Shown in pieces: positions 1 to 64,000 of a DNA stretch of 64,000 nucleotides; the stretch's first letter is position 1, and every line of letters starts with the position of its first letter. A program made the translations under genes and the position numbers. The notes under the pieces were generated by a model. It was not told the origin of the DNA, made no database searches, and was given only the letters and a program-made list of their open reading frames with translations. Origin of the DNA: Anabaena sp. PCC 7108 (GTDB lineage: Bacteria; Cyanobacteriota; Cyanobacteriia; Cyanobacteriales; Nostocaceae). The stretch covers positions 1,151,465 to 1,215,464 of the forward strand of contig NZ_KB235896.1 of the NCBI RefSeq assembly GCF_000332135.1, read 5' to 3'.

Positions 1-60
1 GTCTTCATCATCATGTTTCCTTTCCTTCAGAATACTGTACTTAATTTTCATTATTATAAT

Positions 61-82
61 ATAATCATTATCATTATCATAT
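61..82. promoter_or_regulatory. Candidate Fur box upstream of the porin gene
   Basis: The bottom strand reads as successive GATAAT-like hexamers (ATGATAATGATAATGATTAT), close to the classical Fur consensus of three GATAAT units. It lies about 240 bp before the porin start. Seen in sequence: the hexamer array. Known: Fur represses iron-uptake genes under iron sufficiency. Inferred: iron control of the downstream porin. Just after it, positions 91-107 and 112-129 form an imperfect 17-18 bp direct repeat beginning GAAAATAT. I could not fix a -10/-35 pair. Confidence 0.55.
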
Positions 83-320
83 TTTTTGACGAAAATATCT
101 GGTATTTTACGGAAAATATACTGGTATTCAGTCACGACAGATGATTTGGTTGAGAGGATGCTGCTTTATAGTGGCTTTCCTCATTCATGAAGATTTCTTG
201 ACTTTTTTAGTTACAAAAAATGCTACTTACTGCTAGTATGTTGAGATCAGTTTTTAATAATCTCTCATTTCGTACAAGCACATAATGTGCGGAATGTTAG
301 TAAATAGGTGTGAGTAAAAA

Positions 321-1907
321 ATGCAAAAATCATGGAAGTACTTGCTGGCTAGTCCAGTAGTTAGCGGCGCAACACTGTTAATGAGTGTGTCTGCATGGGC
401 TGGGGAAGCACCAGCAACAATAGAGGCTAGTGAAACACTTGTAAATAAACAAGTTGAGAATAATTATGAACAAGATAATGTAATCTCACAAGTTACATCA
501 GTGTCTCAATTGTCCGACGTGCAACCTACAGATTGGGCATTCCAAGCTTTACAATCTTTAGTAGAACGTTATGGTTGTATTGCTGGATATCCTAACGGTA
601 CTTATCGTGGTAATCGTGCCATGACGAGGTATGAGTTTGCAGCTGGTTTGAATGCTTGTTTAGATCGGGTAAATGAACTAATTGCTACCGCAACTGCCGA
701 CTCGTTGACAAAACAAGATTTAGCAACATTACAAAAACTGCGAGAAGATTTTTCCACAGAACTAGCTACCTTGCGAGGACGCGTAGATGCGCTGGAAGCA
801 AGGGCTTCTGAATTAGAAGCTAATCAATTTTCTACTACCACCAAATTGCAAGGACAAGTTGTCGCAGTTGTCAGTGATGTTTTGTCTGGTGATAAGGTTA
901 ACGGAGCATCAATTACAGACAAAAATACTACCCTTGGGGCGCGGGCGCGTGTCGAATTTGTAACTAGTTTTACAGGTCAAGATACTCTGTTTACTAGAAT
1001 TCAGAGTAATAATATCAACACTCCTGATATCGGTACACCAGAGGGAAACTTGTTTTTTGCTGGTGTTGATGGCACTAACAACGCTTTCCTAGATGCACTG
1101 TGGTACAAATTCCCTCTAGGAAAAAACACACAGGTAATCGCTATTGCTAATGCTGGTGCAGCAGATGATGTTACCAATACAGTCAATTTATTTGATGGTG
1201 ATGGTGGATTTGGTGCTTTGTCCAGCTTTGGTACACGCAACCCGATTTATGCTCAAATTAGTGGTGCTGGTTTGGGAGTCAATCACCAGTTCGGTAAAAA
1301 TTTGACATTAAGTCTAGCGTATTTAGCAGGTTCAGCTAATGACCCCAGTGCTAAAAATGGTTTGTTTGATGGTCCTTATGGTGCTTTGGCTCAGTTGACA
1401 GTTAAACCAAGCGATCGCATTTCCCTGGGTCTAACTTATATCAATTCCTACAAACAGCCATTATTCACAGGTAGTAATGCAGCCACATTTGATATCACCA
1501 GTGAAGCATTTTCTAGTAATTCTTACGGTGTTCAAGCATCAGTTGGCATCAGTGATAAATTTGTCCTAGGTGGTTGGGCTGGATATACCAACAGCAAAGT
1601 CTTGACAGGTACAAAGGGAGATGTTGACATTTGGAACTATGCTGTTACTCTTGGGTTCCCTGACTTGGGCAAAAAAGGTAACTTAGCTGGTGTTATCCTC
1701 GGTATGGAACCGAAAGTTACAAGTTCCAGTTTTGGTGGAGTAGCTGAAGATAAAGATACCTCATATCACATTGAGGCATTTTATCAATACAAAGTTAGCG
1801 ACAATATCACCATTACCCCAGGTGTGATTTGGTTAACAGCCGCAGATCATAACGATAATAATGATGGTGTAGTCATTGGTGCTTTGAGAACCACCTTCAG
1901 TTTCTAA
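321..1907 (+). CDS. SLH-domain OprB-type outer-membrane porin (iron-uptake porin family)
   Basis: Outer-membrane channel typical of cyanobacteria. Residues 1-28 are a signal peptide ending in an AWAG-type cleavage site. Residues 62-120 form one S-layer-homology domain (DVQPTDWAFQAL, then YPNGTYRGNRAMTRYEFA), which in this family binds pyruvylated cell-wall polymer. Residues 128-168 are a short coiled coil, and residues 172-528 an OprB-like beta barrel ending in the aromatic FSF typical of outer-membrane proteins. The length of 528 aa is normal. The ATG follows an AGGTGTGAG ribosome site. It is monocistronic, and the upstream Fur box suggests induction by iron starvation. The family assignment is firm; the exact solute is not known from sequence. 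Confidence 0.9.
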   Translation: MQKSWKYLLASPVVSGATLLMSVSAWAGEAPATIEASETLVNKQVENNYEQDNVISQVTSVSQLSDVQPTDWAFQALQSLVERYGCIAGYPNGTYRGNRAMTRYEFAAGLNACLDRVNELIATATADSLTKQDLATLQKLREDFSTELATLRGRVDALEARASELEANQFSTTTKLQGQVVAVVSDVLSGDKVNGASITDKNTTLGARARVEFVTSFTGQDTLFTRIQSNNINTPDIGTPEGNLFFAGVDGTNNAFLDALWYKFPLGKNTQVIAIANAGAADDVTNTVNLFDGDGGFGALSSFGTRNPIYAQISGAGLGVNHQFGKNLTLSLAYLAGSANDPSAKNGLFDGPYGALAQLTVKPSDRISLGLTYINSYKQPLFTGSNAATFDITSEAFSSNSYGVQASVGISDKFVLGGWAGYTNSKVLTGTKGDVDIWNYAVTLGFPDLGKKGNLAGVILGMEPKVTSSSFGGVAEDKDTSYHIEAFYQYKVSDNITITPGVIWLTAADHNDNNDGVVIGALRTTFSF

Positions 1908-1932
1908 ATTTCCAAATTACCATTTAACAAAA

Positions 1933-1958
1933 AGACCAGTCTTCCCACAGACTGGTCT
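1933..1958 (-). terminator. Intrinsic hairpin downstream of porin and rqcH
   Basis: A perfect 9-bp stem (AGACCAGTC / GACTGGTCT) with an 8-nt loop. On the minus strand the stem is followed by a T-run, on the plus strand by A-runs. It therefore fits best as a terminator for leftward transcripts from rqcH, and its stem may also stop or protect the porin transcript. Confidence 0.55.
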
Positions 1959-2120
1959 AAAAAACGTTGTTCGCGTTGTCTTCTCAAGAGAGTCAAAACC
2001 AAATTGCGCGTTCCCAAAATTTAACGGGCAACTTTTCTTAACAAGATTGTAACAGCCAGTACACTTTTTTCGTAAAAATATCTTAAAAAATATCTATCTG
2101 CAGGTCAGTAGCATTTATTT

Positions 2121-2290
2121 CTGGGGGGAGATGGGGAGATGGGGAGACGCGGAGATGGGGAGACGCGGAGATGAGGACGCGGAGATGGGGGGACGCGGAG
2201 ATGGGGGGACGCGGAGATGAGGACGCGGAGATGGGGGGACGCGGTGAGAAAGAGATGGGGAGATGGGGAGACGGGGTGAGAAAGAGAATT
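2121..2290. repeat. Purine-rich degenerate tandem repeat (GGGGAGAT / GGGGACGCGGAGAT units)
   Basis: About 170 bp of nearly pure-purine top strand made of alternating GGGGAGAT, GGGGAGACGCGGAGAT and GAGGACGCGGAGAT units. It lies between the convergent porin and rqcH genes. Related blocks occur at about 22451-22495, 22596-22630, 26252-26275 (inside a MITE) and 29741-29875. The ORF that can be read through it is a translation of the repeat only. The rest of the 1908-2361 gap holds the hairpin at 1933-1958 and no gene. Confidence 0.85.
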
Positions 2291-2345
2291 TTTTTTGATC
2301 AGCAATTAACCGGACTTGATATGACAGATGAGAGGTAACTCTTCT

Positions 2346-2378
2346 AATTACGAATTACGAATTACGAATTACGAATTA
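2346..2378. repeat. AATTACG heptamer tandem array overlapping the rqcH stop codon
   Basis: Four exact AATTACG units (2346-2373) plus a partial fifth. On the minus strand the array encodes the last residues (IIRNS) and the stop codon of the rqcH gene. This is a short tandemly repeated repetitive (STRR) sequence of the kind common in heterocystous cyanobacteria. Confidence 0.8.
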
Positions 2379-4089
2379 TTTGCGGTTGTCCCCAAATGAT
2401 GGTTTCTTGTTTATAAATTACAAGTCCTGGTTTAGTGCCTTTGGGTTTGTAGACGTGCTTGGGTTGGGTGTAAACTACTGGTACTTGGTCACTTTGACGG
2501 GCGCGACTGAAGTAAGCTGCAAGATTAGCAGTAAATTGTAAATCGGCTTCTTCCGGGACTTTACCAGGTTCCAGACGCAATAAAACATGACTACCAGGAA
2601 TTTCTTGGGCGTGAAACCACAGATCATAATCTCCGGCTACACGAAATGTCAGTTGGTCATTTTGGTTATTATTGCGACCGATTAAGACTTCAAAACCGCT
2701 AGGAGTGCGGTAACGATGAAAATTAGTGCTGGGAGAGTCGGTAGTACTGCGGCTGCGATATTCCAGGGCTTCCAGATATTTTTGTCCAATTAGTTCATCA
2801 CGAATTTCTTCTAAAGCTTGTAAATCTGCTGCTGTTTGGTAGTTGTCGAGTTGGGAAATTGCGGCTTCTACTTGTTCCAAATAGTCAATTTCGGCTTGGA
2901 CTTCTAATAATAACGGTTCCACAGCAGCACGAGCGCGTTTGAGTTTTTGGTGCTGTTTATAAAGCTTCTGGGCGTTTTGGACGGCGTTTTTATCTGGAAG
3001 AAGTGCGATCGCAGTTGGTCTACCAGTTTCAAAATCTGCCAGGATAATTTCTTTCATCCCTGGTTCCCAGTTTTGCAGATACGCCATTAATAAATCAGCT
3101 TTTTGTCGATAATCTTCAGCCTGATCTGACTGCTGCAATTTCTCACTAAACGTTTGGGCTTTGGTGCGTAATTTGCCGAGAATATTATTCAGTTTCTGAA
3201 TCAACTGATGGCGTAGTTGAGAAAATAACTGTTTATTTAACTCATCGCTGTAATATTTATTCAGTAACTCTTGGATATTTTTAACTGGTGCGACAACACC
3301 CCAACCCATGACAGTATAACCAGTTGCTGTCCAACCTGGTTGGAATTTACCAGATTCTAGCGCTTTTAACCATTCTTGCCAATGTGCAAATAGCCGCTGC
3401 CAATCATCAGTATTTAGTGTATCTGTGGTTTTTTCTGGTGCTATATCCGCTGCCAACAACATTGTATCTAGCAAAGCTGCACTCAAACCACGATAATTTT
3501 TGAGTAGTTGCCGTTTAATAGCGCCTGGTACTAAACTAACTCGTTCTTGCCAACGTGCTTGGGATTCGCTCAAACTGGGGATAGGACCAGTCTGCTTGGG
3601 TGGTATTTCATAAGGTTGTCCGGTTTGGATAGGACGAACGCTGGATTGTTGCTGACTAACTTGATGAGCAGCGGTGATAATAAAATTGTCGGCATCGGTG
3701 AGAATGGCGTTACTATATTTGCCCATCACTTCTACATACAAGTGATAGAGGGCGCTTTCACCGGGACGACGAGCAAATTGTAAATCAATGACACGTTCCC
3801 AAGGTGCGATCGCTTCAATTGCTACTAAGGCTAAACCACCCAATTGATGGATTAATTGCTGACTGAAGGTGAAAGTATCTGGTATGCGTGGTGGTGGTTC
3901 ACCAATACAAATGCGGGTAGCTTGGGGATGCCAAGATACTTCTAGCCAAACCCGTTGTTTTAGGGTACGTAAGGCTATGGCAATAGTATAGCGATCGCGC
4001 TGGTAAACCTGCTCTATCCGCGAAGGTAGCCAGTCAGCCCGTAGTTCGCTACAAGCCGCAGTGAGGGTAGTAAAATCAACTGGTTGCAA
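2362..4089 (-). CDS. rqcH: NFACT-family ribosome quality-control protein (RqcH/Rqc2 homologue)
   Basis: Homologue of the fibronectin-binding A/NFACT family. In bacteria RqcH binds stalled 50S-peptidyl-tRNA complexes and directs C-terminal alanine tailing. The N-terminal NFACT-N domain begins MQPVDFTTLTAA, a central coiled coil covers roughly residues 285-425, and the C-terminal NFACT-R domain carries GFEVLIGRNNNQND and WFHAQEIPGSHVLL. The 575-aa length is typical. The start used is TTG at 4089, because the conserved N-terminus begins there and no ATG/GTG fits. The last codons and the stop lie inside a heptamer repeat. It is transcribed alone. Confidence 0.88.
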   Translation of the reverse strand: MQPVDFTTLTAACSELRADWLPSRIEQVYQRDRYTIAIALRTLKQRVWLEVSWHPQATRICIGEPPPRIPDTFTFSQQLIHQLGGLALVAIEAIAPWERVIDLQFARRPGESALYHLYVEVMGKYSNAILTDADNFIITAAHQVSQQQSSVRPIQTGQPYEIPPKQTGPIPSLSESQARWQERVSLVPGAIKRQLLKNYRGLSAALLDTMLLAADIAPEKTTDTLNTDDWQRLFAHWQEWLKALESGKFQPGWTATGYTVMGWGVVAPVKNIQELLNKYYSDELNKQLFSQLRHQLIQKLNNILGKLRTKAQTFSEKLQQSDQAEDYRQKADLLMAYLQNWEPGMKEIILADFETGRPTAIALLPDKNAVQNAQKLYKQHQKLKRARAAVEPLLLEVQAEIDYLEQVEAAISQLDNYQTAADLQALEEIRDELIGQKYLEALEYRSRSTTDSPSTNFHRYRTPSGFEVLIGRNNNQNDQLTFRVAGDYDLWFHAQEIPGSHVLLRLEPGKVPEEADLQFTANLAAYFSRARQSDQVPVVYTQPKHVYKPKGTKPGLVIYKQETIIWGQPQIIRNS

Positions 4090-4195
4090 AACGATTAGTC
4101 ACAATAGGGGAGTTTTTCCATCAAGAAGCCAACAGCCAAAAACAAAACCGTTAAATACTCCGATTTCCTTCAGAATCATTCTAACGGTTAATATT

Positions 4196-4290
4196 GTGAC
4201 GTACTCCACACACTCCCTTTCAGGTAAGTGTGGGCTTCTCAGTGACTCTTCTATGAAGACATTAACTGAGCTTTAAGACCGTGCGCCCCA
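4196..4290 (-). mobile_element. Possible remnant of an IS200/IS605-type right end
   Basis: On the minus strand a hairpin of the form CCCACACT...AGTGTGTGG at about 4206-4233 ends in GGAGT, resembling the 3' ends of cyanobacterial TnpB elements. It follows a minus-strand reading frame of 83 codons (4251-4502) that I cannot match to TnpB with confidence. An inverted repeat (AACCGTTA / TAACGGTT, 4146-4153 and 4182-4189) lies nearby, in front of rqcH. The 4090-4536 gap otherwise shows only short palindromic, arginine-codon-rich repeats and no convincing gene. Confidence 0.3.
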
Positions 4291-4536
4291 CGGTTCTTCG
4301 GTTTTGAGATTTGTTTTTTTGTTTTGTAGGCTGCATTTGGAGCATTTAATTGGACTACACCTACGCTCTCATAATAACATAAAATCAATATTTTGTACTC
4401 GCAGGGCGAGAAGCAAGCTACGTTTCGTCGCTGTAGCCTTAGAAAGTTTTCGCTACGCTCAAATACAATTTGTGCTACGCAACTCAACTCACGCGCATTC
4501 ATCTCATCAGTAGGTGAGAGGCTTCTGCTTATTAAG

Positions 4537-5322
4537 CTAAACAGCTACTTTCTTTTTTTTACTCACAGCCGCGCCTATAGTAGCCGCCAAGAATATACCA
4601 CCTAACATCCCAGGTTCTGGAACAGATTCTGATTGTGGTGAAGTTCCGACTTTAATTTGAAAAGCCAAGTTAGAACGAGATGGTGCAGCACCTACCCAAC
4701 TTAATGCTGTTTTCCCAGTTAAAGTAAATGGTGAGGAAATATTACTCAAACCCAAGTAATCTACATCTTTACTGGTTGATGTACTCGCAGAAGCTAGACT
4801 ACCAACAGATGTACCGTTGAATACTAAGTCAGTCAAAGAGACCGCATTTTGCAAATTACTAGTATTACCTTTATTAGCAAACGTGCGTAAATAAATCTGG
4901 TTAACAGGTCCGCTAAATTCTTGAGAGGTTAATGATATGGTTTGGTTCCCATCAAGAACTTTATAAGTTACCTTACTTCCATCGTATTCCAAGCTAAAAT
5001 CCCATAGCTTCCCATTACCCCAGGTAAAATTACCTTGAGCTACAGGTGCGCCACCAATAGCTACATCTTTGTTGATACCTAATTCTCGCTCTCCATTTCC
5101 ACCAGTACCATTATTCCCGATTCTTCCTTCAGCAACAAATAATTCTTTAAAATCCCCGTTGTTAAGCAAGAGATTAAAATCTGCATCATCAAACCCTGGG
5201 GTAGCATCTTGAGATGTTAAAGGCGTAAATGTCACTGCTTTTGCTTGATTTGGAGCGAGTCCTAACCCCAATGTTACCAATCCCAAAACCAGAAGAGGTT
5301 TATATTTATGTATAGATAGCAT
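4537..5322 (-). CDS. PEP-CTERM sorting-domain exported protein
   Basis: Secreted protein with an N-terminal signal peptide (residues 1-29, hydrophobic LLVLGLVTLGLGLAP). A C-terminal PEP-CTERM signal follows: VPEPG, a hydrophobic span (GIFLAATIGAA) and a basic tail (SKKKK). Such tails are recognised by exosortases, which sort proteins to the envelope or exopolysaccharide. The middle of the protein is beta-rich and repeats no recognisable catalytic domain. ATG start at 5322. It stands alone, with a 260-bp upstream region before the zinc-ribbon gene. Its function beyond export is unknown. Confidence 0.85.
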   Translation of the reverse strand: MLSIHKYKPLLVLGLVTLGLGLAPNQAKAVTFTPLTSQDATPGFDDADFNLLLNNGDFKELFVAEGRIGNNGTGGNGERELGINKDVAIGGAPVAQGNFTWGNGKLWDFSLEYDGSKVTYKVLDGNQTISLTSQEFSGPVNQIYLRTFANKGNTSNLQNAVSLTDLVFNGTSVGSLASASTSTSKDVDYLGLSNISSPFTLTGKTALSWVGAAPSRSNLAFQIKVGTSPQSESVPEPGMLGGIFLAATIGAAVSKKKKVAV

Positions 5323-5516
5323 AGTTTTACGTAGTATTACTTAAATGATTAATTGCTCTACTAAATAAAATATTAGCAAGTTAAAACCTATGTTTTACGA
5401 GCTTTAAATAAACATTACCTGCTTTTCATCGAAATTTTATAATGTATAAATTATTGCGCTTATTTCTCTTTAGCACTGTTGTTATCTTCAGGTCTTTCAC
5501 GTCATAAAAAGACGCA

Positions 5517-5548
5517 AAACCCAGAAATTGTGTTGAATTTCTGGGTTT
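5517..5548 (-). terminator. Strong intrinsic terminator after the glycosyltransferase/zinc-ribbon unit
   Basis: A perfect 13-bp stem (AAACCCAGAAATT / AATTTCTGGGTTT) with a 6-nt loop, followed on the minus strand by TTTT. It lies 36 bp after the stop of the 90-aa zinc-ribbon gene. Confidence 0.75.
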
Positions 5549-5583
5549 AATCTAGTAAAAATTTCCGGCTTTTAGTTAATAGC

Positions 5584-5856
5584 TCATTGCCAGGGTGAAG
5601 GGATAGCTGTGGTTGAAATCACTGTTTCTGCCATCAGTCTTAAAGCTGTTCTACCACAACTGGGGCATTGAATTTCTAGGAACTGTGAAGATGATACGTC
5701 TACTTCACTCAACAGACCTTGTTTACAATGCCAACACTCAAAAATTACTCGACTAACTGGTTGGTTACAATCTAATATCTTGATATGTTGAGAAGTCGTT
5801 GCTTCAGTTTCTGGTTTTCTGGGCTTAGGAAATTTTTTGAGTTCTTGAACTTCCAT
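5584..5856 (-). CDS. Small zinc-ribbon protein of unknown function
   Basis: A 90-aa soluble protein with two CxxC pairs (CWHC and CPSC, about 24 residues apart) that would form one zinc ribbon. A basic, proline-containing N-terminus precedes it. Its ATG lies 29 bp after the stop of the upstream glycosyltransferase gene on the same strand, and a strong terminator follows. The two are therefore probably co-transcribed. I do not recognise a named family. A role in nucleic-acid or protein binding would be inference from the ribbon alone. Confidence 0.7.
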   Translation of the reverse strand: MEVQELKKFPKPRKPETEATTSQHIKILDCNQPVSRVIFECWHCKQGLLSEVDVSSSQFLEIQCPSCGRTALRLMAETVISTTAIPSPWQ

Positions 5857-5885
5857 CGTTTTACCTGTCTAACTCTCTTTTGAAT

Positions 5886-7154
5886 TTACCCTAATGTAAC
5901 TAATGCGGGTTCTTTCACTGGTTGCAAGAGTTGGGTGTACAACTCATCTAGCTGCATAGCTACACCATCCCAGCTAAACTTGCTCATAACCCGTCTATTA
6001 CCAGCTTGACCTAGTTGTGTTCGCCATTCTGGATTGCTGAGAATACGGTCAATGGCGTTACTAAAAGCTGCGACATCTTGGGGTGGTACTAATAAACCAG
6101 TATTTTCATTAACGACGGTAAATTGAAGTCCTCCCACATCGCTGGCTATGACGGGTGTGCCACTGGCCATCGCTTCAACTGCTACTAATCCAAAGGGTTC
6201 GTAATGACTAGGAACAACGCACACATCAGCCGCAGCATAGTAATTTGGGAGGATTTCTGGACTGAGACGACCGGCGAAAACAGTACATTCACTCATCCCC
6301 AATTCGTTGACAATGCCCTCAATGCGATCGCGTTCTCTACCATCACTATTACCTGGAGTGCTGCCACCACCAATAATTAGTTTCAGGTCTTTTGATCCAT
6401 AAAACTGAGACTGACGCACTGCCCGTACCAAGGTTTCTATGCCTTTGCGGGGGTCAAAACGACCTACATACAATATAACTTTGCTTTCAGGGTCAATACC
6501 TAATGCGGCTCTACCTGCTTCTCTTTTTACTGAACCAAAATGCCGAATATCTGTACCGCAGGGAATAATGTCAACGTCTCCTTTTTGGGAAACGAGCGAT
6601 CGCATATGTTGTTTTTCTTGCGGACTTGTGGCCACAATTCTTTCCGCTGTTTCTAAAACTTCTTTTTCTACTGCTAGGCGTTGACTAGCAACCAGAGGAA
6701 TACTTTCTATAGCGTTGTATTTGACTATTCCTAAAGAGTGATATGTATGAACCTGTTTACTTCCTTGAATTTGCTTCAACTGCAATCCTACCCAGCTAGA
6801 TAGCCAGTAATTAGTATGAACCAACTCATATTTAATGCCATTTTCTTTTTGAAACTCAAGTAACTGTCCCACAAATTCGGGCAAGTATTTAAAACCATTA
6901 TCCCGTGGGACAAATTCCACCGGACCCGCTGTTAAACGAATAGTTCGACAGTGCGAGTTATGTTGAACAATCGTTTCTTGGTCAGCACTCACTCTGCGGC
7001 TAAACATATCAACTTTCCATCCTAGCTGGGATAGTGCTTCACCCACTTGGCGTACGTAAACATTCTGTCCTCCAGCCTCCTCTTTCCCAATTTCAATCGC
7101 CGGATCACCATGGACTGAAATCAAGGCAATGCGTTTGTTAGTGGTAGAGTTCAT
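5886..7154 (-). CDS. GT4-family glycosyltransferase
   Basis: Retaining GT-B glycosyltransferase of family 4. The N-terminal half carries the acceptor-site glycine motif (EEAGGQNVYVRQ), like sucrose-phosphate synthase and MshA-type enzymes. The C-terminal half carries the nucleotide-sugar motif YVGRFDPRKG and the E-x7-E signature in HYEPFGLVAVEAMASG. There is no signal peptide or membrane span. I chose ATG at 7154 (about 422 aa). A GTG at 7178 would add eight residues. The donor and acceptor cannot be named from sequence; sucrose, trehalose-like or envelope glycan products are all possible. First gene of a two-gene unit with the zinc-ribbon protein. Confidence 0.85.
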   Translation of the reverse strand: MNSTTNKRIALISVHGDPAIEIGKEEAGGQNVYVRQVGEALSQLGWKVDMFSRRVSADQETIVQHNSHCRTIRLTAGPVEFVPRDNGFKYLPEFVGQLLEFQKENGIKYELVHTNYWLSSWVGLQLKQIQGSKQVHTYHSLGIVKYNAIESIPLVASQRLAVEKEVLETAERIVATSPQEKQHMRSLVSQKGDVDIIPCGTDIRHFGSVKREAGRAALGIDPESKVILYVGRFDPRKGIETLVRAVRQSQFYGSKDLKLIIGGGSTPGNSDGRERDRIEGIVNELGMSECTVFAGRLSPEILPNYYAAADVCVVPSHYEPFGLVAVEAMASGTPVIASDVGGLQFTVVNENTGLLVPPQDVAAFSNAIDRILSNPEWRTQLGQAGNRRVMSKFSWDGVAMQLDELYTQLLQPVKEPALVTLG

Positions 7155-7178
7155 AAGTTGTGTGTTGCTGATTGTCAC

Positions 7179-8100
7179 AAGGTAGTATGCAGTTCCACGC
7201 TGGCGTTTATCACGCTTACCTGAAGTATTTAGGAACTTTGTTTAATACTTATTTTAAGTTAATTATGTCAAAAAATCATGATTTTACTATACCTAAAACT
7301 TCATATTTATATCTAATCCTTTCGATAGATTTAGTTCTATTTATTTTCAGATAATTCATTAATTTGCTTATTTATTTATATTAAAAATTCCATAAAAAAT
7401 CCTACTGTTGCTGCTTATTAATACAACATCAACTCAATTTTAGATATTCTAATTCGACAGTTTTAACTCTTTATTCAATCAAAGCACCAATAATAAATTG
7501 AGCGGAAATTTACAGTCATTTATATAACAAAAATACGTCAAAATGAAAAAGCTTTTTTGACACAAATCTGTTTTTATTAACTGTAATAACTTATACTATT
7601 ATTATGTTGTATATTTTTTTGTTAAATAAGATACGGTTTTGTAAAAATCTCATCCACTGAATCGCTAGTACTGTCTCTTTTTTATGGAAATCTAGCTTAA
7701 TTTCTGATATTTTATGTTGCGTAAGCACAATAAATTTTGTGGAGTGAGCATCTCATCTGCTCTTTTGTACCTCACTCAGATAAAATTTCCTGTATAAAGT
7801 CAAATTGAGCAGTGAAAATAGCCTACTTTGGCTTTCATCACTGCTCAACAATTTTTTATTTGCACAGAGAGCAATCCCCGATTGGTGCTAATTATTTCCC
7901 TTGGAGACTAGCAGCCAAGCTAAGTTTTGTCTGAGTAGCGACTACAGATGGATGTTGAAACCAATAGAGAAGCCAACTCACTCAGATAAAATTAGTAAAT
8001 TTAGCTACATTTTCTCTGATTAACAAGGGAACAATCAAAAATTAAATATCTTCAGTTAACTTTGCTGATGTTTAATTTTTAATTTCTGTTCCCTAGATGA
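7179..8100. other. Gene-poor 0.9-kb region with direct repeats and a strong plus-strand hairpin
   Basis: AT-rich spacer without a convincing gene. It holds an exact 17-bp direct repeat (CTCACTCAGATAAAATT at 7771-7787 and 7977-7993) and a terminator-like hairpin at 7805-7856. The short plus-strand ORF at its left end has no family resemblance, no ribosome site and atypical composition. Confidence 0.6.
7805..7856 (+). terminator. Terminator-like hairpin with no upstream plus-strand gene (possible sRNA end)
   Basis: A perfect 11-bp stem (TTGAGCAGTGA / TCACTGCTCAA, 7805-7815 and 7838-7848) with an inner AGCC/GGCT helix, followed by CAATTTTTT. This is a textbook plus-strand terminator, yet there is no plus-strand coding sequence within several kilobases upstream. 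A small RNA ending here is possible. Confidence 0.6.
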
Positions 8101-8595
8101 TCAGTTAGTGGTTTGTGCAGCTAACATTTGCTTCAGCTTTTCTAAATCAGCAGCCCAACGGGGGTCTGGGCGAATAGCGTCTGAATCAGCATTATTGCTG
8201 GTTGTTTCGCGTACACCGCCACCACGCCGAGACTTCTTAGCGCTTTTTTCACGACGGTTATTTTCTTTGTTGATGGTAGGTGTGGGAATGCTAGTAGCTT
8301 GACTAACAGGTTTAGGAGCTTGCTCCTCACCCTCTTCACCCTTGGTACGAGGTAATGCCTTTTCTAGTTTGATGGCGGTGTCTTTGAACAATTGACCATT
8401 ATACTTTTCAATAATTTGGTCTGCTTGTTCGTCATTGTTTACCGTCAGAAAACCGAAACCACGGCACTTGCCTGTTTTACGGTCTTTGATTAACTTAGTG
8501 GTGACAGCATCGCCTTCAGCTGCAAAAACTGCTTGCAACTCTTGACGATCTATTTCTTCTTTTGGCAAATTACCTATATATAGGCGAACAGACAT
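8101..8595 (-). CDS. RNA-binding protein with one RRM (cyanobacterial Rbp family)
   Basis: The N-terminal RRM (residues 1-83) has canonical RNP2 (LYIGNL) and RNP1 (KCRGFGFLTV). Cyanobacterial Rbp proteins of this kind bind single-stranded RNA and are often cold-induced or involved in mRNA targeting. At 164 aa it is longer than the usual ~100-aa glycine-rich form. The tail is instead basic (RREKSAKKSRRGGG) and ends in an acidic-amphipathic segment (PRWAADLEKLKQMLAA). The start is fixed by a perfect GGAGGTATA ribosome site before the ATG. A long AT-rich leader could hold cold control, but I see no defined element. Confidence 0.9.
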   Translation of the reverse strand: MSVRLYIGNLPKEEIDRQELQAVFAAEGDAVTTKLIKDRKTGKCRGFGFLTVNNDEQADQIIEKYNGQLFKDTAIKLEKALPRTKGEEGEEQAPKPVSQATSIPTPTINKENNRREKSAKKSRRGGGVRETTSNNADSDAIRPDPRWAADLEKLKQMLAAQTTN

Positions 8596-9193
8596 GAACT
8601 ATACCTCCAGAGTTGAAATGAACTTATGTTGACAAAAACAATCACTTGGCTTTGGCTTTTAAATAGATGCTATTAACTAAAATCGCCATAAACCAATTTT
8701 TTTAATCCAAACTGTCAACCTATACAATACAGTTTTTTTGTTGGGATCAAGCTTATTTAAGACAAACGCGCCACCACGCTCAGTTAATAACACCTTAATT
8801 CTAAGAATTGTAAATTTAATAGCCCACCGTCCGCCACAGTAAATGAATTCTTCCTAGCTTTTATCGGCAGAGTCAAATACCATCCCTTAAGATTATCACG
8901 GTATTTTTTACGTAGCTAGTTCAGCACCTACATTTCTGCCAATAGTATTATCGCATCGTAGCATAAAATACATTTTTTTTGACAAAATTTAGAAATTGGA
9001 AACAAAAACCAGCCACCGGCTGGTTGATTTACTGCTGTGTTGGGGTATCAAAGGGGATAGGATAATACCAACAGCCAGACCAATCACCGAATTATGAAGA
9101 TGAGTTATGTCAGTTGCTATTGATTTCATAAATAAATGTAACATTTTGAGAAGGATGATGCAACTTTCGTTTACATTCCTAGTAATCATTGGT
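8596..9193. other. 600-bp leader/spacer of the RRM gene
   Basis: Holds the ribosome site and presumed promoter of the RRM gene and the terminator of the next upstream unit (9007-9025). The 66-codon minus-strand frame in its right part has no recognisable motif and crosses the terminator, so I do not call it a gene. Confidence 0.5.
9007..9025 (-). terminator. Intrinsic terminator of the M48-like gene
   Basis: An 8-bp GC-rich stem (AACCAGCC / GGCTGGTT) with a 3-nt loop, followed on the minus strand by TTTTTGTTT. It lies 170 bp after the stop of the M48-like gene. Confidence 0.65.
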
Positions 9194-11383
9194 TTAGATA
9201 GGTACAGACTGAGCGGTCAGCACAATGTATGCACCCCAAGCTAGGGCAGCAACTGCCAATACGGTAGACCAAATCGGATGGGGACTATTAATAGTTTTGC
9301 CAGTTTGAGTTTCTAAAGTTTGAATATCAATCCAAGGTGTTGCTCCTCGACGTAACCAACCTGTGACTATAATCTGTCTACCAATCCATTCTTGGGGGTT
9401 GATTGGCTGTCCCAGCCAAGGAATATGATTTAATTTCACTAGACCTGTGTTAGATTCAAGGGTTAGATCTTGTGCCAAAAAGTTACTTATGCCGCGACGG
9501 CCTAACAATTTACCAACAAGACGAACACTAACACTATCAATTGGTAAAACAGTGGGGTCACTTAAGAGGTTGGGTAGGTAGTAGTCAGTTTGCAAGGTTA
9601 AAGGTTTGATATCAGGAAAAAAGGCATTAATTCGCATGACTGTGCCGATGCTAAAGCCTATCATGAGGAAACCTGTGACGAAAGACCAATCATCATAGAT
9701 CCACTTGAGGTTGAGCAAATGTAGGGCAAATGCTGTTTGCCAAATTATCCAAAACAGACCGGCTAAGACAAAACCGAGGGGAATTCCCAACCAAGGTGAA
9801 ATTTGTAAGAGGAAGGACTGAGGCTTTACTGGACAGGACTCTTGACCAGTTAGATGTAGTTCGGTTTCTAGATGCCAATGACAAGCTATTTGGCAGAGAC
9901 GTTGAATGCGATCGCCCATTAAGGGGTGGCTATTATTAATAGTAAACCATCGCCGATAGGGATTGAAGTTTTCCCACATGAAGAATGATTCAAAGGGAAG
10001 ATGATTTGCCATACTTCCCAAAGACAGGCTTTGTTGATAGCTGATTGGGGCAAGGATATTGAGACTTTCCAATTGACGGCAAGTATGTTGTTGATTTTTG
10101 ATATCATCAGCAACGCCAATAGCAATTTTGAGTAAAGCCCGAATTAGTCCATTGGGATTTCCTGTAATTTCAGCAGCGTTGCGATCGCTATAATAAAGCC
10201 GAAACCGGGAGTGCAGCAATGCTGTACCAGTCAGTAAACACCAAATTCCATAAAAAAGACAAGTCAAACCTGTGGCCATCCAGTTCCAGATCGGCTGTGA
10301 TTCTTTGTTCCCCCATGCCGAGGCTTGCTGATATAATTCATAAAACGGTAGTGTCACCAGCAGCACCAAGGACATGACCATAAAATCCCATCTATCAATC
10401 TGCCCCAGTCCAAGGGCGTAAATAGTCGCTATTTCGTCATCAGCTAGTTGATCTAACAAACCCTGACTAACGACAATCCGGGCTGTATGAGGTAGATTGC
10501 CGTAGGTCAACATTATTGGTGCGGCCATTGGCAAAATTCGCAGTTTGACAACAGGCCAGTGTCGCTGTTGATAAGTCCGTTGAATGACACGGACTGCTTC
10601 ACGACTGTGGGTGTTTAAGACTTCTTTGGACAACTGTTGTTGACCATAAAATGATGCTAGTAGCCAATCTAGCAACCAAGGAGACAGTCCGATTAAGACT
10701 AACAAACACACTAGTATAAGTGAACTAGGATCACTATATAAAAGTTGTAATGGCTTTAAATAGGGCAGTTTGTCTAAAATCAGGTTGATTAGACCCATTG
10801 AGAATCTGAGTATTGCTTGCAACACCCAAAACAGGGAGATAAATGTTCCTGCCGTCAGCAACATAGAAAGTGTTGACAGCATTAAGTTTGGCTTACGCAA
10901 AGGTTGCCATACCTTAGCGCGTCTAGCTTGCCGCCAATAAATGCTAGATGCTTCAGTTTTTCTACTTCCCCTAATACTCATGAAGCCTGTATTGGCTACG
11001 TATCTGTTATCAATATTCCTTTCTGGAATGGAATCTTGTGGCTTCTGTTGTGAGGAATTATTAACAGGGACAAATCCCGTCTCGGTGTTTTTGGCTTTTC
11101 TGTGCCGTTTCTGGCTTTTAATTAGGTGTTCGAGAGCGCGTTTTGCCCATTCTTGAACTTGCGAGTTACTACTCGATATCAGATTTTCACACAAAGCGAT
11201 CGCTTTTAAGGATTCGCCTGTGCGTGCATAAGCCATCACCAACCCAACTTTGGCTTGCAGGCAAGTATTACTCTGATTCTGGCTACTAGCAATAGGTTCG
11301 AGTTGAGTGATTGCTGCGTAGTAATTTCCTTCCTTGAGGGCAACTAAACCAGCCTCCAAAGATGATTCGGGGTGTGAAGGCAT
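9194..11383 (-). CDS. TPR plus membrane M48-like protein with a degenerate zinc site (predicted pseudoprotease)
   Basis: 729 aa. Residues 1-95 are TPR-like helices. Hydrophobic segments lie near 168-205, 220-245, 333-350, 368-392 and in the C-terminal third. Residues 255-470 align with the M48/HtpX fold (VVSQGLLDQLADDEIATIYA, then YYSDRNAAEITGNPNGLIRALLKI). Where M48 enzymes have HELGH, this protein has LGLGQ (residues 324-328). The third-ligand region reads RLYYSDR instead of an ExxAD-type motif. Both metal sites therefore look lost, so proteolysis is unlikely. The C-terminal OB-like segment (residues ~590-690) and last membrane span are extra to HtpX. Function is unknown; a membrane scaffold is one possibility. 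Confidence 0.75.
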   Translation of the reverse strand: MPSHPESSLEAGLVALKEGNYYAAITQLEPIASSQNQSNTCLQAKVGLVMAYARTGESLKAIALCENLISSSNSQVQEWAKRALEHLIKSQKRHRKAKNTETGFVPVNNSSQQKPQDSIPERNIDNRYVANTGFMSIRGSRKTEASSIYWRQARRAKVWQPLRKPNLMLSTLSMLLTAGTFISLFWVLQAILRFSMGLINLILDKLPYLKPLQLLYSDPSSLILVCLLVLIGLSPWLLDWLLASFYGQQQLSKEVLNTHSREAVRVIQRTYQQRHWPVVKLRILPMAAPIMLTYGNLPHTARIVVSQGLLDQLADDEIATIYALGLGQIDRWDFMVMSLVLLVTLPFYELYQQASAWGNKESQPIWNWMATGLTCLFYGIWCLLTGTALLHSRFRLYYSDRNAAEITGNPNGLIRALLKIAIGVADDIKNQQHTCRQLESLNILAPISYQQSLSLGSMANHLPFESFFMWENFNPYRRWFTINNSHPLMGDRIQRLCQIACHWHLETELHLTGQESCPVKPQSFLLQISPWLGIPLGFVLAGLFWIIWQTAFALHLLNLKWIYDDWSFVTGFLMIGFSIGTVMRINAFFPDIKPLTLQTDYYLPNLLSDPTVLPIDSVSVRLVGKLLGRRGISNFLAQDLTLESNTGLVKLNHIPWLGQPINPQEWIGRQIIVTGWLRRGATPWIDIQTLETQTGKTINSPHPIWSTVLAVAALAWGAYIVLTAQSVPI

Positions 11384-11399
11384 ACAAATTTTGGCAGGT

Positions 11400-11605
11400 A
11401 ATTGGGAAAAAGGTAATTGGGAAAAAGGTAATTGTAAAAAAAACGCTCATCTATGACCCATAACCCATGACCGAGACAATTTTAGATTTTGGATTGTTAG
11501 TCAAAATCTGAAATCTCAAAAAGGTTTCCAGCCCCTAGTTTCAACTATGGAACAAATCGAAAATCGTCAATCCAAAATCGTCAATCCAAAATCCAAAATC
11601 GATTG
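11400..11605. repeat. Cluster of AAAATC/GATTTT-type and AAAAGGTAATTGGG short repeats
   Basis: Between prfC and the M48-like gene. It contains GGTAATTGGGAAAAA twice (about 11397-11430) and several copies of CAATCCAAAATC with inverted GATTTTGGATTG, able to pair with each other. No gene is present. The same TTTTAGATTTTAGATT family recurs at 39543-39586 and 42735-42760. Confidence 0.6.
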
Positions 11606-11616
11606 ACCATTCCTTG

Positions 11617-13242
11617 TCAAAGAACTGTGTTCTGACTAGAAAATACTGGGGCAATGGCGCTTAAGTTTAACTCTGGATGATCTCCCTCTAACTGTTGGCA
11701 ATTCCATTCATTGCGGAATAACAGCACTGGTCGTCCCATGCTGTCTTTGACTGTTGTCGTGTTGAATAAACGTCCTACTTGATTCAACGCTTCCCAACCT
11801 CCTTCAACCCAACGGGCAACACTGTAGGGCAATAAATCTAATATGGTTTCCACTCCATATTCATTTTGTAGGCGAAACTGCACCACTTCAAATTGCAACT
11901 GACCGACTGCTGCTAAAATTGGATCTCGCTTGGCTTCATCAGTAGAGTACATAATTTGCACAGCACCCTCTTCCCTCAATTCGGAAACGCCTTTTTGAAA
12001 CTGCTTAAATTTTGAGGGATTGGGGTTTCTCAGAGTGGCAAATAGTTCTGGCGAAAAGTAAGGAATTCCCTCATATTCAAGTTTTTGCCCTGTGTAAATT
12101 GTATCGCCAATTGCAAAAACGCCGGGATTATTTAAACCAATTACATCACCTGGATAAGCCACATCAATGGATTCCCGTTCTTGGGCAAAGAGTTTTTGTG
12201 GTCGAGATAGACGGACAACCTTGCCAGTGCGAGCATGATTCACTGTCATATCTTTTTCAAACTTACCTGTGCAGACCCGGACAAAAGCCACACGATCTCT
12301 GTGCTTGGGGTCCATGTTAGCTTGTAGTTTGAAGACAAACCCTGAAAATTCTGGATAGCTAGGGGGAACTTCACCGACACTGCTACTATGTGTACCTGGT
12401 TTGAGAGCATAGTCCAGGAAGTACTTCAAAAATAACTCGACTCCAAAGTTAGTCATGGCGCTACCAAAGAACACAGGAGTCATTTTTCCTTGATGGACTA
12501 ACTCTAAATCTAAGTCTCCTCCTGCCCCTTCTAATAGCTCTAACTCGTCTTTAAGCTGATGGTAAAGGCTTTGTTCTAGTAATTCTTCAATTGAGCGATC
12601 GCCTAATTCGATGATGGTATCACGGGCTTCTTTGCTGCCGTGGGAGCTACGTTCAAAGAGATGGATTTGCTGTTGGTGGCGATCAAAAACACCTTTAAAG
12701 CGATCGCCCATTCCTATCGGCCAATTCACCGCATAAGTCTGTAATCCCAATTCTTGCTCAATCTCATCCAAAAGTTCTAAAGGTTCTCGTCCCGGACGGT
12801 CGAGTTTATTGACAAATGTAAAAATCGGAATACCTCTGAGTTTACACACTTCAAATAGTTTCCGGGTTTGAGGTTCCAATCCTTTCGCAGCATCTATCAG
12901 CATCACCGCATTATCAGCTGCTGCTAAAGTTCGATAGGTGTCTTCACTAAAATCTTGGTGTCCAGGAGTGTCTAGTAAATTAATTTGACAATTGCGGTAG
13001 ACAAATTGCAATACAGTGGAAGTAATGGAAATACCCCGTTGTTGTTCCATTGCCATCCAGTCAGAAGTCGCCTTCCGCTGCGCTCTGCGTGCTTTCACTG
13101 CCCCTGCTTCGTGAATTGCACCTCCGTATAATAATAGCTTTTCAGTTAGGGTAGTTTTACCAGCATCAGGATGAGAAATAATCGCAAAATTGCGACGTAA
13201 TTCCACTGCTTCTAACAATTCATTTTCAATTTCTGTGGACAT
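11617..13242 (-). CDS. prfC: Peptide chain release factor 3 (RF3)
   Basis: Translational GTPase that recycles RF1/RF2 from the ribosome after peptide release. The G domain has G1 [16 protein letters not shown], a switch region with [15 protein letters not shown]3 [12 protein letters not shown] and G4 NKLDR. Domains II and III follow with the RF3-specific [18 protein letters not shown]. The 541-aa length is typical. ATG start at 13242. It is monocistronic. The identity is clear. Confidence 0.95.
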
Positions 13243-13456
13243 GATTGTATTTTTCGTTACCTAACTTAATGTAATCTTTTTCAGGACTAGGAATCACATT
13301 TGTAAATTCTATTAATCTTCACATCTAACTTACTTAATTCCGAAATTAATCAGTGAGATAGTTGACAAATGCCCGATTTTTCATTATATTTTTATTATAG
13401 TGGGAATCTGTACGCGCATATATACTAAGAGTTAGATTTTCCCAACATCATTGATT

Positions 13457-13861
13457 GTCAGAATCACGATATCCAGGATTAAAGGATTTACAGGATTTTA
13501 TTGAATGATTGTTTTTTGGAAGTTGGGGATTTTATTTGTCTGAATCAGGATGTCCAAGATTAAAGGATTTACAGGATATGATCATATTTAATAGTCAGAT
13601 ATTAGCATTTTATAAAGATACCATTTTTATAAATAGTATTCATACTTCTCAAAATCCCACATCCTACCAAAAATTATTCAACAACATCCTGGACATCCTT
13701 AAATCCTGGATATCCTGATTCTGACATTTGAGAGATTAATATAACCGAATTTTTAAATTCATCTTCTCATTTATCAACATTAATTCTCACAGAAGTCAGA
13801 AATTTTTGACCACAAAATAAAATCCTGTAAATCCTTAAATCCTGGACATCCTGATTCAGAC
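13457..13861. repeat. Two direct plus two inverted copies of a ~40-bp repeat (AATCAGGATGTCCAGGATT family)
   Basis: Copies at about 13457-13500 and 13539-13580 run in the plus direction; copies at about 13685-13725 and 13820-13861 are inverted. Each contains a core like ATCCAGGATTAAAGGATTTACAGGAT. The outer and inner pairs could fold into a long cruciform or RNA hairpin. They fill the space between the prfC start and the kinase-GUN4 stop. No coding potential is visible. Confidence 0.8.
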
Positions 13862-13888
13862 TTAATAATTTTCTGTAACCTTTACAAA

Positions 13889-15253
13889 CTACAATCTACA
13901 AGTCTCGACGCGAGAGAAGAAACCGACAACACGAATCAACATCCCCCCCCAAAAATCCTCCCCATACCACCCGCAAGGGAGGTGGCCTTCTGGTGCTTTC
14001 TTGTCAAAAGTAATATCTTTGTAGTACAACCAGCTTCCTCCTTTTCTCCATCCTACCTTGTCTCCGAACTTATCCCAGATGTCTAAGTCATATTCTCTCG
14101 TTCCACCTAAACCTTGATAAATTCGTTTCTGCACAGAAAAACCAAATTTACCATCACTGTATTTTACCCACAACTGGTCAATGGTGCGAAGGTCTTCACA
14201 GGGAAAATTATCAATATGTTCCTCATATAACCAACCTTCTTTTTCTCGCTTCGCAACTGCTAACATTACCTGTTTTGTTTCCTCGTCTACTTCCTTCCAT
14301 TTCCCTTGTGCGAGTAAATCACGCAGTTTCCTGTAGTCCATTCCTACGGATGATTTTAGTCCCCCCTCTTCGCTTGCGGGGAGGGGGTTAGGGGGTGGGG
14401 TTCTTCTCGGTTGAACAACCAAACCCAAATTTTCCCGAAATTTCAAAACCGTCGGAGTCCGTTTTTCCGGTTCTATTTCCATACCCTGCAAAATAGCATC
14501 ATTCACCCTTTGACTAATGCGAGAATTATAATGTTTTGGTTCGGGTAAAGGTTCATCATCATATTTCCGGTTTTGCGCGGGAACTGGAGTAACTTCACCC
14601 TCTTTTTTAAGTCCATCAGCAGTGAGGAGATAATATAAAGTGGCGGCTAAAGCATAAACATCTGTATAAGAACCAAAACTACCTTTGCGTCGATATTGTT
14701 CAATAGGTGCATAACCTTCTGTAAAAGAATTTGTCATGCTTTTGGTAGCAATACTGCGAGTTAAACCAAAGTCAATTAAAACCGCTTCTTGTTTATTTTG
14801 TCGCAAGAGAATGTTTTGAGGTTTAATATCGCGGTGTAACTGTGCTTTATCATGAATATATTCTAAAGCTCTACCTATTTGATCTATATATAAAAGTGCT
14901 TCTGATTCTGATAATTGTCCCTTATTCTGAGCATATTGAAATAAAGTTTCCCCATCAATATATTCCATCACCACACCAAAAAGTTGACCTTCTTGGATGA
15001 CTTCATAGACTTTGAGAATATGCGGATAGTCAAAACCTTTAATTGTCAAGGCTTCGTTAATAAACTTAACCTGTTGTTCTGCAAAGTCCTCCCTGATTTG
15101 CATGGTTGAGTTCAGGGTTTTGATAGCGTATAATTTACCCGTGCTGGGTTCTAAAGCTTTGTAGGTGATACCAAAACCACCACTACCCAAGGCTTTACCT
15201 TGAATGATAAATCTACCGTTATTGATTTGTTGCCCTGGTTGCCAAATGATCAT
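13889..15253 (-). CDS. Serine/threonine protein kinase fused to a GUN4 domain
   Basis: Residues 1-285 are a Hanks-type kinase: glycine loop GSGGFGITYKA, VAIK-type lysine in AIKTLN, catalytic LHRDIKPQNILL and IDFGLTR. A proline-rich linker follows (PRRTPPPNPLP). Residues ~308-454 match GUN4 (DYRKLRDLLAQGKWKEVDEET, then WLYYKDITFDKKAPEGHLPCGW), the fold that in free-standing GUN4 binds porphyrins and stimulates Mg-chelatase. No membrane span. ATG at 15253. Such fusions are known in cyanobacteria. Two genes downstream on the other strand is hemB, so a tetrapyrrole-sensing kinase is a reasonable inference, not shown. Confidence 0.92.
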   Translation of the reverse strand: MIIWQPGQQINNGRFIIQGKALGSGGFGITYKALEPSTGKLYAIKTLNSTMQIREDFAEQQVKFINEALTIKGFDYPHILKVYEVIQEGQLFGVVMEYIDGETLFQYAQNKGQLSESEALLYIDQIGRALEYIHDKAQLHRDIKPQNILLRQNKQEAVLIDFGLTRSIATKSMTNSFTEGYAPIEQYRRKGSFGSYTDVYALAATLYYLLTADGLKKEGEVTPVPAQNRKYDDEPLPEPKHYNSRISQRVNDAILQGMEIEPEKRTPTVLKFRENLGLVVQPRRTPPPNPLPASEEGGLKSSVGMDYRKLRDLLAQGKWKEVDEETKQVMLAVAKREKEGWLYEEHIDNFPCEDLRTIDQLWVKYSDGKFGFSVQKRIYQGLGGTREYDLDIWDKFGDKVGWRKGGSWLYYKDITFDKKAPEGHLPCGWYGEDFWGGMLIRVVGFFSRVETCRL

Positions 15254-15434
15254 ACCTTTGATAGTAGATATTGCGGAAATTAATTTAATATCTTGTAAAA
15301 ATTATATCATTACAGCAATCCTATCCGATTTTCTCAAGTCCCAGACTTTTTAAAGAAGTTGTGTATTTTTTAGTCTGAAAATCGAGCCTTCTTTCTTGAT
15401 ATAATAAATAACCAGAACAGAATAGGAGATAAGA

Positions 15435-15794
15435 ATGTACGACAGCGATAAACGTAAACTATTATCAGCCTTGTGTCACGGAGCTATTTTTTTCAGCACC
15501 ACAATGGTATCTGTTGGTTTACCTATAGCTATATTATTTGTATCCGATGATCCTGTCGTTAAAGAAAATGCGAAAGAATCTATCAATTTCCATTTTAACG
15601 TTTGGTTTTATGGTGCAATTCTGGGAGCTTTATTTTTTCTAACTGGTTGGTTGGTTTTACCGCTAATCGTTTTGTTACCAATCGCAGGTTTAGGATATAT
15701 CATCCACTGGGGACTAACAATCTGGGCGCTAATTGGTGTCTTTAGCAATCCTAATCGACCTTGCCATTATCCGTTCATTTTTCGAGTTTTTTAG
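15435..15794 (+). CDS. DUF4870-type small membrane protein
   Basis: A 119-aa integral membrane protein with four hydrophobic segments. The family signature includes the early LCHGAIFF and ENAKESINFHFNVWFY. Members are Tic20-like or DUF4870 proteins of unknown role. The ATG follows a GGAGAT ribosome site. It stands alone, 270 bp before hemB on the same strand. Confidence 0.8.
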   Translation: MYDSDKRKLLSALCHGAIFFSTTMVSVGLPIAILFVSDDPVVKENAKESINFHFNVWFYGAILGALFFLTGWLVLPLIVLLPIAGLGYIIHWGLTIWALIGVFSNPNRPCHYPFIFRVF

Positions 15795-16063
15795 AATAAG
15801 ATTAGGTAGTTTGATTAATCCAAACCTTGGATTTAACAATTCGTCCAAAGTAATTGAATAAATTTTTAAGATTGTTTTTTGTAAATTTGTCCTAAGCAAA
15901 TGTCAACCAGGCTGTAAAATACAAAATTGCCCCACAGGTTGATCAACAGTAGGGCAAAGACAGTTAAGCACTGTTTCTATTGTGTCTCAAAAAAGCAGGA
16001 TAAAACCTGTCTTTTGTGACGCTTTCTTTTATGTCCATTGTGGTTTTTTCTTGATAAGAATTT

Positions 16064-17041
16064 ATGTTTCCTACACATCGTCCCCGTCGTTTACGTACTC
16101 ATCCTCAATTGCGTCGCATGGTACGCGAAACGGTTTTAACAACCAATGATTTGATTTATCCTTTGTTTGCTGTTCCCGGTGAAAGTGTTGCTAAAGAAGT
16201 TAAATCTATGCCTGGTGTCTACCAACTTTCGGTAGATAAAATTGTCGAAGAAGCAAAGGAAGTTTATGACTTAGGAATTCCCGCAATTATTTTATTTGGA
16301 ATTCCAGCAGATAAAGACATAGATGCTACTGGTGCTTGGCATGATTGTGGTATTGTGCAAAAAGCAGCAACCGCAGTTAAAGAAGCAGTTCCTGATTTAA
16401 TTGTTATGGCTGATACTTGTTTGTGTGAATATACAAGTCATGGTCATTGTGGTTATTTACAAACTGGTGATTTAACCGGAAGAGTTTTAAATGATCCAAC
16501 TTTGGAATTATTGAAAAAAACCGCAGTTTCTCAAGCAAAAGCCGGTGCTGATATTATTGCACCTTCGGGAATGATGGATGGTTTTGTCCAAGCAATTCGT
16601 GAGGGTTTGGATGAAGCAGGATTTGAAGATATCCCGATTATGTCTTATGCTGCTAAATATGCTTCGGCTTATTATGGACCGTTTAGAGATGCAGCAGATT
16701 CTACACCGCAATTTGGTGATAGACGAACTTACCAAATGGACCCAGGTAATGCTCGTGAAGCGATAAAAGAAATTGAGTTGGATATTGCTGAAGGCGCTGA
16801 TATGCTGATGGTGAAGCCAGCTTTGGCATATATGGATATTATCTGGCGCGTGAAGGAAGCTACTAATTTACCCGTTGCTGCTTACAATGTTTCTGGTGAG
16901 TATGCGATGGTGAAAGCTGCGGCTTTAAATGGTTGGATTGATGAACAGCGCGTTGTTATGGAAACTTTGACTGGTTTTAAACGGGCTGGTGCTGATTTGA
17001 TTTTGACTTACCACGCTAAAGATGCGGCTCGGTGGTTGTAA
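16064..17041 (+). CDS. hemB: Delta-aminolevulinic acid dehydratase (porphobilinogen synthase)
   Basis: Condenses two 5-aminolevulinate molecules to porphobilinogen, the common tetrapyrrole precursor of haem, chlorophyll and bilins. 325 aa, full length. The metal site ([14 protein letters not shown]) has the cysteines of zinc-type enzymes. The Schiff-base lysines lie in [19 protein letters not shown] and [16 protein letters not shown] start at 16064. A hairpin terminator follows at 17053-17115. Expression control is not visible. The nearby GUN4-kinase is a suggestive neighbour. Confidence 0.97.
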
Positions 17042-17052
17042 TTTAAGATATT

Positions 17053-17115
17053 ATCTCACGCTCCAGACGCAGAGGCGCAAAGATGATTTTAAGTGTTTTG
17101 GGCGTGAGATTTTTT
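17053..17115 (+). terminator. hemB terminator with a dispersed repeat in its loop
   Basis: A 9-bp stem (ATCTCACGC / GCGTGAGAT) is followed by TTTTTT. The 40-nt loop contains GACGCAGAGGCGCAAAGA, a motif that recurs at the 3' end of the methyltransferase gene (about 57970-57999). Farther on, at 17240-17260, are three GGGAACA heptamers. The rest of the 17042-17352 gap holds no gene. Confidence 0.7.
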
Positions 17116-17239
17116 GTATTTTGATACTGTTTTTGCTTGTTTTGGGGCAAAAAATAGGCTAAAATTTTGGCAGTTTTTTTAAAAAAATAAATGATTTAAC
17201 TAACTTTGATAAGTTTAGAAGAAGAATTTTACAAAAGAA

Positions 17240-17260
17240 GGGAACAGGGAACAGGGAACA
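17240..17260. repeat. Three GGGAACA heptamers
   Basis: Exact three-unit array between the convergent hemB and pxcA genes. The same heptamer makes the 13-unit array at 47500-47590. Confidence 0.85.
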
Positions 17261-17352
17261 AATAAAAAACTTTAGTTCTGAGTTTAAAGCTCAGTCAAAA
17301 AAAAGGATGTTTTTACTAATTTATCATATTTAGTCTGGAAGAGCCATGAAAA

Positions 17353-18615
17353 TTACTCATCCATCTCTTTTAATGTTGCTAGTGCTGAAGGAGATAAACG
17401 ACTGAGATAGCGAAAAATCCAATATTTAAATATAGTGTTTAAAATCACAGGAAATGTAGCTATAAATAGAAATATTCCACTTCTACTTGCTGGTAAACCC
17501 AAATGTTCTGCTAATCCTTCTAAAAGAATTTCCCACCCATGAGGTGAGTGGAAACCAACAAATATATCTGTAAATAAAATAATTAAAAATGCTTTAGCGC
17601 TATCACTTAAACCATAGATAATTTCATCTATTAAATATTTTAGAAAAACAATATCTTTTTTACTTAAAACAATAACAATAGCAAAAGCAACCAGTGAAAC
17701 TAAATCAGCAAAAACATTACTGATAGCACCACTACTTTTATAACTAAATTCTGCTGCTATTTCCAGAGCTTTACTTTTAAGCTTCGTTTCAATTTGTTCT
17801 GGTGTGAGTTTAGGTGCTTGACGGAGAAGACTTTCAAATTTTAACTCTTTTTCAAAAGTCTTCAATTTTGCTAAAGCTTCCTCTTCCATTTCTGAATTTA
17901 TAAAAATCTGTGTTTTATTTTCGACTTTAAAACTTTCAATTAGAGGAGTAAATAACAAAGATTTAGAAAAATGTTGAGTGAGTAGGGGTACTATTATTAA
18001 TAGTAATAAAAATTTAATTGCCCTCCTCGTTTTATTTCTAGAAATTCGGTATTTTTTGACAAATTCTTCTTCTGCATTAGGAGCGAAATCCCTAGTAATT
18101 TTTGCAAGTGTTATACCAATTGATCTAGGAATTGCGCCTGTTTTTTGAGTTGCTGTTACAGAACCAAAAACATTTTTAGCTGGTGAATTTAATGATTTTT
18201 GTGCTTCACTAGGATTAATTGGCAGATTTTCAACAATTGATTCATATTGCGGAGTATACCTATCTATTATTTCATCAATAAATTTGAGCTTTTCTAATAT
18301 ACTAGAATCTGAAGTATTGATAAATGTACTTCCTAAATTAAATTCTGCTAACCTGATTTTGATGATGGTTAAATTCCTATTGAGATTTCCCTGCCAATAA
18401 GACATCACATTTTCTGTATAATTAGTTAATTCAGGAGAAATTTTTTGTCCATTAAATTGTTCTATTTCCATATTTTGGATAGCTTGAGCAGCTTCATAGG
18501 CATCTAAAATAGCTCTTTCTGGAGTATTGATAAACCATTGATTAAATAAATGCCAATATTCTGTAAATTTTCGGCGGATTAACTCAGTATTTTTAGCAAA
18601 AAAGGATAATTTCAT
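17353..18615 (-). CDS. pxcA: CemA-like proton extrusion protein PxcA
   Basis: Inner-membrane protein needed for light-driven proton extrusion in cyanobacteria, homologous to chloroplast CemA. The N-terminal 190 residues are soluble and helical (ERAILDAYEAAQAI near the start). The C-terminal half carries the CemA region: a span at about 196-215 (KFLLLLIIVPLLTQHF), a helical loop, and spans ending near HSPHGWEILLEGLAEHLGLP and FPVILNTIFKYWIFRYLSR. The 420-aa length fits PxcA rather than the shorter PxcL. ATG at 18615. Monocistronic, facing hemB. Confidence 0.9.
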   Translation of the reverse strand: MKLSFFAKNTELIRRKFTEYWHLFNQWFINTPERAILDAYEAAQAIQNMEIEQFNGQKISPELTNYTENVMSYWQGNLNRNLTIIKIRLAEFNLGSTFINTSDSSILEKLKFIDEIIDRYTPQYESIVENLPINPSEAQKSLNSPAKNVFGSVTATQKTGAIPRSIGITLAKITRDFAPNAEEEFVKKYRISRNKTRRAIKFLLLLIIVPLLTQHFSKSLLFTPLIESFKVENKTQIFINSEMEEEALAKLKTFEKELKFESLLRQAPKLTPEQIETKLKSKALEIAAEFSYKSSGAISNVFADLVSLVAFAIVIVLSKKDIVFLKYLIDEIIYGLSDSAKAFLIILFTDIFVGFHSPHGWEILLEGLAEHLGLPASRSGIFLFIATFPVILNTIFKYWIFRYLSRLSPSALATLKEMDE

Positions 18616-19137
18616 GACAGATACTGTAAGGGTTAAATTTTATTTAACTGAATACCAAAAATTGAGGGTATGGTGATAAATTCCCATACTACGGAATAAT
18701 CGTGTTATGGCAACAGACAGGGCGGTTAGGACACCAACTGATGATAAAACCTAGACACCAAAAGACTTTTTATACTGTCACCTGCTATACAAGCTATGAA
18801 TCAGGAGATTTTGCTCAAGCCGGATGGCGTAATATCGAATTAAGATGAAATGAAACTGCATAGAATTAGGTTTCCAGAATAAGCAATTGCAGATGTACAT
18901 AAATAAACATAGATGAGGTAGTTTGATGATTCTATGCAAATTCAGATGAACTTAGTATAAATGGATATCTGAGAAGTCATAAACTTTATTGCCATACCCC
19001 TCTGGTAAACCTCTCTTCACTTGTCATTTTTAGGATAACAGACAACTAGAGTTCGGTAATCTCACACCAATCATCTATTATAGAGGGCATATAGGCACAC
19101 CGCTTCCAAAACTAATCAACGGATAGGGAAAGTTGTC
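18616..19137. other. Divergent 520-bp spacer between pxcA and the TPR gene
   Basis: Holds the dispersed element at 18706-18784 and the presumed divergent promoters. No coding frame with a recognisable motif. Confidence 0.5.
18706..18784 (+). repeat. ~80-bp dispersed repeat, copy A
   Basis: Matches, in inverted orientation and with few differences, positions 49531-49615 (shared core CTGATGATAAAACCTAGACA and CACCAAAAGACTTTT). A shorter, more diverged relative is at 40741-40792, which lacks the middle segment. Not coding. Confidence 0.85.
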
Positions 19138-21180
19138 ATGAAGAGCAAAAACCCAATAGTCTTAGCTTTAGCTTTGAAAAGCGTGATTTTATGTTCACCC
19201 TTGCTGCTATCCACTGGCTTTATCAGTGGACAATCTGCTCTATCTGCACCAACTTCTCCGGTATTATCAAATCAGGAACGGGAAGAATTAACGCGACTGC
19301 GAGCAGAAACCAGAATTCAAAAGCAAGTACGTTCGGATTTGGATCGTGCTTTTACTCGCACAAACACTTTATTGAATGTTTGGTTAACTATCTTAAGTCT
19401 AGTTCCTGTGGCGTTGATTGCTGTCTTGTGGCTGTTACGTCGAGCAGCTATTCGGGAAATTGTTGATAGAGCAATGCAACAAATACAAGGAATAGAACAG
19501 TTACAAACTCAGCTAACTACTGTCAAGCAACAAGCAGAAAATATTATTGAAGAGGCTAATATTATAAATCAAGAATTAGTGCAAGAAGTTAAAGTTCTGA
19601 AACAAAAAATTAAAGCTGGTGAAGACAATTTAACTATTTTATTATCTGATTTACCTCAATCGAAACAAGAATTTTTATCAGTATTAGAAAGCGAAATAAA
19701 CACGGTTCAGGAACATATAAAGGTTTTACAAGCTACATTAAATATTCACCTAGATGAATTTAATTCATTTGCTCAACTCCAAAGGAACATAATAACTGAA
19801 AATTTGCGTAAATTAGAATCTGATTTAGCTGATAAATTAGCAGAGTTTCAAGTAAGTGCTGAACAAGAAAAAGATGCAGTTATTAGTAATCTAGAAGCAA
19901 CTCGTGCTGATTGTATATCTCAAATCCGAGGTCTATATTCAGAAACTGAACAGCATAAAGATTATACTCTTGCAAGTTTAACAAAATTACAATCAGAGTT
20001 TGCGATTCAATTATCTCAATTTCAGTTAGAGGCTGAAACTGAGAAAGATAAAATGATAGCACATTTAGGAAAATCAAATAATTTATTAAAATTACAGGTT
20101 TCTGAATTACAAAGTGATGCTCAAACTCAAAAAGATACAATGTTAGAGAGTTTAGCTAAGTTAAAAATTGAATTTACCAATCAACTTTTAGAATTACAAG
20201 TAGACGCTCAACAATATCAACAGCAAGTAATTGCCAATTTAGAAGAATCAGGTGGTGAATTGACTTCGCAATTTTCAGAATTACAAAGCGATATTCAACA
20301 ACGAAAAAATCTAAGTTTTAAGAAATTAGAGAACTTAGAAAAAGAATTTATTAATCAACTTTCAGAATTAAAATTATATGCTCAACAGCAGCAAAATTCT
20401 CAGTTACAAGAATTAATAGAAATTCCATCTACATCTATTCTCGAACCAGAAAAAGTTCCCGAAGCACCTCAACCAAAAGTTGCTGTTGATGATGATATTA
20501 AAGAAGCAGATATTCTTTTTTCTGAAAAACGCTATGCAGATGCATTTGCTATTTATGAAAAAGTAGTAAAAGTCAAAAATAATGATCCTGAAATTTGGCT
20601 GAAGCATGGTATAATTTTAGGCAGACTAAACCGTTACAAAGAAGCAATATTTTCCTACAATCAAGCCATTAAAATTAAACCCGACTATCATCAAGCTTGG
20701 TGTGATATTGGTGTAGCTTGTGGAAATTTAAGCAAACACCAAGAAGCATTTAAATGTTTTGATAAAGCTATCCAAATTAAGCCTGACGATGGAGTGGCTT
20801 GGTTAAACCGTGGTTTATCTTTAGTAGAATTAGAACGTTATGAAGATGCAATTGTATCTTTTGATCAAGCGTTAAAATTTCAGCCCAATTCCCCTAAAAT
20901 CTGGGATAAACGTGGTTACACTTTGGTGATGTTGGGAGAAGACGAGGAAGCAATTATCAACTTTGATAAAGCTTTAGAAATAAAGTCAGACTATGCTAGT
21001 GCTTATTACAATAAAGCAGCTTGTTATGCGCTACAAAGAGAAATTGAATTAGCTTTAGAAAATCTTCAAAAGGCTATTCAACTTAATCCCCTATTTCGGG
21101 AAGATGCTGCGAGTGATATAGATTTTGATGATATTAAAAAGGAACCAAAATTTCAAGAATTAATTAGAGAGCTAATTTGA
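19138..21180 (+). CDS. Membrane-anchored coiled-coil protein with C-terminal TPR domain
   Basis: 680 aa. A signal-like N-terminus lies at residues 1-37 and a membrane span at about 80-98 (TILSLVPVALIAVLWLL). Residues ~110-440 are an almost unbroken coiled coil built of ~33-residue repeats (L-x-S-E-L/F-x-x-Q-L-S-x-L/F-Q-x-x-A). Residues ~448-680 contain five or six TPR units (for example IWLKHGIILGRLNRYKEAI and AWLNRGLSLVELERYEDAI). Architecture suggests a periplasmic or membrane scaffold. I recognise no named gene. ATG at 19138. Monocistronic. Confidence 0.8.
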   Translation: MKSKNPIVLALALKSVILCSPLLLSTGFISGQSALSAPTSPVLSNQEREELTRLRAETRIQKQVRSDLDRAFTRTNTLLNVWLTILSLVPVALIAVLWLLRRAAIREIVDRAMQQIQGIEQLQTQLTTVKQQAENIIEEANIINQELVQEVKVLKQKIKAGEDNLTILLSDLPQSKQEFLSVLESEINTVQEHIKVLQATLNIHLDEFNSFAQLQRNIITENLRKLESDLADKLAEFQVSAEQEKDAVISNLEATRADCISQIRGLYSETEQHKDYTLASLTKLQSEFAIQLSQFQLEAETEKDKMIAHLGKSNNLLKLQVSELQSDAQTQKDTMLESLAKLKIEFTNQLLELQVDAQQYQQQVIANLEESGGELTSQFSELQSDIQQRKNLSFKKLENLEKEFINQLSELKLYAQQQQNSQLQELIEIPSTSILEPEKVPEAPQPKVAVDDDIKEADILFSEKRYADAFAIYEKVVKVKNNDPEIWLKHGIILGRLNRYKEAIFSYNQAIKIKPDYHQAWCDIGVACGNLSKHQEAFKCFDKAIQIKPDDGVAWLNRGLSLVELERYEDAIVSFDQALKFQPNSPKIWDKRGYTLVMLGEDEEAIINFDKALEIKSDYASAYYNKAACYALQREIELALENLQKAIQLNPLFREDAASDIDFDDIKKEPKFQELIRELI

Positions 21181-21545
21181 TGAAAAAATTACGTAATCTG
21201 AAGGAAATAATTCAAACTATCTTGGGCATATAAAATTATGATAATTCAATAAACCTTTAATTATTTAGACTTTCTTTTTTATCCCTCTCTTGCTTATTAA
21301 CTATTTCTTAACCAGATATCAACCGCAGAAACAAACACTTTTGCAGAAATCCAGATGCTTTGTTATCCGCAGTTGGGTTGTGAGTATGGGCTGGAGTCGG
21401 TCAAATAATCCCAGCAAATAGGTCATCTAATCCATAGGGAGTGAAAAATTGCGATTTTCCTTGGCTATAGTCATAGCAGGTATCTATTATCCAACCATGA
21501 CAGACCAGATTGTTTGCTCTTGAATAATCCTGATAAAATGTTTAG
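21181..21545. other. Spacer between TPR gene and acyltransferase
   Basis: 365 bp of AT-rich sequence; I see no gene, hairpin or repeat of note. It should hold the acyltransferase promoter. Confidence 0.4.
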
Positions 21546-22388
21546 ATGTTAAAAACACAACATCCTCAAAAAACAAAACCCGGTTGGTCTTTAGATGAGC
21601 GAGATCCAAAGTTCATCGAAACAATCATGCCCCTCTTAGGTTTTTTGTATAACTACTATTTTCGAGTTCAAACTAGTGGCTGGGAAAATATCCCAGATGA
21701 AAAAATCCTGATTGTCGGTTCCCACAACGGGGGACTTGCTTCTCCCGACACATCAATGATGATGTATGACTGGGTACGCCGATTTGGTGCTGAAAAACCA
21801 ATTTACGGTTTAATGCATCCCAAAGCTTGGCAGGTTTTCCCAGCTTTAGCGGAAACAGCTATGAAGGGTGGGGCTGTTATGGCTCATCCACAAATGGCTT
21901 ATCAGGCTTTACGGTCTGGAGCTAGTGTTTTAGTTTATCCTGGTGGTGCAGAAGATGTGTTCCGTCCCCATCAAATGCGGGACAAAATTTACTTTGCTGA
22001 ACGACGTGGATTTATTAAGCTGGCCTTACGGGAAAATGTGCCAATTGTGCCGGCAATTTCTTGGGGGGCGCATGATACTCTATTTGTCTTGGCTGATTTG
22101 TACGAAGTTGTGGAGCAATTCCACAAGTGGGGTATGCCGTGGCTGTTTGGGGTTGATCCACTAGTCTTTCCTGTTTATCTGGGACTACCTTGGGGTTTAG
22201 CTATTGGACCTCTGCCAAATATTCCTTTGCCTGTGCCTATCCATACTAGGGTATGTCCACCAATTGTGTTTGAACGCTATGGAAAAGAAGCCGCAAGCGA
22301 TCGCACTTATGTTAATGAATGCTATGAGTTAGTCAAAAGTCAGATGCAGCAGGAATTGGATAATTTAATCCAACAAGCTGGTAATTAA
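21546..22388 (+). CDS. Lysophospholipid/diacylglycerol acyltransferase-family protein (LPLAT superfamily)
   Basis: 280-aa membrane-associated acyltransferase. The LPLAT block I region is VGSHNGGLASPD, with the usual histidine. Block II is YPGGAEDVFRP and block III VPIVPAISWGAHDT. The sequence resembles the MGAT/DGAT-like branch present in cyanobacteria and plastids more than PlsC (no NHxSxxD). It may acylate a lipid glycerol or a prenol, but the substrate cannot be read from sequence. ATG at 21546. A GGGGCG/CGCCCC hairpin follows the stop. Confidence 0.8.
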   Translation: MLKTQHPQKTKPGWSLDERDPKFIETIMPLLGFLYNYYFRVQTSGWENIPDEKILIVGSHNGGLASPDTSMMMYDWVRRFGAEKPIYGLMHPKAWQVFPALAETAMKGGAVMAHPQMAYQALRSGASVLVYPGGAEDVFRPHQMRDKIYFAERRGFIKLALRENVPIVPAISWGAHDTLFVLADLYEVVEQFHKWGMPWLFGVDPLVFPVYLGLPWGLAIGPLPNIPLPVPIHTRVCPPIVFERYGKEAASDRTYVNECYELVKSQMQQELDNLIQQAGN

Positions 22389-22394
22389 TATAAT

Positions 22395-22412
22395 GGGGCG
22401 GGTTTTCGCCCC
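22395..22412 (+). terminator. GC-rich hairpin after the acyltransferase gene
   Basis: 6-bp stem GGGGCG / CGCCCC with a GGTTTT loop directly after the stop codon. No T-run follows, so termination efficiency is uncertain. Confidence 0.45.
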
Positions 22413-22450
22413 TAGATATAGCAGGTGACTAAGATTGATACAAATGGACT

Positions 22451-22630
22451 GACGCGGGGACGCGGGGACGAGGGGACACGGGGACGCGGAGATTCATTTG
22501 TAACTTTACTTAAGTGAATTGATATAACCTCTTTGTCCGTTGCTATAATTACGAATCACCTCATGTTCACTTCATTACTTATCAAAAAAGACTGACCGCG
22601 TCACTGCGTCTCCCCATCTCCGCGCGGTTC
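22451..22630. repeat. Facing purine-rich and pyrimidine-rich copies of the GACGCGGGGA repeat
   Basis: Positions 22451-22495 (GACGCGGGGACGCGGGGACG...) and 22596-22630 (the complementary CGTCTCCCCATCTCCGCG type) lie in opposite orientation between the convergent acyltransferase and miaB genes, and could pair as a long stem. Confidence 0.7.
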
Positions 22631-22661
22631 CTTAATGATAAGTCTTTAACCGAACAGAATA

Positions 22662-24026
22662 TTACACCGTTACGGCTTGTCGTACTTCCACTGCTTCCCC
22701 AGTTAAGCTAAAGGGGCGAACTTCGGTAATTTTAACTTTTACTATTTGCCCTTTGAGTTCGTTGATATCGCCAGTGAAGAAAGTCAGACGATTACCGCGA
22801 GTGCGTCCCATGACTTGGGTTTTGTCTTTGGTATTTTGGTCTTCAACTAGTACTTCTTCAATTCTGCCAAAATAACGTTGCGATCGCTCGGCGGCTTTGA
22901 CATTGACGAGATGATTTAATCTTTGTAAGCGATCGCTTTTGACTTCTTCACTCAATTGATTATCCCACAAGGCCGCAGGTGTTCCCGGACGAGGTGAATA
23001 AGCAGCAGTATTCAACAAATCAAAACCAATATCATCTACCAATTTCAGCGTATTTTCAAACTGTTCTTCTGTCTCTCCCGGAAAACCCACAATTGCATCT
23101 CCACTAATAGACGCATCAGGCATATAGCGGCGGATAGTATCAATAATCCGGCGATATTTCTCTTGGGTATAACCTCGTGACATCGCCTTTAATAGCTCAT
23201 TATCCCCAGATTGAAAAGGAATATGAAAATGTTCGCACACCTTGGGCAACTCTGCACAAGCCTTAATTAGCCGTTCTGTAAAATAACGGGGATGACTGGT
23301 GGCAAAACGCAGCCGTTCAATTCCTGGCACATCATGTACATAATACAGTAAATCTGTCAATGTGTGCAGGTGACGACCTTCAGGAGTTGCACCTGGTAAA
23401 TCTCTGCCGTAAGCATCAATATTTTGACCGAGTAGGGTAATTTCTTTATAACCTTGTTGACCTAATTCTGTGATTTCCGCCCGAATAGCTTCCGGTGTTC
23501 GAGACTGTTCCACACCGCGCACGTTAGGAACTACACAATAAGTACAACGTTCGTTACAGCCATAAATCACATTTACCCAAGCTGTCACCTGACTATCTCG
23601 ACGTGGTTGGGTGATATCTTCCATGATATGCACCTCTTCTGTAGCGACAACCTGATTGCCTTCAAAAACTGACTCTAGCAAATCTTTGAGGCGATTAGCG
23701 TGTTGAGGTCCCATCACCAAATCTAATTCTGGCACACGCCGTAATAAAGCTTCTCCTTCTTGTTGGGCAACGCAACCTGCTACAACTAAAGTTAAATCAG
23801 GCTGTTCATGTTTGCGCTTTGCCTGTCTACCAAGATAAGAATAAACTTTTTGCTCGGCATTATCCCGAATTGTACAAGTGTTATAGAGAATAACATCTGC
23901 ATGATTTGGGTCTTCTGACCACTCAAAGCCCATGTCTTCTAAGATGCCTGCCATGCGCTCTGAGTCGGCTTTATTCATTTGGCAACCGAAGGTAGTAATG
24001 TGGTAGCGGCGGGATGAAGTGGTCAT
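22662..24026 (-). CDS. miaB: tRNA-2-methylthio-N6-dimethylallyladenosine synthase
   Basis: Radical-SAM methylthiotransferase that converts i6A37 to ms2i6A37 in tRNAs reading UNN codons. The N-terminal UPF0004 domain has the three cysteines for the auxiliary cluster ([25 protein letters not shown]). The radical-SAM motif is [12 protein letters not shown], and a C-terminal TRAM domain ends at TGEAVEV. The 454-aa length is typical. ATG at 24026. Monocistronic. Confidence 0.96.
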
Positions 24027-24178
24027 GGGGAATTACGCTTAGTCAGTTATTGTATTTTACGTCCATTTACCATTCTATCGAAAGCTATAGGTTACAGTGT
24101 AGATAGTTCATCTGCCTGAGCGCTGGACTAATAGGTTACAGAAACACTTCTGCTGTGTGAATTGAATTACATCCTAAT

Positions 24179-25096
24179 TCAGGCATTTATATAAGCCACA
24201 GCAAAGCGTTCAATTCCCGCTAAATCAGCATGAATAGAAATATTACAATAATTACCATTATTTTCTAATAATTCTCGCACTATATCTGCTTGTCCCGCCA
24301 TCATTTCAATTAACCACACTCCACCAGGACGCAAATACTGAGGAGAAATATCAATTAAATGACGAATAAAATCTAAACCATCAACACCACCATCTAAAGC
24401 CAGATGTGGTTCATGTTTAACAACTTCCGGTTGTAAATTCTGTACTGTATCACTAGGAATATAAGGCGGATTTGATACCATTCCGCTCAACTGACCTTTC
24501 AGGAATTCTAACGGTTCCCACCAAGAACCTTGATAAAATTTAATCCGTTCCCCAAAACCTAAATTTTCCGCATTGGTTTTAGCAACCGCTAAAGCTTCTC
24601 CACTAATATCAACAGCATGAATTCTGGTATTTGTCAATACTTCAGCTAGTCCCAGTGCGATCGCACCACTACCCGTCCCTAAATCAGCCCAATGTTGCTG
24701 TGTAGATGCGTTCCATGGCAAGTCTCTACATTGGTTAGCAGCGGACAAAGCCAAATCAATCAATATTTCTGTTTCTGGTCTAGGAATTAAAACAGCATTT
24801 GACACAGCGAGTTTAAACCTGCGCCAAGGTGTCACCCCAGCAATATATTGTACTGGCAAGCGGTCATATAATCGCCTTTGCCATAACTGGTCTAACTCTG
24901 TCAAAGACAACTGCGTTTGGATCTGACTACATATTTTAAAAGACTCCAAACGCAGTGATAAACGGTCTAGTCCTGCTATTTCCTGTAACAGCCAGTCTAC
25001 TTCTATGGGTGAAATGTCATGAGCGATCGCGTCTTGAATAGCTTGATTTCGCCAATGCCAAATTTCTAAACCCGTAACTGGCTGTTGCTTACTCAT
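24179..25096 (-). CDS. prmC: Release-factor glutamine N5-methyltransferase
   Basis: Methylates the GGQ glutamine of RF1 and RF2. The N-terminal helical domain is followed by a class I SAM domain with motif I DLGTGSGAIALGLA and the diagnostic catalytic NPPY (MVSNPPYIPS). 305 aa; ATG at 25096. It lies 8 bp after the stop of the upstream Tic22-like gene on the same strand, so the two are probably co-transcribed. Confidence 0.95.
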   Translation of the reverse strand: MSKQQPVTGLEIWHWRNQAIQDAIAHDISPIEVDWLLQEIAGLDRLSLRLESFKICSQIQTQLSLTELDQLWQRRLYDRLPVQYIAGVTPWRRFKLAVSNAVLIPRPETEILIDLALSAANQCRDLPWNASTQQHWADLGTGSGAIALGLAEVLTNTRIHAVDISGEALAVAKTNAENLGFGERIKFYQGSWWEPLEFLKGQLSGMVSNPPYIPSDTVQNLQPEVVKHEPHLALDGGVDGLDFIRHLIDISPQYLRPGGVWLIEMMAGQADIVRELLENNGNYCNISIHADLAGIERFAVAYINA

Positions 25097-25104
25097 GCTT
25101 AATG

Positions 25105-25902
25105 TTATTTAGAAGGTAAAGATTTTGGCTTAGGAGCATTTTCCTTGGGTAGAGTTCTGATATATTCTCTAGATTCTGGAGATGGAACCAAGACCACTTG
25201 GTTTAGCCATGAATCGTTTTTATCTTTTAAAGTTTTAATCACTCCATCTACATCTATAACTTGAATATCAGCCGTGGGAAACTTCGGCTTTACTTGGTTC
25301 AATAACCCTTGTGCATCTTGTTTACTCAAGAATAGAGGAATGGTTTGCTGTTTTTCACTACCCAGTTGAATGGGTACATACCCTTTATCAGCTGCAAATC
25401 TGACCGCGAAAACTGGCACGCTTTTAAATTGATCTATTTTTTGACCACTAGCACGCAGTAAGTCCAAAGCCCCTTTCAGTTCTTGTTCTACTGGCTTAAA
25501 AGCGAACATAAGGCGATTGGGCTGGCTTTTGGTTTGTTGCAATTGTTGATAAATTACACCTAAAGGCACAGCAGTTACTTGTAGTTTTTTGGCCATATCC
25601 TCCAGTTTTGGGTCTTTATTTTTGACATTCCGCAGTTCCTTGATAAAAGCCAAAGCTTCTTGTCGGCTCATATATACACCCGTTACTGAACCGCCTTTTT
25701 GCCCATTCTGACCATCGGGTAAATTACGACTTAGGGGTAAACCTTTATCATTAGTAATCAAGTAAACAGGTACTGAGTCTAATTTATCTTTGATTTGTTG
25801 TTCTGATAATGCTAGTACGGGAACACTCATACCGAAGACAGTTACCAGCAATGTACTTCCTACTAGACCTAATGTTGCGCCCCAACGAACCAATGATTTC
25901 AT
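25105..25902 (-). CDS. Tic22-family periplasmic protein
   Basis: 265 aa with a signal peptide (residues 1-32, ending VPVLALSEQ). The Tic22-type body includes IKDKLDSVPVYLITNDKGLP and PVFAVRFAADKGYVPIQLG. In cyanobacteria Tic22 is a periplasmic/thylakoid chaperone linked to outer-membrane biogenesis. ATG at 25902. It is the first gene of a unit with prmC, with no obvious functional link between the two. Confidence 0.88.
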   Translation of the reverse strand: MKSLVRWGATLGLVGSTLLVTVFGMSVPVLALSEQQIKDKLDSVPVYLITNDKGLPLSRNLPDGQNGQKGGSVTGVYMSRQEALAFIKELRNVKNKDPKLEDMAKKLQVTAVPLGVIYQQLQQTKSQPNRLMFAFKPVEQELKGALDLLRASGQKIDQFKSVPVFAVRFAADKGYVPIQLGSEKQQTIPLFLSKQDAQGLLNQVKPKFPTADIQVIDVDGVIKTLKDKNDSWLNQVVLVPSPESREYIRTLPKENAPKPKSLPSK

Positions 25903-26437
25903 AACTACTCCTCACTTCAATATCAATAGTTGAATTAACTTAGACAGTCGGAAAAACATGAGAATTTATACAGCAATAACTAGTTTCACCTATCTATTAA
26001 GCTATTTTATAGGTAAATAACTAGTAGATTTAGCTAAATTATGTTTAATTGCCTTGTCATTCACTACTAAATGCTGTATGCGCCTATTATATTTCTTCTC
26101 AAGGACGGAGTTATGTCCCGGACTCTTGATCAGAACAATGCTATTTTATTGTTTTTCTCAGTTATAGGTGACGCTATGAATAAATAAATCGTTCCAACTG
26201 CGATCGCTCAATGTATAGGAAAACGGCGTTGCTGAATAAGGGGATGATTGAGGCTGACGCGGGGACGCGGTGATTATATATTGATGCAGATTCTCAAATT
26301 ATCCCGCAATTATGCAACACCAGGAAAACTAAGCATTATTACTTTAAATCAAGTATGACATTTTTCCATCTTGATCAACAAAAACCACTGTTCATATTAC
26401 AGAAAATTTCTAGTTTAATAATATTTATGTTGATAAA
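25903..26437. other. Spacer containing a MITE
   Basis: Between the Tic22-like gene and tRNA-Pro. Apart from the MITE at 26217-26329 I see no gene. Confidence 0.5.
26217..26329. mobile_element. 97-bp MITE with 25-bp terminal inverted repeats and an 8-bp target duplication
   Basis: Left end 26225-26249 (GGCGTTGCTGAATAAGGGG...) and right end 26297-26321 (reverse complement GGTGTTGCATAATTGCGGG...) match at 18 of 25 positions. They are flanked by a perfect 8-bp direct repeat, AGGAAAAC, at 26217-26224 and 26322-26329. There is no coding capacity, so mobilisation would have to be in trans. The interior carries GACGCGGGGACGCGG, related to the dispersed purine-rich repeats. Confidence 0.8.
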
Positions 26438-26511
26438 TCGGGATGACAGGATTCGAACCTGCGGCATCCTGCTCCCAAAGCAGGCGCGCTACCAAGCTGC
26501 GCTACATCCCG
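26438..26511 (-). tRNA. tRNA-Pro (anticodon TGG)
   Basis: The minus strand folds as a full cloverleaf: acceptor CGGGATG / CATCCCG, D-arm GCGC...GCGC, anticodon arm CCTGC-TTTGGGA-GCAGG, T-arm GCAGG-TTCGAAT-CCTGT, discriminator A. 74 nt, no encoded CCA. A 67-codon plus-strand reading frame across it is a known type of false ORF. Confidence 0.95.
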
Positions 26512-26757
26512 AAAAAATTGCTCTAACTTTTGGATTACATAACTTTCATTATGTTTGACTCAAGCATTTTCACCATCATATCATACTTAAAGCTGATTGC
26601 GAAGCCTCTTACCCAGGAAAAATAATATTCCTTCCTAAATAAGAGTTTTCATGTTGACCAGCTACACGACTGAACTTTGGCTCAACCAACCCATAGTATC
26701 ACATATTAGGCATCGTAGCTGAATTTTACAATCACAAGCATTTTTTTGAATTAGGGA

Positions 26758-27930
<1,173 letters not shown>

Positions 27931-28650
27931 ATGACTTCTGGTTTAAAATCCTCGACACTGGAACTTCTAAAGCGCTTTAACCGAGCGTTTCCCCAATTTT
28001 ATGAGCAATTTGTTAGCAGTGAGATTCAACTGCAAAATTTGCGCCTAGCATATCGTCTATATAAAACTAGACGCGCAGTTATAGAGATGAAACCGGAGGG
28101 CAATAAAAGCGCTCTGCATTTCGCGTACCGGAATCAGTCATTTCTCCTCAGCGATATTTTTGGTGTGTTGGCTGCCTATGGCTTGACTATTCACGGTCTG
28201 AGTTTATATGGTCAGATTCGACCACCGATGTTAGTGTTTATCAAACTGCTAGTGTCTCGTGGCAGCAAAGCCTTGACTGAAAAAACAGCCGAGAATGTTT
28301 GTCGAGCCATTCGTGAGGCCTTGGGAAGTCGGTTTGAAGTAGAAGAAATGCTGGCAGTTGAATTTAACCTCAATGCCGGCTTAGAGCAAGTACAAACCGA
28401 ATTCTATGTTGATCCAGTTTTTCATCTTCCGGCTTTAGTGATTGAAGCCGATAATCAACCAGGATTATTTTATAAAGTCATGTACGGCATCTGGCAAGAA
28501 GACTTACTGGTAGTCAATGCCAATTTGCTAGTTTGGCGCGGACGGACAAGACTGATACTCTACCTGTTGGGGCCAAATGAAAGCCTGATTCCTGAATATC
28601 TGGGCAACAAAATTGCTGAAGGAGTGCGACAGAGGTTACTTGGTCGATGA
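27931..28650 (+). CDS. Protein with two ACT-like domains
   Basis: 239 aa, soluble. The N-terminal part is helical. Residues ~60-110 (SFLLSDIFGVLAAYGLTIHGLSLYG, read as two halves) and residues ~168-230 (VIEADNQPGLFYKVMYGIW, then VNANLLVWRG) look like ACT folds, as in the tandem C-terminal ACT pair of GlnD, but no uridylyltransferase domain is present. ACT domains usually bind small metabolites. ATG at 27931. I do not know a named function. Confidence 0.7.
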   Translation: MTSGLKSSTLELLKRFNRAFPQFYEQFVSSEIQLQNLRLAYRLYKTRRAVIEMKPEGNKSALHFAYRNQSFLLSDIFGVLAAYGLTIHGLSLYGQIRPPMLVFIKLLVSRGSKALTEKTAENVCRAIREALGSRFEVEEMLAVEFNLNAGLEQVQTEFYVDPVFHLPALVIEADNQPGLFYKVMYGIWQEDLLVVNANLLVWRGRTRLILYLLGPNESLIPEYLGNKIAEGVRQRLLGR

Positions 28651-28746
28651 GTAGAGCAAATTCAAATTCAGAATTTTGAATTTTGAAGAATTACTCTTTA
28701 CCTATCCGTATTTAGTCGCGCCCGCTCTTAAGGGTACGATATAGGT

Positions 28747-29664
28747 ATGGCAACAATAGAAATCCTAGGCGTTCCACACGCATACGAGCTAACGGCTCCC
28801 ACCTCTTGCCCCCATGCTTTAGTCTTTATCCACGGTTGGCTAAATAGTCGTGGATACTGGCAACCTGTGATTTCTCGCCTATCAGTTGATTTGCAATGCT
28901 TGTCTTATGATTTGCGAGGGTTTGGTGAATCTTCGTCTCAGGCGAAATTAGATTTTAATCGAGCAGAAACTGATTTGAACCTGAATTCCACAGATCCTAG
29001 TGTGGTTAGTTCTCCCTTCGATTTTTTATATTCGCCTTCTGCTTATGCTCAGGATTTAGCCGTTCTCTTGGCACAACTGAATATTTCCAGTGTTTGGCTA
29101 ATTGGTCATTCTCTAGGAGGTACTATTGCCCTGTGGACGGCGGCTCAACTACCTGATTGTGTCCAGGGAGTCATTTGTATTAATGCTGGTGGTGGGATTT
29201 ATCTTAAAGAGGCATTTGAGCAGTTCCGGTCTGCTGGTCAGAAATTCTTACAAGTTCGCCCACGTTGGCTTTCCCAAGTTCCTTTGATTGATTTGCTGTT
29301 TACGAGAGCGAGTGTAGCACGTCCTTTGGAGCGCATTTGGGCGAGACAACGGGTAATTGATTTTCTTGTGGCTGACCCAGAAGCTTCTTTGGGAACACTT
29401 TTAGAATCTACTACTGAAGAAGAAGTTAACCGATTACCACAGCTAGTGTCACAACTAAAACAGCCAGTTTATTTTTTAGCTGGTGCTGATGATAAGGTAA
29501 TAGAACCTAAGTATGTACGTCATTTAGCGAGTTTTCATCCACTTTTTCAATCCGTTGGCGATAATGTCATTGAAATCCCTGATTGTGGACACCTGGCGAT
29601 GTTAGAGCAGCCGGATACAGTTGCTCGTCACATTCGGTCATTGGTGACAGGGAATAGGGAATAA
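28747..29664 (+). CDS. Alpha/beta-hydrolase fold protein
   Basis: 305 aa. The oxyanion region is VFIHGWLNSRGYW, the nucleophile elbow is WLIGHSLGGTIAL with serine, an aspartate lies in LAGADDKVIEP and a histidine in DCGHLAMLEQP. The catalytic triad is thus complete. No signal peptide. An insert rich in serine and asparagine follows the second strand. The substrate is unknown. ATG at 28747. Convergent with tsaD, with the purine/pyrimidine repeat between them. Confidence 0.88.
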   Translation: MATIEILGVPHAYELTAPTSCPHALVFIHGWLNSRGYWQPVISRLSVDLQCLSYDLRGFGESSSQAKLDFNRAETDLNLNSTDPSVVSSPFDFLYSPSAYAQDLAVLLAQLNISSVWLIGHSLGGTIALWTAAQLPDCVQGVICINAGGGIYLKEAFEQFRSAGQKFLQVRPRWLSQVPLIDLLFTRASVARPLERIWARQRVIDFLVADPEASLGTLLESTTEEEVNRLPQLVSQLKQPVYFLAGADDKVIEPKYVRHLASFHPLFQSVGDNVIEIPDCGHLAMLEQPDTVARHIRSLVTGNRE

Positions 29665-29740
29665 ATAGGCAGGGGGCAGGGTGCAGGGGGCAGGGAGACA
29701 GAGGGTTTTACTCTACTGAATTGCTGATCAAATCAAACAA

Positions 29741-29875
29741 ACTCTCCGCGTCCCACCGTCTCCGCGTCCCACCGTCTCCGCGTCTTCCCCTCCCCGCGTC
29801 TCTCCATCTCCCCATCTCCCCATCTCCCCATCTCCCCATCTCCGCGTCCCCGCGTCTCCCCATCACCGCGTCTTC
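29741..29875. repeat. Pyrimidine-rich copy of the dispersed TCTCCGCGTCCC / TCTCCCCA repeat
   Basis: About 135 bp of CCATCTCC, CCGTCTCCGCGTCC and related units, the complement of the 2121-2290 repeat. It lies between the convergent hydrolase and tsaD genes. The short plus-strand frame through it (LPISPSPH-type repeats) is not a gene. Confidence 0.85.
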
Positions 29876-29886
29876 TTTCATTGCCA

Positions 29887-30930
29887 TTAATGTCCATATA
29901 AATTCATAACTTGGCTTAGGGGTAGACGAGAATGAACCCCTAATGTCAGGGCAGAGGTGTGATCACGGGATAGATGATCCGATGCCGCGCATCCTATCAT
30001 GGCCGCGTTGTCAGTACAGTATTTTAAGGGGGGGAAAAGCACGCGGATATTATGCTGGGCAGCAGCAGCTTGTAAGTATTTTCTCAGCCCGCTATTAGCT
30101 GCCACACCACCACCCACAGCAATTGTATTTAGACCATAGTCACGGGCGCAGGCGATCGCTCTTTTGGTTAGCGATCGCGCTATAGTTTCCTGAAAGCTGG
30201 CCGCTACATCTGCCAATGGTACTTGCTCACCGTTTTTCTCTAACTGCTGTACTACACGCAGTACCGCTGTTTTTAATCCACTAAAACTCCCATCATAGGG
30301 ATGATAACCGCCACCTGGGAGAGAAATTTTCCCTTCTGGTAGTGCAAATGCTTGGGGATTTCCTGTTTGTGCGAGTTTGTCAATTACTGGACCGCCTGGA
30401 TAACCCAGCTTTAACAACCTTGCCACTTTATCAAAAGCTTCACCCGCAGCATCATCACGGGTTTCTCCCAGGGTTTCGTAATTACCACAATCCTTTACAT
30501 AAATCAAGCTTGTATGTCCGCCTGAAACGAGTAAGCTAAGAAATGGGGGGTCTAAAGTTGACTCACTCAAGTAAGTCGCGTAAATATGGCCTTCGAGATG
30601 ATGAACCCCCAAAAAAGGTTTTTTATGTACCATTGCCAAGGTTTTGGCAGCTGTTAAACCCACCAACAGCGCTCCTACTAGACCAGGCGCACAAGTGGCA
30701 GCGATGCCATCAATTTGCCCCCAATCTCTATGGCTTTGCTCCATTGCTTGCGCTATTTCTTGATTGAGCGTTTCTAAATGCTGGCGGGATGCTACCTCTG
30801 GTACAACTCCACCATACTGTTGATGGACGGGAATTTGCGAGGCTATGATACTGCTGTAGACCTGACGATTGTTTACAATTGCGACGGCAGTTTCATCACA
30901 ACTGGTTTCGATTGCTAAAACGGTTGGCAT
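29887..30930 (-). CDS. tsaD: tRNA N6-adenosine threonylcarbamoyltransferase
   Basis: Transfers the threonylcarbamoyl group to A37 of ANN-decoding tRNAs, with TsaB and TsaE. ASKHA-fold protein with the metal-binding [32 protein letters not shown] and [11 protein letters not shown] motifs. 347 aa, ATG at 30930. Identity is clear. Monocistronic. Confidence 0.97.
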
Positions 30931-31154
30931 AGGGACTGGGGATTAGGGAGTGGTGAAAAGTAATATATTTTAACTCTTGCCTGTTGCCTGTTCCCTATCT
31001 TTTCGTTGAGAAGCTTTAACTTTTATTTACTTAAACTTTACTCGGTTCCCGGCCAAGAGTATGATGACTTGCTAGTTATCCAAATTAAACACTGTACAAG
31101 CCGCTTCGTTTTGTACAAAGAACTTCTTGTTTTGTAATAAAAGGAAACAACTCT

Positions 31155-31649
31155 ATGCGACGATTGTTTGCTTTGATTTTAGCGATTGGTCTGTGGTTCA
31201 ATTTTGCTCCTCAAGCTCAAGCCTTAGGAGCTAACCTTGTACCTTGCAAAGACTCTCCCGCATTTCAAGCACTAGCACAAAATGCCCGTAACACCACTGC
31301 TGACCCTGAATCAGGGAAAAAGCGGTTTGAGCGCTATTCTCAAGCTCTGTGTGGACCAGAAGGTTATCCTCACTTGATTGTTGATGGTCGCCTTGATCGT
31401 GCTGGGGACTTTTTGATCCCCAGTATCCTGTTCCTCTATATTGCTGGTTGGATAGGTTGGGTTGGTCGCGCTTATTTGCAAGCGGTCAGCAAGGGATCTG
31501 ATTCTGAACAAAAGGAAATTCAAATCGATCTTGGTATCGCCCTACCCATTATTTCTTCAGGCTTTGCTTGGCCTGCAGCTGCACTTAAAGAATTTCTCTC
31601 AGGTGAATTAACAGCTAAGGATTCAGAAATTACTGTTTCTCCCCGCTAA
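31155..31649 (+). CDS. psaF: Photosystem I reaction-centre subunit III
   Basis: Thylakoid protein on the lumenal side of photosystem I. The signal peptide (residues 1-23, ending PQAQA) gives mature [15 protein letters not shown]. One membrane span follows near [20 protein letters not shown]. 164 aa; ATG at 31155 after an AAGGAAA ribosome site. First gene of psaF-psaJ-psaL. Confidence 0.97.
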
Positions 31650-31688
31650 TTCATCTGTACTCATTCACTTGTTTTGGAGACTAAATTC

Positions 31689-31838
31689 ATGGCTGAAAAA
31701 AGCGATCAATCCACATATTTCGTTAAGTTTCTGTCTACAGCACCTGTAGCAGCAACAATCTGGTTGACAATCACAGCAGGCATTTTGATTGAATTTAACC
31801 GCTTTTTCCCTGACTTACTTTTCCACCCACTACCATAG
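31689..31838 (+). CDS. psaJ: Photosystem I reaction-centre subunit IX
   Basis: A 49-aa single-span membrane protein, starting [20 protein letters not shown] and ending LLFHPLP. It associates with PsaF in photosystem I. ATG at 31689, after GGAGAC at about 31676. It begins 39 bp after the psaF stop, consistent with co-transcription. It is shorter than the cut-off of most ORF lists. Confidence 0.95.
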
Positions 31839-31955
31839 GGTGAAAATGTGATTCCAATCAGTAAACAGTTAATCGTAAACACTCTGCTAACTGAATAACT
31901 GTTTACTGAGAACTCAAATAAATGCCAAGATTCTCATTTAGAGGCAACATAAAAT

Positions 31956-32477
31956 ATGGCACAAGCAGTAAATGCATCAAAAAATCTCCCTAGTGATCCT
32001 AGAAACCGGGAGACAGTTAGACCTGCTGGACGTGATCCACAGGATGGCAATCTAGAAACCCCAATTAATTCTTCTCCTTTGGTGAAGTGGTTTATCGGCA
32101 ATTTGCCTGCTTATCGTCTAGGTCTCACTCCTTTTAGACGGGGACTAGAAGTTGGCATGGCTCATGGTTACTTGCTGTTTGGTCCATTTGCTAAATTGGG
32201 TCCACTGCGGGATGCACCTAATGCTAATTTAGCGGGTTTATTGGGCAGTATTGGCTTGGTTGTGATTCTCACCGCCTGCCTCTCTTTGTATGCTAATAGC
32301 AATCCAGCAAAAGCACTTGCAAGCGTGACTGTACCTAATCCTCCTGTCGATGCTTTTAACTCCAAGGAAAGCTGGAATAACTTTGCTAGTTCTTTCTTGA
32401 TTGGTGGTATTGGTGGTGCGGTAGTTGCTTACTTTTTAACTGGCAATTTGGGCATCATTCAAGGTCTAGTCGGTTAG
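31956..32477 (+). CDS. psaL: Photosystem I reaction-centre subunit XI
   Basis: 173-aa membrane protein required for photosystem I trimers and tetramers. Key segment TPFRRGLEVGMAHGYLLFGPF with the conserved chlorophyll-binding histidine, then spans near NLAGLLGSIGLVVILTACLS and FLIGGIGGAVVAYFLTG. ATG at 31956. It lies 117 bp after psaJ and probably ends the psaFJL unit, followed by a long hairpin. Confidence 0.96.
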   Translation: MAQAVNASKNLPSDPRNRETVRPAGRDPQDGNLETPINSSPLVKWFIGNLPAYRLGLTPFRRGLEVGMAHGYLLFGPFAKLGPLRDAPNANLAGLLGSIGLVVILTACLSLYANSNPAKALASVTVPNPPVDAFNSKESWNNFASSFLIGGIGGAVVAYFLTGNLGIIQGLVG

Positions 32478-32490
32478 TTTGATTTCTGAA

Positions 32491-32541
32491 TTATGGGTAA
32501 TAGGTAATTAGTTATTTTTTGCTTCGACCTATTACCCATAA
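32491..32541 (+). terminator. Hairpin after psaL
   Basis: A perfect 15-bp stem (TTATGGGTAATAGGT / ACCTATTACCCATAA) with a 21-nt loop, directly behind psaL. There is no clear T-run after the stem, but a T-run sits in the loop. It likely ends or stabilises the psaFJL mRNA. Confidence 0.65.
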
Positions 32542-32727
32542 CTAAAATAAATCAGCCAAAAGAAATCACACTATGTTAAGTAAAATAACAAATATTGAAA
32601 TTAGCTCGTAATGAGGGCTTTAGACCTCAAACTATAGCTGTTCACGAAGCATTCCCCCAGGGTAGCCCTCACTGCAAACCTTTCGTTATTTACATTGCTA
32701 TACTTGGATTTGTTGTTAAACTGCTAA

Positions 32728-33324
32728 TTATCCAAATAATACCGTTTCAATTTCATTGACAGCGGTTTCAAAATCGTTGTTGACGATTTGAATATCAAAT
32801 TCATCTGCGGCTATAATTTCCGTTTGGGCGCGGTGCAGACGACGAGCTATAGCTTCTTCCGAATCTTGGCCTCGTCCCCGTATCCGTTTCTCCAATTCTG
32901 AAAATGTTGGTGGCAGAATAAAAATGCTGAGGGCGCTAGGAAAGGAAGCACGAATTTGTCTTGCCCCTTCTAGCTCAATTTCTAGAACTACCAACTTACC
33001 AGAATGAATGTGGTCAAGCACATTTGCACGAGGAGTACCGTAATAGTTACCCGCAAATTCTGCCCATTCTAAGAATTCCCCTTGAGCAACTAATTGTTCA
33101 AACTTACTACGGCTAATAAAGTAATAGTTTTTGCCATTGGTTTCTCCAGGGCGTGGAGAACGAGTCGTTATAGATACTGAATAATACAGTTCTGGATGAC
33201 GCTGGAGGAGCGTTTGCATTAAAGTACCTTTGCCGACTCCACTAGGACCTGTCAAAACAATCAGCTTGCCCAGAGGTTGGCATTCTTTCGTAGTAGCACC
33301 ACTATTTATCGGTAAAACTTGCAT
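32728..33324 (-). CDS. gmk: Guanylate kinase
   Basis: Phosphorylates GMP to GDP with ATP. P-loop [20 protein letters not shown]-binding [11 protein letters not shown] and [13 protein letters not shown] chose ATG at 33324 (198 aa, MQVLPINSG); a TTG at 33351 would add nine residues. The remA-like gene lies upstream on the same strand, 170 bp away, a pairing that is conserved in many bacteria. Confidence 0.96.
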
Positions 33325-33494
33325 TATCCGTTCAACTTGTGAATTAATCAATAGATGTTATTTACGAGTCTTATGTTAGTTGCGAGGGCAAACTGGTATA
33401 AGAAATTTGTAGCACTGGTGACAGAAGATTTTTCTAATTCACATGGTACGGCCGATGTTGAGTAAATAGGGGTGGGTTGATCACCCACCTGCAA

Positions 33495-33761
33495 TTAATT
33501 ATCTACTGTCTGATGGTCACGGGAAATAACAAAGCGATTTGCTACCGTTTCCGGCTGAATCGCTGATAAGATTACGTGGCTGGAATCAGTTATAATTACA
33601 GCCCTAGTCCGGCGACCATAGGTTGCGTCAACCAGTTGACCTCTATCTCTGGCATCGGTAATAATTCGCTTAATTGGGGCAGACTCTGGACTGACAATGG
33701 CAACTACTCGATTGGCGGAGACAATGTTGCCAAAACCTATGTTGATTAACTGAATGTCCAT
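33495..33761 (-). CDS. remA: RemA/DUF370-family regulator
   Basis: 88 aa. Starts [20 protein letters not shown], with the basic patch [25 protein letters not shown] that forms the DNA-binding surface in Bacillus RemA. There it activates matrix genes; the role in cyanobacteria is unknown. ATG at 33761. Upstream of gmk on the same strand. Confidence 0.9.
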
Positions 33762-34124
33762 AAAAAACTGACGCTAAATGCGCTAGAAAAAGCTTGTTAG
33801 AAACTTATTCCCATGTTATACCTAAAGAATCGTAGTTACAACGCTTAAAGTCTTGCTAAATTGAGTTTTTTAATAACAACTGCTTTTTTTTAGCTATTTA
33901 TCAGCCAAATTTACTAAAAATCTTTCTAAAGATATATGCGAAATTATACTCATACACGCTAGTTCCAGAAGGAATCAAGAAAGCTTAAAGCAGAATTTAG
34001 GGGTTAGAAGTGAAAGCCACTTGATATTTGATAGCGCAGTGTCTCGTAGGGAAGCGGTACTAGTCCGATGACGTGGGGAGAGGTGACTTTGCTTTTCTCC
34101 CCTTCAGTATATGTCTATCTATGC
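33762..34124. other. Spacer between tgpA-like gene and remA
   Basis: Contains a 7-bp hairpin at 34075-34102 (GGGGAGA / TCTCCCC) near the stop of the transglutaminase-like gene, and the AT-rich remA leader. No gene seen. Confidence 0.4.
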
Positions 34125-36458
34125 CTATGATTTTTGCTTTTGTCGAGTTTTAGCTGTTTTTTTGACTGTTTGCCATCTTTGTTGTAATTGTTTCCAGTTA
34201 GGACTGTTACCTCCATAACGCCAACTTACATAAGCTTGGCAAATTTCATCTATGATCTCAGCAGTGGCCTGAGGATGTTGTTGATATGACACTTGAGCGT
34301 ATTCCAGAGGTGTCTGGGCTGGATGTTTACCCAAACCCTTTTGTGTTGTCCATTGTAGCATTTGTTGATACAGGCTTTCCATTGGTGGTAACTTTTTCAA
34401 CCACCTACGGTTAATCCATTTTTGCCATTCTACCCAACCCAGCCAACCAAAGAAAGCGGTGGTTGTAGCTACAATTAAGGCAGTGAATACCCCTAACCAA
34501 CCTTGAGAAAATAAAGCTAAAAACCAAGCGATCGCTCTAAAGAACCAGCTAAATATTGTCCCAAATACATTATTCAGCAACCCTGTGACAGGTGAAGGTA
34601 GCCAGCCAGCCACCCAATTCCAAAACTGACGTAAAACACTAAAAGTCTGATCTTCCTCAATTGAAGGAGGAATTAAAGGATGATTAGGAATTGGATCAAA
34701 ACTGAACCAGCCATATTTAGGAAAATAAACTTCTGTCATCGCATAAGCATCAGTGTTACGGACAACATACATTCCTGTAAATGGATTAAACTCTCCTGGA
34801 GCAAATCCTGCTACTAACCGTGCGGGAATGCCTATGGAACGCAACATCACAGTCAGTACAGTCGAAAAGTGGTCTGGATAGCCTCCTTGATTTTTGAACA
34901 AAAAGGATTCTACCAAGTCATCTTTTGTGCCTAAATAAGGTAATCCGAAGGGATTTTCTGGGATAGAGTACTTTTGCTTGAGATATTGAGCTAGGTAAAG
35001 TGCTTTTTCGTAAACTGAATCTAGTTTTCTAGTGTCTTCAGTTCGAGAAACCCGTTCATGATTATAATCAGCCAGAATAGCTTCGGTTTTTTGCCTGACT
35101 TTTTCAGCAATTTCTGGGGGGATTTGCAGGTAATAATTCTTGATATCGGGGGGATATTTGGTCGGGGCTGTACCTAACAAAGTGCGATCGCGGGAGGGGA
35201 CTTGCGAAACTATTGTGTATGTCATCCCTTCTGATAATTGCACAGGCGATCGCAAACCCCCTTCGGTATCAACTGCGATCACAGGTCCGGGAAAATAGAT
35301 TTCTTGGGGATAAGAGAGAGTGGGAATCAGGTTAGGTAAATCTGATACCACGTTATAAGTTTGTACGACTTCTTTGGTTGGAGTTGTGATGATTGGCAGA
35401 TCAAGGGAAATTTTGTACGACCAAGGCGATTGCTTAAGAGTCCTAACTTGATCATTACGAGAAATTTCCCATCCCTTACCTGTGTAGCGATCAAAAGCCA
35501 GAACTCGCCAAAAACCTTCTGCTTGGGATCTAACCCGGATCACCACCTTGGGTTTCATTTCTCCCCGCAGGTTTTGGTTCATCTGGCTATTAAAACCGTA
35601 ATAAAAATTATTATCTATCTTTCCAGCTTCACCAGTCCTTCCTTCTCCCGTGCCGCTACCATTACCTTGAGCATTACCTTGGCGAACATAACCGGGATTA
35701 TTGATATTGCGACCTGTAAACGAGCCTTTTAATTCAATTGGCGCACTTACAGGAAATGAACGTAGTTGATAGCCAGGAACTCTTGGTAAAACTGCAAAAA
35801 TTCCCAGTCCCAGCCCTAAAATTATCAAAAAATTTACAACTAAAAATTTAAAACTGAAGCTTGTAGTATTTTTTTGGGAAATTTTTGCTTTTTTTAACGG
35901 CTTTAAGCCCAAGCGTGAGCGATAGTCTAGGACTAAAGTTGGCAAAGCCACACCTAAAAATAACAGCAACACAGGTGCAAACGCCATGGTTTGACTTAAT
36001 GTTGCAGCTACACCTAATAATATTAAGCCGATCACAATCGAATAACCCAAGTCTTTCCGCCGAGGCGTATCGTAGCTGTGCAGCACCTGAAGTTGAATTA
36101 ATAATTGTGCCAAACTCAGCCTTGTATCATTCCACTCACCGATAAAACGCCCAAAAAAAGCACCTAGTGCCACCAACATTCCTATAGCAATACAGAACTT
36201 GATAGGAATATTAGCGTTTCGGCGACGGTAGTGACTCCAAATAGCACCCACAATACTTAGAGGCACTGCCCAAAGACTAAAGGTAGTCTCCGATGCAATA
36301 TCCGTCGCCACCGTCCCTAAAATTACCAGCGCTAGCACTAGCACCCTTAAGGGGATTGAATCTTCCACTTCTGTTAAAGACGACCTATGTCTAGTTTGTC
36401 GCCAGTAATCACCTACAGGTAAGCGCCAAAACCGATTCATCCTGGATAAATTTAACAT
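34125..36458 (-). CDS. TgpA-like membrane protein with a transglutaminase-core domain lacking catalytic Cys and His
   Basis: 777 aa. Several N-terminal membrane spans (DUF3488-like, residues ~35-225) are followed by a large periplasmic part, a transglutaminase-core domain (~500-595), a span near 640-670 and a cytoplasmic DUF4129-like tail (PLEYAQVSYQQHPQATAEII). In active members the core reads G-Y-C-x-x-F and D-A-H-A-W. Here the same places read GGYPDHFSTV (Pro528 for Cys) and DAYAMTEV (Tyr572 for His); the aspartate in FDPIP (588) remains. I infer that it has no transglutaminase or protease activity. ATG at 36458. Monocistronic. Confidence 0.82.
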   Translation of the reverse strand: MLNLSRMNRFWRLPVGDYWRQTRHRSSLTEVEDSIPLRVLVLALVILGTVATDIASETTFSLWAVPLSIVGAIWSHYRRRNANIPIKFCIAIGMLVALGAFFGRFIGEWNDTRLSLAQLLIQLQVLHSYDTPRRKDLGYSIVIGLILLGVAATLSQTMAFAPVLLLFLGVALPTLVLDYRSRLGLKPLKKAKISQKNTTSFSFKFLVVNFLIILGLGLGIFAVLPRVPGYQLRSFPVSAPIELKGSFTGRNINNPGYVRQGNAQGNGSGTGEGRTGEAGKIDNNFYYGFNSQMNQNLRGEMKPKVVIRVRSQAEGFWRVLAFDRYTGKGWEISRNDQVRTLKQSPWSYKISLDLPIITTPTKEVVQTYNVVSDLPNLIPTLSYPQEIYFPGPVIAVDTEGGLRSPVQLSEGMTYTIVSQVPSRDRTLLGTAPTKYPPDIKNYYLQIPPEIAEKVRQKTEAILADYNHERVSRTEDTRKLDSVYEKALYLAQYLKQKYSIPENPFGLPYLGTKDDLVESFLFKNQGGYPDHFSTVLTVMLRSIGIPARLVAGFAPGEFNPFTGMYVVRNTDAYAMTEVYFPKYGWFSFDPIPNHPLIPPSIEEDQTFSVLRQFWNWVAGWLPSPVTGLLNNVFGTIFSWFFRAIAWFLALFSQGWLGVFTALIVATTTAFFGWLGWVEWQKWINRRWLKKLPPMESLYQQMLQWTTQKGLGKHPAQTPLEYAQVSYQQHPQATAEIIDEICQAYVSWRYGGNSPNWKQLQQRWQTVKKTAKTRQKQKS

Positions 36459-36740
36459 TTTGAAGTAAGTAAAACTATGACGTAGACGCTACGGACACAA
36501 TGCTAGAGACGAAAACTGATTACCTTGTCTTCAATCTTAGCCCTACCCCATCGTAGCTTTAGACTCCCTTTGGGCATCTCAGGAAATCTACGCATTTCCG
36601 CAAGTGTCTCGCTCATAGTTACTTCCTAATAGATGCCCTAACTAATGTTTTTGGCAAAGAGGAGTAAGCTTGAAAACCAGGATTATTATCTTTTGCTATC
36701 GCTGTTTATCAATTGAGAGTGCTAGCAGTAGTAATTTGAA

Positions 36741-37562
36741 CTACATCATCAGATTAATAGCCAATAGTAGTGGTTGTTGTTCTAGCTCTGGACATTCAAC
36801 TGCTAGAGTATAAGTTTGGCTGGTACGTTCGCAGTATAGTTCTACACTAACTTTATTTGAATCCTCAGATTGTGAGACGGCTTGATTCCCATTGCCTTGA
36901 AGCTTCAAAACCCCTTGAGTAGGTAATTCACCGTGAACACGTAATTTCGTTAGCTTGCCCAGCAACTGTAATTCTACTCTGATATTTAGAGTTCCAGTGG
37001 TAGTTTGCCATTGTTTTTCTATCACCGGATTGGTGAATGAAATTGGCAGAGTCAGATTTTCTAGCAGTTGTTTAGCTGCCATTAACGACAACGCCATTTG
37101 TTGACGTGGTTGTAAATCTGAGTAATCCCTCTGAATATTGGGTATTGTCTCTAGAGCATCTACAGAACGATAGGAAGTTCTGAGTACCATCCCAGCTACA
37201 TCATTGATTAACTGGTAATCTTCAGGAAAAAAGCTCTCTACAGCCTGAACCAGTTTAGGTCCTAAAGGTAGAGAAGATGTCAATAATAACTGACACTTTT
37301 CCATCAATTGCTGGAAAATCTTTTCTGGTAAAGAAACTGGCAGATTGAGCTTTGATTGCTGTGCCAACCACCCCCAGGCAGGAACTAAGGCAATCGATGG
37401 CTCTTCCACAAATTCGGGATACTCTATTAATTGACTTTCCCAAGGGAATAAAGGTGGGTGGTTTTGGATTTCGACTTGTAACCGACGCTTGAGGACGGCT
37501 TGAAAACGTTCTTGCACAGTAGGAATTTCTCCTAGTTGAAAGGTTTGGGGCTGTCCTCCCAA
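36741..37562 (-). CDS. Probable PatU-type protein downstream of hetZ (start uncertain, possibly truncated)
   Basis: 273 aa, soluble, no recognised catalytic motif. It follows the hetZ-like gene on the same strand after 144 bp, the place occupied by patU5-patU3 in Anabaena. I therefore propose PatU3-like, on position only. No ATG or GTG precedes residue 16; the frame opens with TTG at 37562 without a ribosome site. Upstream, the same frame continues through TAA stops at 37580-37578 and 37661-37659, separating a coding-like 26-codon stretch, up to the hetZ stop. Either the 5' part of a once longer patU has decayed, or translation starts at TTG or at GTG (residue 16). Confidence 0.55.
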   Translation of the reverse strand: MGGQPQTFQLGEIPTVQERFQAVLKRRLQVEIQNHPPLFPWESQLIEYPEFVEEPSIALVPAWGWLAQQSKLNLPVSLPEKIFQQLMEKCQLLLTSSLPLGPKLVQAVESFFPEDYQLINDVAGMVLRTSYRSVDALETIPNIQRDYSDLQPRQQMALSLMAAKQLLENLTLPISFTNPVIEKQWQTTTGTLNIRVELQLLGKLTKLRVHGELPTQGVLKLQGNGNQAVSQSEDSNKVSVELYCERTSQTYTLAVECPELEQQPLLLAINLMM

Positions 37563-37706
37563 CTTTGGCTCACCACATTACGTAGCGGCTTCCTTGAGAG
37601 GGTCTTCTACCCCATCAATTTTCTCACACTCTACCGAGGGATACTCGCCGGTTTGACATTATCTGCCAACAACTAATCGAGTAACTGGTATTGTAAGGGT
37701 TGTGAG

Positions 37707-38900
37707 TCAATATTCATGGGTAGATGCACTAGATCCGGACACTAATGAGTTACGAATTTCCCAAGCTTGTTCCAAAATCTTAAACCAGCGTTTTTGCAGT
37801 TGTGCCATTGACAAATCTAAGGTTTTGGCAATTATTTCGTCGGGTTCTCCTTGTTGCTTTAAATCCAGTAAACACCGATGTTGATCATCCAACTTTGCTG
37901 TGTAGACTTGCCATTGATGAGGAGTTAAGCCTAAATTAGTAGGTAAAGAAACTTCTAACCATTCATGAACTAATTCCCAACGATGCAAAAGTGCAAACCG
38001 AATTAAATGATATTTAAAGCGCTGCTGCAAGTAATCTCGCTGACGCGGGGTTAAACCCAAAATTGACTCAATTTCCGGCGCAGATAAATCCTGGAGACGG
38101 AGGGAGAAATAATCAGCACAGTCTGATTGTTGCCTTTGTTCTAAATAATCCATTAATTCGGTAATCACAACTGAACGCAGGGTGTCTTCTTCAAGTTCTG
38201 GTTCTGGTTGCATTGCCATCGCTGATCTTAATTGTTGTATGGCTGGCTCTTCCCAAGATCCATCAAACTCACCACTACTGCCTTCAGAAGCTTTTTCTAT
38301 ATCTATAGAAGTTTCTGGAGGTTGTTGTTGTGAGAAGGTTTGCGCTCGCAAAATGATGAGTTGTTGTTGTCTTCCTGGTAAGGGAATACGGCGTTTACCA
38401 TAGCGCTCAGTAAATGCCATGTACTCGGCTAATTCTAGTAGGCTCTGGGGGCGATAGGTAGTTTCTTGTTGATTTTCTCTACGAAAAGCATTCAATGCCT
38501 CCAGATAAAAACTCTGAAGAAAATCTTCTATAATAGTCAGCCGCCCTTGATAGCTCAATTGCTTCTGAGGAGGATTAATATACCGATAGATAATTGCACT
38601 GAGAGTACTATGTAACTCGACTCTACCCCGATTAGAACCCAATTGATAGTACCGGAGACATTGTTGCAGCCGATGTCTGGCTAGAGTCATTGCAGAGCTT
38701 TCTATTTCACCGGAAGCTTGAATGCGTTTACTCTCATTACAAATCCTAAGTACTTCGCCAGCAATTCGCAATGACACACTGCGACAATTTTTTTCTGTAG
38801 CCTTGGTTGACTGCTGTAGTTCTTTCAATAGGAATTGAAATATAACCTCCACGCCGATAGACTTGTCTCCCTGAGTAGTTGCGGTTGCGGCTGAATTCAT
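37707..38900 (-). CDS. hetZ: Heterocyst-differentiation regulator HetZ-like protein
   Basis: 397 aa, soluble. A helix-turn-helix resembling sigma region 4 lies at residues 271-299 (LSAPEIESILGLTPRQRDYL), and a second at about 355-375 (DEIIAKTLDLSMAQLQKRW). Highly conserved-looking core: IIYRYINPPQKQLSYQG and AFTERYGKRRIPLPGR. The length and the neighbourhood (tandem amidases, murI, sds on one side, patU-like on the other) match my memory of hetZ in Anabaena sp. PCC 7120. There HetZ acts with HetR early in heterocyst differentiation. An alternative is a divergent group 3 sigma-like protein. ATG at 38900. Confidence 0.72.
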   Translation of the reverse strand: MNSAATATTQGDKSIGVEVIFQFLLKELQQSTKATEKNCRSVSLRIAGEVLRICNESKRIQASGEIESSAMTLARHRLQQCLRYYQLGSNRGRVELHSTLSAIIYRYINPPQKQLSYQGRLTIIEDFLQSFYLEALNAFRRENQQETTYRPQSLLELAEYMAFTERYGKRRIPLPGRQQQLIILRAQTFSQQQPPETSIDIEKASEGSSGEFDGSWEEPAIQQLRSAMAMQPEPELEEDTLRSVVITELMDYLEQRQQSDCADYFSLRLQDLSAPEIESILGLTPRQRDYLQQRFKYHLIRFALLHRWELVHEWLEVSLPTNLGLTPHQWQVYTAKLDDQHRCLLDLKQQGEPDEIIAKTLDLSMAQLQKRWFKILEQAWEIRNSLVSGSSASTHEY

Positions 38901-39055
38901 AGTCTGAATTTTAAAAAGACCCTAACATACTTAAACACAACCTGTAAGGTTATGGGTGTTAGCTGGATAGGCTTTGCATATAGGTTGTCAGTTTTCACTG
39001 TTCCCTGTTCCCTGATTTAATGTTTTGGAGATGACTCAGGAGCTATTGATAAGTC

Positions 39056-39532
39056 ATGACAAATTTAGAAGCACAAATTCAATTGTTGATTGACAATGCA
39101 CCTCAGGATGGTATGACACCAGAAATTGTGGCCACAATTGCCCCTGCGCTGAGAGCGATCGCTCAAAAGTTACGTTACCCCCACTACTATATTCTCCAAA
39201 ATTTGCAGGAAAATTGGATTTTAACTACATTAAGTAACAAAAAAAAGCCAAAATTAGAGAGACGCGTGGTTTACGCTTTTCCTAGATTACAGGATGTCTC
39301 TTTGTTTACATCTGTTGGGATTAACCCTCAAGTAGTAGCTAAAACCATTCCTGTCATTCACATTCTGTTTCAATTGGTTGCATTAGAGCCAGTAGATAGT
39401 ATAGTTTTTTTTGAGACTCCTGGCACAACCAGCAACGCCATTGAAGTCGAGCGAACTGACCTACAAAACCTAATTCAGCAGAATCTACAACAATATAGAA
39501 CTAGTAAACAAGTTCCTCCAGATATTGCCTGA
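39056..39532 (+). CDS. Conserved cyanobacterial protein of unknown function
   Basis: 158 aa, soluble, alpha/beta composition, no cysteine motif, no signal peptide. Starts MTNLEAQIQLLIDNAPQDG, ends KQVPPDIA. It is divergent from hetZ (155 bp apart, so shared regulatory space) and convergent with sds. ATG at 39056 after GGAG at about 39029, which is rather far. I do not recognise a family. Confidence 0.7.
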   Translation: MTNLEAQIQLLIDNAPQDGMTPEIVATIAPALRAIAQKLRYPHYYILQNLQENWILTTLSNKKKPKLERRVVYAFPRLQDVSLFTSVGINPQVVAKTIPVIHILFQLVALEPVDSIVFFETPGTTSNAIEVERTDLQNLIQQNLQQYRTSKQVPPDIA

Positions 39533-39542
39533 ATCAATTTTA

Positions 39543-39586
39543 GATTTTAGATTTTGAATTTTAGATTCAATCCAAAATCTAAAATC
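39543..39586. terminator. Bidirectional hairpin between convergent genes
   Basis: A perfect 14-bp stem (GATTTTAGATTTTG / CAAAATCTAAAATC) in the 64-bp gap between the 158-aa gene and sds. T-rich on either strand, so it could end both transcripts. Built from the TTTTAGATTTTAGATT repeat family. Confidence 0.6.
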
Positions 39587-39596
39587 CACCCATGGG

Positions 39597-40568
39597 CTAA
39601 TAGAGACGGCTTAGTACATAATCAGTCATGTTAATTAATGCTTGTCGTGATTCTGAGGATTCTAGAGTGGCAATATTTTCAGCAGCTAACTTAGCATGGT
39701 GAGCAGCTAATTCTCTAGCTCGCTGTATACCTTGGCTATCTGTAATCAACCCCAGTGCCTGATCTAAATCACCAGCTTGGGCAAACTCTCTTTCAATCAG
39801 CACTTCTAGGTAAGGTTGTTCCTCTAAGGCGAATAACACTGGGGCTGTTAGATTACCACTTTTGAGATCCGATCCGGCTGGTTTCCCTAAGATATCTGTA
39901 GAACCAGTGAAATCTAAGATATCGTCTACTATTTGGAAAGCTAGACCAAGATGCTTACCGTAGTTATACAAATTGTCAGCACTTTCTGGGGAAACTTCAC
40001 TGAGTAATCCAGCTGCTTTAGAACTGTTAGCAATTAAGGAAGCTGTTTTGTAATAGCTCTTTTTGAGATAAGTTCCCGTAGAGAGATTAGTATCAAAACG
40101 ATTCAGTCCTTGTTGGATTTCCCCAGCCGCCAAATCCATAATTACTTCTGAAAGTAGTTTGACTACATCCAAATTGTCTAGATTTGCTAAATACCAGGAC
40201 GACTGAGCAAAGAGAAAATCTCCTGCTAGTATGGCAATACGATTACCAAATAAACTATGAACCGTAGGTACACCACGGCGTACATTTGACTCATCCACTA
40301 CATCATCATGTACTAAGCTGGCTGTGTGGATCATTTCCGTAATCTCTGCCAAGCGGCGATGACGGGGCGTAATATCTTGTTCTAGCATGGTTGCCCGCGA
40401 TATTAGCAGCACAATTGCTGGTCTGAGACGCTTGCCCCCAGCACCAAATAAATGTTCGGCGGCTGCATAGAGAATGGGGTGGCGATTTCCAACTAGCTGT
40501 GTGAGGTTATCTGCTAGTATTTGCAGGTCTGCTTCCACAGGGGTAAACAGGGAGGTGGCTGGGGTCAT
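39597..40568 (-). CDS. sds: Solanesyl (polyprenyl) diphosphate synthase
   Basis: Trans-polyprenyl synthase that makes the plastoquinone side chain. First aspartate-rich motif LVHDDVVDESNVRRG and second FQIVDDILDFTGS; GAGGKRLRPAIVLL is the allylic-site block. 323 aa, ATG at 40568. Similar short-chain enzymes (CrtE) are close relatives, but the residues before DDxxD and the length favour the long-chain type. Confidence 0.9.
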   Translation of the reverse strand: MTPATSLFTPVEADLQILADNLTQLVGNRHPILYAAAEHLFGAGGKRLRPAIVLLISRATMLEQDITPRHRRLAEITEMIHTASLVHDDVVDESNVRRGVPTVHSLFGNRIAILAGDFLFAQSSWYLANLDNLDVVKLLSEVIMDLAAGEIQQGLNRFDTNLSTGTYLKKSYYKTASLIANSSKAAGLLSEVSPESADNLYNYGKHLGLAFQIVDDILDFTGSTDILGKPAGSDLKSGNLTAPVLFALEEQPYLEVLIEREFAQAGDLDQALGLITDSQGIQRARELAAHHAKLAAENIATLESSESRQALINMTDYVLSRLY

Positions 40569-41571
40569 GGATGGGCGGACTCTGACTTAGGTTACGAAAG
40601 TTTACATATCCTTTACTCATTTTAAGATAACCCAATGCCAGCGCAAAGTTTTCCTCAGGGAATCCCATACTCCATGATCTGCAAAAAAGCAGAAAAAAGT
40701 TTGCTATTTTGAACTACTTGTGATAGGAAAATATGACAATTGACAGTGTCGAAAGTCTTTTGCTGTCCTAACCACCTTAGCCGTTGTCATAGTTCTTGGG
40801 TCAAAAACCGAATTATTTATTAAAACTGCTGATTTTGGACATCGGATGCTCCCTCTTTTCTCACAGTGGGGTTAAACCTTTATTTTTCGTGGGCTGTAAC
40901 CTTGAAAATTCGTAGATTTATCCAATAGTGATGAAAGAGGTTTATTTTCACGTCTTGTTAATTTATTTCCCATGCAAATTGCTTGATATGAAGCTTGTGT
41001 GTAAACATCTAGAAAATTTGAAATTTAGTCTGGAAGTTATCTTAAAATCCCGTTAGGTTATGTTACGCTAAATTATAGGAGTTTTAAATTTTTTAAGATA
41101 TTCACCTCCAAAAAAGCAAATCACCACTAAGTGATTTTACTCATTGGTGCTGTGAGTCTAAAATATTAGGTCGCCTACAAAATAAAGGGAATAATTCCTG
41201 AATCTTTTTACGTGACCAAAAGGCCTTTTGGGTTAGATAATGCGCCTCCTATTCGGGAAGCCACTACACTCATTCAGCACAAGTTGAGCATTAGTGTAGC
41301 TCTAAATCGATTGGTGTGAGGGTAAATAACGCAGACTGGGTAGACTGCTGAAGAGCGCAGTTGATTTGCTAAATGACAAATTAACTACTGTCGGATGTGT
41401 GGTCTGCGGCAAAATAAATAAAATCATAAATTCGTTAACCGAAGAGAATTAACACTCTACTGGGTGATTTTTCATAGCTAACTACAGTAATCAAGTACAT
41501 TCTTGATTGACTGAAGTTCTACTTTTTTGTATGCAATTTTATATTCCCTTGAGAGCGGGGCTGGTAGAACA
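40569..41571. other. 1-kb region without a convincing gene
   Basis: Holds the diverged dispersed repeat at 40741-40792 and several hairpin-capable stretches (for example around 41359-41391, TTGATTTG / CAAATTAA). A small RNA or long leader for the following small gene is possible. No known RNA family is recognised by eye. Confidence 0.45.
40741..40792 (-). repeat. Dispersed repeat, short diverged copy C
   Basis: Reverse complement reads GACAACGGCTAAGGTGG, TTAGGACAGCAAAAGACTTT and CACTGTC, matching the two ends of the elements at 18706-18784 and 49531-49615 but missing the ~24 bp between the two TAGGACA/TAGACACC half-repeats. Confidence 0.6.
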
Positions 41572-41769
41572 ATGATTTACGTAAATATGCCTATGTTGAT
41601 ATTTATTTTAGCTGCTGGATATTTATTCACCGTCTACTTATTATTAGCACTAGCAAAGCGAACAGGCAAAAAAGGTGTTCTTAAAAGTGGAGCTTCAGCT
41701 ATACAGGATCAGCACAATCAGGAAAGAGGACTAAGGACAAAAGTAACTGAGGTAGTCAATAGTCAATAA
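41572..41769 (+). CDS. Small single-span membrane protein
   Basis: 65 aa from ATG at 41572 (MIYVNMPMLIFILAAG). One membrane span covers residues 7-27, and a basic, polar tail follows (AKRTGKKG to VVNSQ). A TTG 45 bp upstream would extend it, but the ATG gives the natural N-out hydrophobic start. Convergent with murI; a heptamer array lies between the two stops. No family recognised. Confidence 0.55.
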   Translation: MIYVNMPMLIFILAAGYLFTVYLLLALAKRTGKKGVLKSGASAIQDQHNQERGLRTKVTEVVNSQ

Positions 41770-41773
41770 AAAA

Positions 41774-41808
41774 GTACTGAGTACTGAGTACTCGGTACTC
41801 GGTACTAG
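41774..41808. repeat. GTACTGA/GTACTCG heptamer array covering the murI stop codon
   Basis: Five consecutive heptamers (GTACTGA twice, GTACTCG twice, GTACTAG once). The last unit supplies the TAG stop codon of murI on the minus strand. Confidence 0.8.
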
Positions 41809-42662
41809 GATACTGTGGCATCAGAAAGAAATACCTGTTCTACCAGAGGAGTATAGCCCAACCACTGTAAACCAGACTGAGCAAATTGTTGGGGACAACC
41901 GCTGACAGCAAAGCGAGTAGGCATTGGTAGGTAAGTATTTCTGATGGTTAATAAGTCTAACTCTTGAGTACAAGCTGCCACAACATGAACAGCTGGATCA
42001 ACCAGCTTGACTTGTGAAGGGAGGAGCGATCGCAATACTGGTGCTAAATGGGGATAATGGGTACAGCCATAGACCAAGGTATCAATTTCCTGTTTGATTA
42101 AAGGCTCTAGATATGATCTAGCCACTTCTGTTGTATAAGGGTCATGAATGCGATTTTTTTCAATAAGTGGCACAAATTCTGGACAACTGACTTGCCAGAC
42201 TTGGACATCAGGTTGTATTTCTATAATAGCCTGACGATAGGCATTACTTTTGGCAGTTGCTGGGGTAGCTATGACACCAATACGCTTACCTTGCTGTACA
42301 GCAGCTTTTGCTCCTGGTAGGATGACTCCGAGAATAGGGAAATTAAATTCTTGACGGACATTTTCTAGAGCTAGGGCTGAACTGGTATTACAAGCCATAA
42401 TCACCATTTTCACCCGTTGCTGTTGCATCCAGATTAGGATTTCTCTGACATATTGTAAAATTTCTGCTTGTGAACGAATACCGTAAGGAAGATGGGCTGT
42501 ATCCCCAAAGTAAATAATTGATTCATTGGGAAGTTGCTTGTAGAGTTGTCGTAGTACCGTCAGCCCACCTACACCGCTGTCAAACACACCAATAGGGGCG
42601 CGTTGAGGTTCTTTCTCAGAGAAATTATTAAGATTACCTTCAAAAATGGAAGATGAATACAC
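41805..42662 (-). CDS. murI: Glutamate racemase
   Basis: Interconverts L- and D-glutamate for peptidoglycan. IGVFDSGVGGLTVLRQL with the first catalytic-site block, MACNTSSALAL with the first cysteine and YGCTHYPHLAPVL with the second. I chose GTG at 42662 (VYSSSIFEGN, about 285 aa), because family members begin near there. An in-frame ATG at 42716 lies in AT-rich repeat-like sequence and would add 18 atypical residues. Confidence 0.94.
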   Translation of the reverse strand: MYSSSIFEGNLNNFSEKEPQRAPIGVFDSGVGGLTVLRQLYKQLPNESIIYFGDTAHLPYGIRSQAEILQYVREILIWMQQQRVKMVIMACNTSSALALENVRQEFNFPILGVILPGAKAAVQQGKRIGVIATPATAKSNAYRQAIIEIQPDVQVWQVSCPEFVPLIEKNRIHDPYTTEVARSYLEPLIKQEIDTLVYGCTHYPHLAPVLRSLLPSQVKLVDPAVHVVAACTQELDLLTIRNTYLPMPTRFAVSGCPQQFAQSGLQWLGYTPLVEQVFLSDATVS

Positions 42663-42734
42663 AGGTAAATTGTTGATTGAGATTTTGCTATTTAAAATAC
42701 AGAATTTAGCAGACAATTCTCTGATTGACCAGGA

Positions 42735-43040
42735 ATTTTAGATTTTAGATTTTAGATTAAAAAAAATGGCTTTCCTAGACTAGTTATAGAAAATTAATAC
42801 TTGATATCAGGTTAAGTCCTTACATAGTAGGGTATTCAAGAATCAGAAAGCATATTTTTATTAAATCTTTGATTCTATTTTAGCAAAACCTAGTTATGTC
42901 AGGTGTTTTAGGGGTTTTTTAGTATTAATTTATCAAACGAAGTCTAGGAGAGCCAAAAAAATTTGGTATGGGTTTCCTGTTCTAAAGGACGGCAAAATAC
43001 TCGCTGCGCTGCGTACGCTTCGCTAACGTAAATCCAAAAT
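42735..43040. repeat. Short repeats upstream of murI
   Basis: TTTTAGATTTTAGATTTTAG at about 42736-42755, and a palindrome-rich patch near 43000-43030 (CGCTGCGCTGCGTACGCTTCGC). The latter family also appears inside the second amidase gene. No gene. Confidence 0.55.
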
Positions 43041-43130
43041 CGAGTGACCACTAAATTCCGTACCTCAAATAAGTCTACATACTGACTTTATAATTAGTAA
43101 TGTGTGTTACATTGTAAAAGTACTGTATTC

Positions 43131-45035
43131 TCATCGTTGCTGTAGATACTTGAGGATACCACGAGCGATCGCATCAGCCATGCGATTTTGGTACTCTGGA
43201 GAGCCTAACCGGGGGTTATCCTCACGACCAGTCATATAACCCGTTTCGACTAAAATAGCGGGCATAGGATTTTTCCTAAGCACATAAAATCTAGCCTTAC
43301 GGGTTCCTCGGTCTTTGATCGTACCGATATCCTGAAGAATAGTTTTGCGAACAGTTTCTGCCAGACCATAACCACTGTCGTAATAATATACCTCTAACCC
43401 ATTCACATCAGGACGACTATCTACTGAATTAGCGTGAATGCTGACAAACAAAGTCGCATTTACTCGCTTGGCTATATCTACTCGTCCTTGTAATTCTACA
43501 AAAAAGTCAGCATCTCGCGTCATCACAGCTTGGACACCATTTTGCTCTAGAATCGAAGCCACCCTTTTACCAATTGGCAGGATGACATCCTTTTCTAACA
43601 AACCGCCCAAACCGGGAGCGCCTGAATCTTTACCACCATGTCCGGGGTCAATAACCACTAATAGTTTTCCTCTAGGAACAGAGAAACGCGGTTGTGGCTG
43701 AGTACGTATTTGAGAACTATCTGTAGTTGGGTCTGGTAGTTGCCTGCTATTGATTGATGATAAAGGAGGTAAATTAATTGGAGGTGCTACCTGCCGAGAG
43801 CGTTCTAACTGTAAAGCTAACAGCTTTTCTCCTACTTGGTTAAGTTCTCCAATTTGCACACCAGAGGCGGGTTGAACAAAGACAACTACACTGTTAACTT
43901 GAGGTTGTAGACGTACCCTAAGAACAGGACTATTAGCATTAAAAGCGGGACCTTGTACTTTACTAGCTAACTTAGCATTAGGAATAGTGATGCGAAATAA
44001 ACCAGAGGTTCTATCCCAGCCACCAGTAGCAGATATAGCTTGGTCGGCTCTAATCAGTAGCTGTGTACCATTACTAGCCAGTTCTACAGACCCAATTGTG
44101 GCTGGGGCGTTGGGAACAATTGCTGTAGAGGGTCGATTTTCTGGCAATCTCACTAGACGATTAGGCAGTAAAACAAAACCCTCATTATTGCCAGTTGTAG
44201 CTTGCCAATCGGGGCTATTGCCATCTACCCGCAAAGTCATGCGGACAGTAGGCGTTTTACTTGACAGTTGGGTCAATTGAATACGGCTGACACCATAGCG
44301 ATTAATCAACAAATCCCTCTGTCCAAATTTTGGTGATAATGCAGCGCCAGCAATTTCAATATTAATTATGCGCTTATCTTCGCTACGATCAAATTGAATT
44401 TGGGGACTACCACCACTAGTACGAACGAAAAAACCATCCCCTGTTACCCGCAAGTTTTCAATTTGGACTACTCCCCTGATAGTGTTGAGGGCTATGTCAC
44501 GGTTAGGAAGGGTGACAGGAGTTCTTGTCACCATGTTGTAAGTATTTCCAGGAGAGGCTGTGGGTGTGAATGGTGATTGAGGGGGTATGAATTTAGGTGT
44601 TTCTGTTGCTTGCTCACCTACATAGCCAGAAGATGGTGGTGCTTGGGCTTCTAACTGTGGTAGTTGTACTATCCAGCGACTGCTACTAGCCCCAGTGAAT
44701 TTGACGAGGGTGGGGTCTAGGGTATAACCAGAAGTAAGTTCTACAACTAGGCGCGTTGTTTGTTCATCAAACTGCCCAATGCGAATAGCACGAATTGCTC
44801 CACCTATCGGTTGGGTTAACTGAGGACGACCAAAGGTAGTACCTGGTAAGTCAATTACCAACCGAGTTGGGTTAAAGATTAGTTGTGCTTGGGGCTGAAC
44901 AGGACCTGATGTGTTAATTTCTAGGCGGTTTTGATTGGGATCAAAGCGCCAAGATTCTAATTTCGCGGCCATTGCTGGCGACGATAGCATGAATATAGTT
45001 CCAAAAGTGCTGGGTATTAACCAGTGTAGTTTCAC
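43131..45035 (-). CDS. amiC: AMIN-domain N-acetylmuramoyl-L-alanine amidase (first of two)
   Basis: Periplasmic peptidoglycan hydrolase, 634 aa. Signal peptide at residues 1-23. Two AMIN-like domains (residues ~25-130 and ~185-300, plus a third AMIN-like stretch near 310-400) target the septum. A proline-rich linker leads to a C-terminal amidase_3 domain with zinc ligands in VVIDPGHGGKDSGAPG, the glutamate in LLEKDVILP, and SIHANS and ETGYMTG. Start GTG at 45035 with an AGGAGAAAGGA ribosome site. In Anabaena the paired AmiC amidases drill septal nanopores for cell-cell communication. Confidence 0.93.
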   Translation of the reverse strand: MKLHWLIPSTFGTIFMLSSPAMAAKLESWRFDPNQNRLEINTSGPVQPQAQLIFNPTRLVIDLPGTTFGRPQLTQPIGGAIRAIRIGQFDEQTTRLVVELTSGYTLDPTLVKFTGASSSRWIVQLPQLEAQAPPSSGYVGEQATETPKFIPPQSPFTPTASPGNTYNMVTRTPVTLPNRDIALNTIRGVVQIENLRVTGDGFFVRTSGGSPQIQFDRSEDKRIINIEIAGAALSPKFGQRDLLINRYGVSRIQLTQLSSKTPTVRMTLRVDGNSPDWQATTGNNEGFVLLPNRLVRLPENRPSTAIVPNAPATIGSVELASNGTQLLIRADQAISATGGWDRTSGLFRITIPNAKLASKVQGPAFNANSPVLRVRLQPQVNSVVVFVQPASGVQIGELNQVGEKLLALQLERSRQVAPPINLPPLSSINSRQLPDPTTDSSQIRTQPQPRFSVPRGKLLVVIDPGHGGKDSGAPGLGGLLEKDVILPIGKRVASILEQNGVQAVMTRDADFFVELQGRVDIAKRVNATLFVSIHANSVDSRPDVNGLEVYYYDSGYGLAETVRKTILQDIGTIKDRGTRKARFYVLRKNPMPAILVETGYMTGREDNPRLGSPEYQNRMADAIARGILKYLQQR

Positions 45036-45373
45036 AGTCCTTTCTCCTGATTCGCATTCATGGGAGTCGTCAATATGTATCTTGGCAAATCCTCACACCT
45101 TTACCGCCCAAAATTTAGCTTGGCGCTGGTATCGATACACAGCTAATGGCGTAACACTATAGCATAGGTTTTAAATTTTGCCATGCTGTGAGCGTAAATC
45201 AATTTAAGCTGCAAAGCATCAGATTACACCAAAAAGAGCTATCAAAATTAACCGTAATCATAAAAATCCCATTTTTTTAAGCAGAGCTTTTAGTAGTCTG
45301 TCAAGAATCAATTGTTGGGTAAATAAATGTTGATGGTCAAATTTGACGAGTGATACAAACGAATTTACAGTTT
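45036..45373. other. Spacer between the two amidase genes
   Basis: 338 bp, presumably the promoter of the downstream amidase. No gene or strong hairpin seen. Confidence 0.4.
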
Positions 45374-47251
45374 TTATCTTTGCTTTAAATACTGGAGAAT
45401 TCCTTGGGCGATCGCTTCGGCCATCTGATTTTGATAAGCTGAGGTTCTGAGCTTGGCAGCATCTTCCCGACCAGTTACAAAACCAGTTTCTACTAAAATT
45501 GAGGGCATAGAACTTTTTCTGAGAACATAAAACCTGGCTTTACGGACTTTTCGGTCTCTGACATTGAGACTTTGAAGAATTTTGTTATGGACAATACGAG
45601 CTAAAGTCAGACCACTGTCGTAATAATACGTTTCTAAACCACTAACCTCCGGACGACTTGCTCCGGCGGAATTAGCATGAATGCTGACAAATACATCAGC
45701 ATTAGCTCTTTCTGACATATTTACCCGTCCGGGTAAGCTAACGAAATAATCAGAATCTCTTGTCATCACTGCTTGCACACCGTTTTGCTGCAAAATCTCT
45801 GCTACCCTTTTGCCAATGGGCAAGATGATATTTTTTTCTTGTACTCCACCAATACCAACAGCTCCTGAATCTTTACCACCATGTCCAGGGTCAATGATAA
45901 CTAATAATTTCCCTTTGGGAACTGAGGCACGGGGTCGGGGCTGAGGAGTCCTGATATTTGGGTTTGGCAATTGTCCACTGTTGGCTGATGGTAAGGGAGG
46001 TAAGCTGATTAGGGGTCTTACTTGACGATATCTTTGTAATTCTAGAGCCAAAATCTGGTTACTAACTTGATTAAGCGCTCCAACTTGTACACCAGATGCA
46101 GGCTGAACAAACATAACTACACTGTTGGGTGTTTGCTGTTGCATACGTACCCGGAGAACAGAGCTATTAGTATTGAAAGTAGGAGTTGTGACTGTAGGTG
46201 CTAACTTAGCATTGGGAATTGTGATGCGAAATAGTCCACTAGACTTATCCCAAGCACCGGTAGCAGATAGAGTTTGGTCGGCTCTAATTAGTAGTTGTGT
46301 ACCATTAGCAGCTAGTTCTACAGATTGAATAGTAGCTGGGGAGTTAGTAACAGGGAGGTTGCTGGTTGAGGGAATAAGTGTGGATTGATGATTATTTCCA
46401 GGTAAGCGAACCACACCCTTAGTCGGTAGTAGAACTAAGCCACCAACGCTGCTGATACTAGCCCTCCAGTCGGGACTATTTTTATCGACCCGCAATGTGA
46501 GACGGACAGAGGCTGGTTTTGTTTGCAGTTGAGTGAATTCGATGCGGCTGACACCATGCTGATTTACTAGTACATTCCTTGGTGCTAAACCAGGTGATAA
46601 AGTAGCGGCTGAGATATCCATGAAAATAGTTGTGCGATCTGCGCTTCGCAGCAGCGCTTCGCTATCGCGGCTACGATTTACCTGAATTCGGGGATTACCA
46701 CCACTGGTACGAATAAAAAAACCATCTCCTGTGGTTTGTATTTTCTGAATTTGAGTTGTTCCGGCTGTAGTGTTAGTTGCTGTTGAAAACTCTGGTTTAG
46801 GCTGAGAGTCTATCGTCACTAAACTATAAGTATTAGTGTTGCTAGAAACTGGAACTTTCTCAACTTCTAGCTTTGGTAATTGGACTGTCCAACGACTGCC
46901 AGTTGTGCTAACAAATTTAATTAAATTAGGATCTACAGTATAACCAGGAGTGAAATCTACAACTATGCGTGCTGTTTGAGGGTCAAACTGTCCTACCCGA
47001 ATTGAGCGAATAGCACCACCTACGGGTTGAGTTAATTGAGATTGCCCAAATTTAGTTCCTGGTAAATCAATTACTAAACGTGTAGGGTTAAAAATTAGTT
47101 GTGCTTGGGGTTGTACAGCCCCAGAAGTATTAATTTCTAGTCGATTTTGATTTTTATCAAACTGCCAAGATTCTAATTTTGCGGCTAAAGTTGGCGAAGA
47201 TAGTAAGAAAATAGTTCCAATAGTACCGGGTAGTAATGAGTATATTTTCAA
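45374..47251 (-). CDS. amiC: AMIN-domain N-acetylmuramoyl-L-alanine amidase (second of two)
   Basis: 625-aa paralogue of the next gene, same order: signal peptide 1-23, AMIN domains, proline-rich linker, amidase_3 with VIIDPGHGGKDSGAVG, VQEKNIILP, SIHANS and ETGFVTG. Start TTG at 47251 preceded by AGGAGCAAG. Compared with its paralogue it has an extra ~10 residues (SEALLRSA region, DNA about 46632-46665) encoded by a palindromic GCGCTTCGC-type repeat. Tandem duplication is evident. It probably acts in septal wall remodelling. Confidence 0.93.
   Translation of the reverse strand: MKIYSLLPGTIGTIFLLSSPTLAAKLESWQFDKNQNRLEINTSGAVQPQAQLIFNPTRLVIDLPGTKFGQSQLTQPVGGAIRSIRVGQFDPQTARIVVDFTPGYTVDPNLIKFVSTTGSRWTVQLPKLEVEKVPVSSNTNTYSLVTIDSQPKPEFSTATNTTAGTTQIQKIQTTGDGFFIRTSGGNPRIQVNRSRDSEALLRSADRTTIFMDISAATLSPGLAPRNVLVNQHGVSRIEFTQLQTKPASVRLTLRVDKNSPDWRASISSVGGLVLLPTKGVVRLPGNNHQSTLIPSTSNLPVTNSPATIQSVELAANGTQLLIRADQTLSATGAWDKSSGLFRITIPNAKLAPTVTTPTFNTNSSVLRVRMQQQTPNSVVMFVQPASGVQVGALNQVSNQILALELQRYRQVRPLISLPPLPSANSGQLPNPNIRTPQPRPRASVPKGKLLVIIDPGHGGKDSGAVGIGGVQEKNIILPIGKRVAEILQQNGVQAVMTRDSDYFVSLPGRVNMSERANADVFVSIHANSAGASRPEVSGLETYYYDSGLTLARIVHNKILQSLNVRDRKVRKARFYVLRKSSMPSILVETGFVTGREDAAKLRTSAYQNQMAEAIAQGILQYLKQR
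46632..46665. repeat. Palindromic repeat inserted in frame in the amidase gene
   Basis: TGCGCTTCGCAGCAGCGCTT and adjacent CGCTATCGCGG form short inverted repeats. They encode residues absent from the paralogous amidase. Related GCTGCGTACGCTTCGC sequence lies at about 43005-43027. Confidence 0.65.
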
Positions 47252-47499
47252 ATTGCTTGCTCCTAATTTACATTTTTGGATTTACGGTTAAAATTCCTGA
47301 CTATAGCCAGCCTAAATCATATTTTTAAAATATATTAAATAGCTATTATTAACTGCTCAAACCATAACAGATGATGGGTAATAAGGGTATATATCTGTAC
47401 TGAGCCTTGTAAGTGCAAGGCGCTGGCTACGCCAACAAAAATCAAATAGGATTCCTATAGATAAACCTAGTCCAAGTTGAGAACTGTAGTTTTTTAAAA

Positions 47500-47590
47500 G
47501 GGAACAGGGAACAGGGAACAGGGAACAGGGAACAGGGAACAGGGAACAGGGAACAGGGAACAGGGAACAGGGAACAGGGAACAGGGAACA
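47500..47590. repeat. GGGAACA heptamer array, 13 exact copies
   Basis: Thirteen perfect GGGAACA units (91 bp) followed by a partial GGGAA. It sits between the antiporter and amidase genes, both on the minus strand. Reverse-strand translation (LFPVPCS repeats) is an artefact. The rest of the 47252-47949 gap has no gene. Confidence 0.95.
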
Positions 47591-47949
47591 GGGAAGAGTA
47601 TAGAATTTGAGAATAAAACCCGATTAAAAAAACTATGGGTTTCAAAATAGACGCGGTTTAGTTCAAAAATCTTAGATGAATCCTTACACTCGTACCAAGT
47701 TGGGATTTTAGATTGTGGATTGTAAAAGACTTACTGTATTAGATTTGTAATTTTTCATCTGCCGCCATTATTTGCAAATTTACTATCACAGCAGACGGTG
47801 ATTGCAACAGATAAGTTTCCTTTAAATAATATTACAGCAGTTATGGTAAAAGCAGAAAGAAAACAGGCTTTATATCCATCAAAATATACTTGTCCATAGT
47901 TAATTATGGACAAGTAAAAATCAGAAAATAATCACTGATTCAGACTCTC

Positions 47950-49362
47950 CTATGAATCTGAGTTATCTTCCAAAGTTACACCATTATTTGCTGTTGCTAT
48001 TGCACCATCTAGAGTAGCTGTGGTGGTTGATTCGGGAAATACGAATCTTAATAGAGGGGGAGCTAAAAAAGTAGTGAGAATTACCATCATAATAATTGCT
48101 GCTCCTAATGGTTTTGAGAGAACGCCACTAGCAGCGCCAACACCAGCAAATACTAAGCCTACCTCTCCTCTGGGAATCATCCCCACACCAATAGCCAAAC
48201 GATTGATGTTGGGTTGTCCAAACACGGCTAAACCTGTGATCACTTTACCGATAATGGCGACTGTAATCAGGAAAGTTGCCATAATTAAGCCTTCTCGATT
48301 ACTGGGGATTGCTGGATTTAATACTCCAAAATCAGTTTTTGCCCCAACAGTAACAAAAAATATCGGTACTAGCATATCAGCAATGGGAATAACTTGCTTT
48401 TGCAGTTCCTTGCGTTTGTCGGTTTCTTCTAGAACTAAACCTGCTGCGAAAGCGCCAAGAATTGCTTCTAAGTGGATGACGGCAGCTAAATAGGCCATAA
48501 TAAAGGCAAAAATGAAGGCAGGTATGACCAATTCACCGCGGGTTTTGAGTTTATCTGCGATCGCTACAAAGGATTTGTTAAATACATTACCCAAAACAAT
48601 CGCACCAACAAGAAAACTAGTAGCGCTGATAATTAAATAGATGACATTGCCTACATCGACTACGCCATCTTTCGCTAAACTAGCAACTACCGCCAGGACA
48701 ATGATTCCCAGTACGTCATCTAATACAGCCGCACCCAGAATAATCTGCCCTTCTTTAGAATTCAAGCGTCCTAGTTCTGAGAGGACTTTGGAAGTAATAC
48801 CAATACTAGTAGCAGTTAAAGCTGCCCCCGCAAAAATTGCGGGTATAGCACTAATACCAAACAAAGTCATTAGCCCTACGGTCCCCGCAGCAAAGGGTAC
48901 TACCACACCCACTACTGCCACAAGTACGGCTTGGATACCAACTTCCATTAAGTCTTTTAAGTTTGATTCCAAGCCAATTTCAAATAGCAGGATAATCACA
49001 CCCAGTTCTGCTAAAACAGAAACGACCTCTGACTGAGCGGCAAATACCTGTGGTGTAGCTTCTGGAGTTAAACCAGCAGTGATTTGCAGGAAGGTCATAA
49101 TTAAAGAATTAGAACTGTCTGTCCCACCTTCGGGAAATACTAACAGATGAAGTACAGAGACACCGATGATTACACCACCAACAAGTTCACCCAAGACTGG
49201 AGGTAAACCAATTCTGTTTGATAATTCCCCTCCTACTTTGCTGGCGAAGTAAATTACTACTAGACTCAGTAGCACCGAGGCGATTACCATTGAACTGTCT
49301 ACGGTTTCTGTAGTACTAGCCAACAGGGGAACAGTAAAATTGATTGCACTGAAAAACTGCAT
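47950..49362 (-). CDS. CPA2-family cation:proton antiporter (NapA/KefB-like)
   Basis: 470-aa inner-membrane protein with about 12-13 hydrophobic spans. Characteristic segments are NRIGLPPVLGELVGGVIIG, LFEIGLESNLKDL, a paired-acid site in LGAAVLDDVLGIIVLAVV, and AIGVGMIPRGEVGLVFAGVG. There is no C-terminal TrkA-N domain. It probably exchanges Na+ or K+ for H+. ATG at 49362. Monocistronic. Confidence 0.9.
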   Translation of the reverse strand: MQFFSAINFTVPLLASTTETVDSSMVIASVLLSLVVIYFASKVGGELSNRIGLPPVLGELVGGVIIGVSVLHLLVFPEGGTDSSNSLIMTFLQITAGLTPEATPQVFAAQSEVVSVLAELGVIILLFEIGLESNLKDLMEVGIQAVLVAVVGVVVPFAAGTVGLMTLFGISAIPAIFAGAALTATSIGITSKVLSELGRLNSKEGQIILGAAVLDDVLGIIVLAVVASLAKDGVVDVGNVIYLIISATSFLVGAIVLGNVFNKSFVAIADKLKTRGELVIPAFIFAFIMAYLAAVIHLEAILGAFAAGLVLEETDKRKELQKQVIPIADMLVPIFFVTVGAKTDFGVLNPAIPSNREGLIMATFLITVAIIGKVITGLAVFGQPNINRLAIGVGMIPRGEVGLVFAGVGAASGVLSKPLGAAIIMMVILTTFLAPPLLRFVFPESTTTATLDGAIATANNGVTLEDNSDS

Positions 49363-49530
49363 TGGTTCTGTGAATATCCTTCTCTTTATTTTTACCTTGT
49401 TATTGAAACTATTTCATAGCCATAGACTTATACTCGCTACTTACAGTAACCATAGTTTTTTCATATACAGCAGGTAAGAGACCATAATCAAACCTCTAGA
49501 AATTTTAGTGTTATGACAGGTGATAGGGAA

Positions 49531-49615
49531 CAGGTGAGAGGTGACAGTCTGAAAAGTCTTTTGGTGTCTAGGTTTTATCATCAGTTGGTTTCCTAGCCGC
49601 CCTGTCTGTTGCTAT
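49531..49615 (-). repeat. ~80-bp dispersed repeat, copy B
   Basis: Inverted relative to copy A at 18706-18784. The match covers nearly the whole element (AACAGACAGGGCGG, then TGATGATAAAACCTAGACAC, then CAAAAGACTTTT). It lies in the divergent spacer 49363-49780, which contains no gene. Confidence 0.85.
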
Positions 49616-49780
49616 ATTTTTTCAGTTGCCAAAAATGTAACCAAGCAACTTTTGGATTTAGGCAGTGTCAAAGTATAAATATCCAAATCAAACAATTGCG
49701 TTTTAGTTGTGAATATCCTTTGGTAAACGCTGCCTAAAACCTGGAAAATCCCTATAAATTTTTTGAGGAGTGTAAATCTA

Positions 49781-50524
49781 ATGTATAAAGCTAATTTATC
49801 CAGTTCTGGTTTTCAGCAGGGTGAGTTTTGGAAAGGACTTTGTTTAACTTTGCTTTTATTGATGATTTTTACATTACCGGCATCGGCACAAGAAAAAGAA
49901 AAATTATGGCGCACTTTGACTGTGAGTGGTCGTGGGGTGGAAACAATTCCTACAACCTTGTCGCAAGTTAATTTAGGTGTGGAGGTGCAAGGTAAAACAG
50001 CCGAGGAGGTACAAAAAGAAGCAGCCCGCAGGTCATCAGCTGTAGTCAATCTGCTCAAAAACCGCAATGTAGAAAAATTAGAAACTACAGGTGTTCGCCT
50101 TAATCCAGTATATAGCTACAACAATAATGTACAAAAAATTACGGGTTATGCTGCCAGCAATATGGTGAGTTTTCGTGTTCCTACTGATAAAGCTGGTACA
50201 TTGTTAGACGAAGCTATCAAAACTGGAGCGACACAAATTAGCGGTGTGAGTTTTGTAGCTAGTGATGATGCGATCGCCAATGCCCAAAAACAAGCACTTA
50301 AAAAAGCGACCCAGAATGCTCAACAGCAAGCAGAGGCAGTTCTTGATTCATTGGGGTTGAAGTCGAAAGAAATAGTTAGTATTCAAGTTAATGGTGCAAG
50401 TGCGCCACCTCCACCCATGCTTTACCGGGCTGAAGCTAAGTTAACTAATGCTGATGCTTCTACCCCTATAGTTGGAGGTGAACAAGAAGTACAAGCATCA
50501 GTAACGTTGCAAATTAGTTACTAG
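49781..50524 (+). CDS. SIMPL-domain (DUF541) periplasmic protein
   Basis: Exported protein of the SIMPL family (E. coli YggE-like), implicated in oxidative-stress tolerance. Signal peptide with hydrophobic LCLTLLLLMIFTLPASAQ, then the SIMPL body (TVSGRGVETIPTTLSQVNLG, AASNMVSFRV, ALKKATQNAQQQAEAVL). I chose ATG at 49781 because GAGGAGTG lies 8-15 bp upstream; a TTG 18 bp earlier overlaps that ribosome site. 247 aa. Confidence 0.88.
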   Translation: MYKANLSSSGFQQGEFWKGLCLTLLLLMIFTLPASAQEKEKLWRTLTVSGRGVETIPTTLSQVNLGVEVQGKTAEEVQKEAARRSSAVVNLLKNRNVEKLETTGVRLNPVYSYNNNVQKITGYAASNMVSFRVPTDKAGTLLDEAIKTGATQISGVSFVASDDAIANAQKQALKKATQNAQQQAEAVLDSLGLKSKEIVSIQVNGASAPPPPMLYRAEAKLTNADASTPIVGGEQEVQASVTLQISY

Positions 50525-50534
50525 TTATTATTTA

Positions 50535-50584
50535 TTTAGTCATTAGTCATTAGTCATTAAGAATACCAATGACCAATGACTAAA
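50535..50584. terminator. Hairpin from GTCATTA heptamers between convergent genes
   Basis: Three GTCATTA units (50539-50559) face complementary AATGAC units. The 17-nt arms at 50535-50551 and 50568-50584 pair with one mismatch. It fills the gap between the SIMPL gene and ssb. Confidence 0.6.
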
Positions 50585-50585
50585 T

Positions 50586-50948
50586 TTAGAAATTATCTGG
50601 AGACATATCAGACATCCCTCCTTCGCCATCACGCTTAGAACCTAGCAATTCTAGTTGTTCTACATGAATAACTGGACTAGAACGGTTGACTCCAGTTTGG
50701 CGATCATTCCAGGAATCAAACTTCAAAGAACCTTTAACCCCGATTAAGCTGCCTTTGCGTACATAGTTACCTGCAACTTCAGCTGTTTTCCCCCAGAGTT
50801 CTAGATTAAACCAGTCTGGTTTATCGTTGTTACGCGATCGCCGATTAACTGCTAGTGTTAATCTACATTTAACCGTACCAGACTCAAAATACTTCATATC
50901 CGGGTCGCCGCCGACACGACCGACAAGAGTGACAACATTAATGCTCAT
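50586..50948 (-). CDS. ssb: Single-stranded DNA-binding protein
   Basis: 120-aa OB-fold protein: INVVTLVGRVGGDPDMKYFE, then DWFNLELWGKTAEVAGNYVRKG. The C-terminus is short and ends MSDMSPDNF, where most bacterial SSBs carry a longer acidic linker and a DDIPF-type tip used to recruit partners. The usual tip is only weakly represented. ATG at 50948. Convergent with the SIMPL gene, divergent from mreB. Confidence 0.92.
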   Translation of the reverse strand: MSINVVTLVGRVGGDPDMKYFESGTVKCRLTLAVNRRSRNNDKPDWFNLELWGKTAEVAGNYVRKGSLIGVKGSLKFDSWNDRQTGVNRSSPVIHVEQLELLGSKRDGEGGMSDMSPDNF

Positions 50949-51284
50949 AAGTGTGACCTTTTAGTACAAGAGTACTTGATACTTTGGGAAGTATATAATA
51001 TTTAATTGTAAAAACATTTAAAATATGTTAAGTAATTAGCAATATCATTAATTCCACACAATGATTCAAAAATGACTTGGCATTATTGCCAAAATTATAC
51101 GGTTATACTGAGTGACTTGGGAATAGAGAAAATAAGATGGATGAAACTTCCATCAAGATTGACAAAATTTATGGAAAAAAATAGTCTGTTTGACTGGAGT
51201 CAGGCGAAAAAACATAATAGAATCCAGCACAATTAATTCTGACGTTATATTCATAAGTAGCGCAAATAGGGGGCTTAGAGACGC
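50949..51284. other. Divergent ssb/mreB spacer
   Basis: 335 bp, AT-rich, expected to hold both promoters. No hairpin or gene evident. Confidence 0.4.
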
Positions 51285-52328
51285 GTGGGTCTTTTCAGGA
51301 ACTTTCGCTCATCATGGGATATGGGTATCGACCTCGGTACAGCCAACACCCTAGTTTATGTATCTGGTAAAGGAATTGTACTCCAAGAGCCTTCGGTAGT
51401 GGCCATTGATCAAAATGAAAAAATAGCGCTGGCAGTTGGAGAAGATGCCAAAAAAATGCTAGGTCGGACACCAGGTAATGTAATTGCCGTCCGTCCCCTG
51501 CGTGATGGAGTCATTGCTGATTTCGATACCGCTGAATTAATGCTAAAAAGCTTTATTCAGCGAGTAAATGAAGGCAGATCATTAATTCTACCTCGGATTG
51601 TCATTGGTATTCCCAGCGGGGTAACAGGAGTTGAAAGACGGGCTGTCATGGATGCAGCTACTCAAGCAGGAGCTAGGGAAGTATATTTGATTGATGAGCC
51701 AGTAGCAGCAGCAATTGGCGCAGGACTACCTGTTGCTGAACCCACTGGTAACATGATCATTGATATTGGTGGTGGCACAACAGAAGTAGCAGTGCTGAGT
51801 CTTCAGGGTACTGTAATCAGTGAATCAGTCCGAATCGCGGGAGATGAGTTAACTGAAGCAATTATTCACTACATGAAGAAAGTTCATAACTTAGTCATTG
51901 GGGAAAGAACTGCTGAAGATATCAAAATTCGGATTGGCTCTGCCTATCCTACCAATGATGACGGTGATGCTATTATGGAAGTCCGAGGCTTGCATTTGCT
52001 CTCTGGATTACCTCGAACTGTTACCATTAAAGGCCCGGAAATTCGGGAAAGTATGTTGGAACCTCTCTCGGTAATTATAGAAGCAGTCAAGCGAACACTA
52101 GAACGTACACCGCCAGAACTGGCAGCAGATATTATTGATCGAGGTATTATGCTGGCAGGTGGTGGCGCATTACTCAAAGGCTTAGATACCCTGATTAGTC
52201 ATGAGACAGGTATTGTAACACACATTGCGGCCGATCCCTTAAGCTGCGTTGTCTTGGGAACTGGTCGTGTGTTAGAAAACTTTAAGCAGCTAGAACGAGT
52301 CTTCAGTGGTCGTTCTCGCAATATGTAG
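51285..52328 (+). CDS. mreB: Rod-shape-determining actin homologue MreB
   Basis: Filament-forming ATPase that directs lateral wall synthesis. Phosphate-1 motif MGIDLGTANTLVYV, phosphate-2 IDIGGGTTEVAVLSL, adenosine motif MLAGGGALLKGLDTLI. The amphipathic N-terminus GLFRNFRSSW supports the GTG start at 51285. 347 aa. First gene of mreB-mreC-mreD, with 89 bp to mreC. Confidence 0.97.
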   Translation: MGLFRNFRSSWDMGIDLGTANTLVYVSGKGIVLQEPSVVAIDQNEKIALAVGEDAKKMLGRTPGNVIAVRPLRDGVIADFDTAELMLKSFIQRVNEGRSLILPRIVIGIPSGVTGVERRAVMDAATQAGAREVYLIDEPVAAAIGAGLPVAEPTGNMIIDIGGGTTEVAVLSLQGTVISESVRIAGDELTEAIIHYMKKVHNLVIGERTAEDIKIRIGSAYPTNDDGDAIMEVRGLHLLSGLPRTVTIKGPEIRESMLEPLSVIIEAVKRTLERTPPELAADIIDRGIMLAGGGALLKGLDTLISHETGIVTHIAADPLSCVVLGTGRVLENFKQLERVFSGRSRNM

Positions 52329-52417
52329 CAAAAAATGTAAGCTGGATACTGGGTTCTGTCAATGTGAGTTATGGAATCCAATATCCTTGATAACTTATAG
52401 AATATATACAGGTATAA

Positions 52418-53227
52418 ATGTTTACTGCACGCCGTTGGTGGGAACATAAAGGTTTACAAATAGGTTTGTTAGCTTTAGTAGTTGGTAGTGCTTGGACACT
52501 GCGACAGACTCAAGGCACACTACTGTTGGAAATATATCAAGGTATTACCCGTCCGTTACAGATATTGCAGCCAGGAATAAGTCCTGAAGAACGTATTCGT
52601 GACGCTCGGTTTATGGAGTTACAAACCCGCATAGTCGATTTGGAAAGTCAAAATCAAAAACTTCAAAGTTTATTAGGTTATGTAGAAAAGGAGCAGGAAT
52701 CAGTCAAACCAGTTCTATCGAGAGTAGTAGGACGCAGTGCGGATCACTGGTGGCAACAAGTGACTCTAAATCGTGGGACAAACGCTGGTATTCAAGAAGG
52801 TTTTGTTGTTAAAGCTGATGGTGGATTAGTTGGTTTAGTAGAAAGTGTTACTCCCAATACTAGCCGTGTGTTGTTAGTTAGCGATCTAAAAAGTCATGTA
52901 GGTGTTACTATTAGCCGCACAGCAGCCAAGGGGGTTTTACGTGGAGATTCTTCTGCCGAAGGGGTGCTAGAGTTTTACGAAAAAGTTCCTAATGTTAAAG
53001 TGGGGGATTTAATTTCTACTTCCACTTATAGTCAGAAATTCCCGGCTGGCTTACCGGTAGGACGAGTTAAATCTCTGGATTTAAAGAAACTTCCAGCATC
53101 AGTGGCAAAAGTTGAGCTATTCCCACCAATTAAATATTTAGATTGGGTAACTGTATATCCTAAGCCAGAAAACACAAATCCGGAAAAACCTAATGTGATC
53201 AATCAACAGTCACAAAAATCTAATTAA
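52418..53227 (+). CDS. mreC: Rod-shape-determining protein MreC
   Basis: 269-aa bitopic membrane protein: short cytoplasmic N-terminus, span at about 14-32, coiled coil (residues 68-95, ELQTRIVDLESQNQKLQSLL), then the periplasmic beta domain (VVGRSADHWWQQVTLNRG, LVGLVESVTPNTSRVLLVSD). ATG at 52418. Overlaps no neighbour; 23 bp to mreD. Confidence 0.95.
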   Translation: MFTARRWWEHKGLQIGLLALVVGSAWTLRQTQGTLLLEIYQGITRPLQILQPGISPEERIRDARFMELQTRIVDLESQNQKLQSLLGYVEKEQESVKPVLSRVVGRSADHWWQQVTLNRGTNAGIQEGFVVKADGGLVGLVESVTPNTSRVLLVSDLKSHVGVTISRTAAKGVLRGDSSAEGVLEFYEKVPNVKVGDLISTSTYSQKFPAGLPVGRVKSLDLKKLPASVAKVELFPPIKYLDWVTVYPKPENTNPEKPNVINQQSQKSN

Positions 53228-53250
53228 ATAGTTGACAATTTGGCAAAACA

Positions 53251-53868
53251 ATGAAAATTCCTGGATTTCCTGGCAAGAGACAGAGAACAGCACCATCGCC
53301 AGACCGAAAATCCACATTCTTGCTCCCAGCATTGAGACATTGGTATCCTTGGGTGCGTCAATTATTGGATTGGGCAGTAACATCTGGATCTGTGCTGTTA
53401 TGTTTACTGATGTTACCAACCCGTTTACCAGGTATGGAATTATTGGGTATTGGCCCTAACTGGGTACTAATTTGGGTGGTGGCGTGGAGTGTGAAGCGAT
53501 CGCTCTTTGTTGGTGCATTCGCGGGTATAGTAATTGGCTTACTACAAGATGGGATGACATCGCCTAACCCTACTCATGCAATCAGTTTGGGGATAGTAGG
53601 GATGCTCACGGGTTTAATTCAGAAGCAGCGTTTTATTCAAGAAGACTTTATTTCTATCGCTTTAATTGTCTTTGGAATGGCGGTGTTAGCGGATACTATT
53701 TTTGCTGTGCAATTGTCTTTCACAGGCGATCGCAAAGTGGAAGACATTTGGACATACTACCAGCGTGTTGCCTTAGCATCTGCAATTCTCAGTAGCTTGT
53801 GGGCCCCTGTAGTTTATTATCCCTTAAATCGCTGGTGGCAACAGACAAAATTAATTCGTAATTCTTAA
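53251..53868 (+). CDS. mreD: Rod-shape-determining protein MreD
   Basis: 205-aa integral membrane protein with five or six spans and little sequence conservation. A basic N-terminus (KIPGFPGKRQR) precedes the first span. Its place right after mreC and the ELLGIGPNWVLIWVVAWS region identify it. ATG at 53251. Confidence 0.88.
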   Translation: MKIPGFPGKRQRTAPSPDRKSTFLLPALRHWYPWVRQLLDWAVTSGSVLLCLLMLPTRLPGMELLGIGPNWVLIWVVAWSVKRSLFVGAFAGIVIGLLQDGMTSPNPTHAISLGIVGMLTGLIQKQRFIQEDFISIALIVFGMAVLADTIFAVQLSFTGDRKVEDIWTYYQRVALASAILSSLWAPVVYYPLNRWWQQTKLIRNS

Positions 53869-53890
53869 GATTATTCAAGAGTTAGTTAAC

Positions 53891-55099
53891 ATGAATAACT
53901 CCCCACCTGTAGCTTCAGCAGATGCATCTTCATCCAAAGACACTCAAGAAAATCAACTTCTGGGACAATCTGTCATCAGCGTAGATATCCCAGCCCCAAA
54001 AATGGTGGGTAGTGAATTTGACTCTCGCATGATGGAACGGTGTATAGAACTAGCCCGTCGCGCTTTGGGGCGCACCTCACCAAACCCGTTAGTAGGGGCA
54101 GTAGTTGTCAAAGATGGGGAGATTGTGGGAGAAGGGTTTCATCCCCGCGCTGGTGAACCTCATGCCGAAGTTTTTGCCCTCAAAGCCGCCGGAGATAGCG
54201 CCCGTGGAGCGACAATCTATGTCAGTCTGGAACCTTGTAACCACTACGGACGAACTCCGCCCTGTTCGGAAGGATTGATCAATGCTGGTGTATCTAAGGT
54301 TGTAGTGGGTATGGTTGATCCTAATCCTCTGGTAGCTGGAGGGGGGATTGCCCGGTTACGTGCAGCGGGAATAGAAGTGGTGGTAGGGGTAGAAGAAAGT
54401 GCTTGTCGGCAGCTAAATGAAGGTTTTATACATCGTATTCTCTACAACCGGCCTTTAGGAATTTTGAAATATGCCATGACCTTAGATGGCAAAATTGCTG
54501 CTAGTTCTGGTCATAGTACTTGGGTGACAAATCCAGATGCCCGCAGCGAAGTACATCAACTTAGAGCAGCTTGTGATGCTGTAATTGTCGGTGGAAATAC
54601 TGTACGGCAAGATAATCCTTATTTAACCAGCCATCAGGTAGGTGGGCATAATCCCCTGCGGGTGGTGATGAGTCGCAGTCTAAACTTTCCAGAAAATGCC
54701 CACCTCTGGGAAGTTGCTGAGGCACCAAGTTTAGTTTTGACAGAAATTGGCAGTTCCCGCGATTTTCAAGAAATGCTGCTCAAAAAGGGGGTAGAAGTGG
54801 TGGAATTTCCATCACTAACGCCCGAATTAGTGATGACTCATTTATACGAGCGAGGTTTTTGTAGCGTGTTGTGGGAATGTGGTGGTACTTTAGCAGCCAG
54901 TGCGATCGCTCAAGGAGCAGTACAAAAAATCTTGGCTTTTATTGCTCCCAAAATCATTGGTGGTACTAATGCCCCTACACCTGTAGGCGACTTAGGTTTT
55001 ACTACCATGACTGAGGCGTTACCCTTAGAACGTGTTCGTTGGCGTGTCATCGGTTCTGATTGCTTAGTGGAAGGTTATTTGCCACAAAGCATTCAGTAA
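53891..55099 (+). CDS. ribD: Bifunctional riboflavin deaminase/reductase RibD
   Basis: Catalyses the second and third steps of riboflavin synthesis. The deaminase domain (residues ~47-180) has the zinc motif HAEVFALKAAG...EPCNHYGRTPPC. The reductase domain (~190-400) has GILKYAMTLDGKIAASSG and VIVGGNTVRQDNPYLT. The first ~37 residues are low-complexity; ATG at residue 38 or 46 are other possible starts. 22 bp after mreD, so it may be read through from the mre genes. Confidence 0.95.
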   Translation: MNNSPPVASADASSSKDTQENQLLGQSVISVDIPAPKMVGSEFDSRMMERCIELARRALGRTSPNPLVGAVVVKDGEIVGEGFHPRAGEPHAEVFALKAAGDSARGATIYVSLEPCNHYGRTPPCSEGLINAGVSKVVVGMVDPNPLVAGGGIARLRAAGIEVVVGVEESACRQLNEGFIHRILYNRPLGILKYAMTLDGKIAASSGHSTWVTNPDARSEVHQLRAACDAVIVGGNTVRQDNPYLTSHQVGGHNPLRVVMSRSLNFPENAHLWEVAEAPSLVLTEIGSSRDFQEMLLKKGVEVVEFPSLTPELVMTHLYERGFCSVLWECGGTLAASAIAQGAVQKILAFIAPKIIGGTNAPTPVGDLGFTTMTEALPLERVRWRVIGSDCLVEGYLPQSIQ

Positions 55100-55134
55100 T
55101 GATTGGTGATTTTCTCCCCATCTGCCTGGGATGT

Positions 55135-55353
55135 TCATGACTGCTCACGTTCATAAGCAAGATCACGGATAAGAGTTAATCTAGCTTGAATATAGTCGCA
55201 AAGGTAGTCAGCTTCACTGGGGTCTAACAAGGCTTGCTTTGTGGTCTGTTTGACTAACCACTGTACCAAACTAGCATCATCAAGCTGTAAGAGAGTCACT
55301 GCTTGGGCGGCTTCAACTATAGACCAAAGCTGACGCATAATTGTAGGAGTCAT
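55135..55353 (-). CDS. Small helical protein of unknown function
   Basis: 72 aa, acidic, mostly helical (IVEAAQAVTLLQLDDASLVQ, SEADYLCDYIQARLTL). The ATG at 55353 has a good AGAGGT ribosome site, which supports a real gene. Convergent with ribD. No family recognised. Confidence 0.65.
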   Translation of the reverse strand: MTPTIMRQLWSIVEAAQAVTLLQLDDASLVQWLVKQTTKQALLDPSEADYLCDYIQARLTLIRDLAYEREQS

Positions 55354-55810
55354 CAGACCTCTATTAAATCTTGAGATTAGTTGTTTTTAGGTTACACAAT
55401 TTCGATATGAGTTGTCGAAATAAAGCTACAACATGAGACAACTGTTATTACAAACTTAACAAACAGATTTATAACTTTATGAACGTTCAGAATTTGTAAA
55501 ATACATTGCTGAATTAACAAAAGTTAATCTAATTATTAACCACAATCATTGGACATTATTAACTTAACTAATATTTCTCTATTATACAAATTACATATCT
55601 AAATTCACACTATCGTTCAGATATCAGTAGTTTAATCCAGGTATATGAACCCTCAGATCAAAATAGTCATAGAAGGAAACATAACTTAACTCTAAAGTCT
55701 AAATTTATTTTATGTTTCAAGAATAAAAATTCTAAAATGCTGATTATGACTTAAAATTTTAAACATAAAACAGGGTAAATAACTTTCTTGTTAGCAGTAG
55801 TTCTTTACTA
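55354..55810. other. AT-rich spacer before the methyltransferase gene
   Basis: 457 bp, strongly AT-rich. No gene, array or strong hairpin seen; presumed promoter of the methyltransferase and of the small minus-strand gene. Confidence 0.4.
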
Positions 55811-58006
55811 ATGACTGCAATGATTAAGCCTGAAAACAACTGGAAAATACTTGAAGAAACCTGCTTAATTGCAGAACCGATTGAACAGAGTCATGTACCT
55901 ACGGACAAAGAAGCGATCGCATCTAACAGAGATTTCCGTATTGCTGATTATTGCCAAAACAGTAAATTTGGTAAATTATTACCTGATGCCTTTTACATTC
56001 ATGTATTAGCACTGCAAATACTTGACCCCTGGCTTCAGGAATATGAAAGCCGCGCCCGTATGATCGTACCGGAAGTAGAAGGAGCTACATTAGTTAAATT
56101 TAGTACTAATAAAGCCAAAATTTCTTATTTATTTTATCCTGATTTTGATACTGACCCTCATCCTGAATTACGAGCCAGTATTCAAGTTGATTTAGAAACC
56201 CATGAAGTTGGCTACCGCGATTACAGCGATTCAGCAAATCCCCCCATTTTGCACCGCAAAGAAACTTTTGTCACACCAGACTATCCCTTTTATCAACAGT
56301 TTGCAGCCCTAACCCGCGCACAAGAAGCTTTAGGATTACTGAATAATACCAGAGGAATTGGGACAAGAGAGGGTTGGGAAAAGCGGTTACAAGCTTATGG
56401 AGTGGAAATACAGGGACACAACCTGATTCAACGACAAATCACTAATACAGTAAATTTAACCCCAAAAATTGAGCGCCACAAAGCAGCAATTATTCGTCCT
56501 GATTTATCCCGTCCAGTTAGATTGGCCTTAGAATCTAGCTTATTTAGCCCAGAAACAAACTTTTTTGATTATGGTTGTGGACACGGTGGAGATGTCAGCC
56601 GGATTGCAGAACAAGGTTACATTAGCAGCGGTTGGGACCCTTTTTACTCTCCAAATACTCCCCGTACACCTGCGGAGATTGTCAATATTGGTTTTGTAAT
56701 TAATGTTATCGAAGACCAAAGTGAACGCCGGGAAGCTTTAATACAAGCTTGGGAACTAACTCAGAAAGTGCTGCTAGTAGCCGCCCAAGTGTTAATAGCT
56801 GATATTAAACGCGGTGTAATTGCTTATGGTGATGGAGTAATTACTAGACGAAACACATTTCAGAAATATTATGAACAAGAAGAATTAAAAATTTACATTG
56901 ATCAAGTGTTAGGAGTTGATGCAATTCCCGTGGCTTTGGGCGTTTACTTTGTGTTTCGGGATGAAGCTGAAGCACAGTTATTTAGGTCTTCGCGCTTCCG
57001 TTCTCGTGCTAGTACTCCAAGAATACGTGCTTGTGTGAGGCGGTTTGAAGAACATCAGCAACTGTTAGCGCCTTTGATGGCTTTTATGACGGAACGAGGA
57101 AGACTTCCTAGTAAGGGGGAATTGTCTCAAGAAGTGGAAATTTGTACAGAATTTGGTAGTTTACGGCGTGCCTTTAGTGTAATTATACAGGCGACGGACT
57201 CTGAAGAATGGGAAGCGATCGCAGACAAACGCCGTCAAGATTTGATGGTTTATTTAGCGCTGTGTAACTTTAGTCGTCGTCCCAGATTAGGACAATTAGC
57301 CCCAGCGGTACAAGAGGATATAGTTAGTTTATATAGTACTTATAAACAAGCTTGTTTAGATGCTGATCAAATGTTACGCAGTCTGGGGAATACAGAACTA
57401 ATTATTAAAAGTTGTCAAGAAAGCAAAATAGGTAAAAAATTACCTAATTCCCTTTGGGTGCATATTTCTGCATTACAATCTGTTGATCCTTTACTGCGTC
57501 TTTATGAAGGTTGTGCTAGTAGGACAATTGGGCGTTTAGAAGTAGCAAATGTGATTAAATTTCATATTCAAACACCCAAAATTTCTTATTTGTTTTATCC
57601 TGATTTTGATATTGATCCTCATCCAATTTTATCAAAAGTGATGACAATTGATTTGCGAGATTTACACGTTACTTATCAAGACTATGATCTTGAAGATGAT
57701 CCACCAATATTACACCAAATAGATGCTTTAGTGACTCCAGATTATCCCCAATATGAGAAATTTGCTAAATTAACTCTTCAAGAACAAGACTGGGGACTTT
57801 TGGATGATTGGCGGAGTATTCGTCGTCTTTCTGGTTGGAAACAATGTTTAAAAGAAAATTGTGCTGTTCTCAATGGTTATAAGTTAACTTGGAGCAAAGA
57901 TTGTGATGCTTATAAATTGAAAATACTGAAGGCTGCTTTGAACTCTCGAAAAAGAAGGAAGAATGTATCTCACACAGAGGCGCAGAGTCGGAGAGAGGAG
58001 GAATAG
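55811..58006 (+). CDS. DNA phosphorothioation-associated putative methyltransferase with duplicated accessory domain
   Basis: 731 aa. Central class I SAM methyltransferase (residues ~215-390): RHKAAIIRPDLSRPVRLALE, motif I FFDYGCGHGGD, GWDPFYSP, and VNIGFVINVIEDQSERREAL. This matches the family annotated as dnd-associated methyltransferase. A ~157-residue domain occurs twice, at 49-205 and 536-692, with GK-LP near the start, KISYLFYPDFD-DPHP, PPILH and VTPDYP in each. No dnd or dpt genes are in the window, so it is an orphan. The tail HTEAQSRREEE is encoded by a dispersed repeat. ATG at 55811; an internal ATG follows at residue 4. Substrate unknown; DNA modification is inference. Confidence 0.82.
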   Translation: MTAMIKPENNWKILEETCLIAEPIEQSHVPTDKEAIASNRDFRIADYCQNSKFGKLLPDAFYIHVLALQILDPWLQEYESRARMIVPEVEGATLVKFSTNKAKISYLFYPDFDTDPHPELRASIQVDLETHEVGYRDYSDSANPPILHRKETFVTPDYPFYQQFAALTRAQEALGLLNNTRGIGTREGWEKRLQAYGVEIQGHNLIQRQITNTVNLTPKIERHKAAIIRPDLSRPVRLALESSLFSPETNFFDYGCGHGGDVSRIAEQGYISSGWDPFYSPNTPRTPAEIVNIGFVINVIEDQSERREALIQAWELTQKVLLVAAQVLIADIKRGVIAYGDGVITRRNTFQKYYEQEELKIYIDQVLGVDAIPVALGVYFVFRDEAEAQLFRSSRFRSRASTPRIRACVRRFEEHQQLLAPLMAFMTERGRLPSKGELSQEVEICTEFGSLRRAFSVIIQATDSEEWEAIADKRRQDLMVYLALCNFSRRPRLGQLAPAVQEDIVSLYSTYKQACLDADQMLRSLGNTELIIKSCQESKIGKKLPNSLWVHISALQSVDPLLRLYEGCASRTIGRLEVANVIKFHIQTPKISYLFYPDFDIDPHPILSKVMTIDLRDLHVTYQDYDLEDDPPILHQIDALVTPDYPQYEKFAKLTLQEQDWGLLDDWRSIRRLSGWKQCLKENCAVLNGYKLTWSKDCDAYKLKILKAALNSRKRRKNVSHTEAQSRREEE
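57970..57999. repeat. Dispersed CACAGAGGCGCAGAG repeat forming the methyltransferase C-terminus
   Basis: The last ~11 codons of the methyltransferase gene read through ACACAGAGGCGCAGAGTCGG and AGAGAGGAGG, related to GACGCAGAGGCGCAAAG in the hemB terminator loop. Confidence 0.6.
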
Positions 58007-58019
58007 ATGTTTTGTTTTT

Positions 58020-58598
58020 TCAAATTTCTTTTGCTAGTTTTATCCAATTTTCAAGTCCTTTTTTTGTGGGTATTCCTGAGTTGTTAAATGTCCAAATATC
58101 GCGTTTGTGTTGAATTCCATAACTAATGTGAATTGGTTGTTGGTTACTGTAAAAGTAAAGGGAATCAAAAGGTAGTTTATTTTGTAAAATCCATTCTACT
58201 AATTCTGTACTTGGTAAGTCTGTAATCAAGAAATCACAAGCTGCACCTAATCTTTCACAGTAGTATTTGCCATTTTTATTGATTTCATAGCTCATGTGTT
58301 GGTCGAGATTAGGAGCTACACGCCCATTTTTTCGACCTGTAATTGGGTCTTTTTTCTCTAGATATTTTTTTAGGTCTGGAGAACAAAATCCGTAGGTAAG
58401 TTGAAATTTTTCTCTTCCGAAATAATCTATAATTGGGTCAATGATAAATTTATTTAAATCTTCTAAAGCAGGAATTACTTCTGGTAAGTTTTGAGGATAG
58501 GGGTTGATATTTTGGGAATATTTCTGATAAGTTTGGGTACAGGTACAAAATTCTTCTAAAGTTAGATATTTACTGATTTTTATTTCTTTTATATTCAT
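58020..58598 (-). CDS. Peptidase M15-like (D-Ala-D-Ala carboxypeptidase fold) protein
   Basis: 192 aa, no signal peptide. The order of motifs fits the M15/VanY-like fold: ALEDLNKFIIDPIIDYFG, FQLTYGFCSPDL, then the putative zinc ligands His in NLDQHMSYEI and Asp in GAACDFLI, and a C-terminal His in PIHISYG. Phage endolysin-like and host proteins share this fold. The match is by motif order only. It is convergent with the methyltransferase gene, 13 bp between stops. The lack of export signal argues against a housekeeping wall enzyme. ATG at 58598. Confidence 0.55.
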   Translation of the reverse strand: MNIKEIKISKYLTLEEFCTCTQTYQKYSQNINPYPQNLPEVIPALEDLNKFIIDPIIDYFGREKFQLTYGFCSPDLKKYLEKKDPITGRKNGRVAPNLDQHMSYEINKNGKYYCERLGAACDFLITDLPSTELVEWILQNKLPFDSLYFYSNQQPIHISYGIQHKRDIWTFNNSGIPTKKGLENWIKLAKEI

Positions 58599-58628
58599 AA
58601 AGTTTTAAGATTTTATTTTACGAAATAA

Positions 58629-58654
58629 TAGAGACGTTTTGTGAAACATCTCTA
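58629..58654. repeat. Degenerate copy of the TAGAGACGTT palindrome
   Basis: TAGAGACGTTTTGTGAAACATCTCTA, given here as two arms (TAGAGACGTTT and GAAACATCTCTA), is an imperfect version of the perfect palindrome at 62658-62687. It lies between the M15-like and Rieske genes. Confidence 0.65.
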
Positions 58655-58681
58655 AATTATTATTTTTGAGTTGTTGATGAT

Positions 58682-59665
58682 TTATCGAGATAGATTCGGT
58701 TCGACAATCATAGGAAAATTAGCAAAGTTACGTTTTGCCCAATCCATGCCAATTTCGTTACTCATTTTTATATTTTGAGGGATGTTGGTATAGAGTTTAC
58801 CTAAAATATCAGCATCTTGTTCAACTATTACTTCTGCTAATCGGACAAAATTCTTTTTAATTAAATGGGCGATAGGATGTTTGGCTTTACCATAAACCAA
58901 AACATAGGTGCGAGTATGTGTTTGTGATTCGGGAACAAAGAAATGAATTTGTTTAACACTAGCAAAAGGACTTTCACCATGTACAATTACACAGAAAGGA
59001 AAGAAATTTTCTAAATGAGCGTTAATTGTGTTTGGTATAGCTAATAGTCCGGGATTTTTGAGCAAGTCATTTAATTTAGGCTGCTTTCTAATTAAATCAA
59101 AGTAAGCATGAGAGTGATGTCCGTTGTCAATAAATTTTTTAAATTGTACTTCGGTGATCTCAAATAAAGGACGGTGTGTACCATTTTGATGATCATAGTC
59201 GTGCATATTTAGCAACATTGTCAATAGTTCAGTTTTGACACTGAAGTTTTTGCTATGTCCGATAAATTCATATTCTGCGGCAAAATCTTTTAAAATTGTC
59301 GGGATAGAAATTATAGCTTCATATCCGCCATAAGTCCAAATAAAATCACCTTGAATAATTAATTCTAAGGGTTTGCTTAAAGATTTTGTCTGCTTGTCGC
59401 TATTGGGTAATACTGTACAGCCATTGCTATCAAATTCTAAAGCATGAAATGGACAAACTACGGTACTACTACCATCTGCTTTTGTCACGCACCAACCTTC
59501 AGAAAGCATTGCACCTAAATGAGGACAAGCGTTAGGTAAGCAGCTAATTTTACCAGCGCTATCTAACCAAAGTACGTAGTCATTCCCATATAAAGAAACT
59601 TTAAAAGGCTGATTTATCTTGAGCATGGAGCGATGAGCCAATAACCAGGGTGCGCCTTGTAACAT
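58682..59665 (-). CDS. Rieske-type non-haem iron oxygenase
   Basis: 327 aa, ring-hydroxylating oxygenase alpha-subunit type. Rieske cluster ligands Cys47/His49 (ACPHLGAML) and Cys71/His74 (VVCPFHALEF). Mononuclear iron site N-x4-DH-x4-H in NMHDYDHQNGTH (Asp158, His159, His164). No ferredoxin or reductase partner gene is adjacent. ATG at 59665. Divergent from a TetR gene across 97 bp with a palindromic site, so the TetR protein probably controls it. Substrate unknown. Confidence 0.88.
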   Translation of the reverse strand: MLQGAPWLLAHRSMLKINQPFKVSLYGNDYVLWLDSAGKISCLPNACPHLGAMLSEGWCVTKADGSSTVVCPFHALEFDSNGCTVLPNSDKQTKSLSKPLELIIQGDFIWTYGGYEAIISIPTILKDFAAEYEFIGHSKNFSVKTELLTMLLNMHDYDHQNGTHRPLFEITEVQFKKFIDNGHHSHAYFDLIRKQPKLNDLLKNPGLLAIPNTINAHLENFFPFCVIVHGESPFASVKQIHFFVPESQTHTRTYVLVYGKAKHPIAHLIKKNFVRLAEVIVEQDADILGKLYTNIPQNIKMSNEIGMDWAKRNFANFPMIVEPNLSR

Positions 59666-59688
59666 GATTATAAAACCCTATAATTTAA

Positions 59689-59713
59689 TTAACTAATTTT
59701 TTAATTAGTTTAA
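59689..59713. promoter_or_regulatory. Candidate TetR operator between the Rieske and tetR genes
   Basis: Inverted repeat TTAACTAATT - TTTT - AATTAGTTTAA, one base from perfect, in the 97-bp divergent spacer. Size and symmetry fit a TetR dimer site. The link to the adjacent regulator is inference from position. Confidence 0.6.
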
Positions 59714-59762
59714 CGAGCAAGTTAGATGGCTGTCAACTCTTGTTACACTAAACAAGCAAAAT

Positions 59763-60449
59763 ATGTCTGGAAATGCTGTGGTGAAGTTTGTTAAGAATGA
59801 GAAAGTTGCTAGATCTGTGAGTCAGGTACGAGATGCGGAGGTGACGCAGAAGCAAATTCTTGATGCAGCGGAGATGGAGTTTGCTAGACAGGGGTTAAAG
59901 GGGGCGCGGTTAAGTGCGATCGCTCATCGTGCGAAAATTACCACAGCGATGATACATTACTACTTTGAGAATAAAGAAGGTCTATACAAAGCGGTTTTGC
60001 AGCGTCCGATTAATCAGCTAGAATTAGTAGTAGGTCAAATGAACCTTGACCATTTGCACCCAGAAGCGGCGTTAAAGGAAATTATACGATGTGCGATCGC
60101 TTATGAAGCAACTTATCCCCATCGACAGATGCTGTGGTTTCAAGAAGCGATACAAAATCAGGGTTTGTATTTTAAGCAGGTTAACCCTGGTAGTTTATAC
60201 GCACCACTGCTAAAAGTTCTAGAAAGAGGAATAGAACAGGGCTGTTTCCGCCCATTAGACCCATTTTTAACCCTGACTCATTTAATTAGTGTTTGCATTT
60301 TCTATTTTGTAGTCCAAGAAAACTGGAAGCATTTGACACCAGAGATAGATCGCCTCAGTCCAGAAATGATAGATAAACATACAGAAAGTGCGATCGCCCT
60401 AATTTTAGGCGGTGTAAAGCAAACACCATCAACTCAGTGTTCCAACTAA
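59763..60449 (+). CDS. TetR/AcrR-family transcriptional regulator
   Basis: 228 aa. N-terminal helix-turn-helix at about 28-74 (ILDAAEMEFARQGLKGARL, then TTAMIHYYFENKEGLYKAVL). The C-terminal ligand and dimer domain has a TetR_C-like end. ATG at 59763. Divergent from the Rieske gene and 19 bp upstream of a pentapeptide-repeat gene on the same strand. Expected to be a repressor released by an unknown small molecule, perhaps the oxygenase substrate. Confidence 0.9.
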   Translation: MSGNAVVKFVKNEKVARSVSQVRDAEVTQKQILDAAEMEFARQGLKGARLSAIAHRAKITTAMIHYYFENKEGLYKAVLQRPINQLELVVGQMNLDHLHPEAALKEIIRCAIAYEATYPHRQMLWFQEAIQNQGLYFKQVNPGSLYAPLLKVLERGIEQGCFRPLDPFLTLTHLISVCIFYFVVQENWKHLTPEIDRLSPEMIDKHTESAIALILGGVKQTPSTQCSN

Positions 60450-60468
60450 GTACGAGAAATAAAAAACT

Positions 60469-61038
60469 ATGAATGTTCAAGAACTTCTAACTAGGTATGC
60501 TAAAGGAGAAAGAAGCTTTCAAGGTATTGTATTACCGGAAGCAAACCTAGAAGGAGCTAACTTAGGTGGTGTAGACTTTGGTAGAGCCGATCTTAGAGGT
60601 GCTAACCTCACAGCAGCATCATTAAGTGGCGCTAATTTAAGCAAAGCCAATCTCCGAGGTGCAAAACTAGAACGAGCGTATCTATCTGAAGTTATTTTAT
60701 GTGGTGCAGATTTAACTCAAGCAACTCTCACCACTGCTCATCTAAATGAATCAGACTTAAGTGGTGCATCATTAAATGGTGTAAACTTGTGTGATGCTAA
60801 TTTACACATGGCATCAATCACATCAGCAAATTTGCAAGGTGCAAATCTGAGTGGTGCGAAAATGGGCGGAGTGCGGATGTGGAAAGCAAATTTGCAAGAT
60901 GCTAATTTAAGTGGGGCTGACTTAAGTGAAGCAAACTTGTGTGAAGTGAATTTAACAGGAGCTAATTTAGATGACACAGATATGAGTGAAACCTTCTTAA
61001 CAGGGGCGATTATGCCTGATGGGAGTATTCATAATTGA
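60469..61038 (+). CDS. Pentapeptide-repeat protein
   Basis: 189 aa built of about 30 A(N/D)LXX pentapeptides (ANLEGANLGGVDFGRADLRG and onward), predicted to form a right-handed quadrilateral beta helix. The first 25 residues (VQELLTRYAKGERSFQGIVL) are a short cap common in cyanobacterial members. Function is unknown. Probably co-transcribed with the tetR gene. Confidence 0.9.
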   Translation: MNVQELLTRYAKGERSFQGIVLPEANLEGANLGGVDFGRADLRGANLTAASLSGANLSKANLRGAKLERAYLSEVILCGADLTQATLTTAHLNESDLSGASLNGVNLCDANLHMASITSANLQGANLSGAKMGGVRMWKANLQDANLSGADLSEANLCEVNLTGANLDDTDMSETFLTGAIMPDGSIHN

Positions 61039-61059
61039 TACAGCATTTGCATCAATTTT

Positions 61060-61530
61060 TCAATGATATTTTTTCTTGATATTTCGCCCATCTAGTCCTT
61101 CTTGAACCCATCTCAGACATTCATATTCTGATTTAAATAATTTTGGTGCTGCCAAATTATTTAAAGATTCTGGTGGATAATGATCATAAAAATATTGATT
61201 GTTTTCTTTAAATACAATTACTAAATTGTGGCGATAGACGTAGCGTGATCTAAACCCATCTTCATAACTGATAAACTCCGCATTGATATCAATATGTTCT
61301 TTGGCAATATCAACAATATTTCGCACACTGATTCCATATACTTTGGCTGGATTTTCTATTTTATGAAACTGGCTTTTTCGACCAATTTCTGACAATAGTT
61401 TGTATGAAAAAATTTCATAATTATCTACTTTACCAAAAGTAAATGGAATGATCAGATATCCTTTGTATGAAACTGAGCTTTCATATAGCAATCGACTCAT
61501 CTCACCCTCTTTTGGGATAAATTCTTCCAT
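61060..61530 (-). CDS. Hypothetical protein
   Basis: 156 aa from ATG at 61530 (MEEFIPKEGEMSRLL), with GGTGAATTT before it. A GTG at 61575 would add a hydrophobic stretch (MFYICIYNLGKNGEF) without a ribosome site. Soluble, aromatic-rich, with FISYEDGFRSRYVYRHNLVI and a YDHYPPESL segment. No family recognised. Convergent with the pentapeptide gene, 21 bp apart. Confidence 0.6.
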   Translation of the reverse strand: MEEFIPKEGEMSRLLYESSVSYKGYLIIPFTFGKVDNYEIFSYKLLSEIGRKSQFHKIENPAKVYGISVRNIVDIAKEHIDINAEFISYEDGFRSRYVYRHNLVIVFKENNQYFYDHYPPESLNNLAAPKLFKSEYECLRWVQEGLDGRNIKKKYH

Positions 61531-61672
61531 AAATTCACCATTTTTACCTAAATTATATATACAAATATAAAACACATTGCGTACTTAGTCACTCATAACA
61601 CTTTATACTTTTTGTAAAGATAGAAGTTGATAATATCGTGTTTTGAGCATTTTTATGTCAGAGTTTTAATAA

Positions 61673-61910
61673 CTATTGCAAATAACCAGCATTATGAGGA
61701 GACATCTCTTCGGTGAGATCATGAACAAGGAAAGAAAACCGTACTCCTACTTGTAACCACTGTTGAATCTGCATTATCCATTCTTCCATAAATTGCTGAT
61801 TAATTAGACAACTGCGGATGAGAAATAAAGCAAATTAAACTAAAAGGTGCTGTAAGGCTCAATTTCACGGGGAGTTGAGGTTTGCGTCGTTCCGAATTAC
61901 CTCTTTTCAT
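61673..61910 (-). pseudogene. Decayed C-terminal fragment of a DUF72-type gene
   Basis: From an ATG at 61910 the minus strand reads QLPVKLSLTAPFSLICFISH then a TAA at 61802-61800. In another frame it continues NQQFMEEWIMQIQQWL, then FLVHDLTEEMSPHNAGYLQ and a TAG at 61675-61673. Together this resembles the C-terminal part of DUF72 proteins (FISHP...W...I..WL...FVH...SP..A..LQ) with one frameshift and no 5' part. The rest of the 61576-62122 gap is empty. Confidence 0.5.
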
Positions 61911-62122
61911 TAAGCAGTTAACAAGAGTAGATTGAAAATGGATCTCCTATTGCTATAGGAATAATATTTGATTTTTAAAATACACGTAGGGCTGATAATA
62001 CCCACCCTACGAGACTTAAAATTTTTTAGATATTATTTAAGATATTATTTTAGATATTATTTATGATTCCTGTAGGATTGTACCAAGATAACTAAATATA
62101 TACCAAATATATTGGTAATTAT

Positions 62123-62557
62123 ATGCCAAGAAAAGAACAGGGTTGGGTGACATTTCAAACATCAGAAGAGGAAAAAAAGATTTTAGAGGAGTTCTGTCAG
62201 CACTCTCAGCGAACCAAAACTGAGATTTTGCGTGAATTAGTACGAGGTCTTAATAAATACTCTTCACCACCAGTATCGCTACCAACTTCACAGGAACACG
62301 TGGAAACTCACACTTCTGAGTTGGAAATTATGAATCCCAAGAAACCATTAAAAGTTAGTTCGCGCAATGTGCTAAAAGGAGTTGTGAAACGAGTAACTAC
62401 AGGAACTGTGAATACTGAAGTGACTTTAGAGATTGTTCACAGAGTTGAGTTGACTTCAATGATTACTAGAGTTTCAGCAGAGGAGTTAGAACTAGTTGAA
62501 GGTGCAGAAGCTTATGCTGTGATTAAATCTAATGATATTGTGATTGCTAAAGAATAG
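62123..62557 (+). CDS. Ribbon-helix-helix protein fused to a Mop (molybdate-binding) domain
   Basis: 144 aa. Residues 1-46 look like a CopG/RHH DNA-binding arm and helices (GWVTFQTSEEEKKILEEFCQ, RTKTEILRELVRGL). A short polar linker follows. Residues ~70-144 match the Mop/TOBE molybdate-binding fold (LKVSSRNVLKGVVKRVTTGT, VNTEVTLEIV, SAEELELVEGAEAYAVIKSN). This suggests a small molybdate- or oxyanion-responsive repressor, in place of the ModE HTH-Mop type. ATG at 62123. No modABC or nitrate genes are adjacent. Confidence 0.82.
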   Translation: MPRKEQGWVTFQTSEEEKKILEEFCQHSQRTKTEILRELVRGLNKYSSPPVSLPTSQEHVETHTSELEIMNPKKPLKVSSRNVLKGVVKRVTTGTVNTEVTLEIVHRVELTSMITRVSAEELELVEGAEAYAVIKSNDIVIAKE

Positions 62558-62657
62558 AGACAGATGTCAATATTTGTCGGTTAAGGTGAAAAGGGAAAGA
62601 AAAACTGGTCTTGCTGATTTGATGTATGAACGTGATTTTTGATGATGTGAAAACCTT

Positions 62658-62687
62658 TGTAGAGACGTTCCATGGAACGTCTCTACA
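62658..62687. repeat. Perfect 30-bp palindrome (TGTAGAGACGTTCCA and its complement)
   Basis: Two 15-nt arms, TGTAGAGACGTTCCA and TGGAACGTCTCTACA, abut with no spacer. It lies between the convergent RHH-Mop and DUF427 genes and could serve as a bidirectional terminator. A worn copy is at 58629-58654. A dispersed palindrome family of cyanobacteria. Confidence 0.85.
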
Positions 62688-62713
62688 GCTAAAATATCGT
62701 AATTTAAGTTAGT

Positions 62714-62995
62714 CTAAGCTTCCACTTTCACACCTTTCCAGAAGCCAATATAACCCTCAATATTTTTCGCTTTTTCTTTAGCACTGGGATAGTACCAAGC
62801 TGCATCTTTATTGACTTGTCCATCAACTTCAATATTATAGTAACTAGCAGTTCCTTTCCAAGGACAAGTGGTGTGGGTGTTGCTGTCTGTAAAATACTGT
62901 TTGTTAATAGCGTCAGCAGGGAAGTAATGATTTCCTTCGACGACTACGGTGTTATCGCTTTCGGCTAAAACTGTGCCGTTCCAAGTTGCTTTCAT
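62714..62995 (-). CDS. DUF427-family protein
   Basis: 93-aa soluble beta protein: MKATWNGTVLAESDNTVVVE, HTTCPWKGTASYYNIEVDG, AAWYYPSAKEKAKNIEGYI and the end FWKGVKVEA. The conserved CPWKG segment is the family signature. Function unknown. ATG at 62995. Single gene. Confidence 0.92.
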   Translation of the reverse strand: MKATWNGTVLAESDNTVVVEGNHYFPADAINKQYFTDSNTHTTCPWKGTASYYNIEVDGQVNKDAAWYYPSAKEKAKNIEGYIGFWKGVKVEA

Positions 62996-63132
62996 AATGA
63001 GGATTGAAAAAAGTTTACAATTATTATTGTGACATTATAAACTGCTATAAATTCACATCTGTCAGATAAACTCATGTTTTTTAATAACTTAGAAAATAAG
63101 TTTTTTGAATAACTGCTAATTCACTCATTTTT

Positions 63133-63163
63133 GAAAAAAAAATTCGCTCGCAAGCGCGAGCAA
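63133..63163 (-). terminator. Strong intrinsic terminator of the SUMF1-family gene
   Basis: On the minus strand a GCTCGC / GCGAGC stem with a 4-nt loop is followed by GAATTTTTTTTT. It lies about 55 bp after the stop codon. Confidence 0.8.
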
Positions 63164-63215
63164 GGGTAAATAAAAGAAAGAGCAAAGAGCAAAAGCGCAA
63201 GAGTGCAAAGGGCTA

Positions 63216-64000
63216 CTAAGTCCTTGCCGCACCACTACACACAACCCGAAAACCGACAACGGCGCTGAAGCCGAAGAGGAAGTTGACGCGAGAAGCAGAT
63301 CGGCAATACCCAGGATTGAAGCCCCACGAACCACCGCGCAGCATTCTTATATTACTATCTGTAGTAATATCTATCCATACGCTTTCATCCATAGGCGCAG
63401 CGTTATAACTATTATGCCCATGGTCTTGACACCATTCCCATACATTTCCGTGCATATCATATAGTCCAAAGTTATTGGCTACTTTAAAACTTCCTACTTC
63501 TGTTGTTTCTCCTCTATAACTTCCTTTAACTCCATTACCATAGATGTAGTTACCATCATAGTTAGCCAAATCTGTTGTAATTGTTTCCCCAAAGTGAAAT
63601 GGTGTGGTTGTTCCTGCACGACAAGCATATTCCCATTGTGCTTCACTTGGTAGGTGATACTCTCTCTTTGTATGGTTTGAGAGGCGTAAACAAAACTCAA
63701 CGGCATCATCCCAAGAAACACCCTCTACAGGGCGATTTGCTCCTTTAAAATAAGATGGGTCAGGATTGAGTTGTTTATTTGCTTTTTGAAAGTGACTAGC
63801 TACCTCTTGCCATTGTGCCTGGGTAACAGGATACTTACCCATAAAAAAGGGTTTTATAATTACTTCATGTTGGGGAGATTCACGTTTAAAATAATCTATT
63901 GTATATTGTTTACACAGTTTCTTGATTTCTTGATCGTCTGTTCCCATTTGGAATTCTCCACCTGGTATATATACCATTTCTAGGTTTATATCTTCAAATA
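63216..64000 (-). CDS. SUMF1/formylglycine-generating-enzyme-family protein, 5' end outside the window
   Basis: At least 253 aa: MVYIPGGEFQMGTDDQE, YPVTQAQWQEVA, NRPVEGVSWDDAVEFCLRLS, LPSEAQWEYACRAG, GNVWEWCQD, LRGGSWGFNPGYCRSASR and GFRVVCS. The frame stays open upstream of the ATG at 63977 to the window end (FEDINLEMVYIPGG), as in longer family members, so the real start is probably beyond 64000. Only one cysteine (CRSASR) is near the active-site region, so true formylglycine-generating activity is doubtful. Such domains often sit on kinases or caspase-like proteins. Confidence 0.85.
   Translation of the reverse strand, partial: FEDINLEMVYIPGGEFQMGTDDQEIKKLCKQYTIDYFKRESPQHEVIIKPFFMGKYPVTQAQWQEVASHFQKANKQLNPDPSYFKGANRPVEGVSWDDAVEFCLRLSNHTKREYHLPSEAQWEYACRAGTTTPFHFGETITTDLANYDGNYIYGNGVKGSYRGETTEVGSFKVANNFGLYDMHGNVWEWCQDHGHNSYNAAPMDESVWIDITTDSNIRMLRGGSWGFNPGYCRSASRVNFLFGFSAVVGFRVVCSGAART

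Follow-up and report, generated by a model that had tools for sequence, protein, structure and literature searches.

A two-copy TIGR04096 methyltransferase of Anabaena sp. PCC 7108, a probable trans-encoded accessory of DNA phosphorothioation, and its proposed partner protein

A 64,000-nucleotide stretch of the Anabaena sp. PCC 7108 genome (contig C2, positions 1151465-1215464; hereafter the window) encodes a 731-residue protein that the initial annotation, made from the letters alone, took to be a SAM methyltransferase of the dnd-associated family with an accessory domain at both ends, and called an orphan. Is this protein indeed alone, or does it serve a DNA phosphorothioation (PT) system encoded elsewhere? 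The family name and its link to Dnd are already known (NCBIfam). The features discussed are as follows, in window coordinates.

55811..58006, + strand: TIGR04096 phosphorothioation-associated methyltransferase, two-copy form, 731 aa (open reading frame list, NCBIfam profile, structure model)
55937..56431, + strand: N-terminal end domain, residues 43-207, the extra copy relative to the TIGR04096 profile (profile, alignment, model)
56465..57010, + strand: class I SAM-methyltransferase core, residues about 219-400, with FDYGCGHGGD as motif I and NVIE replacing motif IV
57011..57400, + strand: helical connector, residues about 401-530 (secondary structure of the model)
57401..57892, + strand: C-terminal end domain, residues 531-694 (profile, alignment, model)
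58020..58598, - strand: P, a 192-aa protein of no known family and the proposed partner, convergent on the methyltransferase gene with 13 bases between them

The family assignment, for which a profile search had been named as the test, held: the whole protein scores 866.7 bits against NCBIfam TIGR04096 (dnd_rel_methyl), 5.8 times the cut-off of 150. Residues 219-694 correspond to profile positions 1-477 of 478, and the protein shares with the family its association with Dnd. The profile, however, comprises the core and the C-terminal domain only, whereas the window protein has a further N-terminal copy; this piece alone (residues 43-207) matches positions 313-477 with 174.9 bits and is therefore a second copy of the last third of the profile. 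Neither Pfam nor PADLOC gave a match for the 731-aa protein. Its AlphaFold2 model (85 aligned sequences) has a mean pLDDT of 89.7 and a pTM of 0.68. From motif I and the class I fold of this model, the protein is probably a methyltransferase.

The core carries an invariant NVxE stretch at the position where DNA amino-methyltransferases have the [DNS]PP[YFW] motif IV. None of the 85 aligned members has that motif, and a PC dipeptide is missing from the window protein. The best 50 of 1065 Foldseek matches in the PDB are all methyltransferases by title (acting on small molecules, peptides or tRNA, or unassigned) at 9-14% identity, and no DNA base methyltransferase is found by title among these 50. 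RedM, the bacillithiol methyltransferase NmbA, Trm9, CmoA and TehB, which are among the best (E 1e-4 to 3e-3), have the same Rossmann core but differ in their 9-14% identity and low TM-scores. As far as the model goes, such matches are enough for class I and too weak for a substrate to be inferred. By profile, no PDB chain matches the TIGR04096 family at E 0.01.

The description as an orphan did not survive a whole-genome search. A dndC gene lies at C2:5102309-5103643 (702 bits, the sole DndC match in the genome). Genes for DndD (724 bits), DndE (132 bits) and a DGQHR/DndB-like protein (200 bits) lie next to it, together with one for an HNH_2 protein. The methyltransferase gene is about 3.9 Mb from dndC on the 5.71 Mb contig (1.8 Mb the other way if C2 is circular), which places it outside the dnd cluster but in the company of a PT system. 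That no dnd or ssp genes occur in the 64 kb is correct for DndC and SspB/DUF4007, since both genome matches fall outside the window. A strong SspB/DUF4007 match was not found in this genome; the only one is weak (36 bits, C2:2008723) and the partner here is therefore Dnd. In a relative (G336), translations compared by eye show matching flanks around dndB, dndC, dndD and dndE, followed by a single-copy methyltransferase of 485 aa; the Anabaena cluster has no methyltransferase after dndE, the next flanking gene following directly. For this reason the window gene is most simply regarded as the unlinked counterpart of the missing operon gene. The methyltransferase is nonetheless unlike DndABCDE in standing outside components A-E and, here, far from the cluster, although its single-copy relatives lie inside one. 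Of the two roles that had been offered for it, service to a distant PT locus is thus well supported, both by the dnd genes of this genome and by the way the family tracks DndC in other genomes (see below); a stand-alone modification or defence protein is not supported for this genome.

The distribution of the family was surveyed in 386 genomes of the phylum, with profile searches that scored at most four candidates per genome; details for TIGR04096 are from among the matches listed. TIGR04096 exceeds its cut-off in 103 of the 386 genomes and DndC in 93. Both are present in 91, TIGR04096 only in 12, DndC only in two (G233 and G358) and neither in 281 (Fisher p 3.5e-72), and within the window's own order (104 genomes) the corresponding numbers are 90, 5, 2 and 7 (p 1.2e-6), both p values being inflated by shared ancestry. 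DUF4007 (SspB) is over its cut-off in 44 of the 386 genomes and reaches at least 150 bits in 36 by our count. What accompanies the methyltransferase in the 12 genomes that have the family without DndC over cut-off? Eight have a strong DUF4007/SspB, which in four (G133, G170, G280 and G296) adjoins the methyltransferase, and a ninth (G060) has a divergent DndC-like gene beside it. In the other three (G016, G070 and G159) neither DndC, DUF4007 nor a DndC-like gene was found; G159 carries the family only as fragments, and G016 carries it in incomplete form. Judged by gene content, the family accompanies Dnd and Ssp alike, because eight of the 12 DndC-less genomes carry SspB/DUF4007, four of them next door. 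Seven of the 36 genomes with strong DUF4007 lack the family, six of these being members of one family of another class. In G383, DndC, the methyltransferase and P are each interrupted by stops.

Gene neighborhoods give the same picture at closer range. Eighty named loci were fetched, the best 80 of the 519 matches found with an alignment of mainly two-copy members; their genes are mechanical open reading frames, several with functions named by eye. In the fetched stretches SspB/C/D occur in 10 loci, a divergent DndC in 9, DndC in 6, and DndD and DndE in 7 each, so that PT genes are found in 22 of 80 (23 counting the 29%-identity DndD-like protein of L137). Head-to-head arrangements of the methyltransferase gene with sspB or with the divergent dndC are frequent, and HNH genes lie near several dnd loci. 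DUF4007, a BrxC-like ATPase and PAPS reductase are equated with SspB, SspC and SspD in the relevant part of PMC12839542; the ATPase of one locus (L058) is SspC by PADLOC (1471 bits). Beyond the cyanobacteria, a Pseudoalteromonas operon has the order methyltransferase-dndB-dndC-dndD-dndE; in Azospirillum the order is cysteine desulfurase-DUF4007-large protein-PAPS reductase-two unknowns-FtsK/SpoIIIE-methyltransferase, and in Methylobacterium PAPS reductase-two unknowns-FtsK-methyltransferase. In all, PT genes occur in the stretches fetched from four of six non-cyanobacterial plasmids (Methylibium, Azospirillum, Methylobacterium and Pseudoalteromonas), with none in those fetched from Massilia and Piscinibacter. 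A Rhodococcus set of dndA-E, methyltransferase and dnd-associated protein 4 has evenly rising locus tags in the relevant part of PMC8416521. Among viral contigs, L175 has SspB-SspC-SspD-methyltransferase and L177 a methyltransferase near DndC-DndD-DndE. In Trichormus variabilis ATCC 29413, genes for DUF4007, a large protein, PAPS reductase and DndB stand head to head with a two-copy methyltransferase gene, and on pSYSM of Synechocystis PCC 6803 the methyltransferase is with DUF4007 and cysteine desulfurase, no PAPS reductase being seen there. The likeness to SspABCD (with SspFGH or SspE) thus lies in these shared loci, 10 of the 80 and several others; the Anabaena genome differs in having just the 36-bit DUF4007 match. 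The family name tells neither of the company of Ssp nor of that of P.

The duplication itself is real. Residues ~43-207 and ~531-694 align without gaps over 162 residues at 44% identity (E 1e-50), and in the AlphaFold2 model both end domains have helices and strands in the same order with a shift of 487 residues. The domain described in the initial annotation (residues 49-205 and 536-692) is therefore present twice, and the profile-profile comparison on which that claim had been staked, of 22 N copies with 20 C copies, aligned with probability 100 and E 2.4e-75. What did not stand is the suggestion of a peculiarity, because members of the family more commonly have two copies than one. By open-frame length (at most 540 aa, one copy; at least 640 aa, two; DNA check for fetched loci only) the two-copy form is the majority in cyanobacteria in the 386-genome sample, and it occurs in Proteobacteria also. 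Two domains are likewise found in 78 of the 80 named loci, a figure that is biased because these loci were drawn with a mostly two-copy alignment. In a tree built from 13 single domains and 53 copies each of the N and C type, one branch (97/96) parts all N from all C copies, so one old duplication suffices. With midpoint rooting, nine of the single domains group beside the N copies and three with the C copies; the other, L068, has a long branch and joins the N side. The possibility that two copies are an oddity of the Anabaena lineage was rejected on these grounds: the form is the commoner one, the duplication is old and Proteobacteria have it too. All six proteins fetched from non-cyanobacterial plasmids have the N domain, the core and a C-terminal region, this last looking degenerate in an alignment judged by eye.

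Single-copy forms (~480-530 aa) occur mostly in Nostocaceae, the family of Anabaena sp. PCC 7108 itself, and differ from two-copy forms in their location. When the gene is on the same contig as DndC, 18 of 22 single-copy genes are less than 10 kb from it as against 4 of 25 two-copy genes (eight rows of intermediate length, between 540 and 640 aa, are left out of this count). Fifty-six of the 61 two-copy genes in DndC genomes are on another contig or more than 110 kb away, fragmented assemblies counting as another contig. The two forms coexist in one genome (G197), where the dnd cluster contains the single-copy gene and the two-copy gene adjoins DUF4007. Do single-copy genomes have a separate gene for the missing copy? 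This was rejected: the second match in these genomes is a different methyltransferase of ~284 aa, matching the profile at about 5-90 and with a second half that looked HIT-like by eye in two examples.

It had been proposed that the two copies bind both strands of a modified DNA palindrome. This idea finds no support, for the two-copy form is also found in the company of Ssp, which has been described as a single-strand system (PMC8092258). Further points that weigh against it, none of them decisively, are the single-copy forms in the dnd operons of relatives, the C copy, which looks degenerate in Proteobacteria, and the end domains, which are acidic overall. A pseudo-symmetric pair around one core is explained equally well by a duplicated scaffold.

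The convergent gene P is a second candidate component. Searches of NCBIfam, of PADLOC and, at E 0.001, of Pfam gave no match to its protein, and the P family has no profile match to PDB sequences better than E 0.69. Cysteines, histidines and aspartates are invariant in 24 aligned copies. A conserved G-A-A-C-D plus His pattern raised the possibility of an M15-type metallopeptidase (Peptidase M15 / Hedgehog-DD-peptidase fold), which was rejected: the Pfam matches of the 24 copies, taken up to E 1, include no M15 model, the genome has no PF08291 match, and Foldseek with the moderate model of P (pLDDT 76) gives no match below E 0.6, the best being at 0.62.

P is found in 50 of the 386 genomes, and all 45 with at least 200 bits also carry TIGR04096. 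At the lower end, no family match accompanies P in G269 (P at 23 bits), and G185, counted if any P match is admitted, has TIGR04096 only below the cut-off. P goes with the two-copy form, being present in 44 of 74 two-copy genomes (30 lack it) as against 1 of 26 single-copy genomes, where G159, G016 and G383 are left out, G080 is counted as single-copy and the f8 genomes as two-copy. In the sole single-copy genome with a strong match (G167) P is broken by a stop; in another (G019) the match is weaker, at 157 bits. In 21 pairs less than 1 kb apart, measured between matches and not gene ends, P is always downstream of the methyltransferase on the opposite strand. Other arrangements also occur. 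P is on the other side of the methyltransferase in L145 and L147; in the viral contig L179 it lies between sspD and the methyltransferase gene in a one-strand series SspB-SspC-SspD-P-methyltransferase; and in betaproteobacterial plasmids of Methylibium, Massilia and Piscinibacter and in the viral contig L178 it forms the C-terminal part of the methyltransferase protein. The Methylibium fusion has genes for DUF4007, PAPS reductase, DUF262 and FtsK nearby. The methyltransferase and P are likely to form a functional pair, as they are fused in one lineage, in an operon in another and convergent neighbors in a third. P also lies near DndB and cysteine desulfurase on a Geminocystis plasmid, in a stretch with no methyltransferase, and a distant relative lies in a Nostoc plasmid region without an annotated PT gene. 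Phage records gave no match to P, and P's own patterns gave none in viral contigs, though L178 and L179 carry it.

We propose, with a probability of roughly 0.7, that the window gene encodes a trans-encoded accessory methyltransferase of DNA phosphorothioation that works with P. It would take the place of the single-copy homolog found in the dnd cluster of relatives, and the enzyme and P would act together, with the end domains bracketing the catalytic core and presenting the substrate. The methyl acceptor might be DNA carrying PT or something located at PT sites; methylation would then be a second mark, serving to regulate or protect modified self DNA or to help in its recognition. The relevant part of PMC11662687 describes a Salmonella IscS-DndBCDE-DndI system that is reported to work in E. 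coli without a TIGR04096 methyltransferase gene, so the gene is probably not needed for PT as such.

What, then, is methylated? Relatives of the end domain in viral contigs bear on this; a single-sequence query with the whole protein found none, while an alignment of the end domain found eight. The end domain occurs alone in phage or viral contigs L176 and L168 and with the core in L181, and is thus a separable unit. In L168 a small separate methyltransferase, weakly core-like (30% over 79 residues, E 6e-4), lies ~0.4 kb further on; in one phage contig the core is joined to a part that looked HNH-like by eye, among phage genes. No PT gene was recognized in the stretches seen of L168, L176, L180, L181 and L182, which have the domain or core. 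Such phage and viral versions make a nucleic-acid substrate plausible, and our tentative choice, to which we would give clearly less than an even chance, is DNA at PT sites or close to them. A less likely substrate is a protein belonging to the PT or restriction machinery (e.g. DndE, SspB or an HNH nuclease), whose methylation would regulate PT or self-toxicity. In its favor are the association with two PT systems of different biochemistry, a core fold of general class I type and the acidic end domains, but DndCDE and SspBCD have no obvious protein in common apart from sulfur-transfer enzymes, and the phage versions in stretches without a recognized PT gene also count against it. It is improbable that the protein is a canonical DNA base methyltransferase (N6-adenine, N4- or C5-cytosine) riding with PT as an extra restriction-modification component. 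Phage contigs with the core, one with the HNH-like part, are what DNA modification would predict, and the HNH genes near dnd loci agree, whereas motif IV is missing in 85 of 85 members, the window protein lacks PC, the 50 PDB matches include no such enzyme by title, and Pfam and PADLOC are silent.

Two further readings seem to us very doubtful. In one, the phosphorothioate itself would be S-methylated by the methyltransferase and the labile S-methyl triester resolved by P, making the pair a dedicated eraser (or PT-directed cutter) of the sulfur mark. Weak indications in its favor are that the family goes with both double- and single-strand PT systems, which share the PT linkage as their product, that the top structural matches include a thiol S-methyltransferase, and that the partner P is a fixed one with its invariant cysteines, histidines and aspartates in 24 copies; if true, the PT group would have an enzyme that acts on it after its synthesis. 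In the other, for which we see still less chance, the enzyme stands free of any relation to PT and its co-occurrence stems from large cyanobacterial genomes and shared ancestry. This would account for the mostly unlinked two-copy genes (56 of 61), but the association persists within the order (p 1.2e-6), operons recur in Proteobacteria and viral contigs, Ssp is present in eight of the 12 family genomes without DndC, and methyltransferase and dndC decay together in G383.

As described, PT systems consist of sulfur-writing enzymes and nucleases. If the proposed pair acts on PT-DNA, a second layer would be added to the sulfur mark; the methyltransferase (in 91 of 93 DndC genomes) and P are both without a PADLOC model. 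A search of open-licence PMC papers by accession or by PT-associated methyltransferase phrases found no study of TIGR04096 function. In their available parts, the partial-profiling work (PMC3226654) names TIGR04062 and TIGR04095 and not TIGR04096, the main Dnd reappraisal (PMC10853773) has 0 occurrences of the accession TIGR04096, and the main text of PMC8569181, which reports dndFGH to be absent in cyanobacteria, does not have the word methyltransferase. Within these open-licence papers, and for P by sequence search, the Ssp link, the split between operon and dispersed forms, and partner P appear to be new. The set in Trichormus variabilis ATCC 29413 is SspB-SspC-SspD by annotation and gene size, and since it lies beside a two-copy methyltransferase gene the idea is testable in that organism.

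At locus L057, and at nine of the 80 named loci (the best 80 of 519 matches), the methyltransferase gene adjoins a gene for a divergent DndC-like protein. The two are mostly head to head in the named loci, and in some loci a normal dndCDE set lies nearby.

L057:10302-11507, divergent DndC-like protein of about 400 aa, shorter than the usual DndC (137 bits to TIGR03183)

The Anabaena genome itself has two further features on the contig that holds the window.

L054:12507-13445, HNH_2 protein of 312 aa, adjoining dndB/dndC
C2:2008723-2009463, weak DUF4007 match (36 bits) in a 278-aa frame

The N-terminal part of the HNH_2 protein presumably resembles a sulfur-binding domain of phosphorothioation-dependent nucleases, and HNH_2-like proteins are also close to several further dnd clusters among the fetched loci. 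The weak DUF4007 match recurs, with identical frame length, in genomes G072, G074, G245 and G326.

Sequences similar to parts of the methyltransferase also occur in other settings.

L189:3190-4044 and L190:2972-3826, methyltransferase of about 284 aa, its second half HIT-like by eye
L181:3296-5671, single protein that opens, by eye, with an HNH-like part and also holds the end domain, a methyltransferase core and further sequence, on a phage-like contig
L168:4001-4573 and 5015-5692, end domain alone and, nearby, a small separate methyltransferase

The 284-aa protein is similar to the beginning of the TIGR04096 core. Matches of its kind are present in most scanned genomes whose TIGR04096 protein carries one end domain; the Anabaena genome, searched for the TIGR04096 family, gave none. 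The genes surrounding the L181 protein are phage-like, and L168 is a 485-kb record of an uncultured phage.

Methyltransferase ORFs of 890-999 aa are found in L062 (region 10948-11650), L132, L133 and L140; in L062 the extension at the N-terminus shares 33% identity with a segment of the methyltransferase core. Downstream of the methyltransferase gene in the window lie genes for proteins that, by eye, are pentapeptide-repeat-like (60469-61038) and formylglycine-generating-enzyme-like (63216-63977).
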